From positions 48,725-112,724 of the IMG/VR virus record IMGVR_UViG_3300020421_000005: a stretch of 64,000 bases of DNA. One strand, 5' to 3'. Positions 1-64,000 of this stretch are shown piece after piece. Source of the DNA: a virus. Each line of letters opens with the position of its first letter. The first letter of the stretch is position 1. The translations under genes were made by a program, and so were the position numbers. Under the pieces are notes generated by a model that was not told the origin of the DNA, searched no databases, and worked only from the letters and a program-made list of their open reading frames with translations.

Positions 1-51
1 TGATACAAAAAACTTGCATAAATAATTGAAATGTGTTATAATTAACACACA

Positions 52-112
52 CGTTCATCCCCCAAGTTGCCTTTGGCGACCAAGCGGGACGCAAGTAAGC
101 CGACACGGAACG
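52..112 (+). promoter_or_regulatory. Glutamine riboswitch aptamer 1 (glnA / Downstream-peptide type)
   Basis: CGTTC (52-56) pairs with GAACG (108-112) to close the element. A hairpin with GTTGCC/GGCGAC arms (66-80) follows the conserved ATCC, and the core GGGACGCAAGTAAG starts at 86. This arrangement matches the cyanobacterial glnA and Downstream-peptide RNA classes, which bind glutamine and occur in marine cyanobacteria and their phages. It precedes the small gene at 337. The class assignment is from memory of the consensus, not from a covariance search. Confidence 0.78.
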
Positions 113-115
113 GAT

Positions 116-297
116 CGTTCATCCCATGATACCTCTCTTGCTACTCTATACTTCACTGGAGTGTTCCCAAGCATACGATCTTACAGATCGGGTGGTAAAG
201 AACAACACAATGAATGAGTACGAGAAGGCGGAACTAGTTCTTGTTATACAAGACGCAACGCCTGGGTGCTGGGACGCAAATGCCGACTGAAGGAACG
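116..297 (+). promoter_or_regulatory. Glutamine riboswitch aptamer 2, with an expanded interior
   Basis: A second CGTTCATCC starts 3 bases after aptamer 1 and can pair with GAACG at 293-297. The 3' core GGGACGCAAATGCCGACTGA (271-290) repeats that of aptamer 1. About 145 bases lie between the two halves, including a CGATC/GATCG hairpin and a possible 26-codon ORF. The aptamer ends 40 bases before the ATG at 337, so it should control that gene. The long interior makes this copy less certain than the first. Confidence 0.6.
210..290 (+). CDS. Possible 26-residue peptide inside riboswitch aptamer 2
   Basis: An ATG ORF starts MNEYEKAELVLV, ends ANAD, and terminates inside the conserved 3' core of aptamer 2. 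Translation through it would compete with aptamer folding. There is no good Shine-Dalgarno and the peptide resembles nothing I recognise. It may be chance. Confidence 0.22.
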   Translation: MNEYEKAELVLVIQDATPGCWDANAD

Positions 298-336
298 GAG
301 TTTTCACAAACCCCTATTACTTACAGGAGAAACCAA

Positions 337-480
337 ATGGCTAAGGTCACATACAGAGGTGTCGAGTATGACACCGCAGAGTACAACGCAAAGGTACTCG
401 CAGAAGCTGCTCAAAAGCAACGTCACGAACTAATGTATCGTGGTATTAAGGTAGAACGCAAGTTCGCATCTAAGAGCTGA
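337..480 (+). CDS. Small DUF4278-like protein under riboswitch control
   Basis: A 47-residue basic protein (start MAKVTYRGVEYDT) with the YRG...YRG pattern seen in short cyanobacterial DUF4278-type proteins. The ATG at 337 has an AGGAG-type ribosome site (TACAGGAGAAACC) just upstream. It is the first gene after the tandem glutamine aptamers, which matches the known context of short ORFs behind Downstream-peptide RNAs. A terminator follows at 512. Biochemical function is unknown. Confidence 0.82.
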   Translation: MAKVTYRGVEYDTAEYNAKVLAEAAQKQRHELMYRGIKVERKFASKS

Positions 481-511
481 TGGACAGTTGACAAATACAT
501 ACTTGTCGTTT

Positions 512-538
512 AACCTCTACATATTGTAGAGGTTTTTT
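512..538 (+). terminator. Rho-independent terminator
   Basis: AACCTCTACA and TGTAGAGGTT form a 10-bp stem with loop TAT, followed by TTTT. It ends the riboswitch-controlled transcript. Confidence 0.88.
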
Positions 539-583
539 ATTGCCGTGAAGTATCTGAGGTATTTGGGTCATCCATTGACAGTT

Positions 584-727
584 ATGAACCTATGTCTTGT
601 AGGATCAGTGGGAATGATACAAGTAATTCACACTCGTGCTCATCATAAAATGGAGATAGATGTTCACGCCTATTGTAAAAACAATATGGAATATCAGGAC
701 TCTTTGAACTCAGAAGGTGATTGGTAG
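584..727 (+). CDS. Small hydrophobic-N-terminus protein, unknown
   Basis: A 47-residue protein starting MNLCLVGSVGMIQVIHT. The first 15 residues are hydrophobic and could be a short anchor; the rest is polar and acidic. A GTG start at 545 in the same frame would add 13 residues but lies 7 bases after a terminator U-tract, so the ATG is preferred. Function unknown. Confidence 0.55.
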   Translation: MNLCLVGSVGMIQVIHTRAHHKMEIDVHAYCKNNMEYQDSLNSEGDW

Positions 728-735
728 TATAAATA
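728..735 (+). promoter_or_regulatory. Putative T4-type late promoter box
   Basis: TATAAATA, the T4 late -10 motif, sits 24 bases before the micro-protein at 759. Consistent with gp33 being encoded in this window. Confidence 0.5.
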
Positions 736-758
736 TTACGTTATGTTAAGTAAATTTA

Positions 759-857
759 GTGGACGTAGTACAAACAACAATATTAGCATTGTCAGGAACT
801 GTTGCCATTACTGCATGTTTTCTGACAATGGTTTATATGAATGATCGTAAGTATTAA
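759..857 (+). CDS. 32-residue single-span membrane micro-protein
   Basis: A GTG-start ORF encodes a short N-terminus, one hydrophobic helix (ILALSGTVAITACFLTMVYM) and a basic tail NDRKY. The architecture is like small photosynthetic-complex subunits or other thylakoid or inner-membrane micro-proteins, but no family is recognised. It follows a late-type box. The start is not well supported by a ribosome site. Confidence 0.55.
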   Translation: MDVVQTTILALSGTVAITACFLTMVYMNDRKY

Positions 858-919
858 TTCTTGGGTAAAAATACGCCATTACAGTGTGTGAAGTTCAACA
901 CAAATATCGGGGATCATTA

Positions 920-927
920 TATAAATA
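920..927 (+). promoter_or_regulatory. Putative T4-type late promoter box
   Basis: TATAAATA lies 79 bases before the ATG at 1006. Confidence 0.5.
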
Positions 928-1005
928 ATGGTAGAATTAGGACGAACAAGATGAAGTGATGCTAAACTTCGTTATGTAGACCACAATTCAGAGGAGAAGA
1001 AATTT

Positions 1006-1170
1006 ATGCGAAATCGGATGTCCCACAATCAAATGGCAGAATGGATTCATCACGACGATATAAAGACGCTTGAATATTCTCAAGACAATCTAATCGACGA
1101 ATACTTCGACTGCATGATAGATTGTACGGACAATTATTGCAGACAAGTATGTACCGAAATCTTAAGGTAA
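1006..1170 (+). CDS. 54-residue acidic, Cys-containing protein, unknown
   Basis: Starts MRNRMSHNQMAEW after a strong GAGGAGAAG ribosome site. Four cysteines (DCMIDC and CRQVC) fall in the C-terminal half and could form disulfides or bind metal. It is too short to assign. A GC-rich hairpin follows at 1195. Confidence 0.72.
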   Translation: MRNRMSHNQMAEWIHHDDIKTLEYSQDNLIDEYFDCMIDCTDNYCRQVCTEILR

Positions 1171-1194
1171 TTAAAAACCAATGAACTAAACTCT

Positions 1195-1216
1195 GAGACC
1201 TCCGAAAGGGGGTCTC
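1195..1216 (+). terminator. Terminator-like hairpin
   Basis: GAGACCTCC and GGGGGTCTC pair around GAAA. The tail TTCGCATTT is only moderately T-rich, so termination may be partial. Confidence 0.5.
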
Positions 1217-1225
1217 TTCGCATTT

Positions 1226-1375
1226 ATGAGCATTATTATCTACGCAGAACACTGCGACTTCCTAGAAAAGGAAAACGAGAAACTTAAACAGGAGGTTCGC
1301 TTCCTTAGAGAGTTACTCGAAATAAAAACAATGGGATTCCCCTTGACAGAGGAGCAAAATCCCGATATAATTTAA
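1226..1375 (+). CDS. 49-residue coiled-coil protein, unknown
   Basis: Starts MSIIIYAEHCDFLEKENEKL; residues 10-33 form a heptad-like charged helix with leucines, suggesting self-association. The 3' end carries a perfect sigma70 promoter (1343-1371). Function unknown. Confidence 0.62.
   Translation: MSIIIYAEHCDFLEKENEKLKQEVRFLRELLEIKTMGFPLTEEQNPDII
1343..1371 (+). promoter_or_regulatory. Consensus sigma70 promoter TTGACA-17-TATAAT
   Basis: Exact TTGACA (1343-1348) and TATAAT (1366-1371) with a 17-base spacer, inside the end of the preceding gene and upstream of the 1392 gene and the operon that follows. It should be read by unmodified host RNA polymerase. Confidence 0.8.
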
Positions 1376-1391
1376 ACAATTACGCATTACA

Positions 1392-1478
1392 ATGCCTTTA
1401 GTACTAATTCCTAGTGTCCTAGCAACCATTTACATTGCATGGACACTTTTATATTATGATCCACACAGAGGACTATGA
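1392..1478 (+). CDS. 28-residue membrane micro-protein
   Basis: Starts MPLVLIPSVLATIYIAWTLL and ends YYDPHRGL: essentially one transmembrane helix plus a short tail. Its TGA overlaps the next ATG (ATGA), an arrangement typical of coupled translation. First gene after the consensus promoter. No family recognised. Confidence 0.6.
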   Translation: MPLVLIPSVLATIYIAWTLLYYDPHRGL

Positions 1479-1744
1479 AAATAGGAGATCAAGTCAGATT
1501 TTTGGGTTGTACACCTGAGCAAGTTAGGTGGGGGAACAACGATGATCCTCAGCTCAAACTTATCAAAGGAAATACATACTTAGTAGAAGAAGTTGAGATT
1601 CGTTCTCAACATACTAAGATAAAGTTGATCGGAGTAGATGGCAGATTCAATTCAGTTTGTTTTGAAAGAGCTGTTGGATGTATCCGACAAGCGAAACCTC
1701 TAGACTACCGTGAAAGTTATGACAAAATTCCAGATCGATACTAG
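1475..1744 (+). CDS. Conserved-type small protein, unknown (89 aa)
   Basis: Starts MKIGDQVRFLG. The N-terminal GDQVRFLG and central KGNTYLVEEVE read like a small beta-barrel (KOW/SH3-like) fold, but that is inference. Translationally coupled to the preceding micro-gene by a 4-base overlap. Confidence 0.75.
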   Translation: MKIGDQVRFLGCTPEQVRWGNNDDPQLKLIKGNTYLVEEVEIRSQHTKIKLIGVDGRFNSVCFERAVGCIRQAKPLDYRESYDKIPDRY

Positions 1745-2156
1745 CCAAAACGAAAATCAGCTTTTAAAACCTAAAAAGCTGCAAAAAAAATTCGGGTATT
1801 TTTCTGTCCTACAGGGTCAGCTTATGGATTTACCTATTTCCGACGTGTATAAACCAAAAAGGGATACATACACAAAAGAAGAAGTTGACGAACTCATCAA
1901 ATACGCTATAGACGAGGCGAGAAAGATTGATGAGGCATCTATGGCAAAACACAATAGAGATGCAACAGTTATCTCTATGATTCTTGGATTTACCACTCTT
2001 GCTCTATTTGTAGACGGATTACTTCGTTTACTAGGTGTCATTCCTCCATTCATGCAGATTGATATCGATTTATTAGACAAGATCGTAGATAGAGTCGAAG
2101 TTGACGTTATAGATAAATTGAGGCAAGTTCCTATCCAAAAGATATTCAACAGATGA
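1719..2156 (+). CDS. Protein with central membrane segment, unknown
   Basis: Polar basic N-terminus, a helical segment TKEEVDELIKYAIDEARK, one membrane helix (TVISMILGFTTLALFVDGLLRLLGVI) and a C-terminal amphipathic region rich in D, V and K. Alternative starts are GTG at 1710 and ATG at 1824 (MDLPISDV). The upstream starts overlap the previous gene by 26-35 bases. Likely an inner-membrane or thylakoid-associated phage protein. Confidence 0.68.
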   Translation: MTKFQIDTSQNENQLLKPKKLQKKFGYFSVLQGQLMDLPISDVYKPKRDTYTKEEVDELIKYAIDEARKIDEASMAKHNRDATVISMILGFTTLALFVDGLLRLLGVIPPFMQIDIDLLDKIVDRVEVDVIDKLRQVPIQKIFNR

Positions 2157-2398
2157 ACGATTTCATGGTATTTTTGTATTTGACCTTTTTTGTCGCTCTA
2201 TTTGGGGCGACATTTGCGTTTATGTTCAAAACTATGACTGCGACGTTTGATGAAATGAACAAACCGACAAAAACCAAGAGATCCGACTTACATCCAGAAA
2301 TGCAAGATGTACAGTCTGGAGAACAGCTATTAGTCTTCAATCCTCAAAGAGATGAAGATGAAGATGGCGAAGATGATGTTTTTATTGTACGAAGATGA
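2153..2398 (+). CDS. Small membrane protein with acidic tail, unknown (81 aa)
   Basis: An N-terminal membrane helix (MVFLYLTFFVALFGATFAFMF) is followed by a polar domain ending in a D/E-rich stretch and VFIVRR. It overlaps both neighbours by 4 bases, so it belongs to one coupled operon of small membrane proteins. Confidence 0.75.
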   Translation: MNDFMVFLYLTFFVALFGATFAFMFKTMTATFDEMNKPTKTKRSDLHPEMQDVQSGEQLLVFNPQRDEDEDGEDDVFIVRR

Positions 2399-2637
2399 CT
2401 TTTATTACTTTAATACCACATGCAGAATTGCAAGGTGGAGCTGCATATGCAGTATTTTTAGGTGTTTTACTACTGGCAACAGTTGTGTACGGACTATACA
2501 TGACTTTTGGTGCAGGGGGTAAAGATCTCAAAGATGAAATTGCCGAACATGCAAGAGAGCATGAATTAGGTATTGCTCACGGACATGGGCGTAATGAGAG
2601 GTTCAGTAATCTTGGTGGACATGACCATGACTCTTGA
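2395..2637 (+). CDS. Small single-span protein with PsbN-like pattern (80 aa)
   Basis: Residues 15-38 form one membrane helix, followed by LYMTFGAGGKDLKDEIAEH. This echoes PsbN, whose helix is followed by LYxxFGPPSKxLxDPFxxHE. PsbN assists photosystem II assembly and repair in cyanobacteria. The tail here is longer and rich in His and Gly. The PsbN relation is my reading of a short motif and may be convergence. It sits one gene upstream of def, which in cyanophages is linked to D1 maturation. Confidence 0.7.
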   Translation: MTFITLIPHAELQGGAAYAVFLGVLLLATVVYGLYMTFGAGGKDLKDEIAEHAREHELGIAHGHGRNERFSNLGGHDHDS

Positions 2638-2752
2638 ATTGCTCTCAGATAAATTAAAACAAGAAATTAAAAAACTATTACATGAAGTTCTTGATGAAAG
2701 AGAACTAGAACGTAAACTAAAAGGACCATATGACTTCCCCGAAGAAGATTAA
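2621..2752 (+). CDS. 43-residue charged helical protein, unknown
   Basis: Starts MTMTLELLSDKLKQ; almost entirely a charged amphipathic helix ending FPEED. It overlaps the previous gene by 17 bases and the def start by 23 bases. A second in-frame ATG is at 2627. Confidence 0.6.
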   Translation: MTMTLELLSDKLKQEIKKLLHEVLDERELERKLKGPYDFPEED

Positions 2753-3206
2753 AACTATTGGAGATAGATGCCTCAGAGTTATCTCTGAGGAAGTCGTTTT
2801 TGATAAAAAGGAAATGACAGAACTCTATAAAGACATGTGTGATGCTATGTGGGAAGCAGATGGTATTGGTTTAGCAGCACCACAGATAGGAATCAATAAA
2901 AGAGTGATAATAGTAGATGAGACAACAGAGGAACATGGCAAATATGCTCATTTGATGGTAAATCCAAAAATAACGTGGAAAAGTGAAGAAAAGGTCTTAT
3001 TTGATGAAGGGTGTTTGAGCGTTCCAGACCAAAATGGGGAGGTATTACGTCCAAAAGAGATAAAAATAACCTTCCAGAATAAAGAGGGTAAATATAAGAA
3101 ATGGAAACTAGATGGTATTGCCGCAAGGGTAGTTCAACATGAAATTGACCATCTAGAAGGCATTTTATTTGTTGATTATATAAAGAAAAATGATTCAGAA
3201 GATTAA
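2730..3206 (+). CDS. def: Peptide deformylase
   Basis: A 158-residue PDF that removes the N-formyl group from new proteins using a metal ion. All three family motifs are present: GIGLAAPQ (45-52), EGCLS (93-97, metal ligand Cys95) and QHEIDH (136-141, ligands His137 and His141, catalytic Glu138). It is near the usual length but lacks the C-terminal extension of many bacterial PDFs, as known for cyanophage enzymes, which are thought to help mature the photosystem II D1 protein during infection. It lies in a tightly packed operon with ho1 downstream. Confidence 0.96.
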   Translation: MTSPKKIKTIGDRCLRVISEEVVFDKKEMTELYKDMCDAMWEADGIGLAAPQIGINKRVIIVDETTEEHGKYAHLMVNPKITWKSEEKVLFDEGCLSVPDQNGEVLRPKEIKITFQNKEGKYKKWKLDGIAARVVQHEIDHLEGILFVDYIKKNDSED

Positions 3207-3321
3207 AAGACTGTTTAATAGACTTTTTAAAAAAAAGCATGTGTTGAACAATACCAAGTTTAAATGGGATAATGAATACTCTTTCCATCCAGCTGGACAA
3301 AAAGAGAAAGACACACTATAA
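3190..3321 (+). CDS. 43-residue basic protein, unknown
   Basis: Starts MIQKIKRLFNRLFKKK, a strongly basic amphipathic N-terminus that could bind membrane or nucleic acid. It overlaps the end of def by 17 bases and ends 7 bases before the preferred ho1 start. Function unknown. Confidence 0.55.
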   Translation: MIQKIKRLFNRLFKKKHVLNNTKFKWDNEYSFHPAGQKEKDTL

Positions 3322-3328
3322 TGACATT

Positions 3329-4021
3329 ATGAATTTTTCAAAAGAAATCAAAGAAGGCACCAAGGTTTCTCATACCGCTGCAGAAAACACTGGATTTGTT
3401 TCCAATTTTCTCTCTGGTGTCATCAGTAAGGAGAATTACAGGAAACTGGTTGCTAATTTCTATTTTGTCTATCAAGCTCTTGAAAAAGAAATTGACAAAA
3501 ATAAGGAACACCCTGCAATCGCTCCTATTGCCTTTGATCAACTCAAGAGAGTTGATTCTTTAGCAAGAGATTGTGAGTATTTTTATGGATCTGATTGGAA
3601 AAAGACAGTATCTCCTTCTGCCGCTGCCAAACAGTACATTGCTCGTATTGAAGAGGTAGAACCAGAATTACTTGTAGGACATCACTACACACGTTACTTG
3701 GGTGACTTATCTGGTGGAATGATTCTTAAGAATATTGCACAAAAGGCACTTAACTTGTATGATGGAGGTCTTGACTTCTACAAGTTTGACGAAATACCTC
3801 ATTCTAAAATCTTTAAAGATAAGTATCGTAAAGCACTGGATTCTCTACCTTTAAAGAGTTCAGAAAAAAATGATGTAATAGTTGAAGCAAATTACGCATT
3901 TCGTTTGAACATGTATATGTTCAATGAATTGTCAGAGGGAGATCCATACCCTGCCATGACAGTATTGTGGAGTTTCGCCAAAATGACCTTTGGATTTGTT
4001 AAATCGAAATTTAAGAAATGA
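3329..4021 (+). CDS. ho1: Heme oxygenase
   Basis: Converts heme to biliverdin, iron and CO, the first step of bilin pigment synthesis in cyanobacteria. The 230-residue protein has the family N-terminus (KEIKEGTKVSHTAAENTGF, proximal heme-ligand His15) and the distal-helix motif YLGDLSGGMIL. The start at 3329 gives the usual heme oxygenase N-terminus; a longer in-frame start at 3272 would add residues that overlap the preceding gene. No bilin reductase gene follows in this window. Cyanophage ho1 genes are known and are thought to sustain phycobilin or phytochrome chromophore supply. Confidence 0.96.
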   Translation: MNFSKEIKEGTKVSHTAAENTGFVSNFLSGVISKENYRKLVANFYFVYQALEKEIDKNKEHPAIAPIAFDQLKRVDSLARDCEYFYGSDWKKTVSPSAAAKQYIARIEEVEPELLVGHHYTRYLGDLSGGMILKNIAQKALNLYDGGLDFYKFDEIPHSKIFKDKYRKALDSLPLKSSEKNDVIVEANYAFRLNMYMFNELSEGDPYPAMTVLWSFAKMTFGFVKSKFKK

Positions 4022-4323
4022 CTTTTTTCTGGATTCTCTTTACTAACCTGATTCTTTATGTTATACTAAGAATCCACTTGGTTCGTAAATTCCGAACATC
4101 CTACTCAATTTACCTCAAAGATGAGGATGGTAATAGGCAAACTCTTGCTCATACCATTGCATATCTTTTAGAAACTGTAGATATACAGAACAAAAAGATT
4201 TCTTATTTGGTATCGGAGATGGAAAAGCAGTGGATGACCATTGAACAAGTAAAAATAGTCACTGGTGCTGATAAATACTGCACCGAACACCCAGAAAACC
4301 CTCCGAAACCTTTAGAATTATGA
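4018..4323 (+). CDS. Membrane-anchored small protein, unknown (101 aa)
   Basis: An N-terminal membrane helix (FFWILFTNLILYVILRI) is followed by a soluble helical domain of about 75 residues. It overlaps ho1 by 4 bases and the next gene by 4 bases. Function unknown. Confidence 0.75.
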   Translation: MTFFWILFTNLILYVILRIHLVRKFRTSYSIYLKDEDGNRQTLAHTIAYLLETVDIQNKKISYLVSEMEKQWMTIEQVKIVTGADKYCTEHPENPPKPLEL

Positions 4324-4514
4324 ATGACAGACTTAAGATAGACGAACATGAATCTCAAGATGTTAAATGGAATCGTGGACTTGACATCTTTATTGAATCT
4401 GTTCATCAACCAGACTCTAAACTTAGATCTTGTGCTCATAATCAAGGTTGCTATAACGAACTAATGTGGATTCGTGAGGAGGTTCTGAACTACTTGCAGA
4501 CACTAAGACGTTGA
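4320..4514 (+). CDS. Hypothetical protein (64 aa)
   Basis: Soluble, mixed-charge protein starting MNDRLKIDEHESQDVKW with two Cys (CAHNQGC). ATGA overlap with the gene before; its TGA overlaps a TTG start for the next. No family recognised. Confidence 0.68.
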   Translation: MNDRLKIDEHESQDVKWNRGLDIFIESVHQPDSKLRSCAHNQGCYNELMWIREEVLNYLQTLRR

Positions 4515-4693
4515 ACATACTAGAAGAACAACTCTTGATTGTCAGAAAGTTAAGAGAATCTGGATGTTATGGTTCCAAAGCGTACTTTTACCTATCTGGT
4601 GTGTTAAATAGTAAAACACGGAGTAGAGAAAAAGAGCGAACATGTTGGACGAAATCATTAGAAAGGATCAGAGAAAAACAGCAAAACGACTAA
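4511..4693 (+). CDS. Hypothetical protein with TTG start (60 aa)
   Basis: The TTG overlaps the preceding TGA (TTGA). The protein begins MNILEEQLLIVRKL, a helical start, and has a basic C-terminus. The last 52 bases overlap the 4642 gene in another frame, so the true 3' extent or reality of one of the pair is uncertain. Confidence 0.5.
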   Translation: MNILEEQLLIVRKLRESGCYGSKAYFYLSGVLNSKTRSREKERTCWTKSLERIREKQQND

Positions 4694-4806
4694 TAAAGGT
4701 TGCAAAAAAGCATCCTAGCTGGTATACTGAAGAGGACGTGAAATACGCCAAGTTAATAAAGAAACTTTACAAAAAACCCAAACCAAATGATGAAAATCTT
4801 TCTTGA
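4642..4806 (+). CDS. 54-residue basic helical protein, unknown
   Basis: Starts MLDEIIRKDQRKTAK and contains LIKVAKKHPSWYTEEDVKYAKLI, a lysine-rich helical pattern. The end overlaps the talC start by 17 bases. The composition suggests nucleic-acid binding, but this is inference. Confidence 0.65.
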   Translation: MLDEIIRKDQRKTAKRLIKVAKKHPSWYTEEDVKYAKLIKKLYKKPKPNDENLS

Positions 4807-5440
4807 CACAGCAGAATATGATGAAATCGCCAAACGTGACCAGTCGGGTCTGATTGACGGCGTAACTACAAACCCCACACTTATCCGCAAAAGCGGTAGA
4901 GACCCTGTAGAGGTCATTAGACAACTCTCTCAGGACTTCCCTCATTTTGAGTCTATCTCTGCTGAAGTTGTTGCAGATAATGCTCTGGACATGATTGAAC
5001 AGGCTCAAGTCTTCAAAGAAATGAAGAATGTGACTATCAAAGTTCCATGTACAGTTGAAGGACTGAAAGCATGTAAGTTACTTGTATCCGATGGATTCAC
5101 TACCAATGTGACTTTGGTATTCTCTGTTTCCCAGGCGATTCTTGCTGCAAAAGCAGATGCAACATATGTTTCTCCTTTTGTTGGAAGGTTGAATGACAAT
5201 TCCTTCTCTGGAGTTTCACTTGTACAGACAATCTCTGCTGTATATCGTGAACACCTTGCAAGAACTCAGGTTCTTTCTGCATCTCTAAGAGATGTTCATC
5301 ATGTAGGACGTTGTTTTGGTGCTGGTAGTGATGTTTGTACATTACCTGTTGGTGTATTCGATAAGATGTATAATCATATTCTTACAGACAAAGGACTTGA
5401 CCTGTTCCAGAAAGATTGGGATTCAATTCAGAAAAACTGA
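4790..5440 (+). CDS. talC: Transaldolase, TalC/Fsa type
   Basis: A 216-residue small class I transaldolase. It transfers a dihydroxyacetone unit in the pentose phosphate pathway. The family signature MKIFLDTAEYDEI, the GVTTNPTL motif and the Schiff-base Lys84 in VTIKVP are present. It is the well-known cyanophage auxiliary metabolic gene, shorter than host TalB. With the CP12-like gene at 23218 it would shift host carbon flow from the Calvin cycle to the pentose phosphate pathway, giving NADPH and ribose for phage DNA. A second ATG at 4787 adds one Met. Confidence 0.97.
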   Translation: MKIFLDTAEYDEIAKRDQSGLIDGVTTNPTLIRKSGRDPVEVIRQLSQDFPHFESISAEVVADNALDMIEQAQVFKEMKNVTIKVPCTVEGLKACKLLVSDGFTTNVTLVFSVSQAILAAKADATYVSPFVGRLNDNSFSGVSLVQTISAVYREHLARTQVLSASLRDVHHVGRCFGAGSDVCTLPVGVFDKMYNHILTDKGLDLFQKDWDSIQKN

Positions 5441-5649
5441 TGGCATTATCTAAACAAGTAGAAGACAGTATGAAAGAGGCGGAGAGGAACATTCGAGAAG
5501 CTCTCGCCTTCGCTGCAAGAACAGAAAGACCTTACATTTGTAGGGAGTTGGGAGGTATGTTATCTCACATAGAGACTTTGATGACTACCGATGGGCTCTT
5601 TGATAAACTAGATAGAGCAATCAAGGAGAGTAAGGAAGATGGTGAATGA
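5440..5649 (+). CDS. Helical hypothetical protein (69 aa)
   Basis: Starts MALSKQVEDSMKEAERN; almost wholly alpha-helical and charged. The ATG overlaps the last base of the talC stop. Reading further upstream in this frame would run inside talC and is not needed. Function unknown. Confidence 0.72.
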   Translation: MALSKQVEDSMKEAERNIREALAFAARTERPYICRELGGMLSHIETLMTTDGLFDKLDRAIKESKEDGE

Positions 5650-5839
5650 CTGGCGTTATAATGAAGAGCGCATGGCCATCCGTCAAAAGACCTTCCTCGC
5701 TCTCAAAAAATACAACACCCTCTCTCATGTCCGACAACTCTACGAATTCTGCGATATCTGGGTATCGCAAGGGAAAGCAGACACCAACGGAATCGAAGCC
5801 CATTTTCTTAGACACTGCGAAAACGAGATCTATTCGTGA
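5639..5839 (+). CDS. Hypothetical protein (66 aa)
   Basis: Starts MVNDWRYNEERMAIRQKTFLAL and ends CENEIYS; helical, with two Cys. It overlaps the previous gene by 11 bases and shares 113 or more bases with the next gene in another frame. Confidence 0.65.
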   Translation: MVNDWRYNEERMAIRQKTFLALKKYNTLSHVRQLYEFCDIWVSQGKADTNGIEAHFLRHCENEIYS

Positions 5840-6047
5840 AGGATCAGTAGTTAGAGTACCTGATGTTTTAGGTGGAAAACCACTAGAAGGTCGGGTTCTT
5901 TTTGTAGATTCTCAAGACGCTCCCAAAAGGAGACTTGACGGTAAAAAACTACAATCATACTTTACAGTATGCTATAACGAAGAAACACTCGGAGGTTTAC
6001 TTGTCTATCAATGTGAGTGGGAAAAAGTAGAAGTAATTAGGTATTAA
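5727..6047 (+). CDS. Hypothetical protein with small beta domain (106 aa)
   Basis: From ATG 5727 the protein begins MSDNSTNSAISGYRKG and continues into REGSVVRVPDVLGGKPLEGRVLFVD and an SH3-like beta-rich C-terminus (FTVCYNEETLGGLLVYQCEWEKV). The ORF is open further up to 5646. The first third overlaps the 5639 gene in a different frame, so the start is uncertain, but the C-terminal part is clearly protein-like. Confidence 0.68.
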   Translation: MSDNSTNSAISGYRKGKQTPTESKPIFLDTAKTRSIREGSVVRVPDVLGGKPLEGRVLFVDSQDAPKRRLDGKKLQSYFTVCYNEETLGGLLVYQCEWEKVEVIRY

Positions 6048-6049
6048 TT

Positions 6050-6298
6050 ATGTTTACAATTTATGGGAAAGAAGAATGCCCCATGTGTTATAAGGTCAAA
6101 ACGGTCTTTGAAATGTTAGGTAGAGATTATGTCTACAAAGAATTAAACAAAGACTACACAGCAGAGGAATTTGAACTCAAATTCCCAGATGTGATTGATT
6201 TGCCTCAAGTAATGTTAGATAATAAGGTTATCGGAAACGCAAATCAAACATTAAAATATCTAAAAGAACATAGGGTTTTCTCCAATGATGCCTCCTGA
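6050..6298 (+). CDS. nrdC: Glutaredoxin
   Basis: An 82-residue thioredoxin-fold redox protein. The active site CPMC (11-14) follows the first strand FTIYGKEE; the cis-Pro is in DLPQVML and the glutathione-side GNAN motif follows. It is likely an electron donor to ribonucleotide reductase, as for T4 NrdC, although no nrdA or nrdB lies in the window. The symbol is by role, not proven orthology. Confidence 0.9.
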   Translation: MFTIYGKEECPMCYKVKTVFEMLGRDYVYKELNKDYTAEEFELKFPDVIDLPQVMLDNKVIGNANQTLKYLKEHRVFSNDAS

Positions 6299-6446
6299 CA
6301 TGGACATAAATAAGGGCGTAGAACTTATACTCCGAGGAGAGAGACAACCTAAACCCCAAAACAAACCAAAGTTCTTCGACATTAAACTGAGTCTATTTAA
6401 TAGAGAGTTCAGATTATCGTTGGACATAAAAAAGAAACAGCCTTAG
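6285..6446 (+). CDS. 53-residue basic protein, unknown
   Basis: Starts MMPPDMDINKGVEL and has a lysine-rich end. It overlaps the glutaredoxin by 14 bases; its stop is followed directly by the AGGAGG ribosome site of the next gene. Confidence 0.55.
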   Translation: MMPPDMDINKGVELILRGERQPKPQNKPKFFDIKLSLFNREFRLSLDIKKKQP

Positions 6447-6455
6447 GAGGTCAAA

Positions 6456-6686
6456 ATGGAAACCACTGTACTTCTTGTCATGTTTAGTATACTTTGCTTT
6501 ACGTTTCTGCTGATAGGTGGTATAATTGGCTGGTTAGCCCAACAAAACAATTACGTTCACTTACAAAATCAAGTGGCGTACACGCATCCTGAGATGTATG
6601 ATGAAAATGGGAATCTTATTCCTGATGAAATAGTAGCCGTGAGGTTTGAAAACAATGACGACAGCGAAGAAGACGACGAGGACTAG
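6456..6686 (+). CDS. Membrane-anchored acidic small protein (76 aa)
   Basis: An N-terminal membrane helix (LLVMFSILCFTFLLIGGIIGWL) and a very acidic C-terminus (NNDDSEEDDED). A strong TAGGAGG ribosome site lies 6 bases before the ATG. It overlaps the next gene by 32 bases. Unknown function. Confidence 0.78.
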   Translation: METTVLLVMFSILCFTFLLIGGIIGWLAQQNNYVHLQNQVAYTHPEMYDENGNLIPDEIVAVRFENNDDSEEDDED

Positions 6687-7230
6687 ATCAGCGTCAACTA
6701 GGAAGAAAACCACTTCCACTCGCAAAACTGCAACAAAACCAAGGACTGTGACAGTCAAAAAGAAAGAACTGCCACCAAATCCTATGGTTCATGAACTCTT
6801 AGAAGCAGTCGATTCTGAAAGAGTAAAGGCTAAAAAGTTAGAGATTCTTCGCACTCATGGTGATGACTCTTTCAAAATGGTTATGATTTGGAACTTTGAT
6901 GAATCAGTCATTTCCGTACTTCCAGATGGAAACGTCCCATATCAACCTGTAGAGGGTGATGTGCAGGCATCTAAAGAACAGGGTGTTCCTCAGAGAACAA
7001 CTATTCGTAATGCTGCAAGACAGTTCTACCGTTTTGTGAAGGGTGGAGACGACCAACTTAACAAGATCAAGAGAGAGTCTATTTTTATTAATATTCTCCA
7101 GACTCTACCTCAACCAGAGGCAGAAATCCTTGTTCTTGTGAAAGATAAAGCTCTCAACACCAAATATAACATCACTAAGGAGTTAGTGTCAGAAGCCTAT
7201 CCAGAAATTACTTGGGGGAACCGAAGTTGA
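6655..7230 (+). CDS. Conserved T4-like cyanophage protein, basic N-terminus (191 aa)
   Basis: Residues 1-35 are a Lys/Thr/Arg-rich tail resembling a histone-like or DNA-binding extension. A helical domain with NPMVHELLEAVDSE and VQASKEQGVPQRTTIRNAARQFYRF follows. I recall this C-terminal part as a cyanophage domain of unknown function (possibly DUF6433). TTG at 6646 is an alternative start. Confidence 0.8.
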   Translation: MTTAKKTTRTRSASTRKKTTSTRKTATKPRTVTVKKKELPPNPMVHELLEAVDSERVKAKKLEILRTHGDDSFKMVMIWNFDESVISVLPDGNVPYQPVEGDVQASKEQGVPQRTTIRNAARQFYRFVKGGDDQLNKIKRESIFINILQTLPQPEAEILVLVKDKALNTKYNITKELVSEAYPEITWGNRS

Positions 7231-7511
7231 AAATCCTACACGAAAATTGCGATCCAAAACTAGCAGAAAATCCAAAGTTGCCTTACACGGCATATCTTGT
7301 AACTTATGTAAAGGACGACAAAGTGTGTTATGACGTAACTTTATGTCAAAAACAAGTGGAAATGTTTGATTACTATTACGATAAGTATAAAACAGGACTA
7401 CAGGGATGGGTTCAATCTAGAGGCAGTATCAATCCTAAACTCTGGAATGAGGATATGCTCAATCCAGATAAGAAAAAAACACCAGCTAAAAAACCACAAA
7501 AACGTAAATGA
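7227..7511 (+). CDS. Hypothetical protein, basic C-terminus (94 aa)
   Basis: From TTG 7227, whose TTGA overlaps the previous stop, the protein begins MKILHENCDPKL. An in-frame TTG at 7212 would add 5 residues. The last 15 residues are Lys/Pro-rich (KKKTPAKKPQKRK), suggesting nucleic-acid binding. Confidence 0.7.
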   Translation: MKILHENCDPKLAENPKLPYTAYLVTYVKDDKVCYDVTLCQKQVEMFDYYYDKYKTGLQGWVQSRGSINPKLWNEDMLNPDKKKTPAKKPQKRK

Positions 7512-7678
7512 TTAATCCTATGAGTGTTGTGAAAAATGTAAGAACCTCATATAGCAGATTCTTACAGAAAAATATCAAGGAAGTAGAAGTGCAGTTCGAG
7601 AATGAAGACCCTGCATGGATTCCATATGATACTTTGTTGGCTATGATGAACTTTGAGGGAGATATTGTAAATGGGTGA
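7508..7678 (+). CDS. Hypothetical protein (56 aa)
   Basis: Starts MINPMSVVKNVRTSYSRF and ends in an acidic, aromatic region. ATGA overlap with the previous stop; 8-base overlap with the next gene. Unknown. Confidence 0.65.
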   Translation: MINPMSVVKNVRTSYSRFLQKNIKEVEVQFENEDPAWIPYDTLLAMMNFEGDIVNG

Positions 7679-7916
7679 ATTTAGTGGATCTTCTCCTATG
7701 GGAGATGGTAGAAACGTTGCTGGTAGCAAATATACTGGTGATGCTAAACAAGGAAAGGTAGAACTCAATAAAGAAGAGTTCAATAAAGTGTTGAAAAAAT
7801 ATAAAAAGATCAAAAAGTATATGAAGTCTAATCTATTTCAAGTTAAACTCTTGGACGGCACTGAAAAGGTCGTATCTCAATTAGAGAAAGAAGCGAATGA
7901 AATTGAAGGTAATTGA
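7671..7916 (+). CDS. Hypothetical protein (81 aa)
   Basis: A glycine/serine-rich N-terminus (MGEFSGSSPMGDGRNVAGS) followed by a lysine-rich helix and an acidic end. It overlaps the dioxygenase gene start by 20 bases. Unknown. Confidence 0.68.
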   Translation: MGEFSGSSPMGDGRNVAGSKYTGDAKQGKVELNKEEFNKVLKKYKKIKKYMKSNLFQVKLLDGTEKVVSQLEKEANEIEGN

Positions 7917-8379
7917 TGATTTCCTAAAACCAGATGATTACGAAGCCCTCCGCAAAACGATGATGGAGGATTCTTCGTTTCAATGGCAATTTGGTAACGG
8001 TGTTAATACACCTGATGATGGATATTTTCAATTTTGTCATGTGTTTTATGCACAGTTTGAACCTAGAAGTGCTTTCTTCTACAACCTTATGCCTATCCTA
8101 AACGAGTTGGAACCTGTTTCAATCGTCAGGATCAAGGCTAATCTAAATATGAGAACACCCGAAAGGCAAGAATATGATCTTCACACAGATGTTGACGATT
8201 GTATCACTTCCATATATTATGTAAATACTAATGATGGTTACACACGATTTGAAGATGGTACAAAGGTTGACAGTATAGCAAACAGGATGGTAGTATTTAA
8301 CTCAAATACTTTACATGCTGGATGCTCCCCGACTGATACCCTTCGTAGGTGCGTAATTAACCTTAATTACTTCATCTAA
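7897..8379 (+). CDS. 2-oxoglutarate/Fe(II) dioxygenase family protein
   Basis: A 160-residue cupin-fold enzyme predicted to hydroxylate a substrate with O2, 2-oxoglutarate and iron. The facial triad is visible: His96-x-Asp98 (LHTDVD) and His140 (TLHAG), with Arg150/151 to hold 2-oxoglutarate. It begins VIDDFLKPDDYEAL, typical of the family. It is the closest relative in the window of the gene at 46285. The substrate is unknown. Confidence 0.85.
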   Translation: MKLKVIDDFLKPDDYEALRKTMMEDSSFQWQFGNGVNTPDDGYFQFCHVFYAQFEPRSAFFYNLMPILNELEPVSIVRIKANLNMRTPERQEYDLHTDVDDCITSIYYVNTNDGYTRFEDGTKVDSIANRMVVFNSNTLHAGCSPTDTLRRCVINLNYFI

Positions 8380-8380
8380 C

Positions 8381-8530
8381 ATGGAAAAAGCAAAACTAAA
8401 ACTCATTGTAAAAAACTTAAAGTTACTCGTAGAGGCACTTGAGTCTGAGGTTTATTCAGATTTATCTCAATATTCCTCTGATCATGAAAAACAAAAAGTG
8501 ACGTATGGAGACCAAATAGAGGAATTATGA
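8381..8530 (+). CDS. 49-residue helical protein, unknown
   Basis: Starts MEKAKLKLIVKNLKLLVEALE, an amphipathic basic helix. It starts 2 bases after the dioxygenase stop and overlaps thyX by 4 bases (ATGA). Confidence 0.65.
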   Translation: MEKAKLKLIVKNLKLLVEALESEVYSDLSQYSSDHEKQKVTYGDQIEEL

Positions 8531-9216
8531 CCGTAAAACTGGTAAGTATCACACCAGATGCAGAAAAAACAATGGCACATATCGCCAGAGTTTCAAATCC
8601 ATCCAACCAAGATAATGAGAAGTTTGCTGGACTTCTCAAGTATTGTATCAATCATCAACATTGGTCTGTATTTGAACAGTCTAGCATGACTCTAGAGATA
8701 GAGACAACAAGGGCTATAGCGGCTCAAATACTGAGGCATAGATCATTTACATTTCAAGAGTTTTCCCAACGATATGCTGATAGTACACAGTTGGGAGTAA
8801 TCCCTATTCCTAAACTTAGGAAACAAGATTTAAAGAATCGTCAAAACTCAACAGACGATCTTGACGAGTTTGTCAGACAGAAGTTGGAACTACAAATGAA
8901 AACTTTGTTTGACTCTGCAACCGCCTTATATCAACAGATGTTAGTGGAAGGAGTTGCAAAAGAATGTGCCAGAATGGTCTTACCACTTTGCACACCGACA
9001 AGAATCTACATGACAGGTTCTTGCAGATCATGGATTCATTATATTGAACTGAGATCCGCTCATGGAACTCAAAAGGAACACATGGACATTGCACAGGCAT
9101 GTAAAACTGTCTTTATAGAAGAGTTTCCAATCGTTTCTGAGGCATTAGAATGGAGAAATGGTGTGGTTGAAATTCAAAAACAAATCAAAAAAGAACTTCA
9201 CGGAGAACAAACTTAA
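8527..9216 (+). CDS. thyX: Flavin-dependent thymidylate synthase
   Basis: Makes dTMP from dUMP using FAD and methylene-tetrahydrofolate. The ThyX signature RHR-x7-S is present (R70-H71-R72 ... S80) and is followed by QRY. The 229-residue length is typical. It lets the phage make thymidylate independently of host enzyme supply. Common in cyanophages. Confidence 0.96.
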   Translation: MTVKLVSITPDAEKTMAHIARVSNPSNQDNEKFAGLLKYCINHQHWSVFEQSSMTLEIETTRAIAAQILRHRSFTFQEFSQRYADSTQLGVIPIPKLRKQDLKNRQNSTDDLDEFVRQKLELQMKTLFDSATALYQQMLVEGVAKECARMVLPLCTPTRIYMTGSCRSWIHYIELRSAHGTQKEHMDIAQACKTVFIEEFPIVSEALEWRNGVVEIQKQIKKELHGEQT

Positions 9217-9485
9217 TGGCAACATACCCTGTAGTCAACACAAAAACTGGTGAACAGAAAGAGGTTGTAATGAGTATTATGAAGTGGGACAAATGGAGAG
9301 AGGATAATCCCGATTGGACAAGGGATTACTCAGATCCATCCACAATGCCAGGCGTAGGAGAGGTTGGAGAGTGGAGAGATAAACTCAACAACAAACATCC
9401 AGGCTGGAGTGAGATTCTCAAAAAATCTGAGAAAACTGCTGGGGTAAAAGGTCGTTTAGCTAACAGAGGTATTAATGTCAACTAA
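9216..9485 (+). CDS. Hypothetical Trp-rich protein (89 aa)
   Basis: Starts MATYPVVNTKTGEQKEVV, contains MKWDKWREDNPDWTRDYS and GWSEILKKSEKTAG. The N-terminal beta pair resembles a small zinc-ribbon-type leader but has no cysteines. It overlaps phoH by 11 bases. Function unknown. Confidence 0.75.
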   Translation: MATYPVVNTKTGEQKEVVMSIMKWDKWREDNPDWTRDYSDPSTMPGVGEVGEWRDKLNNKHPGWSEILKKSEKTAGVKGRLANRGINVN

Positions 9486-10251
9486 AAAAAGAAGGAACAC
9501 TAATAGTCAACATCGTGATAGTAACGTTGGAGCTGGAATGACTGCTAAACAAAGACGTAGGAAGAGACCAATCAACAACGCTATGTTGGTTGACGTAGAA
9601 CCTATCACAGATAATCAGAAGATTCTTTTTGAGGAATATGCTAAAGGTAAGAATATCTTTGCATATGGTTGTGCTGGTACTGGTAAGACATTCATTAGTT
9701 TGTATCTTGCACTAAAAGATGTACTTGACGAAATGACACCATATGATAAGGTGTATATTGTTAGGTCATTGGTCTCCACAAGAGAGATTGGTTTCTTGCC
9801 AGGCGACCATGAAGATAAGTCATCACTCTATCAGATTCCATATAAGAATATGGTAAAGTATATGTTTGAGATGCCCTCAGACAATGACTTTGAAATGTTA
9901 TACGGTAATTTGAAAGCACAAGAGACTATTTCATTCTGGAGCACATCATTTATCAGGGGTACAACACTTGATAATTGCATTGTGTTAGTAGATGAGATGC
10001 AAAACTTGAATTTTCATGAATTAGATAGTATAATAACAAGAGTAGGAGATAACTGTAAAATAATGTTTTGTGGTGACTCTACTCAAACGGATCTTACAAA
10101 ATCCAATGAGAAGAATGGCATCTTAGATTTTAAACGTATCATTGAGATCATGGAAGATGATTTCGGTACGGTTGAATTTGGTTTAGATGATATTGTTCGC
10201 TCTGGTCTAGTAAGAAACTACTTGGTTACTAAACTCGCTCTTTCTTTATGA
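9475..10251 (+). CDS. phoH: PhoH-like P-loop ATPase
   Basis: A Walker A motif GCAGTGKT (65-72) and Walker B VLVDEMQN (about 170-177) place it in the PhoH/helicase-like ATPase family, which is nearly universal in T4-like cyanophages. A basic, low-complexity N-terminus (about 35 residues) precedes the ATPase domain. The biological role in phages is not settled; RNA handling has been suggested for PhoH proteins. Confidence 0.93.
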   Translation: MSTKKRRNTNSQHRDSNVGAGMTAKQRRRKRPINNAMLVDVEPITDNQKILFEEYAKGKNIFAYGCAGTGKTFISLYLALKDVLDEMTPYDKVYIVRSLVSTREIGFLPGDHEDKSSLYQIPYKNMVKYMFEMPSDNDFEMLYGNLKAQETISFWSTSFIRGTTLDNCIVLVDEMQNLNFHELDSIITRVGDNCKIMFCGDSTQTDLTKSNEKNGILDFKRIIEIMEDDFGTVEFGLDDIVRSGLVRNYLVTKLALSL

Positions 10252-10937
10252 CGTTTACTCATTTGAATAAACTTGGTGATTTTGAGTTAGAAGCCAATAC
10301 TATAGATGGAGTTAGATATTACACTCTTCCAAGTGGAAAGAAAGCTCCATCTATTACTTCCATAACCAGTTTTTATAATCGCCAAACGTTTATCAAATGG
10401 CGTAATAAGATTGGTGAGGAAGAAGCCAATAAGATCACAAAGGTTGCCACCGACAGGGGAACCAAGTTTCATGATCTGGTTGAAAAGTATCTCTTAAATG
10501 AAGATATTAATTCTATGAAGGACATTCTGCCTTCCACAAAATCAAGGTGGATTGCAGCAAGGGACTCCTTAAACAATATCAATAATATTCACTGTTTGGA
10601 AAAACCCCTATATAGTGAGTACTTCGGTATTGCTGGACGTGTTGATTGCATTGCCGAATATAACGGAGAGTTAGCGGTAATAGATTTCAAGACATCTAAA
10701 AAGATTAAACCAGAGAAGTGGTTAGAAAACTATTTCGTTCAAGAAACTGCATATGCCTGTATGTACTTTGAGATGACAGGTATTGCGGTGGAGAAGATTG
10801 TGACCTTAATGGTTGCTGATAATGGAGATGTGAAAGTTTATGAAAAAACCAACAAACGTGACTATATTAAGCTTCTTACCAAGTATATTAAAGAATTCGT
10901 CACCCACAAGCTCGGGGAGTATGGAGAAAGAAGTTAA
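10248..10937 (+). CDS. PD-(D/E)XK exonuclease, RecB/Cas4-like
   Basis: A 229-residue nuclease with an N-terminal PSITSITSFY and GTKFHDLVEKYL, then the catalytic GRVDCIAEYNGELAVIDFKTSKK (D and D-x-K positions) and a downstream QETAYA motif, all typical of RecB-family nucleases. It sits between phoH and gp33. A role in DNA recombination or end processing is likely; the exact function is not shown. Confidence 0.86.
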   Translation: MTFTHLNKLGDFELEANTIDGVRYYTLPSGKKAPSITSITSFYNRQTFIKWRNKIGEEEANKITKVATDRGTKFHDLVEKYLLNEDINSMKDILPSTKSRWIAARDSLNNINNIHCLEKPLYSEYFGIAGRVDCIAEYNGELAVIDFKTSKKIKPEKWLENYFVQETAYACMYFEMTGIAVEKIVTLMVADNGDVKVYEKTNKRDYIKLLTKYIKEFVTHKLGEYGERS

Positions 10938-11175
10938 CGACTTACTAAAAGCGAAATTTCTCGACCAGAACAAGTTCACTACTGATGTTGAACAACTGGT
11001 ACTTGACACTGAGCTCAATTATATTGAAGCAATCATTAGTTATTGCGAAGAAAATAATATTGAGTTTGAGTCAGTTGGGAAATTGATCGCAAAACCTCTC
11101 AAGGATAAATTAAAAGCGGAAGCAACTGAATTGAATTACTTAAAACGTACTTCTAAATCTAAGTTACCGCTGTGA
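10921..11175 (+). CDS. 33: Late transcription co-activator gp33
   Basis: An 84-residue acidic helical protein starting MEKEVNDLLKAKF and ending PLKDKLKAEATELNYLKRTSKSKLPL, the pattern I know from cyanophage gp33. In T4, gp33 links the late sigma (gp55) and RNA polymerase to the sliding clamp. Late promoter boxes in this window fit. The start chosen overlaps the nuclease end by 17 bases. Confidence 0.82.
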   Translation: MEKEVNDLLKAKFLDQNKFTTDVEQLVLDTELNYIEAIISYCEENNIEFESVGKLIAKPLKDKLKAEATELNYLKRTSKSKLPL

Positions 11176-11456
11176 TATTCTGGATAGGATTTACTGTAAT
11201 GGTTCTCAACGAAGGTTTTGTAATCATGAGGCATGTATCGCCTTGGTTTGCAAAGCGTAGAGAAGAATTAATAAGTAAATTTGGAGACGGTTTTAAGAAA
11301 TTTCACTCAGCACTTGACTGGGTGTGGCTGTCTCTAGTGATCATAGGTATATCATTGGGACCACATAGAAACGTAGATATACTCTCACTTGCCGTATGGT
11401 GGGGTGGAGTATTATCCCTAGTTTACATACCTAAATGGTTATCAGAAAAAACATAA
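11172..11456 (+). CDS. Integral membrane protein, unknown (94 aa)
   Basis: GTG start. Three hydrophobic stretches (IFWIGFTVMVLNEGFVIM, WVWLSLVIIGISLG and ILSLAVWWGGVLSLVYI) suggest 2-3 membrane helices around a basic cytoplasmic loop. Overlaps gp33 by 4 bases. Unknown. Confidence 0.75.
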   Translation: MIFWIGFTVMVLNEGFVIMRHVSPWFAKRREELISKFGDGFKKFHSALDWVWLSLVIIGISLGPHRNVDILSLAVWWGGVLSLVYIPKWLSEKT

Positions 11457-11459
11457 ATA
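11452..11459 (+). promoter_or_regulatory. Putative late promoter box
   Basis: CATAAATA, one mismatch from the T4 late box, 23 bases before the ATG at 11482. Confidence 0.45.
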
Positions 11460-11481
11460 GTACTAGTATCAGATTCGATTG

Positions 11482-11823
11482 ATGGGTGAATTTTTTAGAT
11501 CCGCTCCAGTAAGAGCTGCCATGGCAGAGATACAGGAGTTACAAGAAGATATCATGTCAGGACTGGCAATCAACGGTATGAGGAATCCTACCGTAGATGG
11601 TGGTCTTTTGCATATTCAAAAGATGAGGACACTACTCGAAAAGCAGAGGAACTTTATGTTCAGACTGCAATTAGAGAAGGACGATCCTGATGCTATTGAG
11701 ATGAGAGAGCAGATCTTAGAGTCTGCCAAGTTTCTGGGACTCCAGCCAGGTCAAAATATTGCAGAATTTTTTGACACTCTGACTGAAACCTTAGACAAAC
11801 TGGAAGAAAATATTCCAGATTGA
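11482..11823 (+). CDS. DUF1825-family protein
   Basis: A 113-residue helical protein starting MGEFFRSAPVRAAMAEIQELQEDIM. The FFxSxxVxxxMxEIQELQ pattern is that of DUF1825, a family of cyanobacteria and their phages with unknown function. The rest is helical (LLEKQRNFMFRLQLEKDD). It sits directly before gp32, probably from a late-type box at 11452. Confidence 0.83.
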   Translation: MGEFFRSAPVRAAMAEIQELQEDIMSGLAINGMRNPTVDGGLLHIQKMRTLLEKQRNFMFRLQLEKDDPDAIEMREQILESAKFLGLQPGQNIAEFFDTLTETLDKLEENIPD

Positions 11824-11847
11824 CAAAACACAATTATCTGTTATAAT
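11820..11847 (+). promoter_or_regulatory. Sigma70 promoter for gp32
   Basis: TTGACA (11820-11825), 16-base spacer, TATAAT (11842-11847). It overlaps the stop of the DUF1825 gene and lies 40 bases before the gp32 ATG. Confidence 0.8.
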
Positions 11848-11886
11848 ACAAACAATCCTACAATACAAAAATACGGAGAATACTAA

Positions 11887-12801
11887 ATGTCATTTGCTGC
11901 ACTAAAGAAACAATCTAAAGCAGGCTCTCTTACAGAGAGATTGATGAAAAAAGTTGAGAAACTCAACGAGAAAGGTAACAATACTGATGAACGTCTTTGG
12001 AAACCAGCTGTAGATAAAGCGGGTAACGGATACGCAGTTGTTCGATTCCTCCCTGCACATGCTAATTGTGAACTGCCATGGACTCAAGTTTGGAGTCACG
12101 CTTTTCAAGGACCAGGCGGTTGGTATATTGAGAACAGTTTAACTACTATTGGCAAGGATGATCCTGTTGGAGAACTGAATCGCAGTCTCTGGAACAGTGG
12201 TCGTGAATCTGACAAAGACATTGCTCGTAAGCAAAAGCGTAAGCTTTCTTACTATGCAAATGTTTATGTTGTAAAAGATTCTAGTAATCCTGAGAACGAA
12301 GGACAAGTAAAACTTTACAAGTTTGGTAAGAAGATCTTTGATAAGATCACTGCTGCAATGCAACCTGAGTTCGATGATGAAGAAGCAATCAATCCATTTG
12401 ATTTTTGGAAGGGTGCTAACTTCAAGTTGAAGATCAAACAGGTTGCTGGATTCTGGAACTATGATAGTTCAGAGTTTGCAAGATCAGAAGCACTCTTGGA
12501 CGATGATGACAAACTAGAGGAGATCTATAACAAGATCTATGATCTTAGTGAGTTCACTGCTGCAGACCAGTTCAAAACATATGAACAACTCAAGGCACGT
12601 TTGGACACAGTTCTTTCAAGGAAGGCTGTTGTAACACCTACAAGAGAGGATGTTGAAGTATCCAACGAAGATGCTGATCGTGGATCAGTTGAGGAGGAAC
12701 TATCTAACCTCCGTGCAAGTGCCACTGCTGCATCTGCTGATACGGATACAGAGGAAGAGGACGACGCACTGAGTTACTTCCAAAAACTCGCTGAAGAGTA
12801 A
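11887..12801 (+). CDS. 32: Single-stranded DNA-binding protein gp32
   Basis: A 304-residue ssDNA-binding protein. The basic N-terminus (MSFAALKKQSKAGSL) mediates cooperative binding, the core holds the OB-fold (RFLPAHANCELPWTQVWSHAFQGPGGWYIENS, KLSYYANVYVVKD), and the C-terminus is very acidic (DTDTEEEDDALSYFQKLAEE), the protein-interaction tail. It coats replication intermediates. It has its own sigma70 promoter and a strong terminator. Confidence 0.95.
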   Translation: MSFAALKKQSKAGSLTERLMKKVEKLNEKGNNTDERLWKPAVDKAGNGYAVVRFLPAHANCELPWTQVWSHAFQGPGGWYIENSLTTIGKDDPVGELNRSLWNSGRESDKDIARKQKRKLSYYANVYVVKDSSNPENEGQVKLYKFGKKIFDKITAAMQPEFDDEEAINPFDFWKGANFKLKIKQVAGFWNYDSSEFARSEALLDDDDKLEEIYNKIYDLSEFTAADQFKTYEQLKARLDTVLSRKAVVTPTREDVEVSNEDADRGSVEEELSNLRASATAASADTDTEEEDDALSYFQKLAEE

Positions 12802-12812
12802 ACAATAAGAAA

Positions 12813-12834
12813 GGGGTCGCAAGACCCCTTTTTT
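12813..12834. terminator. Bidirectional terminator between gp32 and gp53
   Basis: GGGGTC and GACCCC with loop GCAA, followed by T7 on the plus strand and preceded by A-rich bases that give a U-tract on the minus strand. It separates the convergent gp32 and gp53 transcripts. Confidence 0.9.
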
Positions 12835-12839
12835 TATTA

Positions 12840-13601
12840 TCAAGTAAGACTACTAGCAATTCTGGGATTGTATGCTCTCTTAAGTCTTTTACTCTTGAAT
12901 TGAGATGATTTCTTATATTTGCCTATTCTGGTTAAATCTTGTATCACAGTGCTTAGGTAAAGTGGTCTGATAACTCTGATTCTTCTCTTAGCATCATTCA
13001 TAGATACTTCAAACTGATAGTTCGTTACAGGAGTTACGTTGGGATTTTGAATCACATCACCATTGGCATCTCTTGCAGTTCCAGCTGAATCTATAGTTGA
13101 TAACTCATTTAACTGAGTGACTCTACTGTATGAGACAATTCTTTGCTCTTCTGGTCTATACTTCAAATATTTAAGATCAAAGTTAGAATCTACTCTTAAT
13201 GCTTCTGGAACAACTATTCTTCCAGCCCAATCTACATCTTCCAAAGTTTCATAGTGATGTATCTTTTCTAATCCCTCATCACTACCATATTTCTCTAAAC
13301 AGTATTTTCTGAAATCATTATCGTTTAGTGGCCACTGATCTCTAACCTTTGTTATATTGTTCGCTACTAATATAACCCAATCAAATCTAGGATCTCCATA
13401 TAGAGTGTATGCTAATTGATCTGGTCTTAGATTGCCATGAATAAAGAAATCTTCAAAGGATGTGGCTACTTGATCAAGATCCTCACGAAGTTTTGCTCTT
13501 CTGAAAATATTTTTTACTGGAATATACTCATCATTAGAACTTCTGTCTGGAGATCTAGAGACGTAATCTATATTTGGTAAATATGAAAAATAACCTTTCA
13601 T
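12840..13601 (-). CDS. 53: Baseplate wedge protein gp53
   Basis: A 253-residue protein with N-terminal GYFSYLPNIDYVSRSPDR and the central PDQLAYTLYGDPRFDWVILVANNI and QWPLNDNDFRKYCLEKYG motifs typical of T4 gp53, which joins wedges into the baseplate and contains a LysM-like fold. Encoded on the minus strand as the last gene of the gp4-X-gp48-gp53 operon. Confidence 0.9.
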   Translation of the reverse strand: MKGYFSYLPNIDYVSRSPDRSSNDEYIPVKNIFRRAKLREDLDQVATSFEDFFIHGNLRPDQLAYTLYGDPRFDWVILVANNITKVRDQWPLNDNDFRKYCLEKYGSDEGLEKIHHYETLEDVDWAGRIVVPEALRVDSNFDLKYLKYRPEEQRIVSYSRVTQLNELSTIDSAGTARDANGDVIQNPNVTPVTNYQFEVSMNDAKRRIRVIRPLYLSTVIQDLTRIGKYKKSSQFKSKRLKRAYNPRIASSLT

Positions 13602-13602
13602 G

Positions 13603-15294
13603 TTAGTATCCTATCATTGAAGTCTTTGGATCATCCTGATTAATGATATAGATTGGCATCAAATCTCCCATAATATTTTTATCACTAAACATTCTATCGT
13701 TAGCAGAGTCTCGTTGATAATCTGTGTTGTATATAGGTTCTAATTCGTTAAACTGGAGTGTCAGACTATATGATGTGGGTTGACCATGTGCATATGCCAT
13801 CCATTGACCTTCTGGAGTATAACTAACATCTACGCTAGTCAAAGCACATGTTTTGAACATATTTGCACCCATGATAGGTTTGTTTCCATCAGTAAGATAT
13901 CTCAACCTAAACACGTTTGGTGTGCCTAGGAAGTAACTAGGTCCTCCAGCAGCACCAGTTCCACCAGTCTGTCCATCACCAGTTAGTTTTACCAGTTTTC
14001 TAGGAGCAGACCATTCTTTAAAAGCACGAATCATCATTCTGCATATATGTGCTTCATTTTCATCTCTTGGAGTTAATAACCATTGGAATTGAAAATTTCT
14101 TAAACCAACACCAGCAAATAGAAGTTCAGTGTTGGAGTTTGCAATGACACCACCAGTTCTAGATAATATTTGATCTGAACTAATATCAAATCCTCCATCT
14201 GCAAGCAACTGACTCATTTTGTTTGCCATTATATCAGCTCTACCAGCCTGTTGTGTTGTTAATTGGAAGAAATTGTTTATTGCGTCAAGAGTTGGAAAGA
14301 TACCTGTACCTCGGAGAAAAGTCTTAACAACCGTTTTGGAATTAGCTTTTCTGATAGCATCTAGTGCTGCATTATTCATGTTACTCTCTTCCCAAATTCT
14401 TGGGTTTGAATCTTGCATGTTATTAGGCATGGGTAACATGATTGGAGCACCTAGTTTTTTTCTAAGTGGTGATCCTCTTTGAGCACCATAAGCAGCACCA
14501 CCGCCACCTTCAGAATTTTCATCTGTTTTAGTAAACTCTCTAGTATATGGAGGTTCATATGTATAACATTGAATGACCATATGATCCTGACTCATTGATA
14601 GATCTTGTGGATATACAACAGGTCTAAGGAACATGATCTCATTGTCCCTGTCAAAAGCATATTTAATCCTTTCTGTTACACCAACAAGCCCTTTAGAATC
14701 ATTATCTGTTCCTCCTGGCTGTTGATTGTTTGCTACTTTTGCTTCTTCTATTGCAACTTGATTTTCAGCATGTCTTACTGCTCTATTCCATGTTAGACCC
14801 GCTCTCCAGTCGCTTACTGTATTTCCTGTTTTAATATAACCTTCTTCTTTTAGTCTTGCTAAATCTTTTTCTGCTTTTTGTAGAGGTGTAAGATCTGTGT
14901 TTTCTGCCCATGGCGCAACCTCTTCATTTGTTACACTAGCATAACTTCTTACTTCCTCAGCTAATTGTTGTTGTAAAACTGATTTAGTTGTATCTACATT
15001 TCCTTTGCTATCAAAAACAACTCCAGTAAAAGTTACTTTATTTTCATTACTTTTTTTTGTTACAGAACCAGGCTTCCACTCTCCATTTTCAAATATTGGT
15101 TCTGATCCAGCAATAATTTTACCAATGTCGTCAACAGGCCATATTTTTACTTCGCCTTCTTTAATGAATGCTTTATATTTTACAGTATCTCTACCACCTT
15201 CGGCATTGATAACGTTTTGTTCCAGATTTGTCTTAAGCCTAAGTTCGTTACCGTACTCTTGAACGTCGTTTTGGAATGTTACTGATGATGTCAT
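13603..15294 (-). CDS. 48: Baseplate tail-tube cap protein gp48
   Basis: A 563-residue protein. The C-terminal half (FRPVVYPQDLSMSQDH, LLFAGVGLRNFQFQWLLTPRDENEA, GPSYFLGTPNVFRLRYL, SVDVSYTPEGQWMAYAHGQPTSYSLTLQFNELEPIY) matches the tail-tube-like fold of cyanophage gp48, which caps the baseplate hub and starts the tube with gp54. The N-terminal 200 residues are extra and low in recognisable motifs. Its start overlaps the preceding gene by 4 bases. Confidence 0.85.
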   Translation of the reverse strand: MTSSVTFQNDVQEYGNELRLKTNLEQNVINAEGGRDTVKYKAFIKEGEVKIWPVDDIGKIIAGSEPIFENGEWKPGSVTKKSNENKVTFTGVVFDSKGNVDTTKSVLQQQLAEEVRSYASVTNEEVAPWAENTDLTPLQKAEKDLARLKEEGYIKTGNTVSDWRAGLTWNRAVRHAENQVAIEEAKVANNQQPGGTDNDSKGLVGVTERIKYAFDRDNEIMFLRPVVYPQDLSMSQDHMVIQCYTYEPPYTREFTKTDENSEGGGGAAYGAQRGSPLRKKLGAPIMLPMPNNMQDSNPRIWEESNMNNAALDAIRKANSKTVVKTFLRGTGIFPTLDAINNFFQLTTQQAGRADIMANKMSQLLADGGFDISSDQILSRTGGVIANSNTELLFAGVGLRNFQFQWLLTPRDENEAHICRMMIRAFKEWSAPRKLVKLTGDGQTGGTGAAGGPSYFLGTPNVFRLRYLTDGNKPIMGANMFKTCALTSVDVSYTPEGQWMAYAHGQPTSYSLTLQFNELEPIYNTDYQRDSANDRMFSDKNIMGDLMPIYIINQDDPKTSMIGY

Positions 15295-15785
15295 TTTTTC
15301 CAGTTAAATGCTCGGTGTTTTGGATACTTCATACCGTTCCTGCCTATGAATTGTTCTGTAGGAAGTTTAGAAATTTCTCCCCAATCCTCATTTTTAGGAA
15401 CTTTTAATAAACTACCCACACCAGAGTACAGGTATTTGTGCAGTGTATTTTTAGGAACCGCAGCTCCGCCTCCACTATTTAGTAAGCTCATTGCAACTGC
15501 ATCACGATAAGATGGATTTACATAGTGTAAATTACATCCTAGAAACCCATCTCTATAGAATTTTAGTGCTACTGCAAGGGGTTGGGTATCCCAGAATTCA
15601 TATCTCTCAGGAAAAGATGGGCTGTATGAAAAGAAAAATAGGTCTCCTTCTGTCACACCACTAGTGTCACTGGCACTAATATCTGGATTCTGGACACTAG
15701 ACAATGCTTGTGAGAGAGCACTTACATACCATGCCCCACTTTTATTTTTCTTACCAGCTTGTTGTCTAATATCTTCTGCGATCAT
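15291..15785 (-). CDS. Conserved T4-like virion-associated protein (164 aa)
   Basis: Contains GDLFFFSYSPSFPERYEFWDTQPLAVAL and YRDGFLGCNLHYVNPSYRDAVAMSLL, a pattern (F-Y---PL---L--Y-DGFLG-NLHY-----R) that I recall in T4-like phage proteins of the head/neck gene neighbourhood. T4 gp2, the DNA end protector, lies next to gp4 in T4, so this is a candidate, but I cannot confirm it. It overlaps gp4 by 20 bases. Confidence 0.75.
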   Translation of the reverse strand: MIAEDIRQQAGKKNKSGAWYVSALSQALSSVQNPDISASDTSGVTEGDLFFFSYSPSFPERYEFWDTQPLAVALKFYRDGFLGCNLHYVNPSYRDAVAMSLLNSGGGAAVPKNTLHKYLYSGVGSLLKVPKNEDWGEISKLPTEQFIGRNGMKYPKHRAFNWKK

Positions 15786-16245
15786 GAGATATACCTAAAT
15801 CGTCTTCGGTCATGATCTTGAATTCATACTTTCTATCAGCACAGTATTGTTCTGCTGCTTTCCACTTTGCTTCATTGATAACCCATGTTTGAACATCATG
15901 TGCCCATGCCTTAGTTCTCCTTTTTGGATTCTTTGGAGGAGCCTTACATTGTTTTTTGGGTTTCACTTCTATCACAACAGATCGTTTCTTTCCATTTGAG
16001 TCGGTGTATTTGATGAAGAAGTCGGGAAAGTATCTGTGCATTTTTCTATCTAAGGGATTCTTGTATGGTATCCAGAATTCCTCTGATTGCCATTGACTTA
16101 TGTTCTCTGTCAGATCACAGTATTCCATGAATTTTCTCTCCCATAGAGAGCGATAAATGATCTGAGTGGGATCACCTTTATACTTTTTAGTATGTTTTGG
16201 TTTAAATTTTCCCTTATAAGCCATATACATAGTATGGTAAGTCAT
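15766..16245 (-). CDS. 4: Head completion nuclease-like protein gp4
   Basis: A 159-residue protein with YRSLWERKFMEYCD and a PD-(D/E)XK-type core RYFPDFFIKY ... VIEVKPKKQ, as in T4 gp4, which completes the filled head before tail joining. The more usual N-terminus MAYKGKFKPK starts at 16224; the ATG at 16245 is an upstream alternative. It begins the minus-strand operon and diverges from gp54. Confidence 0.87.
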   Translation of the reverse strand: MTYHTMYMAYKGKFKPKHTKKYKGDPTQIIYRSLWERKFMEYCDLTENISQWQSEEFWIPYKNPLDRKMHRYFPDFFIKYTDSNGKKRSVVIEVKPKKQCKAPPKNPKRRTKAWAHDVQTWVINEAKWKAAEQYCADRKYEFKIMTEDDLGISHDRRRY

Positions 16246-16250
16246 AACCT

Positions 16251-16257
16251 TATTTAG
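16251..16257 (-). promoter_or_regulatory. Late promoter box, minus strand
   Basis: CTAAATA on the minus strand, directly upstream of the gp4 start and back to back with gp54. Confidence 0.45.
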
Positions 16258-17241
16258 ATGGCCTTAGATAGTTCAAAAAGTTATTTTGCGACTAAAGTGG
16301 GAAACTTGGGAGCAAGTCCCCAAAATCCTAGACCCTTTTCTGACATACAAGATACTGCATTAGATGTTGGTGAAACATTTGAAACTAGTTTCTTGGATGC
16401 TCTGGGACATCCATCTCTGTCAAGTTTTTATAAAGTAAGATTAGATCTAGCGCCTACTAATTCAGAGAGCACTTTAGAGAAGTGGTTACAGGCATGTGGT
16501 GTATATACTAGTGATGGTGGATTGGGTCAAGAAAGATTCTCCTTAATGGCAACTGAAGCAATATTGCCTGGAGCAACCTTTGCAACCACTTCAGAGGTTG
16601 GAAGTAGACAAGGTATAGTTGAGAAATTCGCAGCACAAAGAACATTTAATGATGTTGCAGTCACTTATTACTTGACAGGAGACTATAGAAGTCTTACACT
16701 GTTCCAAGAATGGATTAACTACATAAACCCACTTTATGATGGTCAAGGCAAACTTCCAAGTGATAAATCACGTCGGGTTGGTCAGGGATTCTTCCCGTCA
16801 GCTACAGGATATCCAGAAAATAAACATGTTTCAAGTAATAATTTCTTGAGATATAGATATCCAAACTCATACAAGAGAAGTATGACTATAACTAAATTTG
16901 AGAGGAATATTGATACAACACTCATTCGTCCAACAAGTGTCGCATTAAGCCTATCAGATTCATCGGAAGAACTGGTTCCAGAAGCACTAAGTTATAGGTT
17001 TGTTAATATCTTCCCTACATCAATACAAGACGTTGCACTATCATATTCAAATTCTCAGGTGTTACAAGTTACAGTTAATTTTGCTTATGACAGATATGTT
17101 ATGGTGAGGAGTGCTGATGTTATTGGATTTACTGGAGGAAGCCTTACATTTCCATCTAATGACACTGATGACAACAGTACTCCTCTTTCAGACAAGCAAG
17201 CTATCACCAATGAGGAGGAATCTTCAACCACAGCAAAATAG
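16258..17241 (+). CDS. 54: Baseplate tail-tube initiator gp54-like
   Basis: A 327-residue protein of the tail-tube superfamily: SFYKVRLDLAPTNSE, an ATEAILPGATFATTSEVGSRQGIVEKFAAQRTFNDVAVTYYLTGDY core and a beta-rich C-terminus (RFVNIFPTSIQDVALSYSNSQVLQVTVNFAYDRY). With gp48 it would start tube polymerisation on the hub. The assignment rests on fold-like pattern and position between gp4/gp48 and gp26. Confidence 0.75.
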   Translation: MALDSSKSYFATKVGNLGASPQNPRPFSDIQDTALDVGETFETSFLDALGHPSLSSFYKVRLDLAPTNSESTLEKWLQACGVYTSDGGLGQERFSLMATEAILPGATFATTSEVGSRQGIVEKFAAQRTFNDVAVTYYLTGDYRSLTLFQEWINYINPLYDGQGKLPSDKSRRVGQGFFPSATGYPENKHVSSNNFLRYRYPNSYKRSMTITKFERNIDTTLIRPTSVALSLSDSSEELVPEALSYRFVNIFPTSIQDVALSYSNSQVLQVTVNFAYDRYVMVRSADVIGFTGGSLTFPSNDTDDNSTPLSDKQAITNEEESSTTAK

Positions 17242-17255
17242 CTTCAAAAACCCTT

Positions 17256-17262
17256 CTAAATA
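17256..17262 (+). promoter_or_regulatory. Late promoter box for the hub operon
   Basis: CTAAATA, 21 bases before the gp26 ATG, in the only gap of the operon. Confidence 0.5.
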
Positions 17263-17282
17263 ATAACGAATAATTACATATT

Positions 17283-17999
17283 ATGCCTTTACCAAAAATT
17301 ACGACCACTGAGTATGAGTTGGAATTGCCATCAAATGGAAAGACTATCAAGTACAGACCGTTTCTGGTAAAAGAAGAAAAAATACTTATTCTCGCTCTAG
17401 AGGGTGGAAATCAAAAAGAGATTACTAATGCAGTCAAGCAAGTAATTAAGGAGTGTGTTATCACAAAAGGACTCAAGGTTGATAATCTGCCTGCCTTTGA
17501 TATTGAATACTTATTTTTAAATATCCGTGGTAAGTCTGTAGGTGAATCTATTGATCTCCTTGTTACATGTGGTGATGATGGAAAAACAGAAGTGAGTGTA
17601 AATGTTCCCATTTCTGCCATTCAAGTTGTAAGATCTGAAGACCATACAACAGAAATTGAGATAGGTGATGGTTGGACTGTAAAGATGAAATATCCTTCTC
17701 TTAATCAGTTCATTGAAACTAATTTCACTGATAGTGAGGATACTATTGAGAAATCATTTACTGTTCTCTCTAGTTGTATTGAGATGGTTTATAATGATGC
17801 AGAGATGTTTGCCGCATCAGACTGTACTAAGAAAGAGTTAAAAGAATGGGTCGAAGCGTTGACTTCACAACAGTTTCAAAAACTTGAAAGATTTTTTGAA
17901 ACCATGCCTAAATTGTCACATACGGTGACTGTAATTAATCCAAACACTAATAAGAAAAACACTGTAGTATTAGAGGGCTTAGCCGATTTTTTCGCCTAA
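17283..17999 (+). CDS. 26: Baseplate hub protein gp26-like
   Basis: A 238-residue protein starting MPLPKITTTEYELELPSNGKTIKYRPFLVKEEKILILA, the hallmark of cyanophage gp26 (T4 hub assembly group; the YRPFLVKEEK motif is widespread). Helical C-terminal half. Late box upstream, gp51 directly downstream. Confidence 0.88.
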   Translation: MPLPKITTTEYELELPSNGKTIKYRPFLVKEEKILILALEGGNQKEITNAVKQVIKECVITKGLKVDNLPAFDIEYLFLNIRGKSVGESIDLLVTCGDDGKTEVSVNVPISAIQVVRSEDHTTEIEIGDGWTVKMKYPSLNQFIETNFTDSEDTIEKSFTVLSSCIEMVYNDAEMFAASDCTKKELKEWVEALTSQQFQKLERFFETMPKLSHTVTVINPNTNKKNTVVLEGLADFFA

Positions 18000-18001
18000 G
18001 T

Positions 18002-18193
18002 ATGTCTCACATTAATCTTGAGACATACTTCCGAATCAATTTCGCTCTCATGCAGTACCATAAATACAATTTGTGGGATATTGAGAATTGGATGCCTTGG
18101 GAAAGAGACATCTATGTTGGATTACTTAGACTTCACATTGAAGAAGAAAACCTAAAAGCAAAAGCTAGGGAAGCTCAAATGAAGAATGGCTAA
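18002..18193 (+). CDS. 51: Baseplate hub assembly protein gp51-like
   Basis: A 63-residue helical protein starting MSHINLETYFRINFALMQYHKYNLWDIENWMPWERDIYVGLL. Short length and position directly after gp26 fit cyanophage gp51, a T4 hub assembly factor. It overlaps the next gene by 8 bases. Confidence 0.78.
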   Translation: MSHINLETYFRINFALMQYHKYNLWDIENWMPWERDIYVGLLRLHIEEENLKAKAREAQMKNG

Positions 18194-19904
18194 AGTAACT
18201 ACATCACTATTTGAAACAGCTGCAAAAGCAAAGAAAGTTGTAAAAGCAGATAAGATTTTTGGAAAAAACACCAAGAGTCAAATAGATGGTGCAAAGAATA
18301 CAATACTACCTACAAAGGGGAAGTTAAGTAAAGTCAGAGGCAAGATGTCTCTGGTTCCTCAAGCTTTAAAACCTCCCGAAACGGTAACACCTAGAACAAG
18401 TGTCAAAAGAGTTGGAAGATTAGTAGAAAATAAAGTCCAAAACTTAGTTCCTAATTTAGTAAAGTCTGTACAATCAAAGGTTAGTGATTTTGACCCACAG
18501 GCGTTCTTAGGTAAAATATTTGATGGTGGTTTAAATTCTTTAGAGAAATTTGGATCTGGGTTGACTGGTCTGCAATCTTCTCTAAAAAGATCTCTAGGAT
18601 TTTTAAGTGAAGCGAAGGGGATCGTCATTGATCTTATCGAGAAGATGGCGAAGGCCAAACCCCAAAAGTCAAAGGGAGGTCTGGTAAAAGGAGTACTAAA
18701 AGGTGCCGCAGTTGTTGGGTTGGCCGCACTGGCAGTTAAGGGAGCACCACTAGCTTTAGGTGCCGCTGGTGCAATAGGTGGTGCATTATTTAAGGCAAGT
18801 CCTTTGGGAAAGGGTGCTACTCTTGCTAAGAAGGTTTTTGGACGTAAGAAAGATGACGAAGTAATTGACGGAACTACAGCAGAAGTAACTAAACAATTTA
18901 AAAAATCTTTAGATACATTTGATGAAGCTTTGAGTCTCATTGAAATGCAGTTCAAAGGTAAACTTGGTAGAAGACTTAGAAAAAGGAGTCAAGATGATCA
19001 ACCACCAACAGAAGGCGATGGCTCTGGCGATGGTAGTGGGGATGATCAGAGTCAAGTAAACGGAGAGAAACCGAAGATAATGACGGAGAATGAGTATAAT
19101 AATGCCAAAGTTGAAGATCTTTCGCTTCCTGATACCTATGAGGAATATTTAAAAGAGAATAATCAACCAGTTACGACAACTAAAAAAATTGATGAAGTAG
19201 ATTTACCTGATCCTAATAAAAAACACGACCAAAATGTTGATTCCTCTGGAAAGAATATTCCTCTAGGAACTGTTGTTGGTGGTGATCCAGATGAAACTAA
19301 AGTAACACCACTTACTGAACCAACAAGTGATTTGAGTGGACAGGGAGGACCTAGTTTAGTACTAAAACCTCAGAATATAGAGTTTATCAAGGGAAACAGA
19401 GGTGCTCTTGGACCTCAAGGAGATCCAGGCAGTAAAACTACGGTCACGAATCCAGCGGCACCTGAGGCACCTGAGGCAGAGAAACCTAAACCAGAGGGAC
19501 TTATGAGAGGTCTCGCTGGTCTGGGTGATTTTTTAACTTTTGGAATGACTGACCTTGATGGGAGAGGAGATCTATTTAAAGACAGAGAAAAAGGTCAATT
19601 AAATACAGGTGTAGACAGTTCAACAGAAATTCCTAAACTAGATATTTCTCCTGATCTGAAAACTCTTGGAGCAGTAGAACAGATAACAGATGGTATAAGT
19701 CAACCAGCTAGAGGAGGTAGTGATGTAAAAGATACTCCAATGCCAATATCAATACCAGTTCCAGTAGGACAAGGTAATAATCAAAAAGGTGAATACAAAA
19801 TGAGTAGAATGGCAAATGAACCTCCCATATTACTTTCAGTAGATATGGACAACATGCACATTACGACAACTAAATCACTGTTTAATATTATAGGTGCGTT
19901 ATAA
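18186..19904 (+). CDS. Baseplate hub structural protein, long (572 aa)
   Basis: Lys-rich N-terminus (about 1-110), a Gly/Ala/Leu hydrophobic segment (VKGVLKGAAVVGLAALAVKGAPLALGAAG, split here by one short polar turn) that could insert in a membrane, a disordered acidic middle and a short collagen-like GALGPQGDPGSK. No catalytic domain. Position between gp51 and the transglycosylase marks it as a hub or tape-like structural protein. The hydrophobic segment recalls tape-measure or DNA-injection proteins. Confidence 0.72.
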   Translation: MAKVTTSLFETAAKAKKVVKADKIFGKNTKSQIDGAKNTILPTKGKLSKVRGKMSLVPQALKPPETVTPRTSVKRVGRLVENKVQNLVPNLVKSVQSKVSDFDPQAFLGKIFDGGLNSLEKFGSGLTGLQSSLKRSLGFLSEAKGIVIDLIEKMAKAKPQKSKGGLVKGVLKGAAVVGLAALAVKGAPLALGAAGAIGGALFKASPLGKGATLAKKVFGRKKDDEVIDGTTAEVTKQFKKSLDTFDEALSLIEMQFKGKLGRRLRKRSQDDQPPTEGDGSGDGSGDDQSQVNGEKPKIMTENEYNNAKVEDLSLPDTYEEYLKENNQPVTTTKKIDEVDLPDPNKKHDQNVDSSGKNIPLGTVVGGDPDETKVTPLTEPTSDLSGQGGPSLVLKPQNIEFIKGNRGALGPQGDPGSKTTVTNPAAPEAPEAEKPKPEGLMRGLAGLGDFLTFGMTDLDGRGDLFKDREKGQLNTGVDSSTEIPKLDISPDLKTLGAVEQITDGISQPARGGSDVKDTPMPISIPVPVGQGNNQKGEYKMSRMANEPPILLSVDMDNMHITTTKSLFNIIGAL

Positions 19905-21796
19905 TGAAGAATAAATCTAAAATAACAGGTATCCGACAGAAGGCTCAGAAGTCTGTAGATAAATCTGAATCATCTATAGATCGATTTTCCCGCTTTATGG
20001 GTGTCATATCTAAAGGTATTTCAAAGGATATTCCTAGTAAGAAAACATTAAAAAAAGCTAGATTATTTGCAAAAAATTTCGGTGGTGGGAGGAGTGCAAA
20101 AGTGAATAAAATGTTACTTGGTGGTGCTATAATGTTGCCTCTAGTTTTGGGACAAATGATGTCAAAGGAGAGATCTACAGAGGAACTTCTCCAAACCCAA
20201 TATGGTGGAAACGAAAAAGCAATGCAGAAAGATCTCGATGAAGAACAAAAGGTTAGAGACGAAGGACTAAAAAAAGTAGAAACCACTGCTGATGAGAATA
20301 AAGACATAGCATTAGACAAGAAGAAAGATCTTCAAGCAGTATCTCAGAAAGGTCCAGAAGAAATTACTGAGTCAGAAGTTAACTCTGATGATAGTACTCT
20401 AGAAAGAATGAATGATAGACTGGCAACTGAGGATCAAAGTCTGGATAAGAAAAATGTAGAACAGTTTGGAGAGTTGATGGATAGATTCAAATTTCTTGCT
20501 AAACAAGGTGCCTTTATGGGTGAGGAGGAAGGTCCATCCGTAGGCGAAAAGTTGAATAATTTACGCAAAAAGGTAATGAAAGACATCAGAAAAGTTACTG
20601 GTGGTAAAGTTGATGACGGTGTATATTCTCTTGGTTTTGGAATAAATGTTGTAAATCCTCTTTCAAAGAAAGGCAGGAACATTATAAAGAACACGACTAG
20701 TAACTTGTGGAATACCGTGTTTGGACCTAAAAACGACAAAGACAAGAAAACTGAAAAAAGTGATATTGAAAAAATTAATGAAGTAGTTAAAGCACAGTTG
20801 GAAGAAAATGAAAAGCAATTTCGAGATGCTGGGGGAATAAGTCTACCACCTGGCTCAGAGGAACTTAAGAACTATCTTAGAACTAAGACTGAATTAGAAA
20901 AGTTACAGGAACGAATTCAAAAAGATCCTTTTAAGGTAGTTGCAGAGTTCATGGCAGCTGCCAATCCCAGTAGTGTTTCATCACAAAGTAGCATGTTGAG
21001 TCTAACTGTTGACACAGGTGAAGTGCCTACAAAAGTTGCAAATGATCTAGATTTTCAACGAGGAGTTAATGAACTTGCACAAAAATATAATGTAAGTGTG
21101 CAAGATCTATATGCTGTAATGAGCTTTGAGTCTGGTGGGACATTTGATCCATCAAAGAAAAATATGCAGGGGTCTGGTGCTACTGGTTTGATTCAATTCA
21201 TGCCATCAACAGCAAAAGGATTGGGAACATCTACTGAAGAACTATCAAAGATGACAAGAACTGAACAATTAAAATATGTTGACAAGTATTTTTCAAATAA
21301 AGGAATTGAAGGTGGAAATCTTGATGATCTTTACATGTCAATTTTATTCCCTGTTGCTGTAGGTAAACCAGATGATTTTGTTCTCTTTGGTAAGGGTGCA
21401 ATAGAGGGATATAGAGGCATAGCATACGATCAAAATGCAGGTTTAGATAAGAATGGTGATGGAAGTATTACTAAGGCAGAGGCTGCTGCCAGTGTTAGGA
21501 GTCATAAAGGAGCAATGGGATTCACTGAATCTACTGATCCTATGGGAGATCAGTCATCTCTCAATCCAAATAATCCTAATATGATTGCTCAATTATCTCC
21601 AGAGGGATATATGCCTTATGATGATCCAGCTGGATCACCTCCACAACTTATTGCACTTACTCCACAGTTGCAAACTGCTCAGGCTGGAGTGGTTGCAACA
21701 GGATCAGGAGGTGATGGTTCTCCACAAATAATGCCAATAACAGATGTTGGAGCAATTCTTTCTCAAATTCAACTTAACAATTTAGCTAGAACCTGA
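19904..21796 (+). CDS. Hub-associated lytic transglycosylase
   Basis: A 630-residue protein. After a basic N-terminus with a hydrophobic segment (LLGGAIMLPLVLGQMM) and a long helical region, residues about 385-470 form a soluble lytic transglycosylase domain: LYAVMSFESGGTFDPS with the catalytic Glu, and GSGATGLIQFMPSTAKGLG. A C-terminal DKNGDGSITKAEA is a calcium-binding EF-hand-like loop. It probably opens host peptidoglycan at injection, replacing the lysozyme that T4 carries in gp5. Confidence 0.82.
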   Translation: MKNKSKITGIRQKAQKSVDKSESSIDRFSRFMGVISKGISKDIPSKKTLKKARLFAKNFGGGRSAKVNKMLLGGAIMLPLVLGQMMSKERSTEELLQTQYGGNEKAMQKDLDEEQKVRDEGLKKVETTADENKDIALDKKKDLQAVSQKGPEEITESEVNSDDSTLERMNDRLATEDQSLDKKNVEQFGELMDRFKFLAKQGAFMGEEEGPSVGEKLNNLRKKVMKDIRKVTGGKVDDGVYSLGFGINVVNPLSKKGRNIIKNTTSNLWNTVFGPKNDKDKKTEKSDIEKINEVVKAQLEENEKQFRDAGGISLPPGSEELKNYLRTKTELEKLQERIQKDPFKVVAEFMAAANPSSVSSQSSMLSLTVDTGEVPTKVANDLDFQRGVNELAQKYNVSVQDLYAVMSFESGGTFDPSKKNMQGSGATGLIQFMPSTAKGLGTSTEELSKMTRTEQLKYVDKYFSNKGIEGGNLDDLYMSILFPVAVGKPDDFVLFGKGAIEGYRGIAYDQNAGLDKNGDGSITKAEAAASVRSHKGAMGFTESTDPMGDQSSLNPNNPNMIAQLSPEGYMPYDDPAGSPPQLIALTPQLQTAQAGVVATGSGGDGSPQIMPITDVGAILSQIQLNNLART

Positions 21797-23208
21797 TGGC
21801 ATATTCCTTACTGTACGCTGATTTCAAACAAGTTTTAATCACCCCTGAGAATAACATTACTCTCAAGAGGGGTGGTTCTAGTGACTCAAATAAAGAGGGA
21901 GTAGATTCTCTCGAAATTAAGAACTCAGTTGTGCAATGTGATTATTTTGAGGATCTCTTATCTCCAGCAATAACAGTGAGATTGTTATGCTCTGATACTT
22001 CTGGTCTCTTATCTTTAGTACCTATAAGAGGGTATGAGAGAATTGATCTTATTATAGGAACTGCATTTGGTGATGTTAAGTTTACTGAGGAAAATGGAAA
22101 TCCCTTATATGTTTCTTCCATTGAAAAAGTTAGTCAAGTTGAAGGACAGGAGACATTCACTCTTAAGTGCTGTACTCTGAGTAATCTTTCAAATGAGACT
22201 ACTAGAGTCGTGAAAAGATATGAAAAAGGACTAATAAGTGAACACGTTAAGAACATACTAACAGATGTTCTACTAATTGATGAAGATAGGATGAGCATTG
22301 AGAAGAGTATTACTCCTTATGGTTTCATAGGTAACATGAGAAAACCATTCTATACTATACAATGGTTATGCCCAAAAGCAGTTCCAACAACATCTACAGT
22401 ATCAGGTACATCGGGAGAAGGAGTAAAAGCAGAAGGAAAAGGAACCTCTGGATTCTTTTTCTATGAAGATTATGATGGATATAAGTTTAAGTCAGTAGAT
22501 AAAATGGTGGATGCTACTCAAGTGGACTATCCAGATGACGGAGAGAAACTCATGAATGACTATAGTATCCCAACATATACTCATTCAACTTTAATTAGTT
22601 CAAACGATGAATCAAATAATTATAAAATTCTTTTTGCTAGTATAGACAAAACAACAGATTTACAGAAAAATTTAAGGGTTGGTCTTTATAGTAACTTGAC
22701 ATATGTGTATGATCCGTTAAAATGGAAGTTAGATGTGGTGAAATACAGTCTAAAGGATAACGTAAAAGAAGACAATTTGAAGCGATCTGGTGAAGATGTT
22801 CCTATTCCACAGGGAGATCTTACCAAATATGCTTCAAGAGTTCTTGTAAGAATGGGTGATAGGGGAATGTGGAACCTAGGCCTTGAGGAATCTGCTGAAG
22901 ATGTAGAGGGACAGGGTAGAGATCCTAGTGATATGGCAAAAGCCTTTACTAGATACACAATGCTCTTCCAACAGTCCCTAAATATAAGTGTACCCTGTAA
23001 TCCTCTATTAAGAGTAGGGAGTATAATTAGAGTAGAACTTCCAGAGGTAGGTGATACGCATAGCAAATCACCTAGAGGTCAGAAGCAAACAGACTCTGAA
23101 CAAAGTGGATTCTTTGTTATCCGTAGTGTACGACACCACTTTGAAATAACTGAGGGGAGAAATGTCACCTCCCTAAATCTCATTAGAGATTCATATGGCA
23201 TCCAATAA
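21796..23208 (+). CDS. 27: Baseplate hub protein, gp27-like
   Basis: A 470-residue beta-rich protein starting MAYSLLYADFKQVLITPENNITL, with VVQCDYFEDLLSPAITVRLLCSDTSGLLSLVPIRGYERIDLIIGT, which fits the first tail-tube-like domain of hub proteins (gp27/VgrG N-terminal type), and a C-terminal IRVELPEVGD ... SGFFVIRSVRHHFEITEGRNVTSLNLIRDSYG. In T4, gp27 forms the trimeric hub cup below the tube. The call rests on pattern and on the gp5-like gene two genes downstream. Confidence 0.75.
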   Translation: MAYSLLYADFKQVLITPENNITLKRGGSSDSNKEGVDSLEIKNSVVQCDYFEDLLSPAITVRLLCSDTSGLLSLVPIRGYERIDLIIGTAFGDVKFTEENGNPLYVSSIEKVSQVEGQETFTLKCCTLSNLSNETTRVVKRYEKGLISEHVKNILTDVLLIDEDRMSIEKSITPYGFIGNMRKPFYTIQWLCPKAVPTTSTVSGTSGEGVKAEGKGTSGFFFYEDYDGYKFKSVDKMVDATQVDYPDDGEKLMNDYSIPTYTHSTLISSNDESNNYKILFASIDKTTDLQKNLRVGLYSNLTYVYDPLKWKLDVVKYSLKDNVKEDNLKRSGEDVPIPQGDLTKYASRVLVRMGDRGMWNLGLEESAEDVEGQGRDPSDMAKAFTRYTMLFQQSLNISVPCNPLLRVGSIIRVELPEVGDTHSKSPRGQKQTDSEQSGFFVIRSVRHHFEITEGRNVTSLNLIRDSYGIQ

Positions 23209-23217
23209 GGAGGAAAA

Positions 23218-23445
23218 ATGGAAAGTTTAGAGAAACACATTCAAAAAGATAAGGAGATCTTAGAAGATCCCACAACAAGTCCTGCTGCTCGTAGGCATAT
23301 CAAAGAAGAACTTCATGAATTAGAAGTTTACTCTCATAATCACCGTCAAGAGATTGAGTCTGGAGATCATCACGATCCTACCGCACTAGAGTTATTTTGT
23401 GAAGTAAACCCAGACGAGCCTGAGTGCTTAATTTATGACGATTAA
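23218..23445 (+). CDS. cp12: CP12-like Calvin-cycle regulator
   Basis: A 75-residue protein whose end LELFCEVNPDEPECLIYDD matches the CP12 C-terminal loop (FC-x2-NP-x4-EC-x2-YDD) with the redox cysteine pair Cys61 and Cys70 that binds GAPDH. The host N-terminal cysteine pair is absent and the central PRK-binding AWDxVEEL motif is not clear (only KEELHELEVY). CP12 shuts down GAPDH and PRK; phage CP12 with TalC pushes carbon into the pentose phosphate pathway. GGAGG ribosome site upstream. It lies within the structural operon. Confidence 0.8.
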   Translation: MESLEKHIQKDKEILEDPTTSPAARRHIKEELHELEVYSHNHRQEIESGDHHDPTALELFCEVNPDEPECLIYDD

Positions 23446-23451
23446 TGCCTG

Positions 23452-26400
23452 ATGTTAGATACCACCCTTGCACAAACCAACTTTGTTGGAAAAGACGGAT
23501 TTATATGGTGGATTGGTAGAGTTGCCGATCCAGCAGTTTGGAAGAATTCGTCTACTGATACTAAAAAGGGTTGGGCATATAGATGTAAAGTAAGAATAAT
23601 AGGTTATCACCCATTCGATGAAGCCGTGATGAGTGAGGCGGAATTGCCTTGGGCACATGTCATGGTGGATCCCAACTCTGGTGCTGGAGGAGCGACTATA
23701 GGTGAAAAGTCAAAAATGCTTGGTGGAGAAACTGTCTTTGGTTTCTTCTTGGATGGTGAAGAGGCACAACAACCAGTCATCTTTGGTGCATTAGCAAGGA
23801 ATATAAATCCAGAATTAGGTCCCCAAAATGCTACCTCCTCTATTCAAGAGAGTGATAATGTAGACGCTGAGAATAATGCCTTCAAGGTAATGTCAGGTAG
23901 AAGAGCGGGTATTGATGGGATGACCACCATGCCTAATGATGAAAACAAACCAATAGGGGGAGACTCATCACCAACTGGAGAGAGTCAAACAAAATTAAAC
24001 GCAGATAATAAAGTTGGTGAAGAAAAGAAAAACTCACCAGGCGAACTAGAGAATGGAAATGAAGGTGTATCTAACGATAGGAAGTCAGAAACAACATTTT
24101 CTAATACTCAACTAGGTCCTCATAGTATGAACAATGGCTGTGAAGACGGTCCTTTGAGTGATATTGCACATACGATTGGTAGTTTTCTAACCACAGTAAA
24201 CTCACTTACTGAGTTTGCTGGTTCTTATATTGATACTGCAAACAATCTGCTTCAAGATATTAATAAGTTAGTCAGAAAGGCTGCTAAGTTAGTATCTGCT
24301 GCGGTTAAAAAGATAGTCAATATGATCAGAGACAAAGTTATTGCTCTGGTAACAAAGGTATTCAGAAATCTACAAGCACTGATCATACCAGAACCACAGA
24401 AGTCTCCTGTTATAAAAGCTCTACAAAAAATACTTGACATCTTATTCTGTCTTTTCAACATAGACTTCTTGGGTATGTTGCTGAATATGTTCAAGGATAT
24501 GATAGGAAAGGCACTGAATCCCTCCGTATGTGCCGTTGAACAGTTCATTGCAAATATTTTGGCAGATATCTATGATAAAATACTCGCAGCATTAAAACCA
24601 CTTTTAGACGGATTAGATTGGTTGACTGGTTCTTTGGGTAAGGTGGGTAGTCTGTTATCGAAGATCAGTAGTTATGCTAATATGATATTGGGATTCTTTG
24701 CTTGTGCTAATTTAAAATGTAAAGACTATGACGATTGGACACAGGGAGTAGGTGCTATAGAAAAACCAAATCTAAAATTTGGAAAAGTTCTTGACAACAT
24801 GAAATTCTTACAGAAGTTTGAAAATTTTGTTGGAGCAGCAGACACTACTGGTGATGGAGCATATAGTGCAACAGCTAAATTCTCACTTCTCAGTATGATA
24901 GGCATGGGTGCTGACGAATTTTTTGATTGCACTGCTAGAACACAGAACCCACAAACACAAGATGATCTTGGTGATGCAGTGCCGCCAGGATTTACATGGA
25001 GTGAGTGTATTCCGCCTAAGGTAGAAGTTCATGGTGATGGAACAAAAACTGCTGTTCTCATGCCTATAGTTTCAGCTATAGATGGAAGTATTCTTACTCT
25101 AGAGATACTAGAACCAGGCTTAAATTATACGGTAGTTCCAAAGATTTCAATTATAGACAAGACCAGACATGGTGGCGGTGCTAATGCTGAAGCGATCATA
25201 GATGAAAATGGATCTATTGTTGACATCTACATGTTATCGCCTGGAGAGGGATACTGCCCTTCGACTAATGTAGTTCCTCCAAAATTCCCTGTCACAGAGG
25301 ATACTGATGATGAAAATCCTTTCATTACATTTACCACACCCGCTGATGATGCAGTAGGTGTTCAGACTTCTGTATCATTGTCTATCACATTCAATGAACC
25401 AATAACAAAAGGTAATGGGGATGTTACCATTACGGAAGCTGGCACTAATGTTGTACATGAAAGAATTAATGTAAATAATAATAGAATATCATTCCTATCT
25501 GATAGAATCATTAAGATAGACCCAAAGAATGACCTAAGATTCAATACTGAGTATTATATCTCTATGTCTGAGGGTTCATTCATGGATCTCTTTGATAATC
25601 AGTTTGCTGGTATGGCCAGAACTGATACCTATAACTTTACAACCAGAGGTGTTTCTGGTATTGGTAGTGAGGCAGTTGGTATTGTTACTGATCTTGTTCC
25701 CTATAGGCCTGGAATTGGATATACTTCTGGAGATAAAGGTAGAGTAGGAGATTGTTCTTTTGATTTGGTTGTGACTCCAGCAGGGTCTATTGCTGGAATC
25801 AATAATATCAGGTGTCAAGATAAACATAAAAAGATTCCGACAGTCTCGATAGATACGAGAACAGGAATTGGTGCTAGATTGTATCCAATTATGTCATACA
25901 GTCCTGATTATGTTTCAGATATTGGAGAGAGACCAAGTATAGACGGAGGTGTTGTTGGAGGTGGAATTCTGCCAACTGATGAGTCAGGTAGAGGTGGAAC
26001 TCTGTTTGTCAAGGTGGTTGATTGTGTTTACAGTCAACGTACAACACAAGTTGGTTGGGTCAATGGTAATCCATATTATGGCGACTTCCATGTTCATGTA
26101 CGAGATGATGGAAAAGTAGTTAAGATGGTAGGACCTACTCATATATCTTCACCACACGCCACAATATATAATACGAAAGAAGAAAGTCTAGGTCAACCAC
26201 CAGTGATTACCTACACTCCTTCATCAACCACTACAACACCTAGTCCAACTGCGAGTCCTACTGAGACAACTACAACAACGGAGACTACAAATGCCCCTGC
26301 CGTTACACCTGATAGTTCTACACCATCTGTTAATACAACAGCCCCACAAGAAACTACACCAGCTCCACAACAGCCTCAACAACCTCAACAACAAACTCCA

Positions 26401-26499
26401 CCATCAACTCCGCCGAGCACCCCTCCTCCTAGTCCTCCTCCTTCTGGTGGCGGCGGGTCTGGTGGATCGGGTGGCGGAGGCTACGGAGGTGGATACTAA
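23452..26499 (+). CDS. 5: gp5-like baseplate spike protein (VrlC-like), 1015 aa
   Basis: The N-terminal 130 residues form an OB-fold-like domain (FIWWIGRVADPAVWKN, YRCKVRIIGYHPFDEAVMSEAELPWAHVMV, GETVFGFFLDGEEAQQPVIFGAL), as in gp5/VgrG spike proteins; no lysozyme domain is seen. A helical middle follows, then a bacterial Ig-like domain (TPADDAVGVQTSVSLSITFNEPI) at about 625-725. The last 100 residues are a P/T/Q-rich linker and a Gly tail (SGGGGSGGSGGGGYGGGY). The muralytic function appears to be on the separate gene at 19904. Confidence 0.83.
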   Translation: MLDTTLAQTNFVGKDGFIWWIGRVADPAVWKNSSTDTKKGWAYRCKVRIIGYHPFDEAVMSEAELPWAHVMVDPNSGAGGATIGEKSKMLGGETVFGFFLDGEEAQQPVIFGALARNINPELGPQNATSSIQESDNVDAENNAFKVMSGRRAGIDGMTTMPNDENKPIGGDSSPTGESQTKLNADNKVGEEKKNSPGELENGNEGVSNDRKSETTFSNTQLGPHSMNNGCEDGPLSDIAHTIGSFLTTVNSLTEFAGSYIDTANNLLQDINKLVRKAAKLVSAAVKKIVNMIRDKVIALVTKVFRNLQALIIPEPQKSPVIKALQKILDILFCLFNIDFLGMLLNMFKDMIGKALNPSVCAVEQFIANILADIYDKILAALKPLLDGLDWLTGSLGKVGSLLSKISSYANMILGFFACANLKCKDYDDWTQGVGAIEKPNLKFGKVLDNMKFLQKFENFVGAADTTGDGAYSATAKFSLLSMIGMGADEFFDCTARTQNPQTQDDLGDAVPPGFTWSECIPPKVEVHGDGTKTAVLMPIVSAIDGSILTLEILEPGLNYTVVPKISIIDKTRHGGGANAEAIIDENGSIVDIYMLSPGEGYCPSTNVVPPKFPVTEDTDDENPFITFTTPADDAVGVQTSVSLSITFNEPITKGNGDVTITEAGTNVVHERINVNNNRISFLSDRIIKIDPKNDLRFNTEYYISMSEGSFMDLFDNQFAGMARTDTYNFTTRGVSGIGSEAVGIVTDLVPYRPGIGYTSGDKGRVGDCSFDLVVTPAGSIAGINNIRCQDKHKKIPTVSIDTRTGIGARLYPIMSYSPDYVSDIGERPSIDGGVVGGGILPTDESGRGGTLFVKVVDCVYSQRTTQVGWVNGNPYYGDFHVHVRDDGKVVKMVGPTHISSPHATIYNTKEESLGQPPVITYTPSSTTTTPSPTASPTETTTTTETTNAPAVTPDSSTPSVNTTAPQETTPAPQQPQQPQQQTPPSTPPSTPPPSPPPSGGGGSGGSGGGGYGGGY

Positions 26500-27071
26500 T
26501 GGCAACTGAACCAAAAGTTGTTAGTACAACTGATAATGAATATTTCATTACCAATCCAGGCTTTCGTGTCACTTCTGGTGTCAAAATTACTGATGGAAAC
26601 TTAAAGGGACAAGAGACAGACTATTCTGTAATCACTGATAATAACCAAGGCATTTCTTTCTATAAGAATGGACTTCAAAAGTTAGTTGTAAATGGATGTT
26701 CATACGAAACTGTAGGTATAAGAGGAAAGGAGGACGAACCCAGTAAAATTATTTGTGCTGCATACGGACATATTGTGATAGAAGCTCAAGATGGTGATAT
26801 ATTATTAAAGGGTAGAAATATAAGATTTGATGCCTCTGGTGAACTTACTATGAGAGGAGGCGAGCAAATCTACATAGGAAAGACTCCTATTCTCAACTTA
26901 GATGCCAGTAACACAAATGTTCTTGGTACTAAGAACCTTTCTCTTGGTGGTAACTTCGTTGAGGTCTCTGGTGGATCATCAGTTGATATAGGTACACAAA
27001 CCGATAAGATACAGGGTGGATTTCTTGGCGCTTTGATCGGTGCCTTCGATAGATTTAAGGACTTCTTATAA
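26499..27071 (+). CDS. Beta-helical spike tip-like protein (190 aa)
   Basis: Contains IVIEAQDGDILLKGRNIRFDASGELTMRGGEQIYIGKTPILNLDASNTNVLG, a repeat pattern typical of the triple-stranded beta-helix of gp5 C-terminal spikes. It begins on the last base of the gp5-like gene. It probably forms the membrane-piercing needle on the hub as a separate chain. Inference from pattern and position. Confidence 0.72.
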   Translation: MATEPKVVSTTDNEYFITNPGFRVTSGVKITDGNLKGQETDYSVITDNNQGISFYKNGLQKLVVNGCSYETVGIRGKEDEPSKIICAAYGHIVIEAQDGDILLKGRNIRFDASGELTMRGGEQIYIGKTPILNLDASNTNVLGTKNLSLGGNFVEVSGGSSVDIGTQTDKIQGGFLGALIGAFDRFKDFL

Positions 27072-27925
27072 TGGCAGCAACGGCTTCGATAGGAATGTTC
27101 GGTGACAAGGTTGTCATCGGAGCACTAGACACATCATTTTTGCCAGGCATACCGAAGGTATTTCCTGGCACTTTGGTGGCGAATGGTCCTGCATACTTTG
27201 GATTAGTTCCTAATATTGGAGTTCCAATGGCAACGGTCATGATTGGACCTCCAATGAGTTTTCCAGCACCATTATCTTTACAGGTTCATGGTATATCCAA
27301 TTACTATGGGGTATTAAATGTCATAGCAGTCAGTAACTTTACAGGATTGTGTACAAAGTTTGGTGCTACGATTAGAAACTCCGCAAGTATTACAAATGGT
27401 ATTAATACCATGAACGGATTGAAGGTTGGTAATGCCATATCTCAATTCAACGCAAATATAAATGTTGCTGGATTCGCTACCATAGCTGGTTTACTTGCAG
27501 TTGGTGGCAACATAACTTGTGCAAAGATATTTGCAGGTTTTGGGGCATTTGGTTCAGTTGCTGCACCTTTCAAAAAGTTTGATATTCCGCACCCATCTAA
27601 AGGAGAAGGTCATCGTCTTGCACATGCTTGTATTGAGGGTCCTGAGGTTGGTGTATATGTTAGAGGAGTATTGAAAGGAGAGAATGTGATTGAACTGCCA
27701 GACTATTGGAAAGATCTGGTTCATGAGGATAGCATAACAGTTCATTTAACTCCTATTGGAATTAATCAAAATTTGTGTTATACTGTTTCAAAAGGAGATA
27801 CATTAAGTATAATAGTAAATCCACATAATTTCAAAACTCACAACATACGTTGCAGTTATCTAGTCTGTGCTGAACGTAAAGATGTTCCTAAATTAGTTGT
27901 AGAATATGAGGGAGATGGAACCTAA
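27071..27925 (+). CDS. Virion structural protein, fibre-like C-terminus (284 aa)
   Basis: N-terminal two thirds are small-residue-rich and beta-repetitive (NTMNGLKVGNAISQFNANINVAGFATIAG). A C-terminal domain starts KKFDIPHPSKGEGHRLAHACIEGPEVGVYVRG, a module that recurs at the ends of marine phage fibre and baseplate proteins. Joined by 1-base overlaps to both neighbours. A short tail spike or baseplate appendage is likely. Confidence 0.7.
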   Translation: MAATASIGMFGDKVVIGALDTSFLPGIPKVFPGTLVANGPAYFGLVPNIGVPMATVMIGPPMSFPAPLSLQVHGISNYYGVLNVIAVSNFTGLCTKFGATIRNSASITNGINTMNGLKVGNAISQFNANINVAGFATIAGLLAVGGNITCAKIFAGFGAFGSVAAPFKKFDIPHPSKGEGHRLAHACIEGPEVGVYVRGVLKGENVIELPDYWKDLVHEDSITVHLTPIGINQNLCYTVSKGDTLSIIVNPHNFKTHNIRCSYLVCAERKDVPKLVVEYEGDGT

Positions 27926-29565
27926 TGGCTGCTGATCCAAAGAAAATTGCGAAAAGATTACGAGATAGTAACGAAACCCAAAAACAAGAGGGTAAAGTTC
28001 TTGCAGAACAGTTAGCATTGACTGATGCACTCATTGACGAGTTCGATGAGATAATTATTAAACTGGATAGTAAACTACCTCCACTCATTGATCCCATCAA
28101 CACAGCAATAACGGCTGTTCAAAATGCGTATCTGGAGAGAATATCTCATGGATGTAGGAGTGACTTAGCATGGGTTCAAGTAGGGACATCTGATTTTAGT
28201 AGATTTGGTGATGATGATGATGTAGAAGTACAGGTATGGGAGTGTCAAAAAGATTCTGGCACATATCAGTACTTGGGATTCTACGGAGCTAAGTATTTCA
28301 AGTATCCAAAGAACATGGAGTATGGTGCTAATGTTGTAGAGACTATTGATAACGCTGATGTCAACGTAGGTAGTACTGCCATGGTGATATTCGACGCTGA
28401 TGCAGAATACTTAACTGGTTTTACCACAGGTAGAAATCCTGGCATTAGAACAGGAGATTTGATTACTGATGCTCTTATAAATCCAACCATATTTCCATCA
28501 GGTAATGCTACAAGTGTTCTTGGATTTGGACTGACACCATACCCTGCTGAGGTTTATCCTCTATCTGGATTCTGTACATCTGGTGATAACAAAATTTATG
28601 CCGATGGTAAAATTGGTATATTTACACACTTTAGTGTAGGAGATTTTGTATATGGTGATACAGGTAAAAGTGGAGGAGGGATGGTTGCATCTGGAACTAC
28701 CATCACAGGTATTTCAACTGCTGTAGGTATTATAACTTATACTGATAACACAGGTATTACATCCGCTGCACAAATGGTTCTCAATGTGTTTGAATTGAGT
28801 AATGCCGTGAGTATCACAGTTAACAAGGACATAGGAACGTCATTCTACATTGGCATTGTATCTGATTATTACTTTGCAAACTTGAGTCAACAACCTACCA
28901 CAGCAGGCATAAACAGTTCTTTCATAGTTGTAAGACCAGGCGATATAGAAGATCTTCAGTTTGAATCATCTAAGAATCCAATCGACCCAGTAGAGATTGG
29001 TATTGCCAAGAATGTAAACATAGGAAAAGGACACCAATTAGATCTAATTAACAATGGTGATCCTAACATCACCGCACAATGGAGACAGGTTATTGAAGAT
29101 CCAGAGCCAGCAGTTGGTAATGGTAGAGCTGAATATTATGTAGGAACAACCAACTGGCCTACCTACAGTACAGTTGATGAAGATGGTTCTCCATCTAGCA
29201 CCACTTATGCAACAGAAGGACAGAGAATTTTTATTGGTGTGGGTGGTACAGATGCTGGTGGAAATGCCATTGGTTACGCTAATGTTCCTCCAGGCGGATC
29301 TATACCAGGCGATTGTGGTACATACGATAACGCAATCGTGGTCAAAACACAAGAAATGAATGAATTGATCAACGCAAACGTACCCAAAATAAACCACTAT
29401 ATAAATGGAGCGAAAGCTATGAGGAGTCTGAGGAATGAAGATGAGACTAGGGCTTGGGGTTTCCTACAAGCAATAGGATACATCAATTCTAGACAGAAAA
29501 CAAACGAAAAAAACGCATTAGCGATAGAAGATTACAACTGGGCAGAGTTTGGGTATGACTTATGA
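27925..29565 (+). CDS. Virion structural protein, unknown (546 aa)
   Basis: A helical N-terminus (MAADPKKIAKRLRDSNETQKQEG) and long beta-rich body with many Gly/Thr/Ile segments (TTITGISTAVGIITYTDNTGIT). The same beta style appears in the 2336-residue fibre at 33233. Last large gene of the hub operon. No enzyme motif is visible. Confidence 0.68.
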   Translation: MAADPKKIAKRLRDSNETQKQEGKVLAEQLALTDALIDEFDEIIIKLDSKLPPLIDPINTAITAVQNAYLERISHGCRSDLAWVQVGTSDFSRFGDDDDVEVQVWECQKDSGTYQYLGFYGAKYFKYPKNMEYGANVVETIDNADVNVGSTAMVIFDADAEYLTGFTTGRNPGIRTGDLITDALINPTIFPSGNATSVLGFGLTPYPAEVYPLSGFCTSGDNKIYADGKIGIFTHFSVGDFVYGDTGKSGGGMVASGTTITGISTAVGIITYTDNTGITSAAQMVLNVFELSNAVSITVNKDIGTSFYIGIVSDYYFANLSQQPTTAGINSSFIVVRPGDIEDLQFESSKNPIDPVEIGIAKNVNIGKGHQLDLINNGDPNITAQWRQVIEDPEPAVGNGRAEYYVGTTNWPTYSTVDEDGSPSSTTYATEGQRIFIGVGGTDAGGNAIGYANVPPGGSIPGDCGTYDNAIVVKTQEMNELINANVPKINHYINGAKAMRSLRNEDETRAWGFLQAIGYINSRQKTNEKNALAIEDYNWAEFGYDL

Positions 29566-29684
29566 TTAAGGTAAAGTATCAACTTAAAGAACATTCAGAT
29601 GTAAAACTTTTTAAGTTCTTTAAAACCAAAGAACAGGTTGAAAGTTTTAAATCTCAAAACCAACATTATACTTATGATGAATGA
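29562..29684 (+). CDS. 40-residue basic protein, unknown
   Basis: Starts MIKVKYQLKEHSDVKLFKFF. ATGA overlap with the gene before; 8-base overlap with the next. Confidence 0.58.
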   Translation: MIKVKYQLKEHSDVKLFKFFKTKEQVESFKSQNQHYTYDE

Positions 29685-29835
29685 TTTTTTAGACAATCTT
29701 GCTGCAAATCAGTATCAGAAAATGCACAAGAAAAAAACACCTGTGGAGAGACTACATGATGACATGAGAGAATTAGAAGAGAGAAGAATCGCTGAACTAG
29801 ATGTAGATGGCGAGTATGAGGACTGGCTTTATTAA
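29677..29835 (+). CDS. Charged helical small protein, unknown (52 aa)
   Basis: Starts MNDFLDNLAANQYQKMHKKK and contains LHDDMRELEERRIAEL. An ATG at 29674 is an alternative. Three bases separate it from the following dioxygenase gene. Confidence 0.62.
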   Translation: MNDFLDNLAANQYQKMHKKKTPVERLHDDMRELEERRIAELDVDGEYEDWLY

Positions 29836-29837
29836 CT

Positions 29838-30470
29838 ATGATACACATTGATTGCAGAAAGCAATTCTTAGATTGGTCACAGTACGATCTGACTAAGGAT
29901 GAAGTCTATGTTGTAGACTACATGTTTCCGCCTTGGTTTGTTCACCAAGTACATGACATGGTGATGACAGGATACAACTGGTTCTGGGGACATACCAGTG
30001 GATATGCCGAAGATGGTAGAGATGTCGGTGCAGACCCAACATGGGAAGAAGCACCAGCATTGAAACAACAAATATTTCCTCCAGACAGAAATGATATTGC
30101 ACAGGATAGTTCCTTCAAAATGATCTACAGTGCAGTTATGCACACACTTCCATTTGAAGTGGAACTTGGTGAGATAATGATAAATGGACAACAGTGGATA
30201 CATAATACAACGCCTCATCAAGATTGCACATGTGATAACGGTATAAGTTTTGTTTACTATATTAATAAACATTGGCAACCAGAGTGGGGAGGACAGATAA
30301 AGTATAAATTAAATGATGAATGGCAAGGTGTAGACCCTGCCCCAGGCAGAGTTGTGTTCTTCAAGGGGAACATATGGCATCATGGTATGCCACCAAATGA
30401 AGTATATCGTGGACTTAGAGCAAGTCTTGTCTACAAAACAATGAGAACTGTACCATTACCTTCAGAATGA
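29838..30470 (+). CDS. 2-oxoglutarate/Fe(II) dioxygenase (prolyl 4-hydroxylase-like)
   Basis: A 210-residue enzyme with triad His127-x-Asp129 (TPHQDC), distal His181 or His182 (IWHHGMPP) and Arg194. FVYYINKHWQPEWGGQIKY is the usual strand pair. First of a run of related genes between the hub operon and the tail fibre. Such enzymes could hydroxylate virion or host proteins; the substrate is unknown. Confidence 0.85.
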   Translation: MIHIDCRKQFLDWSQYDLTKDEVYVVDYMFPPWFVHQVHDMVMTGYNWFWGHTSGYAEDGRDVGADPTWEEAPALKQQIFPPDRNDIAQDSSFKMIYSAVMHTLPFEVELGEIMINGQQWIHNTTPHQDCTCDNGISFVYYINKHWQPEWGGQIKYKLNDEWQGVDPAPGRVVFFKGNIWHHGMPPNEVYRGLRASLVYKTMRTVPLPSE

Positions 30471-30994
30471 AACAAGAAATCTTTGGAATACCTATCTTTC
30501 ATGATCAGGTTGATGTAACTAAATTTGATTGTATTCCTCTTGCTCCCTTAGAACCCACTTGGGATTCTGGAGTTATGTCTAGTTTCTCATCGCAGAAACA
30601 AGAAGAGATTCCAGAATCAATCTGGGGTTACTTATCTGGTGTGGTAGAGAGAAATCTCTATTCAGCACAACTGATGGGAAAGAACGCAAGGTTTGGACAT
30701 ATATGGAGGAATGTTTATAAGAAACATGATTACCAAGATGCTCACATACATCCTAAAAGTCAATGGAGTTATGTGATATATGTTGATGTGACATCAAGAA
30801 CTGCATTTTTTAATCCTTCAATTCATAACATTCAGAACCATTTTGGTTGCACTTTGCCCCAGTTTCCGTTAGACTATAAACCGAATCTGGAGCCTGGGAG
30901 TATAATTATATTCCCATCATTCCTCATGCACATGGTCAACTCAGGCAATGAGGGAACTACAATATCTGGAAACATTTACATGGAATACTCATGA
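30467..30994 (+). CDS. 2-oxoglutarate/Fe(II) dioxygenase-type protein (TIGR02466-like)
   Basis: A 175-residue protein starting EIFGIPIFHDQVD, with His93 or His95 in DAHIHPKSQWSYVIYV and His155 in FPSFLMHMVNSG. The pattern fits the putative 2OG-oxygenase family also found at 46811-48877 and 51966. ATGA overlaps on both sides. Confidence 0.76.
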   Translation: MKQEIFGIPIFHDQVDVTKFDCIPLAPLEPTWDSGVMSSFSSQKQEEIPESIWGYLSGVVERNLYSAQLMGKNARFGHIWRNVYKKHDYQDAHIHPKSQWSYVIYVDVTSRTAFFNPSIHNIQNHFGCTLPQFPLDYKPNLEPGSIIIFPSFLMHMVNSGNEGTTISGNIYMEYS

Positions 30995-31293
30995 CTGACA
31001 ACAACAGAATGTCAAAGGAGGAATATCTTAAGAAGTGTGAGGAAGTAGAAGATACTGCCTACGCAGAGAAGGGACATCCTCAAACATTTGGCAACAATTT
31101 ACTTTTGCAAAACATAGATGCCTTCGGTGCTGAGATTGCAAAAATTTCTTCCAGTGTTAGGGCTCTGGAAAGATCGGCTAATGATGCAGAACTTCGGATC
31201 ATTGGCCTTGAAAAAGAAATCGAAGTTCTATCTAGGGAGGTTGAAATTGGTAAAACGCACACTCACGATTCAAAAGAAGAATCCACAACATAA
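30991..31293 (+). CDS. Coiled-coil protein, unknown (100 aa)
   Basis: Starts MTDNNRMSKEEYLKKCEEVED. Residues about 40-85 form a long heptad coiled coil (VRALERSANDAELRIIGLE, KEIEVLSREVEI). The last 47 bases overlap the 31247 gene in another frame. Confidence 0.68.
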   Translation: MTDNNRMSKEEYLKKCEEVEDTAYAEKGHPQTFGNNLLLQNIDAFGAEIAKISSSVRALERSANDAELRIIGLEKEIEVLSREVEIGKTHTHDSKEESTT

Positions 31294-31396
31294 CCAAATC
31301 TGGGAGTGGGAAGAAACTCCAGAACTAGCGGCATATATTGCCAAACAAACTGGCAAGAAGGTGTTAAAAGATGGTCCTAAAATACCCGAATCTTAA
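31247..31396 (+). CDS. 49-residue TTG-start protein, unknown
   Basis: TTG at 31247 has GGGAGG six bases upstream, a strong ribosome site inside the preceding gene. The product starts MVKRTLTIQKKNPQHNQIWEWEETPELAAYIAKQ and looks protein-like. It overlaps the next dioxygenase by 26 bases. Confidence 0.58.
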   Translation: MVKRTLTIQKKNPQHNQIWEWEETPELAAYIAKQTGKKVLKDGPKIPES

Positions 31397-31961
31397 AGAC
31401 CATATATTTGAATATGATTTGCTATCTGATCAGGAATGTGATCAGATAGTATCTCTTTTAGATTCTCGTGAATGGGGTGAATTCTCGTGGTATCAGGACT
31501 TTGAACAGGTTGATATTGATAAAGAATCAAATATGCAATCAACCGTAACTGCTCCAGAGGCTACAAACATAATACAACCACATATAAATGGTGAGTTGTT
31601 TGCTGCTTTTCATGAAAAATATAATTACTATGATGTTGAGGAGGGTCAAACTAGCGGTTCATTTTGGGAAGCTTGCTCAGGTATAAAATTTAATAAGTAT
31701 AATGTTGGCGATTATTTGAGTCCTCACTACGATCATATACGAGATTTCTTTCAAGGACAATTTAGAGGCATACCTGTTACCAGTGTGGTGGGTGTGTTGA
31801 ATGACGATTTTGAAGGAGGTGAGTTTAGGTTTTGGAAGGAACACACAGTCAATATAAAGAAGGGAAGTGTGTTAGTATTTCCAGCATTGTACTTGTTTCC
31901 ACATGAAGTGACTCCAGTTACAAAAGGAGTCAGATATTCGTGGATATCATGGATTGTATAG
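31371..31961 (+). CDS. 2-oxoglutarate/Fe(II) dioxygenase (prolyl 4-hydroxylase-like)
   Basis: A 196-residue enzyme: LSDQECDQIVSLL start, triad His119-x-Asp121 (LSPHYDHI), His178 (LFPHEVTPV) and Arg188. Closest relative in the window is the gene at 41206, which shares YLSPHxD, EGG and LFxHEVxPVTKGxRYS. It is directly followed by the tmRNA gene. Confidence 0.87.
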   Translation: MVLKYPNLKDHIFEYDLLSDQECDQIVSLLDSREWGEFSWYQDFEQVDIDKESNMQSTVTAPEATNIIQPHINGELFAAFHEKYNYYDVEEGQTSGSFWEACSGIKFNKYNVGDYLSPHYDHIRDFFQGQFRGIPVTSVVGVLNDDFEGGEFRFWKEHTVNIKKGSVLVFPALYLFPHEVTPVTKGVRYSWISWIV

Positions 31962-32136
31962 TCCTGATGTATGACTCAAAAAGACATGTAGGTGGTGTCA
32001 CCGACATTCTGGACAGGGGTTCGATTCCCCTCATCTCCATTCAAGGGGATGCCCAGGCTTCGACAGGGTATACGGAACATGACTGAAAACCTGCTTGGAT
32101 AAGCAAAACACAGATGCTAATAACATCGACACCGCT

Positions 32137-32211
32137 GCGAACAACATCGTAGCATTCTCTCGTGTTCTCACAAGAGAATTTGCCCGCACTGACGAACTCG
32201 TCACTGCCTAA
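32137..32211 (+). other. tmRNA tag-peptide reading frame
   Basis: From GCG at 32137 the tag is 24 residues: it begins ANNIVAFSRV and ends TDELVTA before TAA at 32209-32211. Marine cyanobacterial tags begin similarly (ANNIV-FSR) but are shorter and end VAA. The same frame upstream holds GCT AAT AAC ATC (32116), a near copy that could be the real resume codon and would give 31 residues. Confidence 0.7.
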
Positions 32212-32255
32212 GGGGCAATCGGGGATTAGTCACTCCTTGTTAACCAAGTGACTGT

Positions 32256-32270
32256 GGGGGCTTTGCCCCC
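32256..32270 (+). terminator. 3' hairpin of the tmRNA transcript
   Basis: GGGGGC-TTT-GCCCCC stem at the end of the coding piece; followed by TCC, not a U-run. It may be a processing or termination signal. Confidence 0.5.
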
Positions 32271-32292
32271 TCCTATATAAATTAAAACACTC

Positions 32293-32481
32293 ATGAGATT
32301 ACAATTCTGGTATTCAAAAGATATTAAAGAGTGGCATTGGACACTTCACACCAGACATTATGCCCCCGAAGGGCAGAATTACTACCACACCTCTGGATCA
32401 GGAACTAATGTGAGAGAGGTTATGGACAAAGTTGCCTCAGAAGTTGAACATTTAGTAGAAGAAAGAAACAAAGATGTTTGA
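32293..32481 (+). CDS. Conserved-type small protein, unknown (62 aa)
   Basis: Starts MRLQFWYSKDIKEWHWTLHTRHY, with a helical acidic end. An AT-rich CTATATAAATT box just upstream could be a late promoter. It overlaps the next gene by 8 bases. Confidence 0.72.
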   Translation: MRLQFWYSKDIKEWHWTLHTRHYAPEGQNYYHTSGSGTNVREVMDKVASEVEHLVEERNKDV

Positions 32482-33175
32482 ATTAAGTGAAAAGTTAGAA
32501 GTTGTTGCTATCAATGAGATAGGACCTGAGAATAGGTCTGCTATGTTGATAGATAATTTTTACCAGAATCCTGATGAGATAAGGAATCTGGCACTTAGAT
32601 TACCAAAGAGAGAAGATATACCATTAGTTAATCATCACTCAGGAACTAGATCAGTTCTTGAAACTGAGGAGTTACGGAAGAACACTGAAAGATTATTCAA
32701 AGAATTACTCTATGATGACCAATTCTGGGGTAGACCAACAGATAGAAGTTTTGTAGAGAAGAACATGGATTTCATGCCATTCCTAGTGGATTGGATTGAC
32801 CAAGATACTGTTGCTAAACAACCATTACAGTTACTACCACATCAAGTTTACTATGCAGAAAACCCAAGTCCATTTCAATTTACCATAGAAATTTTTCTCA
32901 ATAAAAATATGCCCAACTGCGGTGGCACTGATGTTTGGTCATTTGCTGGAAAGACTTCTGTTCAAGAGGACATGAAGAATATGTATGCAGATGCTGATGC
33001 TTTCTCACTTAGAAAAGATGTTTATGAATCAGTTCTTGCATGGAAACAATGTATGATGTTTGGTATGGAATACAATAGAGCGATTATTATTCCCGCTGAT
33101 ATGTTGCAAGCACCATTTGTTACGGCAGGCATGTATGAAGAGGAAATGAGGTTGAGTCAAAGACTGTTCTTATAG
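32474..33175 (+). CDS. DUF6445-like protein, dioxygenase fold but triad not clear (233 aa)
   Basis: Starts with MLIDNFYQNPDEIRNLALRLP (about 24-44), the opening of the DUF6445 family, which is related to 2OG dioxygenases. The expected HxD is not evident in HQVYYAENPSPFQFTIEIFLN, so it may be catalytically dead or use other ligands. It precedes the large fibre gene. Confidence 0.68.
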   Translation: MFELSEKLEVVAINEIGPENRSAMLIDNFYQNPDEIRNLALRLPKREDIPLVNHHSGTRSVLETEELRKNTERLFKELLYDDQFWGRPTDRSFVEKNMDFMPFLVDWIDQDTVAKQPLQLLPHQVYYAENPSPFQFTIEIFLNKNMPNCGGTDVWSFAGKTSVQEDMKNMYADADAFSLRKDVYESVLAWKQCMMFGMEYNRAIIIPADMLQAPFVTAGMYEEEMRLSQRLFL

Positions 33176-33193
33176 ATAGTCATTTGATCCTGT

Positions 33194-33200
33194 CTAAATA
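33194..33200 (+). promoter_or_regulatory. Late promoter box for the tail fibre
   Basis: CTAAATA, 33 bases before the ATG at 33233. Confidence 0.5.
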
Positions 33201-33232
33201 GGTTAGAAGAAATTTTATAGGTTGTTGGTGCA

Positions 33233-36200
33233 ATGCCTCTATCAAGATTAGAAAACTTTCTAAAGAACGCTGAGGGTAATATACTCTATGTAAACCCTAG
33301 TGACTTTGACGCGACTGATAGTATTGAAAACAGAGGTAACTCTCAGACAAGACCCTTCAAAACTATACAGAGGGCGCTGATTGAGGCTGCAAGATTTTCA
33401 TATCAAGTTGGTAAGAATAACGATAAGATAGACAGAACAACTATCTTAGCATATCCTGGCGTACACTATATTGACAACAGGCCTGGATTTACTGTTACAA
33501 ATAGTGGTGGTAACGCAGAATTTAAGTGCAGAAAGAACGCTGGATATCAAGTAACTTCTCTAGAACAGTTTACAACAGAAAGTAATTTTGATGTTCTAGA
33601 TCCTAATAACGAACTATACAAGTATAATAGTACCGAAGGTGGTGCTATCATGCCTCGTGGTACATCTATCATTGGTTTAGATCTTCGTAAAACCAAACTA
33701 AGACCACTTTATGTTCCTGATCCTCAGAATGATGCCATGGAATATGGTGGTGTTCTTAGAGTTACAGGTACTTGTTATTTCACTGCCTTCACCATTTTTG
33801 ATGCAGACATCACCAAGCTTGCATACTATGATTATGATAGTAATAGAAAAACCCCTTCATACTCACACCATAAGTTAGCAACATTTACTTATGCTGATGG
33901 TGTAAACAACGTCTTGATTGATGGCACAGACAGTGGATTGACAGACCTTGATATGTTCTACTTCAAGGTTGCAAAGGCATATGGAGACTCATCTGGTAGA
34001 CCAGTTGGAGACTATCCTACATTTGATGACTTTGAACCTAGTGTTGATGAGTTTAGAATCGTTGGTGACTTACAAACTGATCCAGTTGGTGTTACATCTA
34101 TCAGGGCTGGTGATGGTAACACACCAACGGCAACTCTGACTATCAATACTAACAAGTCACATGGATTATTCAAAGATACTCCTGTCTTGATTACTGGTAT
34201 TACAACTGCAATCAACTCCTACAATGGTTCATTCCTTGTAGATGAAGTTACAAGTAATACTCAGTTCACAGTTCAAACCCCAAATGTTCCTGCTAACGCA
34301 TTACCAACACCACAAGAAATTCAGAACTCTAGTGTTGTAGTTGAGTCTGATACTGTTGGATCTGCTTCTCCATATATCTTTAACGTATCACTCCGTTCCG
34401 TATTTGGTATGAACGGATTGGATTGTGATGGAGACAAGGCAACTGGTTTCAAATCTATGGTTTGTGCTCAGTTCACTGGTATTTCAATTCAGAAAGACGA
34501 CAACGCTTTCATCTTATATAATCCTACAACTGCAATCTTTAATGATACTACTACAGTATCAGAGTCAGATAAACCACTACACTCTAACTCAAGGGCAATA
34601 TACAAACCGAATTATGAAACCTCACACATGAGGACTAGGAATAATTCTGTTATCCAGTTGGTGTCAGTGTTCGCTATTGCATATGCTAGACACTTCCACG
34701 CAGAACGAGGCGGTGACGCATCAATTACCAACTCTAACTCTAACTTTGGACAGACTGCTCTTGAGTCTACAGGTTTCCGTCCAGTATCATTCGACAGAGA
34801 TGATGTAGGTTACATTACTCACGTTATTCCACCAAGAGAAATTGTAAGAGAGGACTCTACTGTATCTTGGTTGACTATTGACACTAGAAAAACTATTGGT
34901 GTTGGTGTAACTGATAGATTCTATCTGTTTAGTTACAACAACGAAGAGATAGTTCCTCCAGCAGAGATTGATTCATTCAAAGTTGGTGCAAGAGTTGATG
35001 ACAAATTATTCTTGAGTTTGGTTAATACTTTATCTGGACAGGCAGTACAGGAGACATATGAATCTCCTATCTTCATGCAAGTTCCTAGTGGTATTGGAAC
35101 TTCTGGATTCAAAGAGTATGAAGTTATTAGAAACTCTGGTGTCAACGCCATTATTTCTAACGTATTACAGTTCAAGACCAATCATCAACTTGTAAATGGT
35201 GAGAAGGTCAGAGTATTCAGTAATACTGGTGAAACTCCAAGTGGTATCATCAACGATAAGATTTACTTTGCAATCTCTGGTGGTACACTTGCTGCGGACA
35301 GAATCCAATTAGCATCTACATTCAACGATGCTATTGCTAGACGACCTATCACTGGTATCTCAAATGGTGGTGGTAAGTTAAGAATAAGATCTACTGTATC
35401 AGATAAGAATCCTGGCGATCCAGGCCACCCAATGCAGTATGATGAAACCACTTATACTATTAATAGTATTCCTAACACAGTTGGTGGTTGGTATCTAACT
35501 GGTTCTTCAAGCACTGCTGACAATACTATCTTCTCTGCTATCAATACTATTGGTGTTGGTGTGATTGGAGAGGAAACAGGAACTACATTCCTCAAGAGAA
35601 GAGTTGACAATAGATCTCTACTCGACAGACTGTATAGAATTAGATATGTCATTCCAAAAGAACATATCAATGCTCGTGCTCCGAAGCCTGGTTTCATTCT
35701 ACAAGAGTCTAAGACAGTTGGTGTAAGTAGTGCATCATTCTTGAGTGCAGACTTGAGTAACCCAACTCAACTTAAGAACGTCAAGATTATCAAGACGGCA
35801 TCTTACAGTGCTCAAACCATTTCATATACAACTGAAGAACCACATAGATTACAGAAAGGCGATATTGTTACTATCAGGAATATTGATAGTGTCAACAATA
35901 GTCTAGGAACATTTAGATTAGGATATAATGGTGAGTTTGGTGTTGATAATGTTATTTCAACTAAGAAGTTCACTGTCACTGGTATCAATACAGATCCAGG
36001 CCTATTCCTTAATCAGGTAAACCAGAGAACTACTCAACAACAGATCGAAGCATTACCCACAGTTCAGAGATCAAAGGCACTCGATAGTTTCACAGTTTAC
36101 AGAGTACAAGAGAACAAACCTCATGTGCCTGGCACATCTGGACAAGATGGTGTGTACAACATCACTATGGTTTGTGCATCTATCCCACTTGATAAGGATC

Positions 36201-39200
36201 TTGGATTTGGTGTATCTACTAAGTCTTTCCAGCAAGACGTAAGAAATCTATATCCACAACAAGACAGAGATAACTACGATTCTGATCCAGAACCCACTAT
36301 CACTCATTCTAGTGCGGCAGTTATCGGTGAAGTTATCACTAACGATAAGAAGAAATCTATCACCAAAGAGTCTCTTGGATACTTCATGCAGGGACAACAG
36401 GTAGGTTTTGCTGCTACTGGTGCAGTAATTACTGGTACAGGTAACACAACTGTTACTCTATTCACTGATGTTGAACATAACTTTAACTCTGTGAAGGGTC
36501 TAAGTATTGTCAATCCTGGCGCTGGATACAACAATGGATCAGGTATTGCAACTGTAATCTATGCTGCAGACCTTGAGAACTCTGCTTTGCTCGGTAGAAA
36601 TGCTTCTGCTAAGATCACAGTCTCTGCTGCTGGTACAATTACTGGTGTATCACTATTAGATGGTGGTTGTGGTTATGGTATCGGTAATACCATGACTGTA
36701 TCTTCATTCCCTGCTGGTGCTCCTAGTGTCGCTGGTGTGGTATCAGTTACCTCTATCTTTACAAACATAGGAGATGGATTGAATCTCTCTGGTTTTGAAG
36801 ATCCTAAGTTGAATGGTACATTCAAAATTGTTGATGTTCCTTCATCCAAGTCTATTTCTGTTGAGATTGGAACTTCAAGAAATCTTGATCCATACTTTAC
36901 AGGTAGAGATGATAGGAGACAACCAACTTATCACTTAGCAAACATTGGTGTTGGTGTTACTTACATTGATGTTTCGAGAGAGACAGGACTTACAACAGTC
37001 AGAACAGATAACAACCACGCACTTGTTCCAGGCAACGGATTCGTAATTCAAGGAACAGGAAACCCACTGTTTGATGACAGAAAGTTAGTTGTTGATGGTG
37101 TAGAGGATGGTTTACCACTTAGAAGTATTACTTTCAACGTTGGTATTATCACATCTGGTATTGATACATCATACTCAATAAATGACAACAGACTGTTTGG
37201 TACTGGTATATCTGCAAACGGTAAGTCATTGAGTGCTGGTGAGAACAATCTTGCTGGTAGATCTTCCTATTTCTATACAGGTATTTCTACTACAATCAAT
37301 GCTCCGCTAACATCCACTGATACTACCATTACATTGTCATCTACTGAAGGATTCAGAAGAGGAGACTACTGTATAATTAACGGTGAAGTTGTAAGATTCA
37401 CCTCTGACAACATTAACAATATCCTTAGAGGTCAGTTTGGTACACTGGCATCGCCTGCCATAACAGGAACTACGATCAAGAAGATCAAGGTTCTTGCCAT
37501 GGAACTTCGTAGGCCTTCGATCCTTCGTGCATCTGGTCATACGTTTGAGTATCTTGGTTATGGATCAGGAAACTACTCTACATCATTACCACAGAAACAG
37601 GACAGAGTTCTTTCAGATCAAGAGACATTATCTGCTCAGAAGAAAGAACTAGACGGTGGTACAGTTGTTTATACTGGTATGAACGACTCTGGAGACTTCT
37701 TCACAGGATATAAGAAACTATCATCTATTACAGGTGAAGAGGAAGTTCTTGAAGCGCCAGTGTTCACCTATGTTGGTGACGATGCTGAGGCAGAGACAAT
37801 CAAGAGAGCATCAGGTGTATTTGATGAAGTATTGATTAGAGAATCACTCACAGTTGAGGGTGGAGACAACAACAATAGAACATCACAGTTCTATGGTCCT
37901 GTCAACATGACAGAGAAACTCACTAACACATCTGCTGATGGTATCGAGACTGTAAACTTATCTCTTAGAGGAGATGCCCCACAGGGTAAAGTGTTCACAG
38001 TTGGTATCTCTACACCATTAACTGCTGCAAGATCAGGTGATATTTCATTCGTTGGTGTTCCTAACGCTGGTGGATACTTAGGTCACATCTTTGCAGAGGG
38101 TGAATGGAGAAGATTTGGTGCAGTATCACAGGAGAGAGACAGATCATTCTACAAGTTTGATCAGATTGGTATTGGACAGTCTGGAGTTGGTATATTTAAC
38201 TTCAAGGATTCACTTGAGGTCAATGGTGTTGCCAAGATCAAAGACTTGTTTGTATCAGGTATCGTTACCTTCGCTGCCAACCAGTCATTTGCTGGTGTGT
38301 CTTATGACACATTGGTCATCAAGAAGAACGCAAACTTCTGGGGATACAATACCACAGGTGGTATTTCCTATGATGGAATCCCTTGGGAGCAACATGGTTT
38401 CTACACACAGGTACATGAGGCGGGTACATCTAGACTTTACAATGCAGAATTTGTTGGTACTTATGTAACCTTCAAGCCTGCATCTGCAATTCATATTGAA
38501 GGACCTTATAAGTCCACATTCTCAGGTGTAAGTACAATCACAGGCACACTGGAGGTTGGTAACTTAGAGTGTGATGGTGGTACGTTTAATGGTACGTTTG
38601 TTAATGCCATTAACTCTGGTATTGATACACTTTCAGTTAAGAAAGATTTGTATGCAACTGCTGGTATTATCACTGATCTGCACGTCACAGTTGGTGTAGT
38701 TACTAACGGATTGTATGCTGATATTGGTATTACAACTCTATCTCATGTAGGCACACAATATGTCAATGAGAACAGAGTATTCACAGGTATCACTACTAAC
38801 TTACAAGTAACAAACAGTGCGACTATTGCTAACGAGACAGTCACTAACGCCACAATTACTAACTTAATAGTTCCTAATACTGGTTCTGCTGACATTGAAG
38901 TTGCAAACATAGATCAACTTACATCCACAGACATCACATTTACTGATGACTTAATCGGACCTGACGCATACTTCTCGAATGATGTTGATTCTGATGGTTT
39001 ACTTACAAGATACATTGGTAGTAAATATGGTCCCAACCCTGGCGTAGAGTCAGAACAGTTGACCATCTTTGCTAACGCTGGTCTTTACACTTGTATCACT
39101 GGTTTCGCTATGACAATGGCGAGAATCAATATGAGTCCAGGCGGTGACGGACTTGCTGCTCCTAAGATCACCGCTGATGTTGGTATTATTACTGCCCTAA

Positions 39201-40243
39201 GTGCTGGTGGTAATGCAAACATGAGTATTGATGCAGGTCCTGCTGGACAGATCAAGTCATTCCAGTTTGAGTCAATCGCAACAAACGTACCTCCTATCAA
39301 GACATCATCTAGTGTCAAGTGTGTAAACTTGAACGCTGACTTACTTGATGGTCTTACAATGATAGACAGCAACTGGACATCAGGTGCATCTATTATGGGT
39401 AGAGACTCTAATGGTAGTACGAAAGTCAAGGACATCACTGCAACTGGTATATTCCAAGGCGGATCAGGTGCTTTCCCTAACGGACTAACTGCTGGTGGGT
39501 CTAATATTACTGGTTCTTCTACCATTAATAACCTAACTGTTACTGGATCATTCACTGCTTCTGGTGGATTCTCAGGTAACGCTGATACTGCAACATTGGC
39601 ATCCAACATTGCTATCGGTTCAAATAGAGTTCCTTACAATAATGCAAACAACAGCACCACATCTAGTTCTAACTTCACATTTAACGGAACTACACTGTCG
39701 GTTGCTGCTATCAACTGTAGTAGCATCACTGGTAATATCACTGGTAACGCTGGTTCCGCATCACAAGTTAATGTTTCTGGTGCATCTGGATCGTTGAGAG
39801 TTATGCTTGGTGGTTCAAGTGGTAATCAATCAATACGATCAGATGGTGGTTTGACCTTCAATGCAAATAGTAATAATCTATCTGTTAGTGGAGACATCAC
39901 TGCCTTCGCATCTGACATGAGATTGAAAACTAACATTGAGAAGATTCAAGGTGCAGTCGCCAAGGTTTGTAAGTTAAGTGGATTCACATACGAATTTAAC
40001 GAGGAAGGTAGGTCATTACGCTTACCAGAAGGCAAACAGTTGGGTGTATCTGCACAACAGGTACAAGAAATCTTCCCAGAGGCAGTTGCAGTCAGACCTA
40101 TTGACGAATACTTAACTGTTAAATATGAGAAGTTAGTTCCTGTACTTATCGAGGCAATCAAAGAACTCAAGACTGAACTTGATGATGTGAAAAAAGAATT
40201 AAACAATCATTGTGGTTGTGAAGGGTGCCATGGAAAAGCCTGA
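33233..40243 (+). CDS. Giant tail fibre with intramolecular chaperone (2336 aa)
   Basis: The N-terminus (LYVNPSDFDATDSIENRGNSQTRPFKTIQRALIEAA) resembles the start of right-handed beta-helix proteins. The long body is Thr/Ser/Gly/Ile-rich beta repeats. The C-terminus is an endosialidase-type S74 chaperone: ASDMRLKTNIEKIQGA with the catalytic Ser-Lys pair, then YEFNEEG, GVSAQQVQEIFPEAV and a coiled coil. These domains assist trimer folding and usually cut themselves off. It is the largest protein in the window and a likely host-contact fibre. Confidence 0.88.
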   Translation: MPLSRLENFLKNAEGNILYVNPSDFDATDSIENRGNSQTRPFKTIQRALIEAARFSYQVGKNNDKIDRTTILAYPGVHYIDNRPGFTVTNSGGNAEFKCRKNAGYQVTSLEQFTTESNFDVLDPNNELYKYNSTEGGAIMPRGTSIIGLDLRKTKLRPLYVPDPQNDAMEYGGVLRVTGTCYFTAFTIFDADITKLAYYDYDSNRKTPSYSHHKLATFTYADGVNNVLIDGTDSGLTDLDMFYFKVAKAYGDSSGRPVGDYPTFDDFEPSVDEFRIVGDLQTDPVGVTSIRAGDGNTPTATLTINTNKSHGLFKDTPVLITGITTAINSYNGSFLVDEVTSNTQFTVQTPNVPANALPTPQEIQNSSVVVESDTVGSASPYIFNVSLRSVFGMNGLDCDGDKATGFKSMVCAQFTGISIQKDDNAFILYNPTTAIFNDTTTVSESDKPLHSNSRAIYKPNYETSHMRTRNNSVIQLVSVFAIAYARHFHAERGGDASITNSNSNFGQTALESTGFRPVSFDRDDVGYITHVIPPREIVREDSTVSWLTIDTRKTIGVGVTDRFYLFSYNNEEIVPPAEIDSFKVGARVDDKLFLSLVNTLSGQAVQETYESPIFMQVPSGIGTSGFKEYEVIRNSGVNAIISNVLQFKTNHQLVNGEKVRVFSNTGETPSGIINDKIYFAISGGTLAADRIQLASTFNDAIARRPITGISNGGGKLRIRSTVSDKNPGDPGHPMQYDETTYTINSIPNTVGGWYLTGSSSTADNTIFSAINTIGVGVIGEETGTTFLKRRVDNRSLLDRLYRIRYVIPKEHINARAPKPGFILQESKTVGVSSASFLSADLSNPTQLKNVKIIKTASYSAQTISYTTEEPHRLQKGDIVTIRNIDSVNNSLGTFRLGYNGEFGVDNVISTKKFTVTGINTDPGLFLNQVNQRTTQQQIEALPTVQRSKALDSFTVYRVQENKPHVPGTSGQDGVYNITMVCASIPLDKDLGFGVSTKSFQQDVRNLYPQQDRDNYDSDPEPTITHSSAAVIGEVITNDKKKSITKESLGYFMQGQQVGFAATGAVITGTGNTTVTLFTDVEHNFNSVKGLSIVNPGAGYNNGSGIATVIYAADLENSALLGRNASAKITVSAAGTITGVSLLDGGCGYGIGNTMTVSSFPAGAPSVAGVVSVTSIFTNIGDGLNLSGFEDPKLNGTFKIVDVPSSKSISVEIGTSRNLDPYFTGRDDRRQPTYHLANIGVGVTYIDVSRETGLTTVRTDNNHALVPGNGFVIQGTGNPLFDDRKLVVDGVEDGLPLRSITFNVGIITSGIDTSYSINDNRLFGTGISANGKSLSAGENNLAGRSSYFYTGISTTINAPLTSTDTTITLSSTEGFRRGDYCIINGEVVRFTSDNINNILRGQFGTLASPAITGTTIKKIKVLAMELRRPSILRASGHTFEYLGYGSGNYSTSLPQKQDRVLSDQETLSAQKKELDGGTVVYTGMNDSGDFFTGYKKLSSITGEEEVLEAPVFTYVGDDAEAETIKRASGVFDEVLIRESLTVEGGDNNNRTSQFYGPVNMTEKLTNTSADGIETVNLSLRGDAPQGKVFTVGISTPLTAARSGDISFVGVPNAGGYLGHIFAEGEWRRFGAVSQERDRSFYKFDQIGIGQSGVGIFNFKDSLEVNGVAKIKDLFVSGIVTFAANQSFAGVSYDTLVIKKNANFWGYNTTGGISYDGIPWEQHGFYTQVHEAGTSRLYNAEFVGTYVTFKPASAIHIEGPYKSTFSGVSTITGTLEVGNLECDGGTFNGTFVNAINSGIDTLSVKKDLYATAGIITDLHVTVGVVTNGLYADIGITTLSHVGTQYVNENRVFTGITTNLQVTNSATIANETVTNATITNLIVPNTGSADIEVANIDQLTSTDITFTDDLIGPDAYFSNDVDSDGLLTRYIGSKYGPNPGVESEQLTIFANAGLYTCITGFAMTMARINMSPGGDGLAAPKITADVGIITALSAGGNANMSIDAGPAGQIKSFQFESIATNVPPIKTSSSVKCVNLNADLLDGLTMIDSNWTSGASIMGRDSNGSTKVKDITATGIFQGGSGAFPNGLTAGGSNITGSSTINNLTVTGSFTASGGFSGNADTATLASNIAIGSNRVPYNNANNSTTSSSNFTFNGTTLSVAAINCSSITGNITGNAGSASQVNVSGASGSLRVMLGGSSGNQSIRSDGGLTFNANSNNLSVSGDITAFASDMRLKTNIEKIQGAVAKVCKLSGFTYEFNEEGRSLRLPEGKQLGVSAQQVQEIFPEAVAVRPIDEYLTVKYEKLVPVLIEAIKELKTELDDVKKELNNHCGCEGCHGKA

Positions 40244-40445
40244 AGAGTGGCATCCGCATGAGTTCTTTGATGGGGATTGGCACTGTCAAGCGGTGATGGG
40301 GATTGAAGAGGTGAGAATACTTCATCATACCGTCACCGAATATCTTGAAATGAAGGAGGATATACCGCCAGTCAATGAGTCATACCTAAAACACATACAA
40401 ACTAAAATGTTCGGTATGATTTGTCAATACAACCTAGAGTTATAA
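40230..40445 (+). CDS. Small acidic protein, unknown (71 aa)
   Basis: Starts MEKPEEWHPHEFFDGDWHCQAVMG. The ATG at 40230 overlaps the fibre end by 14 bases. Small size and position downstream of a fibre suggest an assembly helper, but nothing in the sequence proves it. Confidence 0.68.
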   Translation: MEKPEEWHPHEFFDGDWHCQAVMGIEEVRILHHTVTEYLEMKEDIPPVNESYLKHIQTKMFGMICQYNLEL

Positions 40446-40448
40446 ACC

Positions 40449-41216
40449 ATGAATTTGAATATTGTTGATGATAAGACTCATAGAGTCAATGATGAATTAA
40501 AATATGAAGTATCCAGAGTAGAATCACATCCAGTAATCATAATTGATGATGTGCTGGAGAATCCCCATGACTTCATTAGTGAGGTGGTGGAGAAATTGCC
40601 TGTGCAATATAATCATCTGGAGAGTAGAGGAGAACCAGAAGAGGTATTCCCAGGCTATCAGTCTAGGTTATTCATTGAACTGCCAGAGTTGACTAAACTT
40701 ATCGGTCACATGATTCAGAAGTGTACAGACTTCAAGAATATTGATCCTGATGAAGTTAAAGTAAACTATCAGGTCAATGCAATGTTTAGTGACAGAGAAG
40801 TGCCTAGGGTATCGGTGCAACCACACGTTGACCCAGCAGTATATGCAACAGTATTATATTTGAATGATGGAAAAGGTGGAACCTCATTTTTTAGACATAA
40901 GGCAACTGGTCTAACTAATACCGAAAACATACATAAACCATTTAAGAGAACGGAAGAGTATTGGAATTTGAAAGAGTGGGTGTATGATTTTTCTGAGAAG
41001 GCAACTGACATGATAGATAATGATACAATGCTTATTGAAGATGTGTGGGAAGAAGAATATCATGTTCCCATGAAGTTTAATAGGTTAATCATCTATCCTT
41101 CATTCATGTGGCACAGTGCAGTGATGAAGAAGGGGTGGTATAAGGACACGCCTAGAGTGGCGATGTCGGGATTTGTATTTGCAAACTCTTTAAACGTGGA
41201 CGTTAATGCTGAATGA
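40449..41216 (+). CDS. 2-oxoglutarate/Fe(II) dioxygenase-type protein (DUF6445-like)
   Basis: A 255-residue protein: VIIIDDVLENPHDFISEVV start, His126-x-Asp128 (QPHVDPAVYATVLYLND), and a distal His in YPSFMWHSAVMKKG with a downstream Arg (TPRVAMSGFVF). Related to the 32474 protein but with the triad intact. It overlaps the next dioxygenase by 11 bases. Confidence 0.8.
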   Translation: MNLNIVDDKTHRVNDELKYEVSRVESHPVIIIDDVLENPHDFISEVVEKLPVQYNHLESRGEPEEVFPGYQSRLFIELPELTKLIGHMIQKCTDFKNIDPDEVKVNYQVNAMFSDREVPRVSVQPHVDPAVYATVLYLNDGKGGTSFFRHKATGLTNTENIHKPFKRTEEYWNLKEWVYDFSEKATDMIDNDTMLIEDVWEEEYHVPMKFNRLIIYPSFMWHSAVMKKGWYKDTPRVAMSGFVFANSLNVDVNAE

Positions 41217-41787
41217 AACAAAAGGACTACTTCACTATCTCTTTCATCATGGGAATGTTCTTTCTACATTCGATCATAGAAGATTGCTCGAACTCGTTAA
41301 GGGACTAGATTGGCCTGAACCAGATTGCCCTCCGCCTGGTAATTATTACAACATAGAAGGTTGGAGATCCTCACTAGAAATAGAACCTCATCATGGAGAG
41401 ATATATCGACTCATTCACAGGGCACACATTAGATTGATGCCTGCAATATATAATGATTACAAAGACACATTACCAACAGACCCAATATACGATAAATACT
41501 CAGGATACTGGTTATGTAAGTATCCAGAAGGCGGTTATCTATCTCCCCACGCAGACGTTGATGCTGATGCTGGTTCAATAACCACATCATATACTGTTAA
41601 TGATGATTATGAGGGTGGCGATATTTGTTTTTGGGGTAAACATGATATTGTCTCTAAAGGTAACTCTGCTCATGTATATCCAAGTAATCACTTGTTTAAA
41701 CATGAGGTGAAACCTGTGACAAAAGGTGAAAGATATTCTGTTATCACTTGGTTCAGTTACGAAAAAGGAAAAGAATGGTTAACCTAG
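41206..41787 (+). CDS. 2-oxoglutarate/Fe(II) dioxygenase (prolyl 4-hydroxylase-like)
   Basis: A 193-residue enzyme with His115-x-Asp117 (YLSPHADVDADAG), His166 (LFKHEVKPV) and Arg176. Paralogue of the 31371 gene. It overlaps the next gene by 13 bases. Confidence 0.86.
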   Translation: MLNETKGLLHYLFHHGNVLSTFDHRRLLELVKGLDWPEPDCPPPGNYYNIEGWRSSLEIEPHHGEIYRLIHRAHIRLMPAIYNDYKDTLPTDPIYDKYSGYWLCKYPEGGYLSPHADVDADAGSITTSYTVNDDYEGGDICFWGKHDIVSKGNSAHVYPSNHLFKHEVKPVTKGERYSVITWFSYEKGKEWLT

Positions 41788-42725
41788 ATCACTTAACTTC
41801 AATATCTACATACCCGAACCTGTTTAACAGTACGGACGTTGATGCCATAAGAGAACTGTCAGAGATATATCCTGACGTAGTTTCTAGTGCCCATGATTCT
41901 ATTGGACTTATTAAATCTGATAAGGATACGCCCAAGTATGGATTTAAACTTAGTATTCCTACAGGAATTGAAGATTACGAATACTTCAATGGAAACTTAG
42001 GTAAGAATGTTTTGTTCAAACATCTGAACAAATACAAGTTCTTATACTTTAATAACAATGTGATGACAAATGAGATATTATCATTTGAATCGCCTCCTTT
42101 AATCGACCCTAGTATTGATGCCTTATGTCAACTTGCAACTGAGGTTACAGGTAATACTGACACATCATCTTTAAGAGAAGTATTGAAGATGTTAGAACCT
42201 GATGAGTTTGGGGATTATGAAATCTCTACGGCAGATATAAGTGTTATAAACAAGTCTATTAGGATAGGATTGCACAAAACGTCCTCCACTATATCTGAGG
42301 AAGTATTGAAATACTATGGCACTAGATCAAACACCAAGACATATCAGAATATTGAAGGTGTAAGTTCTTTAGTAGATAACTTGATAGTAGATTCGGATAA
42401 CAATTTAGTAGAGATTGTTATTGAATTTAATTCAACTGGATTGGTAAAAGAAATTGGATATGCTTTGTCTACAAGATTTTCATATGATGCTCCAGAGGGA
42501 TCAACACCTCAAGATAATTTTGGAGTCTACTTGGATAGACATGAATCACATAAAACATCTGTATCTAACATTTCCTCTAGTGTAAAGAATTGGTATTGGA
42601 TGTCAGAAGAATGGGAGAAAGAAATAGTTTTATGGGAACAACAACCCAAAGCAGTACATGGTGCCACCATTATCACTGCTGGACATGATGGCACTAAGTT
42701 AGAATTAGTTTACGGTTTAGATTAG
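41775..42725 (+). CDS. Hypothetical protein (316 aa), tail-associated by context
   Basis: Starts MVNLDHLTSISTYPNLFNSTDVDAIREL from ATG 41775; the frame is open to 41748 but that region lies in the preceding gene. Mixed alpha/beta, no motif recognised. Its stop overlaps the stop of the convergent glycine-rich adhesin by 3 bases. Probably a fibre-related or chaperone protein by context only. Confidence 0.68.
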   Translation: MVNLDHLTSISTYPNLFNSTDVDAIRELSEIYPDVVSSAHDSIGLIKSDKDTPKYGFKLSIPTGIEDYEYFNGNLGKNVLFKHLNKYKFLYFNNNVMTNEILSFESPPLIDPSIDALCQLATEVTGNTDTSSLREVLKMLEPDEFGDYEISTADISVINKSIRIGLHKTSSTISEEVLKYYGTRSNTKTYQNIEGVSSLVDNLIVDSDNNLVEIVIEFNSTGLVKEIGYALSTRFSYDAPEGSTPQDNFGVYLDRHESHKTSVSNISSSVKNWYWMSEEWEKEIVLWEQQPKAVHGATIITAGHDGTKLELVYGLD

Positions 42726-44347
42726 ATATTAGTTATACCACCATTGTTGGAGTAGGATATTTTACCAGAGTTGCCTCCGCCTCCTCCGCCTCCGCTTCCA
42801 CTGCCACCGTTGCGATTACCTCTGTATCCGCAACCTTCCTCGTCACTACCGCCTTGACTACCGTTATTACCTGTATTTCCTCCAGCACCATTTGACTCAA
42901 ATCCACCACCATTTCCACCATTTCCGCCATTACCTCCACGACCACCTCCTCTAGAGTTGCCGCCTTGCCCGCCTGCTCCTCCACCTCCACCAGCACCAGA
43001 GTGTGCTGCGAAAGCATTATTTCCATTCCAGACATATCCAGCACCTGTACCTCCAGGTCCTCCATTGCCTCCACGTCCACCTTCGCCACCATTGTCATGG
43101 CAGACTCTCTGCGAACTATTACAGAACCAACCTCTGCATTTTCTACCTCCGCCGTGACCTCCGCCACCGCCTTTACCTCCTTTACCGCCACCTCCGCCTC
43201 CGCCGCCACCGCCACGGATTCTACTACTTAAGTGACCACTGGGCATTCTGATTGGAGTTGCAACTTGAATTGCTAAATTACCATTTCCACCACCTTGACC
43301 ATTACTGGGGATACCATCGCCAGGTCCTGTTCCTCCCTGCCCAGGCGAACCACCAAATCCTCTCACACATGGATTTCCATTAGTATTAACAACATAGACA
43401 TCAATATTACCAGACCCACCACTATTGAATCGTAGTGCAGGGTTGCTAGATGTACCTCCAAAATTACCATTAAGATTTAATCTCTTGTTTAAACTTGATG
43501 TGTATAGATTACCAGTAAACACCTCGTATCTTGCCTGTAAATGTTGCCAGTTACCATTACAGTTGGCAACTACAGCAGTGGTTACGTTTCTCAACTGACT
43601 GAATGAGAAAGTGCCACTCGTAGGTACATTATTGTTTTGAGATATATTTGCAACTTTATTGCCTCTATAATACTGACTGAAGTTTTCTGGAGAAGAACCA
43701 CTTAGTTGAACAGCAAGATCACTCATAGAGATTTGACCACTTCCAAACTTTTGAGTGTATGATAGACTTAAACTACCATTACCAACAGGTCCCGAAGTGA
43801 AGTCATCATAAACATTATTTGATATGTCAGAGTATATCTTAGAAGAAGATATATCATAACTCATTTCATACATCTTATTGCCGTCCTTAATATCAATCGC
43901 CACAATTTCATTAGAGTTTGCGTCATAGTGTGCAGCAACACCTGACATATACTTAACACAGTCTCTAAGGTCACTATTACTTACAAACTTAACACCATTC
44001 CTTCTTATGACAGGGTTGACAAAGATTACACCTTGAGACCACTTATCATTGGCAACGTTAAACAAGTGGTTTACCTGTTCACTGTCAGTATCATGCTTTA
44101 GAATGTTATCAGTAGGCACGATATGGATTCTCTTAGACCCCTCAGTGGATCTCTGAGGGTCATAGTTATCATCATAGTACCAAATATGACATATAAAGTC
44201 GCCAACAGTTGCAAGAGTTTTATAGACCTTCTCATGTGAATACATGACTTTTGCTACAGAGGGGTTCAACTCATTCCTTTGTAGTTCGGGATTAGATGCT
44301 ATCTCGTATTCTTTTTGTTCTTGTTCTAAAGAATAATTCTCGTCCAT
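42722..44347 (-). CDS. Glycine-rich adhesin-like tail protein (541 aa)
   Basis: The N-terminal half is a folded polar region with IPTSG-like elements (NNNVPTSGTFSFSQLRN) found in T4-like fibre proteins. The C-terminal 200 residues are a glycine-dominated repeat domain (IRGGGGGGGGGGKGGKGGGGG, GGNGGNGGNGGG) like the polyglycine-II sandwich of gp38-type T-even adhesins, ending NGGITNI. A Cys-rich insert (KCRGWFCNSSQRVCH) interrupts the glycine block. It is likely the receptor-binding tip. It is alone on the minus strand with a late box at 44373. Confidence 0.8.
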   Translation of the reverse strand: MDENYSLEQEQKEYEIASNPELQRNELNPSVAKVMYSHEKVYKTLATVGDFICHIWYYDDNYDPQRSTEGSKRIHIVPTDNILKHDTDSEQVNHLFNVANDKWSQGVIFVNPVIRRNGVKFVSNSDLRDCVKYMSGVAAHYDANSNEIVAIDIKDGNKMYEMSYDISSSKIYSDISNNVYDDFTSGPVGNGSLSLSYTQKFGSGQISMSDLAVQLSGSSPENFSQYYRGNKVANISQNNNVPTSGTFSFSQLRNVTTAVVANCNGNWQHLQARYEVFTGNLYTSSLNKRLNLNGNFGGTSSNPALRFNSGGSGNIDVYVVNTNGNPCVRGFGGSPGQGGTGPGDGIPSNGQGGGNGNLAIQVATPIRMPSGHLSSRIRGGGGGGGGGGKGGKGGGGGHGGGRKCRGWFCNSSQRVCHDNGGEGGRGGNGGPGGTGAGYVWNGNNAFAAHSGAGGGGGAGGQGGNSRGGGRGGNGGNGGNGGGFESNGAGGNTGNNGSQGGSDEEGCGYRGNRNGGSGSGGGGGGGNSGKISYSNNGGITNI

Positions 44348-44372
44348 ATCATTAGGTAGGTCTTGCCAAATC

Positions 44373-44379
44373 TATTTAT
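44373..44379 (-). promoter_or_regulatory. Late promoter box, minus strand
   Basis: ATAAATA on the minus strand, 25 bases before the adhesin ATG. Confidence 0.5.
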
Positions 44380-44415
44380 TGTGGTATGATATATACCATA
44401 TAGCGCAAACTTATT

Positions 44416-44580
44416 ATGAGTCATAAAGAAGATTTACAGGAGAGAGCAAATTCCCTGTCTCAAGAGATTCAAGACCTAACAAAACAATTTGAACTCAAGA
44501 AGGAAGAATTTTTGAAAGTGCAAGGCGCTCTCGAAATGTTGCAGATTCTTGAAAATGAAAAAACAAGTAAAGAAACTTGA
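44416..44580 (+). CDS. 54-residue coiled-coil protein, unknown
   Basis: Starts MSHKEDLQERANSLSQEIQDL; strong heptad pattern over most of the length. Overlaps the next gene by 26 bases. Confidence 0.65.
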   Translation: MSHKEDLQERANSLSQEIQDLTKQFELKKEEFLKVQGALEMLQILENEKTSKET

Positions 44581-44683
44581 TGATCTAATCATCAAATACT
44601 CTAACCCTAGAGAATACAAACAAATGTACAAAGAGAAGGAAGTTCACTGTTGCCCCAAGTGTTCTCACATATTTGTGGATTAG
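44555..44683 (+). CDS. 42-residue putative zinc-binding protein
   Basis: Starts MKKQVKKLDDLIIKYSN; the C-terminus HCCPKCSHIFVD holds a CPxC half of a zinc ribbon. It could bind zinc as a dimer. Its stop is immediately followed by a sigma70 promoter. Confidence 0.6.
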   Translation: MKKQVKKLDDLIIKYSNPREYKQMYKEKEVHCCPKCSHIFVD

Positions 44684-44686
44684 GGG

Positions 44687-44715
44687 TTGACAAGGCAAAG
44701 AGAACCTGTTATAGT
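44687..44715 (+). promoter_or_regulatory. Sigma70 promoter TTGACA-17-TATAGT
   Basis: TTGACA at 44687 and TATAGT at 44710 with 17 bases between. It would transcribe the DUF262/HNH gene and the dioxygenase genes after it early in infection. Confidence 0.78.
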
Positions 44716-44770
44716 AAATATGTAAAGACATGAGGTACGCAGTACTAGATTGTCACAACTGGTTATTATT

Positions 44771-46288
44771 ATGCCTAAATCAACAAAGAAGATTCCGATC
44801 AGGAGTCTAAGGTCACACAAGTGCCTTGACAAAACACCTTTTTACGAGCAGACAGGACATACTTTCAAGGAGATTCTGAAAGTGTCAGGTCGTGATCGTG
44901 ACGTACAAAGAGAGTCAGTGTGGAGACATATTCCAGGCAAACAGTCATCTTATATGAGTGCTGTTATTCAAGGATACGCTGAACTTTCATCATTTCATCT
45001 GGTAAATATTGCAAAGACAATAGATGCCATGAACTCAAGGATTGCTCAGTACAATGATCCTTTAGATATTGAATACAGAGAGAGATTGATCTCTTTCCAA
45101 GAACAAGGTTATAAGTATCTACACATTGATGGTGGTAACAGATGTGATGCCATTGAAGATTGGGACAATGATCTAGTTCCTCTAGAGTCTGGTAACTATA
45201 CAGTTAAAGAGTGGGACGGCATCACTGGCGAGTATAAGTACACCACAGTTATCTTAGATCAAGAAGATCACTTCACAAAGTCAGTTCTCTTGAACTTAGG
45301 TGGAGATTATGCTAAACTTGTAGGGGCAGTTGATACTGCTTTGTTCAACTGGTTTGAGTATCCTTCTCTAACTTCTGAGGAGAGGAAGGATTTGTTCATT
45401 AAATTGAATGATAATGAGGACTTGACTACTGAGGAGTTCCGTAATTGCAATACTTCGCTCTACTGTCGTGCTATTCGTAATTTGAATGACTCACTCAAGG
45501 AAGAGTTCCTTGCTGCAGACTTCATCACAAAGTCCAATTCTATCAGATACAAATTCTGTGCCTACCTCGCAGCATGGTCTAACTACTATTCATGGCATGG
45601 TCAGATTGACCCTTATGCAACATCTACTCTTGATGCTGACTACGTTGTTGGGAGTACCAATAACACAAAGGTAACACAGAACTATGATAAGTTTTTGAAA
45701 TTCCTTGACAACATTTTCCTTCCTTTTATGAGAGAAACTGTTGTGAAGAGGAAGAACCTTGCTGCAACTGGTGGTAGAAACATCTTACATGATTTCTTTT
45801 GGTTGTTTGTTGAGATTGAGAGACTCAATGGTTCAGTCGCTAAGAGTAACTACAAGAGACTCTTTGATGCCTACATGGCGTGGTATGACAAGAAGTGTGA
45901 TGACAAAACACCTAAGTACAATACAGGTCAAGATCGTGAGACATGGGTTAAGTTCTATGATCTCTACGGTGCAAACACTTGGTACAAGGCAAAGCACAGA
46001 GTTGAGCACATTCGTGAAGATGTAATTCCTATGTTGGTTGACGAAGGAATTGCAGTAGTCAAAGATGAAGTAAGACTTGCAGATCCACGTTGGAGAATCC
46101 CTCTCTGGGAAGAACAGGGCAGAGTTTGTGCTCTATCTGGTCGCCCTATTAGTCGTGAGGAAGCAAAAGACTCAGACATCACAAGTCTAGATCATATCAT
46201 TCCACACTCACTAGGAGGCAAAACTTCATATGAGAACAGTCAAGTAGTATTCAAAGATCAGAACCTTGCAAAAAGCGATAGTGTATGA
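44771..46288 (+). CDS. DUF262/ParB-like plus HNH nuclease protein (GmrSD-like architecture)
   Basis: A 505-residue protein. The N-terminal part carries a ParB/DUF262-type motif in YLHIDGGNRCDAIEDW (Asp120-Gly-Gly-Asn-Arg124, compare DGQQR). The C-terminus is an HNH endonuclease: CALSGRPISREEAKDSDITSLDHIIPHSLGG (Asp474-His475) and YENSQVVFKDQNLAKSD. GmrSD-type restriction enzymes combine DUF262 with a nuclease domain and cut modified DNA. A target such as host DNA or competing phages is inference. Own sigma70 promoter; a start at 44750 (TTG) is less likely. Confidence 0.8.
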   Translation: MPKSTKKIPIRSLRSHKCLDKTPFYEQTGHTFKEILKVSGRDRDVQRESVWRHIPGKQSSYMSAVIQGYAELSSFHLVNIAKTIDAMNSRIAQYNDPLDIEYRERLISFQEQGYKYLHIDGGNRCDAIEDWDNDLVPLESGNYTVKEWDGITGEYKYTTVILDQEDHFTKSVLLNLGGDYAKLVGAVDTALFNWFEYPSLTSEERKDLFIKLNDNEDLTTEEFRNCNTSLYCRAIRNLNDSLKEEFLAADFITKSNSIRYKFCAYLAAWSNYYSWHGQIDPYATSTLDADYVVGSTNNTKVTQNYDKFLKFLDNIFLPFMRETVVKRKNLAATGGRNILHDFFWLFVEIERLNGSVAKSNYKRLFDAYMAWYDKKCDDKTPKYNTGQDRETWVKFYDLYGANTWYKAKHRVEHIREDVIPMLVDEGIAVVKDEVRLADPRWRIPLWEEQGRVCALSGRPISREEAKDSDITSLDHIIPHSLGGKTSYENSQVVFKDQNLAKSDSV

Positions 46289-46809
46289 GCATACAAGTTT
46301 ACGATAACTTCTTGCCCTCTGAGGTATTCGACCCCATTAAAGATTATGTCTTTAGTGGGAGAATGCCTTGGTACTTCGCTCCTACGTCAGTACATGAAGG
46401 CGATGGTTGCCCACAGTTCAGTCACGCCTTGTATATTGATCTTGTTCCTATCTCTGAAGTATTTGAGATAGTTGTCCCTGTATTAAATTCACTTAACCCT
46501 CTTGCCTTGCATAGGGTTAAGTTTAATGCAACTACAAAAACACCTAAGATAGTAGAGAAACCTCTACACGTTGATGTTTCGGGTCCCCAAGATCATCAAG
46601 GTAAGTACACTCATGTGCCAGACTATCAAATTTGTGTGTTATATATGAATGACAACAATGGATATACATACTTTGAGGACGGACAAAAGGTAGTATCAAA
46701 AGAGAATAGAGCAGTTATATTCTCAGGAGATATGCTTCATGCAGGCACATCATGTACTGATGCTGAACTAAGAGTTGTTCTTAATATAGACTACTGTAAA
46801 TGGGAGTGA
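46285..46809 (+). CDS. 2-oxoglutarate/Fe(II) dioxygenase family protein
   Basis: A 174-residue enzyme with His95-x-Asp97 (LHVDVS), His152 (MLHAGTSC) and Arg163. Paralogue of the gene at 7897. ATGA overlap with the HNH gene shows coupling. Confidence 0.84.
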   Translation: MSIQVYDNFLPSEVFDPIKDYVFSGRMPWYFAPTSVHEGDGCPQFSHALYIDLVPISEVFEIVVPVLNSLNPLALHRVKFNATTKTPKIVEKPLHVDVSGPQDHQGKYTHVPDYQICVLYMNDNNGYTYFEDGQKVVSKENRAVIFSGDMLHAGTSCTDAELRVVLNIDYCKWE

Positions 46810-46810
46810 C

Positions 46811-47449
46811 ATGGATTTATTTCCTACATTATTAGAGGAGTATGATCTTACAGAAGCGCCTGGATTGGACTATCTGAAGAAACATATCAAAGAGAATGGC
46901 AAGAATAATGAACACTCACTCGCTGTCAATGGTGTCAGTTCACATGGTGGTTGGGACCCGTTAGATGATGAGAATTGCAGACCAATAATAGATGTGCTTC
47001 ATGAATGTTTGAACGATTATAATAGTAAGATAGGAAATTACCCTGCAATTCTCAGTGGTTCATGGTATAATATACTGCCCAAAGGTGGATACACTGCCAC
47101 ACATAGGCATGAGTCTAGTGTGATTAGTGGTGCCTTTTATCTACAGTTACCAGAGGGAGACTTCGGACAATTTTATGTGGTATCGCCACTTAAACCATAC
47201 ATGATGTGTATTCATAATATACAACCCACACCTTATGGAGTATATGAGATTGACATTCCAATTAAAGAGAATCATCTATACCTATTTCCTTCATGGTTAG
47301 AACATGGAAGCAGAGTTAATAATACAGAAGGCGAGAGGATTACTATGAGTTTCAATACGAGTGCCGCTCCAAGAGAAATGTTGCCTGATTCATTCTTAGA
47401 AGCAGTTTGGGGACCTGAAGGGTTGGGTGCAAAGAAAGGTGCAAGTTAA
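46811..47449 (+). CDS. 2-oxoglutarate/Fe(II) dioxygenase-type protein (TIGR02466-like)
   Basis: A 212-residue protein with SWYNILPKGGYTATHRHESSVISGAFYL (His98/His100) and LFPSWLEHGSRVNN (His165). The SW-N---GG----H-H core is shared with the next two genes, so these three arose by duplication. The HxH-type metal motif differs from the usual HxD; activity is unproven. Confidence 0.78.
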   Translation: MDLFPTLLEEYDLTEAPGLDYLKKHIKENGKNNEHSLAVNGVSSHGGWDPLDDENCRPIIDVLHECLNDYNSKIGNYPAILSGSWYNILPKGGYTATHRHESSVISGAFYLQLPEGDFGQFYVVSPLKPYMMCIHNIQPTPYGVYEIDIPIKENHLYLFPSWLEHGSRVNNTEGERITMSFNTSAAPREMLPDSFLEAVWGPEGLGAKKGAS

Positions 47450-48150
47450 TGAGAGTTGTAGATATATTGCCATTGAAATTGGGTGCTGTATTATATCCAG
47501 AACATGAGAAATTAAAGTCATTAATTGTTGATGAGATCAATAGTCATGGCAGTGATTATGAATATAAAAAGATTGACGCATATGCTAAAGGATTAGAACA
47601 TTTAGATTACTACTCGCCTCTATCTCAAGATAAGTACAAGGAGTTTAGAAAGTGGATAGAACTACAAGCAGAAATATACGCAAAAGATATACTTAACTAC
47701 GAAACATCTGATTTTATAATGACAGATAGTTGGTTAAATGTGTGTGATGTTGGTGGACAACAGGGTCCTCATTTTCATATAAATGCCGCTGTCTGTGCCT
47801 TATATTATATAAACTTTGATGATGAAGTCCATGCTCCAACATATTTTTATAGACCAAATAATAGTCAGACATATCCTGACTATCTCGCATATATGTTGAC
47901 AAATCAAAAAGAGACAAAGTATAATTATATCAATGAAGTGGTAGGATTAGAAGGTTCGTTGTTACTATGGCCTGCTAATACCTGTCATGGGTATGCAACT
48001 AACTATGGCAATAATAGAATTACAGTATCATGTAATTTGATGCCTAGATATGTCAATGATGTTAGAATAGAACCTCTAACAAAAGATGAGAGACACACTG
48101 CTATGACTATCTTTAGATCAGGCAAACTATGGGATTATCCTAATTTATAA
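47449..48150 (+). CDS. 2-oxoglutarate/Fe(II) dioxygenase-type protein (TIGR02466-like)
   Basis: A 233-residue protein with DSWLNVCDVGGQQGPHFHINAAVCALYYINF and LWPANTCHGYATNYGNNRITVSCNLMP. It begins VVDILPLKLGAVLYPEHEKLK, a close match to the next gene. Starts on the last base of the preceding stop. Confidence 0.8.
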   Translation: MRVVDILPLKLGAVLYPEHEKLKSLIVDEINSHGSDYEYKKIDAYAKGLEHLDYYSPLSQDKYKEFRKWIELQAEIYAKDILNYETSDFIMTDSWLNVCDVGGQQGPHFHINAAVCALYYINFDDEVHAPTYFYRPNNSQTYPDYLAYMLTNQKETKYNYINEVVGLEGSLLLWPANTCHGYATNYGNNRITVSCNLMPRYVNDVRIEPLTKDERHTAMTIFRSGKLWDYPNL

Positions 48151-48151
48151 C

Positions 48152-48877
48152 ATGGAAGTAGTAAACATTCTGCCAACACCAGTTCTTATCGTGAAGTGCC
48201 CTTTCCATGATAAGGTAAAACAAAATATGTTAGATGATATTGAAGAACAGAAAGTTAATCAGTTATCATATAATGCAAACTCAAAGGAGTTGAAGCACGT
48301 TGGACATTACTCTGTGCTAAATGAGGATATGAAATATGGCAGATTTAGAAATTGGTGTGAACAACAAGGAGAATACTATGCAAAGGAAGTGCAAGGTCAT
48401 TACATACAGGAGACAGTAGCAGTTACAGACAGTTGGTATAACATAAGTGATAAAGGTGGATACCAACACCCACACTTTCATAGTAATTCTTATTTAAGTT
48501 GCATATATTATGTGAACTTTGACGTTACAAAAGATCATGTAAATACACACTTCACAAGAGAAGAGAGTTTATACTATCCTGTAATGCCTAGTCTAACCTT
48601 GATGAGGAAGAAGTTTACAGACTACAATCAGGACAATCAAATACAGGTGAATGAAGGTGAATTGATGATATTTCCCTCTCAAATCATACATGGTTACCAA
48701 CATAATAAAGGAGACAACAGAGTCACACTATCAATGAACATGATGCCTACCATTGTTACCAATGGAGACTACGGTTGGCGAGTGGTACAACTGACACCAG
48801 AGGAGAGACACAAATCTTTTACAGATGAGTGCAACCCAAATTACAACGAAAACAAAGAACTTGACAAGGATAAGTAG
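48152..48877 (+). CDS. 2-oxoglutarate/Fe(II) dioxygenase-type protein (TIGR02466-like)
   Basis: A 241-residue paralogue of the preceding gene: VVNILPTPVLIVKCPFHDKVK start, DSWYNISDKGGYQHPHFHSNSYLSCIYYVNF and FPSQIIHGYQHNKGDNRVTLSMNMMP. Its 3' end carries the TTGACA of the next promoter. Confidence 0.8.
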   Translation: MEVVNILPTPVLIVKCPFHDKVKQNMLDDIEEQKVNQLSYNANSKELKHVGHYSVLNEDMKYGRFRNWCEQQGEYYAKEVQGHYIQETVAVTDSWYNISDKGGYQHPHFHSNSYLSCIYYVNFDVTKDHVNTHFTREESLYYPVMPSLTLMRKKFTDYNQDNQIQVNEGELMIFPSQIIHGYQHNKGDNRVTLSMNMMPTIVTNGDYGWRVVQLTPEERHKSFTDECNPNYNENKELDKDK

Positions 48878-48889
48878 ATGCCCTATAAT
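48861..48889 (+). promoter_or_regulatory. Sigma70 promoter TTGACA-17-TATAAT
   Basis: Perfect -35 (48861-48866) and -10 (48884-48889) with a 17-base spacer. It opens the early region. Confidence 0.82.
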
Positions 48890-48975
48890 GACAATGGGAA
48901 ACAGAACAGGCATTTGCATAGTTGAAGTAACGTAAGTCCTCGTTTTTGTTTCTCGCACCCAATTATATTATTGCC

Positions 48976-49149
48976 ATGAGAACCAAACACACCGCACACT
49001 ATCATTTGAGGAATAGTGAGTATGGCACAGGCGCAGACATTAATTTCAGACAGATTGATAATTCTTTCAGTGCTTTGTTAAAAATGGGTATTGGTGCTCT
49101 TATTGGTTACTACATTCACAGATTGACTAGGAGTGGACAGTTGAGGTAG
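48976..49149 (+). CDS. Small protein with one membrane segment, unknown (57 aa)
   Basis: Starts MRTKHTAHYHLRNSEYGTGADINF; a hydrophobic stretch LLKMGIGALIGYYIH near the end could be a membrane anchor. The leader from the promoter is about 80 bases. The stop TAG abuts the TGGCACA repeat. Confidence 0.62.
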   Translation: MRTKHTAHYHLRNSEYGTGADINFRQIDNSFSALLKMGIGALIGYYIHRLTRSGQLR

Positions 49150-49191
49150 TGGCACACAGGTGGTTGCATTACCGCCACAATGCAGTAATAT
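49150..49191 (+). promoter_or_regulatory. Early cassette 1: TGGCACA box and promoter
   Basis: TGGCACACAGGTGG, then TTGCAT (49164), 16 bases, TAATAT (49186-49191). GGTGG can pair with CCGCC in the spacer. Confidence 0.65.
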
Positions 49192-49203
49192 ATGAATGTG
49201 GAG

Positions 49204-49229
49204 GGAAGGTTTTGTGTTTGTTACCTTCC
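49204..49229 (+). promoter_or_regulatory. Leader hairpin, possible attenuator
   Basis: GGAAGGT (49204-49210) and ACCTTCC (49223-49229) with a 12-base T-rich loop, then TTCCCTTTTCTCTTT. It lies in the 5' leader before the ATG at 49270. Confidence 0.5.
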
Positions 49230-49269
49230 TTCCCTTTTCTCTTTAACAAACAACAATACAAACAGAATT

Positions 49270-49695
49270 ATGTCAACACTCGAAAAATCACTCACAAAAG
49301 TTGAAGTGCTTCAATGGACTGAAACACTTTGTCGTGCCCTTGAGCAACAGTACAAGAACTATGCAGTTCGCTCTTGCATCAGGAATAACTCAACAGAAAT
49401 GAATCCATATCTACAGGAGAGGATCAACAAACTTGAGAATGATGAAGAGTGCATGAAGTTTACTATCACATCAGGTAAGAAGTATCATAAGATCATTCAG
49501 AATGACTATCGTAATGGCAAATATGAGAGTGCAGGGGTTCATGCTTTTGTTGATAAAATGACAGGAGAGGTTTACAAACCTGCTTCATGGAAAGCACCTG
49601 CTAAACACGTTAGATTTGATATGAGAGACATTAATCAACGTGAGTGGATGCTAGCAAACTGTGACTGGGCGGGTGGTTATCTGTATATCAGGTAA
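49270..49695 (+). CDS. Hypothetical protein (141 aa)
   Basis: Starts MSTLEKSLTKVEVLQWTETLCRALEQQYKNYAVRS. The C-terminal part YHKIIQNDYRNGKYESAGVHAFVDKMTGEVYKPASWKAPAKHVRFDMRD resembles a pattern seen in several marine phage early proteins. The frame is open to 49192 but that start overlaps the -10 region, so 49270 after the AACAAACA leader is chosen. Confidence 0.75.
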   Translation: MSTLEKSLTKVEVLQWTETLCRALEQQYKNYAVRSCIRNNSTEMNPYLQERINKLENDEECMKFTITSGKKYHKIIQNDYRNGKYESAGVHAFVDKMTGEVYKPASWKAPAKHVRFDMRDINQREWMLANCDWAGGYLYIR

Positions 49696-49708
49696 TACCC
49701 ACACCTAT

Positions 49709-49715
49709 CTAAATA
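49709..49715 (+). promoter_or_regulatory. Late promoter box
   Basis: CTAAATA, 21 bases before the ATG at 49736. Confidence 0.45.
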
Positions 49716-49735
49716 ATCCAAGAGTAACATAAATC

Positions 49736-50035
49736 ATGGGATACGATTCACTAACATCAGATACAGAAGCACTTACTAAGACTAAGTTGCAACAAGTTGA
49801 TAGACTTAAGAAACAACTACAGGCAGCAATGCGAACCATTGGCAACCTTGACGAGAGATTGACTTCACTAGAGTCAATGGTTAATGCTGCCCTATACAAA
49901 CAGCAAGATGACATTAAGACTCTTATTGCAGAGGTTAATGCTCTCAAGGGCAAGGTGGAACTAGAGAAAGCATCTAGTAGATTTGATATGGAGGCAATGC
50001 CCGCTGAAGCACCAGGCGCCCCTCCAGTTGGATAA
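49736..50035 (+). CDS. Coiled-coil protein, unknown (99 aa)
   Basis: Starts MGYDSLTSDTEALTKTKLQQVDRLKKQL; residues 15-80 are one long coiled coil, ending in an Ala/Pro tail (AEAPGAPPVG). A late box and no early leader suggest it may be a virion or assembly protein embedded in the early region. Confidence 0.72.
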   Translation: MGYDSLTSDTEALTKTKLQQVDRLKKQLQAAMRTIGNLDERLTSLESMVNAALYKQQDDIKTLIAEVNALKGKVELEKASSRFDMEAMPAEAPGAPPVG

Positions 50036-50078
50036 CTGACACACAGGTGGTTGCACATTATTGAAATTACACTATTAT
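50025..50078 (+). promoter_or_regulatory. Early cassette 2: stop-in-loop hairpin and promoter
   Basis: CAGTT/AACTG hairpin with loop GGAT spanning the stop TAA, then CACACAGGTGG, TTGCAC (50051), 16 bases, TATTAT (50073-50078). Confidence 0.65.
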
Positions 50079-50102
50079 ATGAGAGTAAACAAACGGAACA
50101 CT

Positions 50103-50231
50103 ATGGACGATTTTGATTTTGAACAGATTGATGAATTTGAAGGACTAGAGCAAGATGATTGGTTGATGGACATTAACGGAGTTAAAGAGGAGTTTGACCC
50201 TGAGACTCAAAAACTATTGGCACAGTTCTAA
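50103..50231 (+). CDS. 42-residue very acidic protein, unknown
   Basis: Starts MDDFDFEQIDEFEGLEQDDWLMD; about 40 percent Asp or Glu. Directly upstream of the helicase gene, with its own terminator. Such acidity recalls DNA-mimic or protein-inhibitor peptides, but this is only a suggestion. Confidence 0.62.
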   Translation: MDDFDFEQIDEFEGLEQDDWLMDINGVKEEFDPETQKLLAQF

Positions 50232-50240
50232 GACTGGCAC

Positions 50241-50267
50241 AAGACCCCTTGCAGGGGTCTTTTTTTA
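50241..50267 (+). terminator. Rho-independent terminator
   Basis: AGACCCC-TTGC-GGGGTCT-type stem (AAGACCCC with GGGGTCTT) followed by T7. Confidence 0.9.
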
Positions 50268-50298
50268 TCCTATACTATGATTATTGAGACAACTGACT

Positions 50299-51516
50299 AT
50301 GCAACTTAGAGATCATCAAAAAGAGATTACAAATATCATGCAACGCCAGTGTGGTCAGGTACTTGTACCTACTGGCGGTGGTAAGACTATGTGTATGATT
50401 GTTGATGCTAAGTGGCGATTCAGTATGCCTATTCCACAGACTATTATTGTTGTTGCTCCTAGAATCTTACTTGCTCAACAGTTGTGTGAGGAGTTCCTAG
50501 AGCAGATTGATAATGTCGAGGTGCTTCATGTTCATAGTGGAGAGACTAACTACCAGACTACAACTAATCCTAAAGAGATTCAAGAGTGGCATCATAACAG
50601 TACAAAGAATCAGTTGATCTTTACTACATACCATTCACTTCACAGAATCATGGAAGATGTTGAAGCGGATACAGTATATTATGATGAGGCACACAATTCA
50701 GTTCAAAGAAACTTCTTTGAGAGTGTCAAGAACCGCTCTAACATTACTAGACGTAAGTTTTACTTCACTGCCACACCTAAACATCATACATCACAAGAGA
50801 GAGGTATGAACAATGAGAAGGTATATGGCAAGGTAATTGCAGAGATCCCTGCTCCAGAGTTGATTAAGAAGGGGTATATCGTACCGCCTCAAGTCAAGTC
50901 AGTCAAGTATCCTATCGGGTTCTATGAATCAGTTGAGCAGATTGACAGGTGTATGATTCTTGATGCTCTTGAAAATGAAGATCACATGGACAAAGTATTG
51001 GTCACTGCTAAGTCTAGTAAGAACATTCACAAGTTGATTACTCAAACTGATTTCATGGCAGTATGTCACTCTATGAAATACAATGTAATGTGGATTACAT
51101 CAAAGTATGGTGCTATCATCAATGGTAAGAAGGTCACTCGTAAGACATTCTTCAATTTGATGAACAAGTGGGGTGCTGACCCTGACAAGAAGTTTGTCAT
51201 GTTTCATCATTCTATTCTCTCAGAGGGTATGAATGTGAGTGGATTGACTGCTTGTATTCTACTGAGGAATCTTGATCTAATCACTATGGCACAAACTATT
51301 GGTCGAGTCATTCGACTACATAAGGAAGATGCACTTAAGATTAGCACAGGTGCTCTCAAACCTAACATCAATGGAAATGGTTATGTAAAACCATTTGGCA
51401 AGATGTTTGTACCAGTTTACAGTAATGTGGGTATTGGTACAGAACGCCGCCTTCAGTCAGTTGTTGACACTATCTTTACTAAGGGAGAGTCACAGGTATC
51501 AAGGGCGACAAGGTAG
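50299..51516 (+). CDS. uvsW: DNA helicase, UvsW-like (SF2)
   Basis: A 405-residue superfamily 2 helicase. Motif I PTGGGKT (24-30), motif Ia VVAPRILLAQQL, motif II YYDEAH, motif III FTATPKHH, and a second RecA domain with FHHSILSEGMNVSGL and TIGRVIRL. In T4, UvsW unwinds recombination intermediates and R-loops and switches replication mode. Shorter than T4 UvsW because the N-terminal domain is missing. A TTG at 50284 is an alternative start. Confidence 0.9.
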   Translation: MQLRDHQKEITNIMQRQCGQVLVPTGGGKTMCMIVDAKWRFSMPIPQTIIVVAPRILLAQQLCEEFLEQIDNVEVLHVHSGETNYQTTTNPKEIQEWHHNSTKNQLIFTTYHSLHRIMEDVEADTVYYDEAHNSVQRNFFESVKNRSNITRRKFYFTATPKHHTSQERGMNNEKVYGKVIAEIPAPELIKKGYIVPPQVKSVKYPIGFYESVEQIDRCMILDALENEDHMDKVLVTAKSSKNIHKLITQTDFMAVCHSMKYNVMWITSKYGAIINGKKVTRKTFFNLMNKWGADPDKKFVMFHHSILSEGMNVSGLTACILLRNLDLITMAQTIGRVIRLHKEDALKISTGALKPNINGNGYVKPFGKMFVPVYSNVGIGTERRLQSVVDTIFTKGESQVSRATR

Positions 51517-51545
51517 TTGCAAATATTCTAAAATTATAGTATAAT
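51517..51545 (+). promoter_or_regulatory. Sigma70 promoter TTGCAA-17-TATAAT
   Basis: TTGCAA at 51517 directly after the helicase stop, TATAAT at 51540-51545. Confidence 0.68.
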
Positions 51546-51569
51546 CAAACTACATGGTAACTAAAACCA

Positions 51570-51824
51570 ATGGCACAAATTGACAAAATCCGAGCACAAT
51601 GCCTTTCAGTCATGGAAGAGCAGTTCGCCACACAGATGAGCAAACTGGTGGACAAGGTGCGACTTGAGGACGCTGAAGCATTAGTACAGGAAATGATGAT
51701 CGAGGCAGATGATTTTGATGATGCAGATTTATTCCTTGATGACATCACAGATTGGACTGACTCAGACATCGCCAATATCACATTCCAAGATATAAATGAT
51801 GTTGAGGTGGATAGAGATTTCTAG
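51570..51824 (+). CDS. Acidic hypothetical protein (84 aa)
   Basis: Starts MAQIDKIRAQCLSVMEEQFATQMSKLVD (helical), with a D/E-rich C-terminal half (EADDFDDADLFLDDITDWTDSD). Own sigma70 promoter. Unknown. Confidence 0.7.
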   Translation: MAQIDKIRAQCLSVMEEQFATQMSKLVDKVRLEDAEALVQEMMIEADDFDDADLFLDDITDWTDSDIANITFQDINDVEVDRDF

Positions 51825-51852
51825 AGAGTCTCGACAAACTAAAAAAGACCTT

Positions 51853-51969
51853 ATGAAATTAGTGTATCCTGACCACTTAAAATTTCTAAAGAAACTTAAG
51901 GCGGAGTTGAAAAGAGATAAAGGTATAAGACCAAGGCGTAAATCCAGAAAAAACTACAAACATAAATGA
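51853..51969 (+). CDS. 38-residue basic protein, unknown
   Basis: Starts MKLVYPDHLKFLKKLKAELKRDKG and ends RKSRKNYKHK; strongly basic. ATGA overlap with the next gene. Confidence 0.58.
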   Translation: MKLVYPDHLKFLKKLKAELKRDKGIRPRRKSRKNYKHK

Positions 51970-52535
51970 ATGCTCAGTCTCTAAATCTATTTGGATTTAA
52001 TATCACTAAATTTGTGATAGACGATTGGAGTGATAAGAAATCTAGACTCTTAAAACTAATAGATTTTACTGATAATGAGATCATAGAATGTCAGACTGAC
52101 TACTATAAGTATCAGACTACAGCACCATATCTTAATGAGTTTGTTGACATATTGCAAACTGATTTAGATAAGTTAGTCAATGAATACACACAGATATTGA
52201 GTGATAGATATGGAGGAGATTGCCCTTTCAAAAATGTTGAGGAGTGGCAACTATGGTCACAGAGATATGCCATAGGACAATTTCATGGTGCTCATAATCA
52301 TGGTTTAATGAATATATCATGTGTATTGTATGTTGAGTTTGACCCACAGGAGCATTTTCCTACTACATTCTATAGTCCACACCCTAACCCCTATTATGGT
52401 ACAATAGATAAGATTGCGCCTCCAGTAAATGAAGGCGAGATTCTAACTTTTCCTTCTGTTTTGTTACATGAATCGCCAGTATCTAAATCAAATAAACAGA
52501 GGACAATAATGTCGTTTAACATACCTATGAGGTAA
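51966..52535 (+). CDS. 2-oxoglutarate/Fe(II) dioxygenase-type protein (TIGR02466-like)
   Basis: A 189-residue protein with WSQRYAIGQFHGAHNHGLMNISCVLYVEFD (candidate metal His in HGAHNH) and EGEILTFPSVLLHESPVSKSNKQRTIMSFNIPM. Relative of the 47449 and 48152 genes, placed alone in the early region. Confidence 0.75.
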   Translation: MNAQSLNLFGFNITKFVIDDWSDKKSRLLKLIDFTDNEIIECQTDYYKYQTTAPYLNEFVDILQTDLDKLVNEYTQILSDRYGGDCPFKNVEEWQLWSQRYAIGQFHGAHNHGLMNISCVLYVEFDPQEHFPTTFYSPHPNPYYGTIDKIAPPVNEGEILTFPSVLLHESPVSKSNKQRTIMSFNIPMR

Positions 52536-52536
52536 G

Positions 52537-52728
52537 ATGTATCAGATCAATGTAACACTAACTGACAAGCAATTTAACTTGTTAAGTGAAGCATTATTTT
52601 TCTATTCTGAGGAGAAAGATGATGACAACCTATCCAATTCTATAGAAGAGTTAGAAGATTTAATTGATATTTCAACTACTAAAGTAAAGCGAAATAGGCA
52701 ATTTCTCAACCCTGAGTGTGACATTTAA
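52537..52728 (+). CDS. Acidic helical protein, unknown (63 aa)
   Basis: Starts MYQINVTLTDKQFNLLSEALFFYSEEKDDDNLSNSI, a helix-turn-helix-length acidic protein typical of the small early genes that follow. The stop lies in the hairpin loop of cassette 3. Confidence 0.72.
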   Translation: MYQINVTLTDKQFNLLSEALFFYSEEKDDDNLSNSIEELEDLIDISTTKVKRNRQFLNPECDI

Positions 52729-52775
52729 TAAACTGGCACACAGGTGGTTGTAAACCTACATCAATGTAGTATTAT
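52717..52775 (+). promoter_or_regulatory. Early cassette 3: stop-in-loop hairpin and promoter
   Basis: TGTGACA/TGGCACA arms (one mismatch) around the stop TAA; TTGTAA (52748), 16 bases containing CTACAT/ATGTAG, TATTAT (52770-52775). It drives the RNA at 52782. Confidence 0.68.
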
Positions 52776-52781
52776 ATAAAT

Positions 52782-52938
52782 GTGAGAGAGATAACTCATG
52801 TGGTTACTATGCCCGAACATGGAGCGCCAGCATTGCTAGGTCAGTACTCAGTAGGGGTTCAGGTGTAAGCGATTCCCATAGTGTAAATTTGGACTCTTGG
52901 GTGAAACCCATTACAGTAGTCCCACGTTTCTCTCTCAC
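52782..52938 (+). ncRNA. Structured small RNA candidate, 157 nt
   Basis: GTGAGAGAG (52782-52790) and CTCTCTCAC (52930-52938) pair perfectly over 9 bp. Inside, GTGG and TACT can pair with CCAC and AGTA near the other end. TTGGGT-GAA-ACCCA is another hairpin. The 5' arm starts 7 bases after the cassette-3 -10, which is where transcription should begin. No convincing ORF lies inside (only 19 codons at 52811). Cassette 4 follows directly. Family unknown; a 6S-like rod is one possibility. Confidence 0.62.
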
Positions 52939-52951
52939 CCACTTTATAAAC

Positions 52952-52993
52952 TGGCACACAGGTGGTTGATTTCCTGTTGCCATGGTGTATAAT
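52952..52993 (+). promoter_or_regulatory. Early cassette 4: TGGCACA box and promoter
   Basis: TGGCACACAGGTGG, TTGATT (52966-52971), 16 bases, TATAAT (52988-52993). The start point would fall on or next to the ATG at 53000. Confidence 0.72.
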
Positions 52994-52999
52994 GGTAGT

Positions 53000-53947
53000 A
53001 TGAAGAACAAACACCTAGAGCACCCAGAAGATAGTATCCTGACTCTTGGTAAGAGTGGTGCTATTGATGTAATCAAGTTTTTGAAGAGCAAGAGAAATCA
53101 AATATCAGTCAAGTATGATGGTGCCCCTGCTATCGTGTATGGAGTCAACCCTGAGAATGGTAGATTCTTTGTTGGCACTAAATCAGTATTCAATAAGAAG
53201 AAGATCAAGATAAACTATACTCATACAGATATTGAAACTAATCATGGTCATATCCCAAATGTAGCAAGTATTCTACACACTTGCCTTGAGACTCTACCCA
53301 CAGATCATGGAGTGTATCAATGTGACTTTATTGGTTATGGTGGTAATGATACCTACAAACCTAATACTATCACATACAAATTTGATAAGGTCATCAAACA
53401 GTCAGTAGTTGTAGCGACTCATACACAGTATATTGGTGCAACTATTCAAGAATTAGATGCAGTATTCCATTATCGACCCAATAATTATAGGAATCTTGAC
53501 TGTCGCAACTTAGGACACTATCAAGTTGATACTCATGCTACTATGAATAACCGCTTAAGTGTCAAGATTGAATTCTTGCTCACTCTCGCCCGCACGTTGG
53601 TACGTTTTACCGAGTTCCCCACGCTCAAGGAAGGAAAAGCACTAAAGGTAATTGTCAACAGTTATGTGAGGGAAGGCAAGAAACTTAACCCCGATCAACT
53701 TGCAAGTGATACAGGATACTCAAAAAACTTGTTCCACTTATACAATATGATTATTGAAGTTAAAGAACTATTGATGCAAGGTATCGTTACATCAAAAGAT
53801 GTTGAGTGCCTTATTGATGGTCAACCCTATGAGCATGAGGGTTATGTGATGACTAACAAGTATGGTACATACAAACTTATCAAACGTCAACGCTTCAGTT
53901 ATGCAAACTTCAATATGAAAAAGACATGGGGTGTGCCAGTTGAATAA
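53000..53947 (+). CDS. KxDG nucleotidyltransferase/ligase-fold protein (DUF6267-like)
   Basis: A 315-residue protein. SVKYDGAPAIVYG (Lys38-Tyr-Asp-Gly41) matches motif I of DNA/RNA ligases and capping enzymes, RFFVGTKSVF resembles motif III/IIIa, HEGYVMTN fits motif IV (EGxV) and YKLIKRQRF fits motif V (KxK). It could be an RNA or DNA ligase or a nucleotide transferase that forms a Lys-AMP. I recall cyanophage relatives called DUF6267. The ATG at 52982 lies within the promoter, so 53000 is the start and the mRNA is probably leaderless. Confidence 0.78.
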   Translation: MKNKHLEHPEDSILTLGKSGAIDVIKFLKSKRNQISVKYDGAPAIVYGVNPENGRFFVGTKSVFNKKKIKINYTHTDIETNHGHIPNVASILHTCLETLPTDHGVYQCDFIGYGGNDTYKPNTITYKFDKVIKQSVVVATHTQYIGATIQELDAVFHYRPNNYRNLDCRNLGHYQVDTHATMNNRLSVKIEFLLTLARTLVRFTEFPTLKEGKALKVIVNSYVREGKKLNPDQLASDTGYSKNLFHLYNMIIEVKELLMQGIVTSKDVECLIDGQPYEHEGYVMTNKYGTYKLIKRQRFSYANFNMKKTWGVPVE

Positions 53948-53990
53948 GTGGCACATAGGTGCATGAAATACTATTTCATCATACTATAAT
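53932..53990 (+). promoter_or_regulatory. Early cassette 5: stop-in-loop hairpin and promoter
   Basis: TGTGCCA (53932-53938) and TGGCACA (53949-53955) flank a loop with the stop TAA. ATGAAAT/ATTTCAT forms a perfect dyad in the promoter spacer. TATAAT is at 53985-53990; the -35 is weak. Confidence 0.68.
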
Positions 53991-53999
53991 AGAAACATA

Positions 54000-54080
54000 G
54001 GGGGCAAGGCGATCCGTTAAAAGAAGCGGTTCTTTTGACTCGAAGGATTTAATCTCAAACTGCCAATCTGAGTTGCCCCC
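54000..54080 (+). promoter_or_regulatory. Structured 5' leader RNA, 81 nt (candidate cis-regulatory element)
   Basis: GGGGGCAA (54000-54007) pairs with TTGCCCCC (54073-54080). Inside, ATCC/GGAT closes onto a 10-bp hairpin GTTAAAAGAA-GCGG-TTCTTTTGAC, and CTCA/TGAG makes a third arm. The 5' arm begins at the predicted start site of cassette 5 (10 bases after TATAAT). The RNA ends 20 bases before the ATG at 54101, so it is probably a leader of that operon. It lacks the T-loop of a tRNA. Confidence 0.65.
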
Positions 54081-54100
54081 TCTCAAATACATGGAGATCA

Positions 54101-54304
54101 ATGCCGTATTCAAGACTTGAAATTCCAACCTACATTGTTGACCAAATCATTAAGTCACTCAATGAATCAATCGAAGTATGTTATGGTGCTTCAGAACAGA
54201 ATAGTGATGATTACACAAAAGATTATCCCTATGCAGTTGGTTTTTCTAAAGCAACTATGGAATCGGTTGTTGATTCACTCTTACGTCTAAAACTTGAACA
54301 ATGA
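54101..54304 (+). CDS. Early hypothetical protein (67 aa)
   Basis: Starts MPYSRLEIPTYIVDQIIKSLNESIEVCYG. GGAG six bases upstream. First gene behind the structured leader; overlaps the next by 4 bases. Unknown. Confidence 0.72.
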   Translation: MPYSRLEIPTYIVDQIIKSLNESIEVCYGASEQNSDDYTKDYPYAVGFSKATMESVVDSLLRLKLEQ

Positions 54305-54483
54305 AAACATTAATCCTAACAGACACCGAGTTCAATAGACTCTTTGAGATATTTGAACCGACTTACTTCTCACTCAAAGAGAGAGTAGAAACAAAGTATG
54401 ACCCTGATCTCTCAAATGATATAAGAGATTATATCTCTCATGACATCTATCGTAAAATGATAGCAGTTGATGGAGGTATATAA
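54301..54483 (+). CDS. Early hypothetical protein (60 aa)
   Basis: Starts MKTLILTDTEFNRLFEIFEPTYFSLKERV. The TLTxxEFNxLxE pattern is shared with other small early proteins here (52537, 58520), suggesting a repeated small fold. Unknown. Confidence 0.7.
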   Translation: MKTLILTDTEFNRLFEIFEPTYFSLKERVETKYDPDLSNDIRDYISHDIYRKMIAVDGGI

Positions 54484-54650
54484 TGAATCAGTTTAGAATA
54501 GAATGCTCTGAAGTCAATTACTTCACTATCTTAGTTGAAGCAGACACAGAGGAACAGGCAAGAGAACTTGCTCATGCTGACATCAATTCATTTGAAGTAG
54601 AAGATGAATATGTGTCAGAGTGGAATATTGAAAACGTGGAGGAATTGTAA
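54483..54650 (+). CDS. Early hypothetical protein (55 aa)
   Basis: Starts MNQFRIECSEVNYFTILVEADTEEQARELAH, a short beta-alpha pattern like phage proteins with a betaalpha motif; acidic. Overlaps its neighbours by 1 base on each side. Confidence 0.7.
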   Translation: MNQFRIECSEVNYFTILVEADTEEQARELAHADINSFEVEDEYVSEWNIENVEEL

Positions 54651-55003
54651 TGCGAACATACATTTATAGAGATTTCAACGATTTGAGAGATCCAGAGGGC
54701 AAACATGGTTGCCATTTCATACCAACAAAAACTCATGTGAGTGAGAAGTATGGCAGACATTTCTTTATTGACATTGGAATGAATTTTGTATCCGCTCCTA
54801 GTTTTGAGAAGGGTGGATATGATGAGACACAGTTAGACTATGTTGGTTCATGGAGTGACCTCGAAGGCGTAGTATTACAGGACTTGTTCGACATCTATCA
54901 GAATATGGTATTTGAATATCATCAAGAAGAGATAGATGCAGAGAGAGCAAACTATTATGAACTAGAGGAGGCAGTTGAAAAGGGAGAGATAACCTATTTG
55001 TAA
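54650..55003 (+). CDS. Early hypothetical protein (117 aa)
   Basis: Starts MRTYIYRDFNDLRDPEGKHGCHFIPTKTHVSEKYGRHFFIDIGM. Acidic, with an aromatic-rich N-terminal half. Last gene of the operon behind the leader RNA. Unknown. Confidence 0.75.
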   Translation: MRTYIYRDFNDLRDPEGKHGCHFIPTKTHVSEKYGRHFFIDIGMNFVSAPSFEKGGYDETQLDYVGSWSDLEGVVLQDLFDIYQNMVFEYHQEEIDAERANYYELEEAVEKGEITYL

Positions 55004-55005
55004 AC

Positions 55006-55051
55006 TGGCACACAGGTGGTTGCACTTAAATACTACTGCCTGTATTATAAT
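55006..55051 (+). promoter_or_regulatory. Early cassette 6: TGGCACA box and promoter
   Basis: TGGCACACAGGTGG, TTGCAC (55020), TATTAT/TATAAT (55043-55051). AGGTGGT can pair with ACTGCCT. Confidence 0.65.
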
Positions 55052-55069
55052 ACTATACAAACAAACATT

Positions 55070-55243
55070 ATGGCATCAAAACTAAAAACCACACCAAAAG
55101 AAAAAATGATAGTCAACCTTATGGAAGAGGTTATCAGTATTTTATCAACTTGCAAAGACTTATCTGACCCAGAGTTTTCAATGTATGAGACTATGAAGCA
55201 CGCAGTTGACACAGAAGTTTACTACCCACTATACGACAACTAA
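55070..55243 (+). CDS. Early hypothetical protein (57 aa)
   Basis: Starts MASKLKTTPKEKMIVNLMEEVISIL. The longer frame from 55016 overlaps the promoter and is rejected. An ACAAACAAACA leader precedes the ATG. Unknown. Confidence 0.7.
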   Translation: MASKLKTTPKEKMIVNLMEEVISILSTCKDLSDPEFSMYETMKHAVDTEVYYPLYDN

Positions 55244-55389
55244 TGACTGAAATTCCTTTCTACGACTTCCCTAAGAGTCCTATTTTGATTATCGGATTCT
55301 TTGGTATTCTTACCGCCATGGTAACACTTTATGTTGTTAATCGTGACTATTTCAATTCCCCTTTAAATCAAGATAAGAGGATTAAATGA
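55243..55389 (+). CDS. Single-span membrane protein (48 aa)
   Basis: Starts MTEIPFYDFPKS, then a membrane helix PILIIGFFGILTAMVTLYVV and a polar basic tail. Overlaps its neighbours by 1 and 4 bases. Confidence 0.65.
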   Translation: MTEIPFYDFPKSPILIIGFFGILTAMVTLYVVNRDYFNSPLNQDKRIK

Positions 55390-55643
55390 CACTATCTAAG
55401 GACACATTAAACAAACTTGCTGATGCTTTGGTATTGGAAGTTATCGAACATATTAACAACAATCCAAAGGCACATAACGCTCTATATGAGTTAGTTAGTG
55501 ATGCAATTTGTGAGAAGTTAGGTAACAAGAATGATGACGGAAGTTGCTCCTTTGATGGTAGCAAACTTGTTCCCGCTGTTGTTGATAGGTTACAACTGAT
55601 GATCTTACCACAGGTAATGCCTTCCGACCCAGCAAACTTGTGA
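55386..55643 (+). CDS. Early hypothetical helical protein (85 aa)
   Basis: Starts MTLSKDTLNKLADALVLEVIEHINNNPKAHNALYELVSDAICEKLG. Mostly helical. Its stop opens the left arm of cassette 7. Confidence 0.74.
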   Translation: MTLSKDTLNKLADALVLEVIEHINNNPKAHNALYELVSDAICEKLGNKNDDGSCSFDGSKLVPAVVDRLQLMILPQVMPSDPANL

Positions 55644-55697
55644 CACTTGGATTAGTGGCACACAGGTGGTAGATTTCCATTCCTACCATACTATAAT
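55639..55697 (+). promoter_or_regulatory. Early cassette 7: hairpin and promoter
   Basis: TGTGACACT/AGTGGCACA arms (one mismatch), then TGGTAG/CTACCA dyad and TATAAT (55692-55697). Confidence 0.68.
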
Positions 55698-55725
55698 AAG
55701 TACATAACAAAACAAACAACAAATC

Positions 55726-56205
55726 ATGTCAACAAATTCAAGAATCGGACTTAGACTTGCTGATGGTTCAATCCTATCCGCATATCATCATTGGGACGGT
55801 TATCCACAGTGGTTGGGAGTTACTCTCAACAAACATTTTCCTACTAGGGAAGCAATCGCTGAACTTATTGATGGTGGAGACATGAGTTGTTGCCATACTC
55901 AATCAGGTTGGGAACTTACTGAACCAGAGGAACTAGAGGGCAGAGAGTTCAAACCTTGTTACTACACAGATAGAGGAGAGTCTATTGATGACAATGCTCC
56001 TAAACATCACAAAACTACTTCACACTTCTTTGAGGACACTAACAAGTGTTGTGGAGAGTATGCTTACATCAAAGAACTAGACGGAACTTTGGTATGCTAT
56101 GGTATTAGTTTTTGGAATGAGAAAACTAAGGATTTCAACGATACTTTCACACCTATCAAGGAAGAAATCCCTGCTGACTATCCACAGGAGTTAATGTCAG
56201 CATGA
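55726..56205 (+). CDS. Conserved phage protein with YHHWDGYP motif (159 aa)
   Basis: Starts MSTNSRIGLRLADGSILSAYHHWDGYPQWLGVTLNKHF. The CHWDGYPxxxGxxL pattern is shared with a family in many phages and bacteria. His, Asp and several Cys (CCHTQ, CC) could bind metal. Function unknown. Leader ACAAAACAAACAACAAATC. Confidence 0.8.
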   Translation: MSTNSRIGLRLADGSILSAYHHWDGYPQWLGVTLNKHFPTREAIAELIDGGDMSCCHTQSGWELTEPEELEGREFKPCYYTDRGESIDDNAPKHHKTTSHFFEDTNKCCGEYAYIKELDGTLVCYGISFWNEKTKDFNDTFTPIKEEIPADYPQELMSA

Positions 56206-56375
56206 TATATCCAAATGACTTAAAGACTACTCTATTTTCAGAGATAGCAGAAATCTTAGAGGAGGCGGACAATTCCGCTCCCTATGATATAGTTGATGCT
56301 ATGATCGAACTAATGAATGAAGATCAGTTGAATCAACTTGCTGACATTATTACAAACTTGTATCCTAAAGACTAA
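56202..56375 (+). CDS. Early hypothetical protein (57 aa)
   Basis: Starts MIYPNDLKTTLFSEIAEILEEADNSAPYD. Acidic and helical. Coupled by 4-base and 1-base overlaps. Confidence 0.7.
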   Translation: MIYPNDLKTTLFSEIAEILEEADNSAPYDIVDAMIELMNEDQLNQLADIITNLYPKD

Positions 56376-56566
56376 TGACTGACCCAAACTTGACTGCTGC
56401 AGAGTGTGACGCTCTGCTACAACTTATCTTAGGTACGCCTTGTAGGGTTACTGACAAATTGAATGACGATTTTAATGTCAATTTTAGGAAAATTCGTCAT
56501 AAACTAGGACGTTTAGCAGATATTGATGATGGAATCCCACAAATGCTAGTACCTAGTGACAGTTGA
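56375..56566 (+). CDS. Early hypothetical protein (63 aa)
   Basis: Starts MTDPNLTAAECDALLQLILGTPCRVTDKLNDDF. The TAAECDALLQLI start echoes the TxxEFNxLxE starts of other early proteins. The last codons encode the left arm of hairpin 8. Confidence 0.72.
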   Translation: MTDPNLTAAECDALLQLILGTPCRVTDKLNDDFNVNFRKIRHKLGRLADIDDGIPQMLVPSDS

Positions 56567-56613
56567 ATAAGTGGCACAAGGGCGGTTGATATTCAATATC
56601 ACTGCCCTATAAT
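56556..56613 (+). promoter_or_regulatory. Early cassette 8: hairpins and promoter
   Basis: GTGACA/TGGCAC arms (one mismatch); second dyad GGGCGG-T-TGATATT/AATATCA-CTGCCC (56580-56607) covers the -35 TTGATA; TATAAT (56608-56613). 16-base spacer. Confidence 0.72.
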
Positions 56614-56638
56614 GATAGTATAACAAACAAACAGGTTT

Positions 56639-56941
56639 ATGACTTCTATCGTTGCTATCGGAAAAAACAAGTATGACATCAATCAAATTGATGAGTTTAC
56701 TGATTACGTTTTTTCATTCTACGGTGCTGATGATGCACTATATCAAATGAATGTCACTAAAGATGACATTACACTTGCTACAGAGGACTATCTACAACTA
56801 ATATCTGATTTAGATAGTGACATATTCACTTGGGGCGATGGCGACTCACTTGATAGAGAGAGAGTCAGAGATATGCTCGTAAGAAATTATGGATACTCTA
56901 AAGACTTTGATGGTGGAAGTCTTTGGGTACTAGACCAGTAA
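56639..56941 (+). CDS. Early acidic protein (100 aa)
   Basis: Starts MTSIVAIGKNKYDINQIDEFTDYVFSFYGADDALY; strongly acidic, with RVRDMLVRNYG near the end. Leader AACAAACAAACAGG. Unknown. Confidence 0.75.
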   Translation: MTSIVAIGKNKYDINQIDEFTDYVFSFYGADDALYQMNVTKDDITLATEDYLQLISDLDSDIFTWGDGDSLDRERVRDMLVRNYGYSKDFDGGSLWVLDQ

Positions 56942-56989
56942 ACAAACTGGCACAAGGGCAGTTGATTCTTTGAGTCACTGCCCTATAAT
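56935..56989 (+). promoter_or_regulatory. Early cassette 9: stop-in-loop hairpin and promoter
   Basis: CCAGT/ACTGG around stop TAA; second hairpin GGGCAG-T-TGATTC-TTT-GAGTCA-CTGCCC (56956-56983), 12 bp with one bulge; TTGATT, 16 bases, TATAAT (56984-56989). Confidence 0.76.
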
Positions 56990-57019
56990 AGTAATATAAC
57001 AAACACAGAGGTTTTAACT

Positions 57020-57253
57020 ATGATGAATCGTCAAGGTTCTTTGGTCAGAGACTACAGTTTCGACCAACTACAAACAATCCGCTCATTTTTTACTGATGGA
57101 GAGTGGGATACAATCGCTAACTCACTAGAGGACTATCGTTGCTATGATGATGACTCTTTACAAGAAGATGAATTGATCGAGGGTAGATCAGTTTATGAGC
57201 GTTGTAATGAGATAGACGATAGAATTTCAAAACTATTTGCGAGGACTAAGTGA
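57020..57253 (+). CDS. Early acidic protein (77 aa)
   Basis: Starts MMNRQGSLVRDYSFDQLQTIRSFFTDGEWDTI. Acidic helical. Overlaps the next ATG by 1 base (GTGATG). Unknown. Confidence 0.73.
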   Translation: MMNRQGSLVRDYSFDQLQTIRSFFTDGEWDTIANSLEDYRCYDDDSLQEDELIEGRSVYERCNEIDDRISKLFARTK

Positions 57254-57444
57254 TGACATTTGAAGAATTAGAACAGTTGAAACTTGATGCTTTTGAAGTA
57301 TTGGAAGTATTAGAGGATACCGCTAGTCACATTTGTGATGAAAAACAACTATCTGGACAAAAAGTGTGGACTATGATTCACTCATTCGCTCAACTTAAAG
57401 TGGACGAATTTCCAGAACCATATCAACTTATCGGAGGCAACTAA
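57253..57444 (+). CDS. Early hypothetical protein (63 aa)
   Basis: Starts MTFEELEQLKLDAFEVLEVLEDTASHICDEK; helical and acidic. 1-base overlaps on both sides. Confidence 0.72.
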   Translation: MTFEELEQLKLDAFEVLEVLEDTASHICDEKQLSGQKVWTMIHSFAQLKVDEFPEPYQLIGGN

Positions 57445-57698
57445 TGAACAAAACAAACAAAGATACCTTACTCAAGGCACAAAACATGACTGACAAACAG
57501 TTTGCTGCTCTTAAGGAATACTATGTTGAGCGAATTGTTGATAATATGTCAATGAAGGACTTGATAATCTACGTTACTGACGATATGCAAAGATGGATAG
57601 ATGACCAAACATTTAATGATGCTATGGTAGAAATTGAAGAGTATTTTGATGAATACTTTACAGATACTATAGCGGAGGTTATAGAGAATGTTCAGTAA
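57444..57698 (+). CDS. Early acidic protein (84 aa)
   Basis: Starts MNKTNKDTLLKAQNMTDKQFAALKEYYVERIVDNMSMKDLIIYV. Helical, acidic C-terminus. Overlaps the next by 11 bases. Confidence 0.73.
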   Translation: MNKTNKDTLLKAQNMTDKQFAALKEYYVERIVDNMSMKDLIIYVTDDMQRWIDDQTFNDAMVEIEEYFDEYFTDTIAEVIENVQ

Positions 57699-57849
57699 TG
57701 ATGAATTAAAAACTATTCATAAGTCACTTGATGATTATATAAGTGATTATGAAGAAATGGATAGTACAAAAATTGCACCTATTTTATTCAAAATAGAGGA
57801 CATATTAACCAATAGAGGCGTTTTTATTGAGGGCACTAATGATGACTAA
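57688..57849 (+). CDS. Early hypothetical protein (53 aa)
   Basis: Starts MFSNDELKTIHKSLDDYISDYEEMD; acidic helical. Overlaps the next by 8 bases. Confidence 0.66.
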   Translation: MFSNDELKTIHKSLDDYISDYEEMDSTKIAPILFKIEDILTNRGVFIEGTNDD

Positions 57850-58012
57850 GTATCAACAAATCAAAGAGTATGTAGATGACCACGTTAAGTATTATGCTTT
57901 TTACCCTTTTGATATTGTACTCAATATGGATACAGAGCAAGAAGAAACTCTTACTTATGATGAGTATTGGCATATTCTAAAGAACAAATCAACCTATGAT
58001 GTGACAGTTTGA
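57842..58012 (+). CDS. Early hypothetical protein (56 aa)
   Basis: Starts MTKYQQIKEYVDDHVKYYAFYPFDIVLNMD. An ATG at 57839 is an alternative. Its stop is exactly in the loop of hairpin 10. Confidence 0.7.
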   Translation: MTKYQQIKEYVDDHVKYYAFYPFDIVLNMDTEQEETLTYDEYWHILKNKSTYDVTV

Positions 58013-58058
58013 TTACTGTCACAATGGTGGTTGTTATCGTGTATGACTGCTCTATAAT
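58000..58058 (+). promoter_or_regulatory. Early cassette 10: covaried stop-in-loop hairpin and promoter
   Basis: TGTGACAGT (58000-58008) and ACTGTCACA (58015-58023) pair perfectly; the loop TTGATT holds the TGA stop. Both arms differ from the GTGCCA/TGGCAC form, so pairing is kept. TTGTTA (58031), 16 bases, TATAAT (58053-58058). Confidence 0.78.
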
Positions 58059-58081
58059 AGTATTATAACAAACAAACAAAC

Positions 58082-58258
58082 ATGATTTACTACAGAAATC
58101 CAAATACTAACTCAATCACTCTTACTTTTGATAGTGGTAGAGTATCTGATCTAAAGAGTGCTTTAGACTTCGCTATTGATAATGACACTTCACTAGGTAT
58201 TAGTGATGTTGTTGACCTTACTTGCATGAGTGATCTATTAGAGGAGGCATTATCATGA
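58082..58258 (+). CDS. Early hypothetical protein (58 aa)
   Basis: Starts MIYYRNPNTNSITLTFDSGRVSDLKSALDFA. Starts 4 bases after an AACAAACAAACAAA leader, without Shine-Dalgarno. Overlaps the next by 4 bases. Confidence 0.7.
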   Translation: MIYYRNPNTNSITLTFDSGRVSDLKSALDFAIDNDTSLGISDVVDLTCMSDLLEEALS

Positions 58259-58527
58259 AATTTGCAATTAGAGAACTTGAGTACTTGTTAGAGTGTTTAC
58301 AATTCCATTATGCAGAGCATAGTGATGATAAACGTCAATACATGGCACTTAATTGTGAACTATCATATAGAATTGATAGAGACTTGAGACAACAAAAAGA
58401 AGTTTATCGTTTACAAGGGCGTGAGTATAAAGGTTTACAATCAGTTGTTAATGACCCTGACCCTTACGGACTAGAATCAATTACTGAAGGAGATTATGAT
58501 GGCGAGGGAAACTGGATTCATGAATAG
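58255..58527 (+). CDS. Early hypothetical protein (90 aa)
   Basis: Starts MKFAIRELEYLLECLQFHYAEHSDDKRQYMALNCEL; helical N-terminus, acidic end. GAGGAGG ribosome site in the preceding gene. Confidence 0.75.
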   Translation: MKFAIRELEYLLECLQFHYAEHSDDKRQYMALNCELSYRIDRDLRQQKEVYRLQGREYKGLQSVVNDPDPYGLESITEGDYDGEGNWIHE

Positions 58528-58738
58528 TATTAAATTAGATGTTAGTTTAACTGAACTAAGTATCATTAATTGCGCTCTTGATGACTATTACGGTAGTATG
58601 GTAGATTACTACCGCACTAGCGAATATCATGAAGTTAAAGAGATTAAATCAATTAAAGATAGAGTAGATGCTCTCACATTCAAAGAGCAAGAGAAAGTAG
58701 CAAAGAACAAGGCAAAGCAACCTACACCAGAATGGTAG
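58520..58738 (+). CDS. Early hypothetical protein (72 aa)
   Basis: Starts MNSIKLDVSLTELSIINCALDDYYGSMVDYY and ends in a lysine-rich helix. A longer frame from 58496 lies in the preceding gene. SLTELSIINCAL matches the early LTxxEFNLLxEAL start motif. Confidence 0.72.
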   Translation: MNSIKLDVSLTELSIINCALDDYYGSMVDYYRTSEYHEVKEIKSIKDRVDALTFKEQEKVAKNKAKQPTPEW

Positions 58739-58750
58739 GAGAGTCAACCA

Positions 58751-58813
58751 ATAGTGTGCCAGTTTGATTAGTGGCACACTATATGTTGTTATTGTATTTC
58801 ATGCTACTATAAT
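58751..58813 (+). promoter_or_regulatory. Early cassette 11: perfect 11-bp hairpin and promoter
   Basis: ATAGTGTGCCA (58751-58761) and TGGCACACTAT (58772-58782) pair over 11 bp. TATAAT at 58808-58813. Confidence 0.75.
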
Positions 58814-58840
58814 GATAGTATAACAAACAAACAAACAATT

Positions 58841-59113
58841 ATGCAATTTCAATCTGAATCACTCAATACAGTTGTTGATTACTTTGAAGTAAAGGACTGG
58901 CGCAATAATGTTAGTAAGAACGCTAGACTTAAGGTAGTCACATTTAAAGGTAAAACAGCAGAGAAAACCGCAATCAACGTGTATGACATGGCGGAGGAGA
59001 TCGACATTTTACTAGAAAATAACTATGCTGTTACTGTTAATACTAAAAGACCTGCTCAGTTTATGTCTAGTAGGACAATCGAAGAAGTGGCACAATCTAG
59101 AACTGGATTCTAG
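58841..59113 (+). CDS. Early hypothetical protein (90 aa)
   Basis: Starts MQFQSESLNTVVDYFEVKDWRNNVSKNARLKVVTFKG. A pure AACAAACAAACAAACAATT leader precedes the ATG. Mixed alpha/beta. Unknown. Confidence 0.75.
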   Translation: MQFQSESLNTVVDYFEVKDWRNNVSKNARLKVVTFKGKTAEKTAINVYDMAEEIDILLENNYAVTVNTKRPAQFMSSRTIEEVAQSRTGF

Positions 59114-59123
59114 ATTTATCCAC

Positions 59124-59129
59124 TATAAT
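59124..59129 (+). promoter_or_regulatory. Early promoter 12 (TATAAT only)
   Basis: TATAAT followed by the standard AGTAATATAACAAACAAACA leader. No TGGCACA hairpin here; the -35 is not clear. Confidence 0.55.
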
Positions 59130-59151
59130 AGTAATATAACAAACAAACATT

Positions 59152-59412
59152 ATGACAACTATTGAAATTCTACAAGAGCAACTTAAACAACTTAAGATAA
59201 TCGCTCAAGAGCAACTTAAGAATGAACCACAGCACCCTAGGCACAAGTTTGCTTATACTATCGTAGTAAGTGACCACCCACTTGGTTATCATGAGCACTA
59301 TACTAATGATTTAAAAACAGCGAAGAAAAGTTGTTTAGAGTGGGCGCAAGATTATGGTTCAGCAAGTGTTGAGAATTCTAAGACATTTGAGACAGTATGG
59401 AGCGTAAGATAA
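59152..59412 (+). CDS. Early hypothetical protein (86 aa)
   Basis: Starts MTTIEILQEQLKQLKIIAQEQLKNEPQHPRHKFAYTIVVSDH. Helical start, beta C-terminus. Overlaps the next ATG by 1 base. Confidence 0.74.
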   Translation: MTTIEILQEQLKQLKIIAQEQLKNEPQHPRHKFAYTIVVSDHPLGYHEHYTNDLKTAKKSCLEWAQDYGSASVENSKTFETVWSVR

Positions 59413-59594
59413 TGAAAGTATCAGAACTAATCGAAACACTATCAAATTATGATATGAATGATAGTATTACATTTTACTATCTTAAAAATGATGTTCTAAC
59501 TAATTGTCAATTAGAGAGCACTTGTTGGTATCCTGATATGGGTATTGAGTTTACTGTACAAGATACAGGCGAGATACTAGAGGAGGCAGAGTAA
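59412..59594 (+). CDS. Early hypothetical protein (60 aa)
   Basis: Starts MKVSELIETLSNYDMNDSITFYYLKNDVLTNC. The KVSELIExLSxYDxND start is common in small phage proteins. 1-base overlaps. Confidence 0.73.
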   Translation: MKVSELIETLSNYDMNDSITFYYLKNDVLTNCQLESTCWYPDMGIEFTVQDTGEILEEAE

Positions 59595-59839
59595 TGTCAT
59601 ATTGTGATGTATGTGGCAACTTTGATTATTCCCATATAGAGGATATGGAAGAGCATGAAATCGAAAAAGAGAAATTTTCGATAGATTATCAACCTGACTT
59701 ATATTACTATTGGGATAATCCTATAGAGGAGGATTATGATTGGCGAGATACCATGCCCGAAGCAGATTGCTTATGCGAGATATGCTTTGATATACTCAAT
59801 GATGAGAAGAAAATCAAGTGGAAGTGTGCCAGTTGTTAA
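59594..59839 (+). CDS. Early zinc-ribbon-like protein (81 aa)
   Basis: Starts MSYCDVCGNFDYSH, with CDVC (4-7), CLCEIC (about 69-74) and a final CASC. Cys pairs at both ends could hold zinc. The last four codons (TGT GCC AGT TGT) encode the left arm of hairpin 13 and the stop is in the loop. Confidence 0.74.
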   Translation: MSYCDVCGNFDYSHIEDMEEHEIEKEKFSIDYQPDLYYYWDNPIEEDYDWRDTMPEADCLCEICFDILNDEKKIKWKCASC

Positions 59840-59883
59840 AGTGGCACAGTGGTGGTTGAAATTGGTATTCACTGCCCTATAAT
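59825..59883 (+). promoter_or_regulatory. Early cassette 13: stop-in-loop hairpin and promoter
   Basis: TGTGCCA (59825-59831) and TGGCACA (59842-59848) around stop TAA; GGTGG-T-TGAA with TTCA-CTGCC covers TTGAAA (59856); 16 bases; TATAAT (59878-59883). Confidence 0.76.
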
Positions 59884-59910
59884 GATAGTATAACAAACAA
59901 ACAAACAACT

Positions 59911-60141
59911 ATGACGATTCAAGAGTACAAAGAACTATGTAAAAAGGACGTTTTGAGAATTGGTCAAGATATTACAGAGATCAAACTTGGAACTACAGTT
60001 CAATCAAAAATACATGATGAACTAGAGGGCGAAGTGGTTATTCTTGATAGAAGTAATGACTATGCTGTTATCAAAACTTGGATAACTGACTATGAATTTC
60101 AAACAGTTGAATGCTTCCTATCTGACTTGGAGGCAGTTTAA
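59911..60141 (+). CDS. Early hypothetical protein (76 aa)
   Basis: Starts MTIQEYKELCKKDVLRIGQDITEIKLGTTVQSKIHD; likely small beta barrel with acidic end. AACAAACAAACAAACAACT leader. Confidence 0.74.
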   Translation: MTIQEYKELCKKDVLRIGQDITEIKLGTTVQSKIHDELEGEVVILDRSNDYAVIKTWITDYEFQTVECFLSDLEAV

Positions 60142-60275
60142 TGAGTTATACTACTGAAGAGTTTAACAAAGATGTTAAAAAACTTAGAGACTTAATCGCT
60201 AAGTGTGAAGAGTTAGAAGAGAAAAAGCAAACAAAATACTGCTATAAACCTTACCGCACAATTCACAATTACTAA
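60141..60275 (+). CDS. 44-residue charged helical protein
   Basis: Starts MSYTTEEFNKDVKKLRDLIAKCEELEEKK; single helix with two Cys. 1-base overlap with the gene before. Confidence 0.62.
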   Translation: MSYTTEEFNKDVKKLRDLIAKCEELEEKKQTKYCYKPYRTIHNY

Positions 60276-60278
60276 ATC

Positions 60279-60620
60279 ATGAATACTGAACAAAAACAAG
60301 TAGTTGATGCTCTTAATCAACGTAAGTATTTGAAATTGAATACTGGATTAAGAATTGAAGCAATAGACTCTAGAATTACTGGACTCTATGCTTATGGGCG
60401 CAAATTTGCGGAAGTTGTTTATAAAAACGATTTTCTAGTTGATGTTACCAGTAATGAGACTAATTTTGAAATTGAAGAGTTTTTAACATTTTACATTAAG
60501 TCTAATGTAGCAGACACTTGGAAGAAGTTTATAAACAAAATGATATTTTCAAACTACCTCGGAATGGGCGTAGAGTCAACCGATAGTGTGCCACTAATCA
60601 AAGTGGCACAAGCAGTGTAG
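60279..60620 (+). CDS. Early hypothetical protein (113 aa)
   Basis: Starts MNTEQKQVVDALNQRKYLKLNTGLRIEAIDSRITGL. Its C-terminus VPLIKVAQAV is encoded by the full hairpin 14 (GTGCCACT ... AGTGGCAC), and its stop lies in the second hairpin. Unknown function. Confidence 0.74.
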   Translation: MNTEQKQVVDALNQRKYLKLNTGLRIEAIDSRITGLYAYGRKFAEVVYKNDFLVDVTSNETNFEIEEFLTFYIKSNVADTWKKFINKMIFSNYLGMGVESTDSVPLIKVAQAV

Positions 60621-60645
60621 ATTTTTGATCTCACTGCCCTATAAT
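60587..60645 (+). promoter_or_regulatory. Early cassette 14: two hairpins and TATAAT
   Basis: TGTGCCACT (60587-60595) and AGTGGCACA (60602-60610) pair perfectly with loop AATCAA. A second hairpin GCAGTG-T-AGAT-TTTTG-ATCT-CACTGC (60612-60637) follows. TATAAT at 60640-60645. Confidence 0.78.
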
Positions 60646-60672
60646 AAGTGTATAACAAACAAACAAACAACT

Positions 60673-60891
60673 ATGACCAAAACAGAACGATTAATCAACA
60701 GAATCAAAGAAGTAGAGAACTTTGAAAATGTTGCATGGGTATGCAAAGACTTTACCGATTTTTGCTTTGAAGTAGCAGAGTGGGGCGTAGATCACGCTGC
60801 TGGTGTTGATTTTGATGATCCTGACCTTGATAGAGTCGCACTTGATAATGCTATCGCTTCAATCGGTTTACCACCTAGTGAGTGCTTATAA
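60673..60891 (+). CDS. Early acidic protein (72 aa)
   Basis: Starts MTKTERLINRIKEVENFENVAWVCKDFTDFCFEVAEWGVDH. The frame extends to 60625 only across the promoter. Acidic, helical. Confidence 0.73.
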   Translation: MTKTERLINRIKEVENFENVAWVCKDFTDFCFEVAEWGVDHAAGVDFDDPDLDRVALDNAIASIGLPPSECL

Positions 60892-61016
60892 TGGATACTT
60901 ACACAGAAATTATGAAGTGTTGGGAAGGTGTTGATGAGGAGCACGCTACCACTTCATTTGAATTCGGTCTTATGAATGACCTTTACTATCAACTATTCGC
61001 TCCAATTTACGATTAA
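60891..61016 (+). CDS. 41-residue acidic protein
   Basis: Starts MDTYTEIMKCWEGVDEEHATTSFEFG. 1-base overlap with the preceding gene. Unknown. Confidence 0.6.
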   Translation: MDTYTEIMKCWEGVDEEHATTSFEFGLMNDLYYQLFAPIYD

Positions 61017-61021
61017 AAACT

Positions 61022-61186
61022 ATGTCTTGTTTACAGAATGAAGCAATCCTAGAGTCCTTATATGAGGAATCACTAGAAGAAATCGAACAGTTTTACAAAA
61101 TGAAAAACAAAACTGTTTCAGTAGATCAAATTGATGAAGAAGCAATTAAACTTGCTATGAAGCGTTTTGAGGATATGATTCAATGA
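61022..61186 (+). CDS. 54-residue acidic helical protein
   Basis: Starts MSCLQNEAILESLYEESLEEIEQFYKMKN. Overlaps the next by 4 bases. Unknown. Confidence 0.63.
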   Translation: MSCLQNEAILESLYEESLEEIEQFYKMKNKTVSVDQIDEEAIKLAMKRFEDMIQ

Positions 61187-61320
61187 TCTCAAAAGAGTTA
61201 ATCGAACTTGCTGACCAGTATGAAGGCAACCTATTGAACTATTTTTGCGGTATGTCACCCAAAGAAAGTAAAAAGTTTAATCAATTCATCAAAAACAACA
61301 AAAGGAGGAAACACTCATGA
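61183..61320 (+). CDS. 45-residue basic-tailed protein
   Basis: Starts MISKELIELADQYEGNLLNYFCGMS and ends NNKRRKHS. The AAAGGAGG inside its end is the ribosome site of the next gene. Confidence 0.62.
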   Translation: MISKELIELADQYEGNLLNYFCGMSPKESKKFNQFIKNNKRRKHS

Positions 61321-61580
61321 ACACAGAGGCATTAAGTGACATTCAAACAACAGTTAAATTATCATTCTATCAGTTACAACTGATTCAAGAGTTAGTATCA
61401 GTAGAATATGAAAAAGAGATTATAGAAAACTATTGGACGGAAGAATGTAATGAATACAATGCCATAAACACCAGTATTGAACGTGCTTTAAAGCGTGTAA
61501 AGACTAAGCATAGTGATAAGATTAAACCCTCTAATTATGATTATGTAATCCCAGAGTATGTTCCCACCAGACAATTTTAA
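61317..61580 (+). CDS. Early hypothetical protein (87 aa)
   Basis: Starts MNTEALSDIQTTVKLSFYQLQLIQELVSVEYEKEI. Strong Shine-Dalgarno (AAAGGAGG). The TVKLSFYQLQLIQELV start resembles VTLTDKQFNLLSEAL of the 52537 gene. Last gene before a 320-base gap. Confidence 0.74.
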   Translation: MNTEALSDIQTTVKLSFYQLQLIQELVSVEYEKEIIENYWTEECNEYNAINTSIERALKRVKTKHSDKIKPSNYDYVIPEYVPTRQF

Positions 61581-61711
61581 TGAGTAATTAATCGTCTTTA
61601 ATTGTTACTTAGTGGCATAAGTGAGTTGTTTGTTAATCACTTAGTAAGACCACTAACTAACAATTTTATCGTGCTATTCGTCTTTATTAGTATTACATAT
61701 ATGAAAGTCAC

Positions 61712-61739
61712 TTCGAGGCGAACGCCCGAAATTTTTTTC
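61712..61739 (+). terminator. Rho-independent terminator
   Basis: TTCG(A)GGC and GCCCGAA pair around loop GAAC, followed by ATTTTTTT. Confidence 0.82.
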
Positions 61740-61807
61740 TATAAGTAACACATAAGAACCGCAATCGTGGTCACGTTAAGATTACATAACACTGCCATGT
61801 TTCCCCA

Positions 61808-61814
61808 CTAAATA
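61808..61814 (+). promoter_or_regulatory. Possible late promoter box
   Basis: CTAAATA, 87 bases before the ATG at 61901; it may add late expression to an early gene. Confidence 0.3.
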
Positions 61815-61845
61815 ACATCATAGTAGAGGAAATATGCGTGCTTAG

Positions 61846-61874
61846 TTGACATTTAGTGCAATATCTGGTAGAAT
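61846..61874 (+). promoter_or_regulatory. Sigma70 promoter TTGACA-17-TAGAAT
   Basis: TTGACA (61846-61851) and TAGAAT (61869-61874), 17-base spacer. Confidence 0.72.
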
Positions 61875-61900
61875 TAAATGTAATCCACCGCCTCAATCTT

Positions 61901-62107
61901 ATGACTTCTCAATCACAATCAGTAACCCGCTATCGTGTTACTTTAGACTTTACAGTTAGTGAAGCAAACTGTAATCCACCGAGTAACTGGAACTGGAATA
62001 AGTTACTTGAATTAAATGATAGTGACGGAGAGAGAGTTAAGTCGTTATATGTAGAAAATCTGGGACAAATTGCCATTACTAAGTGTAGCAATAAGGAGGC
62101 AGTCTGA
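61901..62107 (+). CDS. Hypothetical protein (68 aa)
   Basis: Starts MTSQSQSVTRYRVTLDFTVSEANCNPPSNWNWNKLLEL. The frame is open to 61856 but that would begin in the promoter. Beta start, helical end. 1-base overlap with the next. Confidence 0.72.
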   Translation: MTSQSQSVTRYRVTLDFTVSEANCNPPSNWNWNKLLELNDSDGERVKSLYVENLGQIAITKCSNKEAV

Positions 62108-62250
62108 TGGAGAAAGTTACACATAAGGAGAAAGTTACGGAAACAAGTGAAGCATTCGTTAAGAGATTATCTGAAGGTTTAGATGATATAGAGGAACAAA
62201 TTTACCCAGACTATGCTATAGAAATTGACATTGAATCGTATGACCCTTGA
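62107..62250 (+). CDS. 47-residue acidic protein
   Basis: Starts MEKVTHKEKVTETSEAFVKRLSEGLDDIEEQI. Overlaps the next by 11 bases. Confidence 0.62.
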   Translation: MEKVTHKEKVTETSEAFVKRLSEGLDDIEEQIYPDYAIEIDIESYDP

Positions 62251-62434
62251 TAACATTGAAACAATGCTAAATGCCCCACTATTTGATAAGAATGAAATGG
62301 CACTTATCAAGTTATTAGTATTAGAATCACTTAGTAAGTATGACTCACTAAGTAACAACAATACAGAGGGAAATATCTATAAGTTACTAACACAAATTAA
62401 GACAAAAGTACATGAATTAAGTAATGAATTGTAA
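62240..62434 (+). CDS. Helical hypothetical protein (64 aa)
   Basis: Starts MTLDNIETMLNAPLFDKNEMALIKLLVLESL; helical throughout. TTG at 62225 is a less likely start. Confidence 0.68.
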   Translation: MTLDNIETMLNAPLFDKNEMALIKLLVLESLSKYDSLSNNNTEGNIYKLLTQIKTKVHELSNEL

Positions 62435-62545
62435 GGCACTTTGATTTTTTCATTAACATTTAAAAAAGGTAAAATAAACATATAAGTGTTTATTATCTCT
62501 TTATGTTAAATGAAGCAATTAATGTGAGTTTTTATAGACATCTTG

Positions 62546-62632
62546 GCGGGCATTATAACACAGAATGCTCAGAAAGTCAACGAGTACTGTGCCACTTTAT
62601 GCACTGGCACACTAGGACTTGACTGTGCCCGT
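62546..62632. repeat. Nested inverted repeat, three stems
   Basis: GCGGGCA (62546-62552) with TGCCCGT (62626-62632); inside it AGTCAA (62575-62580) with TTGACT (62619-62624); innermost TGTGCCA (62588-62594) with TGGCACA (62605-62611). The three stems are strictly nested. Confidence 0.7.
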
Positions 62633-62780
62633 CAAATGTGCCATAGGGATTCCGTAACATTCTGATACAATTATTGCGGAGCAGGGTGAGTGTCGAATAG
62701 TTTATAGATCCTACCCCGAATCTCTTATAACCCTATTATAGGGCATGAGAGGAAATTGTCAACCACTTTGTAAGCATCAG

Positions 62781-62839
62781 TGTGCCACTTTAAGAACTGG
62801 CACATGGCCTGTTGTTTTGTGCTTTCACGGTACTATAAT
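62781..62839 (+). promoter_or_regulatory. Early cassette 15: hairpin and promoter
   Basis: TGTGCCA (62781-62787) and TGGCACA (62798-62804) hairpin; TATAAT (62834-62839); then AACATAACAAACACAGG leader. Confidence 0.7.
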
Positions 62840-62867
62840 AAGAACATAACAAACACAGGTAACACAC

Positions 62868-63209
62868 ATGAGAAAAATCGAATCAGACATGAACGCTGCA
62901 ATCCGCAACCGCTCTGACTTTCGCTCATCTAATACTACTGTAGAGAACGCTTTCAACACCGCTACAAACCAGATGGAAGCAATCGTAAAACTTCATGGCA
63001 ACCACATTGCGACTGTAACCAATGATACACTGGTACTCTTTGATGGCGGTTGGCAATCTAATACAACTAAGAGCAGATTGAACGCTCTTATTAATGAATT
63101 CACAGACGGCACACAGAATGGCGTATTTCAAAAGAATTGGGAATGGTTCGTAACTGCTTCTGGCATTACTCATGATTTCGCTGATGGGTTCGAGTTGGCG
63201 GTTGCTTAA
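62868..63209 (+). CDS. Hypothetical protein (113 aa)
   Basis: Starts MRKIESDMNAAIRNRSDFRSSNTTVENAFNTATNQMEAIVKLHGNHIATV and contains LFDGGWQSNTTKSRLNALINEF. The pattern recurs in marine phages. More Asn/Arg-rich and less acidic than the early genes to the left. Confidence 0.78.
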   Translation: MRKIESDMNAAIRNRSDFRSSNTTVENAFNTATNQMEAIVKLHGNHIATVTNDTLVLFDGGWQSNTTKSRLNALINEFTDGTQNGVFQKNWEWFVTASGITHDFADGFELAVA

Positions 63210-63210
63210 C

Positions 63211-63253
63211 TGGCACATAGGGGGCACTATTGCTCCCTTTTTTCTTTTATAAT
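63211..63253 (+). promoter_or_regulatory. Early cassette 16: TGGCACA box, terminator, TATAAT
   Basis: TGGCACA (63211-63217), intrinsic terminator (63220-63243), TATAAT (63248-63253). The terminator occupies the position of the second dyad in other cassettes. Confidence 0.72.
63220..63243 (+). terminator. Rho-independent terminator in cassette 16
   Basis: GGGGGCA-CTAT-TGCTCCC then TTTTTT. Confidence 0.85.
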
Positions 63254-63275
63254 GGACCTAATCAAACAAACACAC

Positions 63276-63485
63276 ATGGCAAACAACATCAAACAACAAA
63301 CACGCTTAAAGACATCATCTGGCAGAGTAGTCACATATACGGTCCTAAAGAGAAGCAATGCTGGTGCCACAATGGCAAGGCGCTCATGGAATAACGCTGC
63401 TCCTAAAGGCAGTTTCATGCACAATGGCATGGCAGTACACGCTGCTAGTATAAACACAGGCAGCAAGGTAAGTAAAGCAATCTAG
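63276..63485 (+). CDS. Basic hypothetical protein (69 aa)
   Basis: Starts MANNIKQQTRLKTSSGRVVTYTVLKRSNAGATMARRSW; small, basic, glycine/asparagine-rich, as a nucleic-acid binder could be. The ATG at 63252 overlaps TATAAT, so 63276 is used. Confidence 0.74.
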   Translation: MANNIKQQTRLKTSSGRVVTYTVLKRSNAGATMARRSWNNAAPKGSFMHNGMAVHAASINTGSKVSKAI

Positions 63486-63508
63486 TGCCACTTTGGTAAC
63501 TGTCACAT

Positions 63509-63543
63509 AAGGGGCATACATTACCCCTTTTTTAATGTACAAT
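63509..63543 (+). promoter_or_regulatory. Early cassette 17: terminator and TACAAT promoter
   Basis: GTGCCA (63485) and TGTCAC (63501) form a weak hairpin after the stop. AAGGGG/CCCCTT with T-run is a terminator (63509-63533). TACAAT (63538-63543), then AACATAACAAACAAGGACC leader. Confidence 0.65.
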
Positions 63544-63569
63544 AAGAACATAACAAACAAGGACCAATT

Positions 63570-63785
63570 ATGTTCACAGTATTAGACATTAAACTAGACT
63601 TTACACAGTTCCCACACTTTGACACACAGGACCAAGAATATGCCACGGAGTTATGCCTAGGCGAATATGAGGCACTCGACGTGCTAAACGTGGTCCACAG
63701 AGTAGAGGAACTCTTTAAGTTTCCAGTACTTGAGGCGATTATATCATATAACGGTTATAATGTTCACGTTAATAGGACAGTTTAA
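63570..63785 (+). CDS. Early hypothetical protein (71 aa)
   Basis: Starts MFTVLDIKLDFTQFPHFDTQDQEYATELCLGEYEALDVLNVVHRV. GGACC upstream is a weak ribosome site. The stop is in the loop of hairpin 18. Confidence 0.74.
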   Translation: MFTVLDIKLDFTQFPHFDTQDQEYATELCLGEYEALDVLNVVHRVEELFKFPVLEAIISYNGYNVHVNRTV

Positions 63786-63831
63786 CAACTGTCACATGGC
63801 CTCACATATGTGGGGTCTTTGTGATTATAAT
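63776..63831 (+). promoter_or_regulatory. Early cassette 18: stop-in-loop hairpin and promoter
   Basis: GACAGTT (63776-63782) and AACTGTC (63787-63793) with loop TAAC holding the stop TAA. A second hairpin CCTCACA-TA-TGTGGGG follows; TATAAT at 63826-63831. Confidence 0.76.
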
Positions 63832-63861
63832 AAGTACATAACAAACAAACACTTTTGCCTT

Positions 63862-64000
63862 ATGTCTACTCGTAACCTAATCGGAACACCTTACACAGGT
63901 TTAACAGAGGATCAGAGAGACAACCTAAACACACGGTTGTATGATCTCATTAACTCATTAGAGTATAACGTAGACAAGTCCGATCTAGTAGATGCACTTA
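63862..64000 (+). CDS. Early protein, cut by window end
   Basis: Starts MSTRNLIGTPYTGLTEDQRDNLNTRLYDLINSLEYNVDK and remains open at the last base. AACAAACAAAC leader upstream. Partial at the 3' end. Confidence 0.68.
   Translation, partial: MSTRNLIGTPYTGLTEDQRDNLNTRLYDLINSLEYNVDKSDLVDAL

Follow-up and report, generated by a model that had tools for sequence, protein, structure and literature searches.

The window, a stretch of 64,000 nucleotides that forms part of a 112,724-base virus record, probably encodes a phage two-piece tmRNA of picocyanobacterial type that resumes translation at GCU 32116 to append a tag of 31 residues, with a hairpin (HP1) masking the restart and further hairpins lengthening the reading frame. 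The tag would owe its length, twice that of the host tag, to a conserved RNA hairpin gained in the virus lineage. Since this hairpin covers the restart site, the oddity of the tag appears to lie mainly in the RNA, with the altered tail secondary.

The permuted tmRNA gene and its phage relatives

ARAGORN independently calls one tmRNA in the window, permuted, with the tag ANNIDTAANNIVAFSRVLTREFARTDELVTA. The Rfam model cyano_tmRNA (RF01851) matches the window at full length (model positions 1-288) with 111 bits and an E value of 3e-29, above its gathering score of 70 bits, and a merged permuted tmRNA model gives 84 bits. The phage tmRNA proposed in the first-pass annotation is therefore borne out. 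Both ARAGORN and Rfam place the acceptor piece upstream of the coding piece, which is the permuted order. The window has the alanine identity pair G3-U70 as well as the T-loop TTCGATTC; the 3′ acceptor strand CATCTCC and the discriminator A occupy 32032-32039, and U70 of this strand pairs with G3. Additionally, the Ala resume codon GCU at 32116 has an A at -4 (32112), a trait of RF01851 members. The spacer between the two pieces is presumably processed out, by analogy with cyanobacterial permuted tmRNAs. The parts of the gene are as follows.

31950-32302, +: permuted two-piece tmRNA gene (extent from ARAGORN; Rfam RF01851 covers 31967-32270)
31991-32039, +: acceptor piece, the 3′ part of the tRNA-like domain with T-arm, acceptor strand CATCTCC and discriminator A (sequence, Rfam)
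32040-32044, +: spacer TTCAA, 5 nt, between acceptor and coding pieces (sequence)
32045-32065, +: start of the coding piece, 5′ acceptor strand GGGGATG (at 32045) and TTCGAC (sequence, Rfam)
32112, +: A at -4 of the resume codon, matching E. coli A86, by which SmpB sets the frame (93/93 first sites have A; PMC2481249, PMC8363625)
32116-32118, +: best-supported resume codon, GCU (ARAGORN, A at -4)
32116-32136, +: phage-only 7-codon leader, ANNIDTA (comparison with relatives and hosts)
32137-32163, +: host-like tag body ANNIVAFSR, the "second copy" (comparison with hosts)
32116-32211, +: tag reading frame, 31 codons and TAA (ARAGORN, sequence)
32200-32208, +: C-terminal codons GTC ACT GCC, VTA (sequence)
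32113-32127, +: HP1, the resume-codon hairpin, GATG 32113-32116 with CATC 32124-32127, loop CTAATAA (comparison, folding)
32134-32153, +: HP2, GCTGCGA 32134-32140 with TCGTAGC 32147-32153 (comparison, folding)
32154-32179, +: HP3, the extra hairpin of 31-32 residue tags, ATTCTCTCGTG with CACAAGAGAAT (comparison, folding)
32180-32218, +: HP4, TTGCCC 32180-32185 with GGGCAA 32213-32218, enclosing TGACG-AACT-CGTCA and holding the last tag codons and the stop (comparison, folding)

The tag is unlike the host type, having 31 residues, a 7-residue leader and a VTA end where hosts have about 16 residues, an ANN/KIVxFSR start and a VAA end. Tag type is a variable feature of the cyanobacterial permuted tmRNA and no requirement of the RNA family RF01851.

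Among named viruses, the closest are the Synechococcus myoviruses S-SSM7 and S-SSM6a (82% identity across 65% of an 8.5-kb query), whose tmRNA DNA is 94-95% identical to that of the window; judged by these matches, the source virus is a marine Synechococcus myovirus close to S-SSM7. We observe the same tmRNA layout in the isolates S-SSM7, S-SSM6a, Sf-FS3, S-CAM1 and S-CAM3 and in scores of IMG/VR contigs, and this recurrence argues against chance or an assembly error. S-SSM7 and S-SSM6a (Lipsvirus) share the 31-residue tag and the VTA end with the window; however, their leader reads AKSSDTA and their HP1 has 6 bp with a 6-nt loop. In GenBank their tmRNA is covered by a hypothetical protein ending at the tag stop (SSSM7_025, L001:2543-2761, GU071098.1 21009-21227; CYVG_00208, L002:2600-2761), and the region has no tmRNA feature. 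Nine viral permuted tmRNAs without a leader (L124, L127, L135, L137, L138, L141, L145, L275, L278) have 14-residue tags, ANK/NIVSFRRTAVAV, which end in VAV and never in AA.

Phage-encoded permuted tmRNAs are also described for Melnitz and other marine phages, and that survey lists 53 two-piece tmRNAs, 50 of them marine or aquatic (PMC9004378). The Melnitz gene is alphaproteobacterial in type, whereas the type here is cyanobacterial, and the passages of PMC9004378 consulted mention neither a leader nor a hairpin.

The leader and the hairpin over the resume codon

Tags of the leader-bearing phage group consist of A[KN]xxxxA, ANNIVAF[ST]R and a variable tail, with 21-32 residues in total. The leader is always 21 nt long and always open. 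It is found in 61 of 85 viral permuted tmRNAs, a minority being without it, and is absent from all 113-114 host loci examined. Its wording varies: the window has ANNIDTA, and AKTSDxA, ANTSDxA and AKTDTPA are among the forms of other loci. In all of them the 3′ half of the leader forms base pairs with positions at the resume codon and ahead of it. The resulting HP1 is AGAUG-CAAANA-CAUCU in most loci, AUCUG-CAAAAA-CAGAU in the AKTDTPA group, GACG-CCAAAAA-CGUC in L110 and GAUG-CUAAUAA-CAUC in the window, so that AGAU/AUCU is swapped for AUCU/AGAU and UA for CG in a compensatory manner. Forms with a 7-nt loop have one base more in the loop and one base fewer after the stem, and the frame of the tag body is therefore kept.

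A stem of at least 4 pairs is present in all 63 distinct leaders compared to 17% of shuffles, and one of at least 5 pairs in 54 of the 63 compared to about 5%. Pairing is complete at all five pairs in 42 of 42 sequences, with AU to CG and GC to UA changes in 13 of the 42 and UA to CG in L110. On its own the hairpin of the window is weak (-2.1 kcal/mol vs -4.7 to -6.0 in most relatives), and HP1 is missing from the minimum free energy (MFE) fold of some relatives (L044, L040, L081, L084). In leader phages HP1 pairs positions -3 to 0, and mostly -4 too, leaving bases 2 and 3 of the codon free; in the predicted fold of the window the A at -4 is unpaired. By this comparison, what stays constant in the leader is the hairpin that surrounds the resume codon, and the leader seems to exist mainly as RNA.

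The picocyanobacterial hosts provide a predicted hairpin for comparison. Like the phage gene, ssrA of Prochlorococcus and marine Synechococcus (RF01851) has the permutation, the tRNA-like domain, the PK1 region, the A at -4 and ANNIVxFSR, and it also has a predicted resume-codon hairpin. Unlike the phage tag, the host tag has 16 residues, a VAA or IAA end and no leader: the 114 host tags read ANKIVSFSRQTAPVAA, ANNIVRFSRQAAPVAA and close variants, all ending in VAA but for one IAA (five host ARAGORN calls carry an extra N-terminal VT, which we took as spurious). The VAA end given for hosts in the first-pass annotation thus holds, with that one exception, as does the departure of the window's VTA from it, and the host length of about 15 residues is corrected to 16. 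The predicted host hairpin, GCNAAC/GUUNGU, is 98% paired with one covarying pair (UA in 11 and GC in 20 of 32 distinct sequences). This pair also separates Prochlorococcus-type from Synechococcus-type tags (host loci L148-L267). In hosts the prediction has the resume codon itself paired and positions -4 to -1 unpaired. In the phages HP1 takes up -3 to 0 and usually -4 as well; the phage form would thus move the masking from the codon to the bases read by SmpB.

A resume-codon helix, "helix m", was energy-predicted for many tmRNAs, and footprinting suggested a similar helix in E. coli (PMC1168896). This helix, or U88-A100 hairpin, resembles HP1 in lying around the resume codon and in being thought protective until use (PMC1168896, PMC8363625). 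However, helix m of the 2005 comparative model rests on energy calculation and phage HP1 has compensatory changes. The phage set thus gives comparative evidence for a kind of resume-codon hairpin which previous tmRNA models could predict only from energy. Our literature search (excluding Gaudin 2002, cyanobacterial two-piece tmRNA structure) turned up no account of the leader, of covariation in it or of its displacement compared with the host form.

The leader also bears on the doubled ANNI of the window. GCTAATAACATC at 32116 and GCGAACAACATC at 32137 are near copies (10 of 12 bases identical) that lie 21 nt apart in one frame with the stop TAA 32209-32211, as described in the first-pass annotation. 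By comparison with hosts, the second ANNI belongs to the host-like tag body (ANNIVxFSR), which the 7-codon phage leader has pushed downstream. Because the leader of most relatives does not read ANNI, local convergence seems a better account of the repeat than a double start. It is possible, though we think it the less likely course, that the doubling is instead a relic of the host resume region having been duplicated in tandem, with the window ancestral in form. The identity of the two copies, the GCNAA that begins all leaders and the related hairpin over the resume codon in hosts would all fit such a duplication. However, besides the window only four loci (L040, L044, L048, L104) have an in-frame ANNI at the first site, other leaders match the body poorly without gaps, and the ANNID rows fail to group as a single clade in the phage tree, whose 103 columns are too weak to settle the ancestry of the ANNID leader or to give significant event counts. 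The other hairpin register is found in most leaders and in nearly all of the shorter tags, and we therefore favour apparent convergence through a change of register over an ancestral ANNI. Recombination is likely.

Hairpins of the tag body and tail, and the tag ending

HP2 (GCUGCGA-ACAACA-UCGUAGC) is formed by the end of the leader and the tag body. Its variable pair is UA in 19 and AU in 9 of 29 sequences of an unbiased set, 61 loci found by T-arm pattern alone with no tag sequence in the pattern; the change is silent in the Ala and Val codons. Single changes occur in L046 (GC to AU) and L142 (GC to CG). Our first search pattern had fixed codon positions 1 and 2, and body conservation over all loci was therefore discarded and redone on the 61 T-arm-found loci. 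There, codon entropy is 0.08, 0.05 and 0.65 bits at the first, second and third positions; since codons vary almost only at third positions, both the body peptide and the RNA appear to be held. Some HP2 pairs were likewise fixed by the first pattern and are given no weight; HP1 lay outside it.

In the alignment of HP1 and HP2 (A3), 94.8% of cells are paired and 5 pairs are changed on both sides. The covariation score is 0.202; the mean of 500 shuffles is 0.048, none of them reaching the observed score, and slid versions give 0.053 at most. In tags of 31-32 residues the added stretch folds as HP3, and HP4, in remodelled form, spans the stop codon. In a set of 16 distinct sequences, HP3 and HP4 with HP2 are 94.9% paired with 7 pairs changed on both sides, and covariation across HP2-HP4 is 0.185 vs 0.086 in shuffles (0/500). 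The MFE fold of the window's tag region has four hairpins (z = -4.5). Independent contrasts on starred tree branches number 3 for HP1 and 4 for HP2, all or nearly all concordant and too few for significance. Together these hairpins suggest that phage tag length may evolve by added RNA hairpins and not by peptide selection alone.

The endings of the 39 distinct phage tags are ATA (13), VTA (8), VAA (8), ATV (7), VPA (1), VAV (1) and ALA (1). All finish in A or V with a small uncharged end, and near-identical long tags end in either VTA or VAA. VTA is no unique feature, as endings interchange among relatives. In E. coli, changes of the penultimate Ala raise the KM of ClpXP and hardly alter Vmax (PMC7652416). 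By analogy with this ClpX of another organism, VTA is likeliest a weakened but retained degron, which suggests weaker ClpXP recognition of tagged proteins and no block. The penultimate Thr found in 28 of the 39 distinct phage tags and in 0 of 114 host tags, together with the raised KM, could be read as adaptive, with the VTA end protecting tagged phage proteins against the host's ClpXP, but we consider this unlikely. Tags of one clade end in VAA, VTA, ATA or VPA, every end stays small and uncharged, and Vmax in E. coli is little altered; the idea of a tail changed to block degradation, raised in the first-pass annotation, fares poorly against this interchange of VTA, ATA, VAA, ATV, ALA, VPA and VAV. 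The VTA and ATA codons also lie in the covarying HP4 stem, so that RNA pairing rather than shielding may drive the VTA change. The natural VAA, VTA, ATA and ATV endings offer material for degradation tests in cyanobacteria.

The site of resumption and a model of the restart

Resumption at the second site would give a tag of 24 residues and at the first one of 31, with a VTA end either way. In E. coli the start is set by A86, located at -4 of the resume codon; the mutants A86C and A86U are inactive in a KanR assay (PMC2481249), and A86 is contacted by SmpB Tyr55 and Tyr24 (PMC8363625). Among related phage loci, the first site has A at -4 in 93/93 and the second in 1/93; hosts have it in 113/113, and the T-arm-found set gave 61/61 and 1/61 for the two sites. 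Additionally, the distance from the PK1 stem to the first site is about the host spacing, and the second site lies 21 nt further. Because of the A at -4 and the host-like PK1 spacing, the resume codon is most likely GCU 32116, with a tag of 31 residues, the longer of the lengths considered in the first-pass annotation. A start at GCG 32137, with the first copy untranslated or a decoy, would yield a tag whose ANNIVxFSR start matches host tags, and HP1 could hide the first site. We nevertheless hold such a start to be very improbable: 92 of 93 second sites lack an A whose E. coli counterpart cannot be replaced by C or U without abolishing activity, the first site keeps the host's approximate PK1 spacing, and the frame is held across the leader, including the paired +1/-1 changes. 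On the missing A at -4 we reject the second site as resume codon, and the supposed duplication of a working start lacks support. Decay of the tmRNA into a remnant with a drifting tag is very unlikely, since for all the diversity of C-termini and tail lengths the covariance match is full length and G3-U70, the A at -4, the frame, the body peptide and the covarying hairpins are all kept.

With resumption at GCU 32116, the phage-encoded permuted tmRNA, if expressed and functional in infection, would work with host SmpB, AlaRS and ribosomes. No SmpB was found in the six phage records searched (one a fragment) and no phage-encoded ClpP in the phage records searched, so host factors would have to serve the phage tmRNA. 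Translation would restart at this codon and add a 31-residue tag in three parts: the phage leader of 7 residues, then ANNIVxFSR as the host-type body, and finally an extended tail whose VTA end would be a weak host-like degron. By pairing with nucleotides immediately 5′ of the resume codon, the 3′ half of the leader would form HP1, which would keep the codon's first base and the bases read by SmpB covered until SmpB or the ribosome opened the hairpin. Tags would be lengthened by hairpins added within the reading frame.

We tentatively suggest a further step, in which the restart has been rebuilt as a gate. A covarying hairpin moved upstream would hide the bases read by SmpB and not the codon, the phage tmRNA might open under other conditions or compete differently for ribosomes, and tag length and ending would be largely by-products of the stacked hairpins. 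How the tmRNA restart codon is found and guarded has so far been known from E. coli mutants, cryo-EM and energy-predicted helices. The large natural set of phages with compensating pairs, and the different placement of the host hairpin, make masking of the resume codon directly testable.

The neighbours of the tmRNA are 2OG-Fe(II) oxygenase genes at 29838-30470, 30467-30994 and 31371-31961 (Pfam PF13640, PF13759). A 62-aa ORF (32293-32481) directly follows the tmRNA, with an annotated ORF of the same length and place in S-SSM7 (SSSM7_026), and downstream lies a DUF6445-like gene (32474-33175; match sub-threshold). A terminator-like 13-bp hairpin at 31420-31451, followed by TCTCTTTTAG, is located inside the start of ORF 31371-31961.
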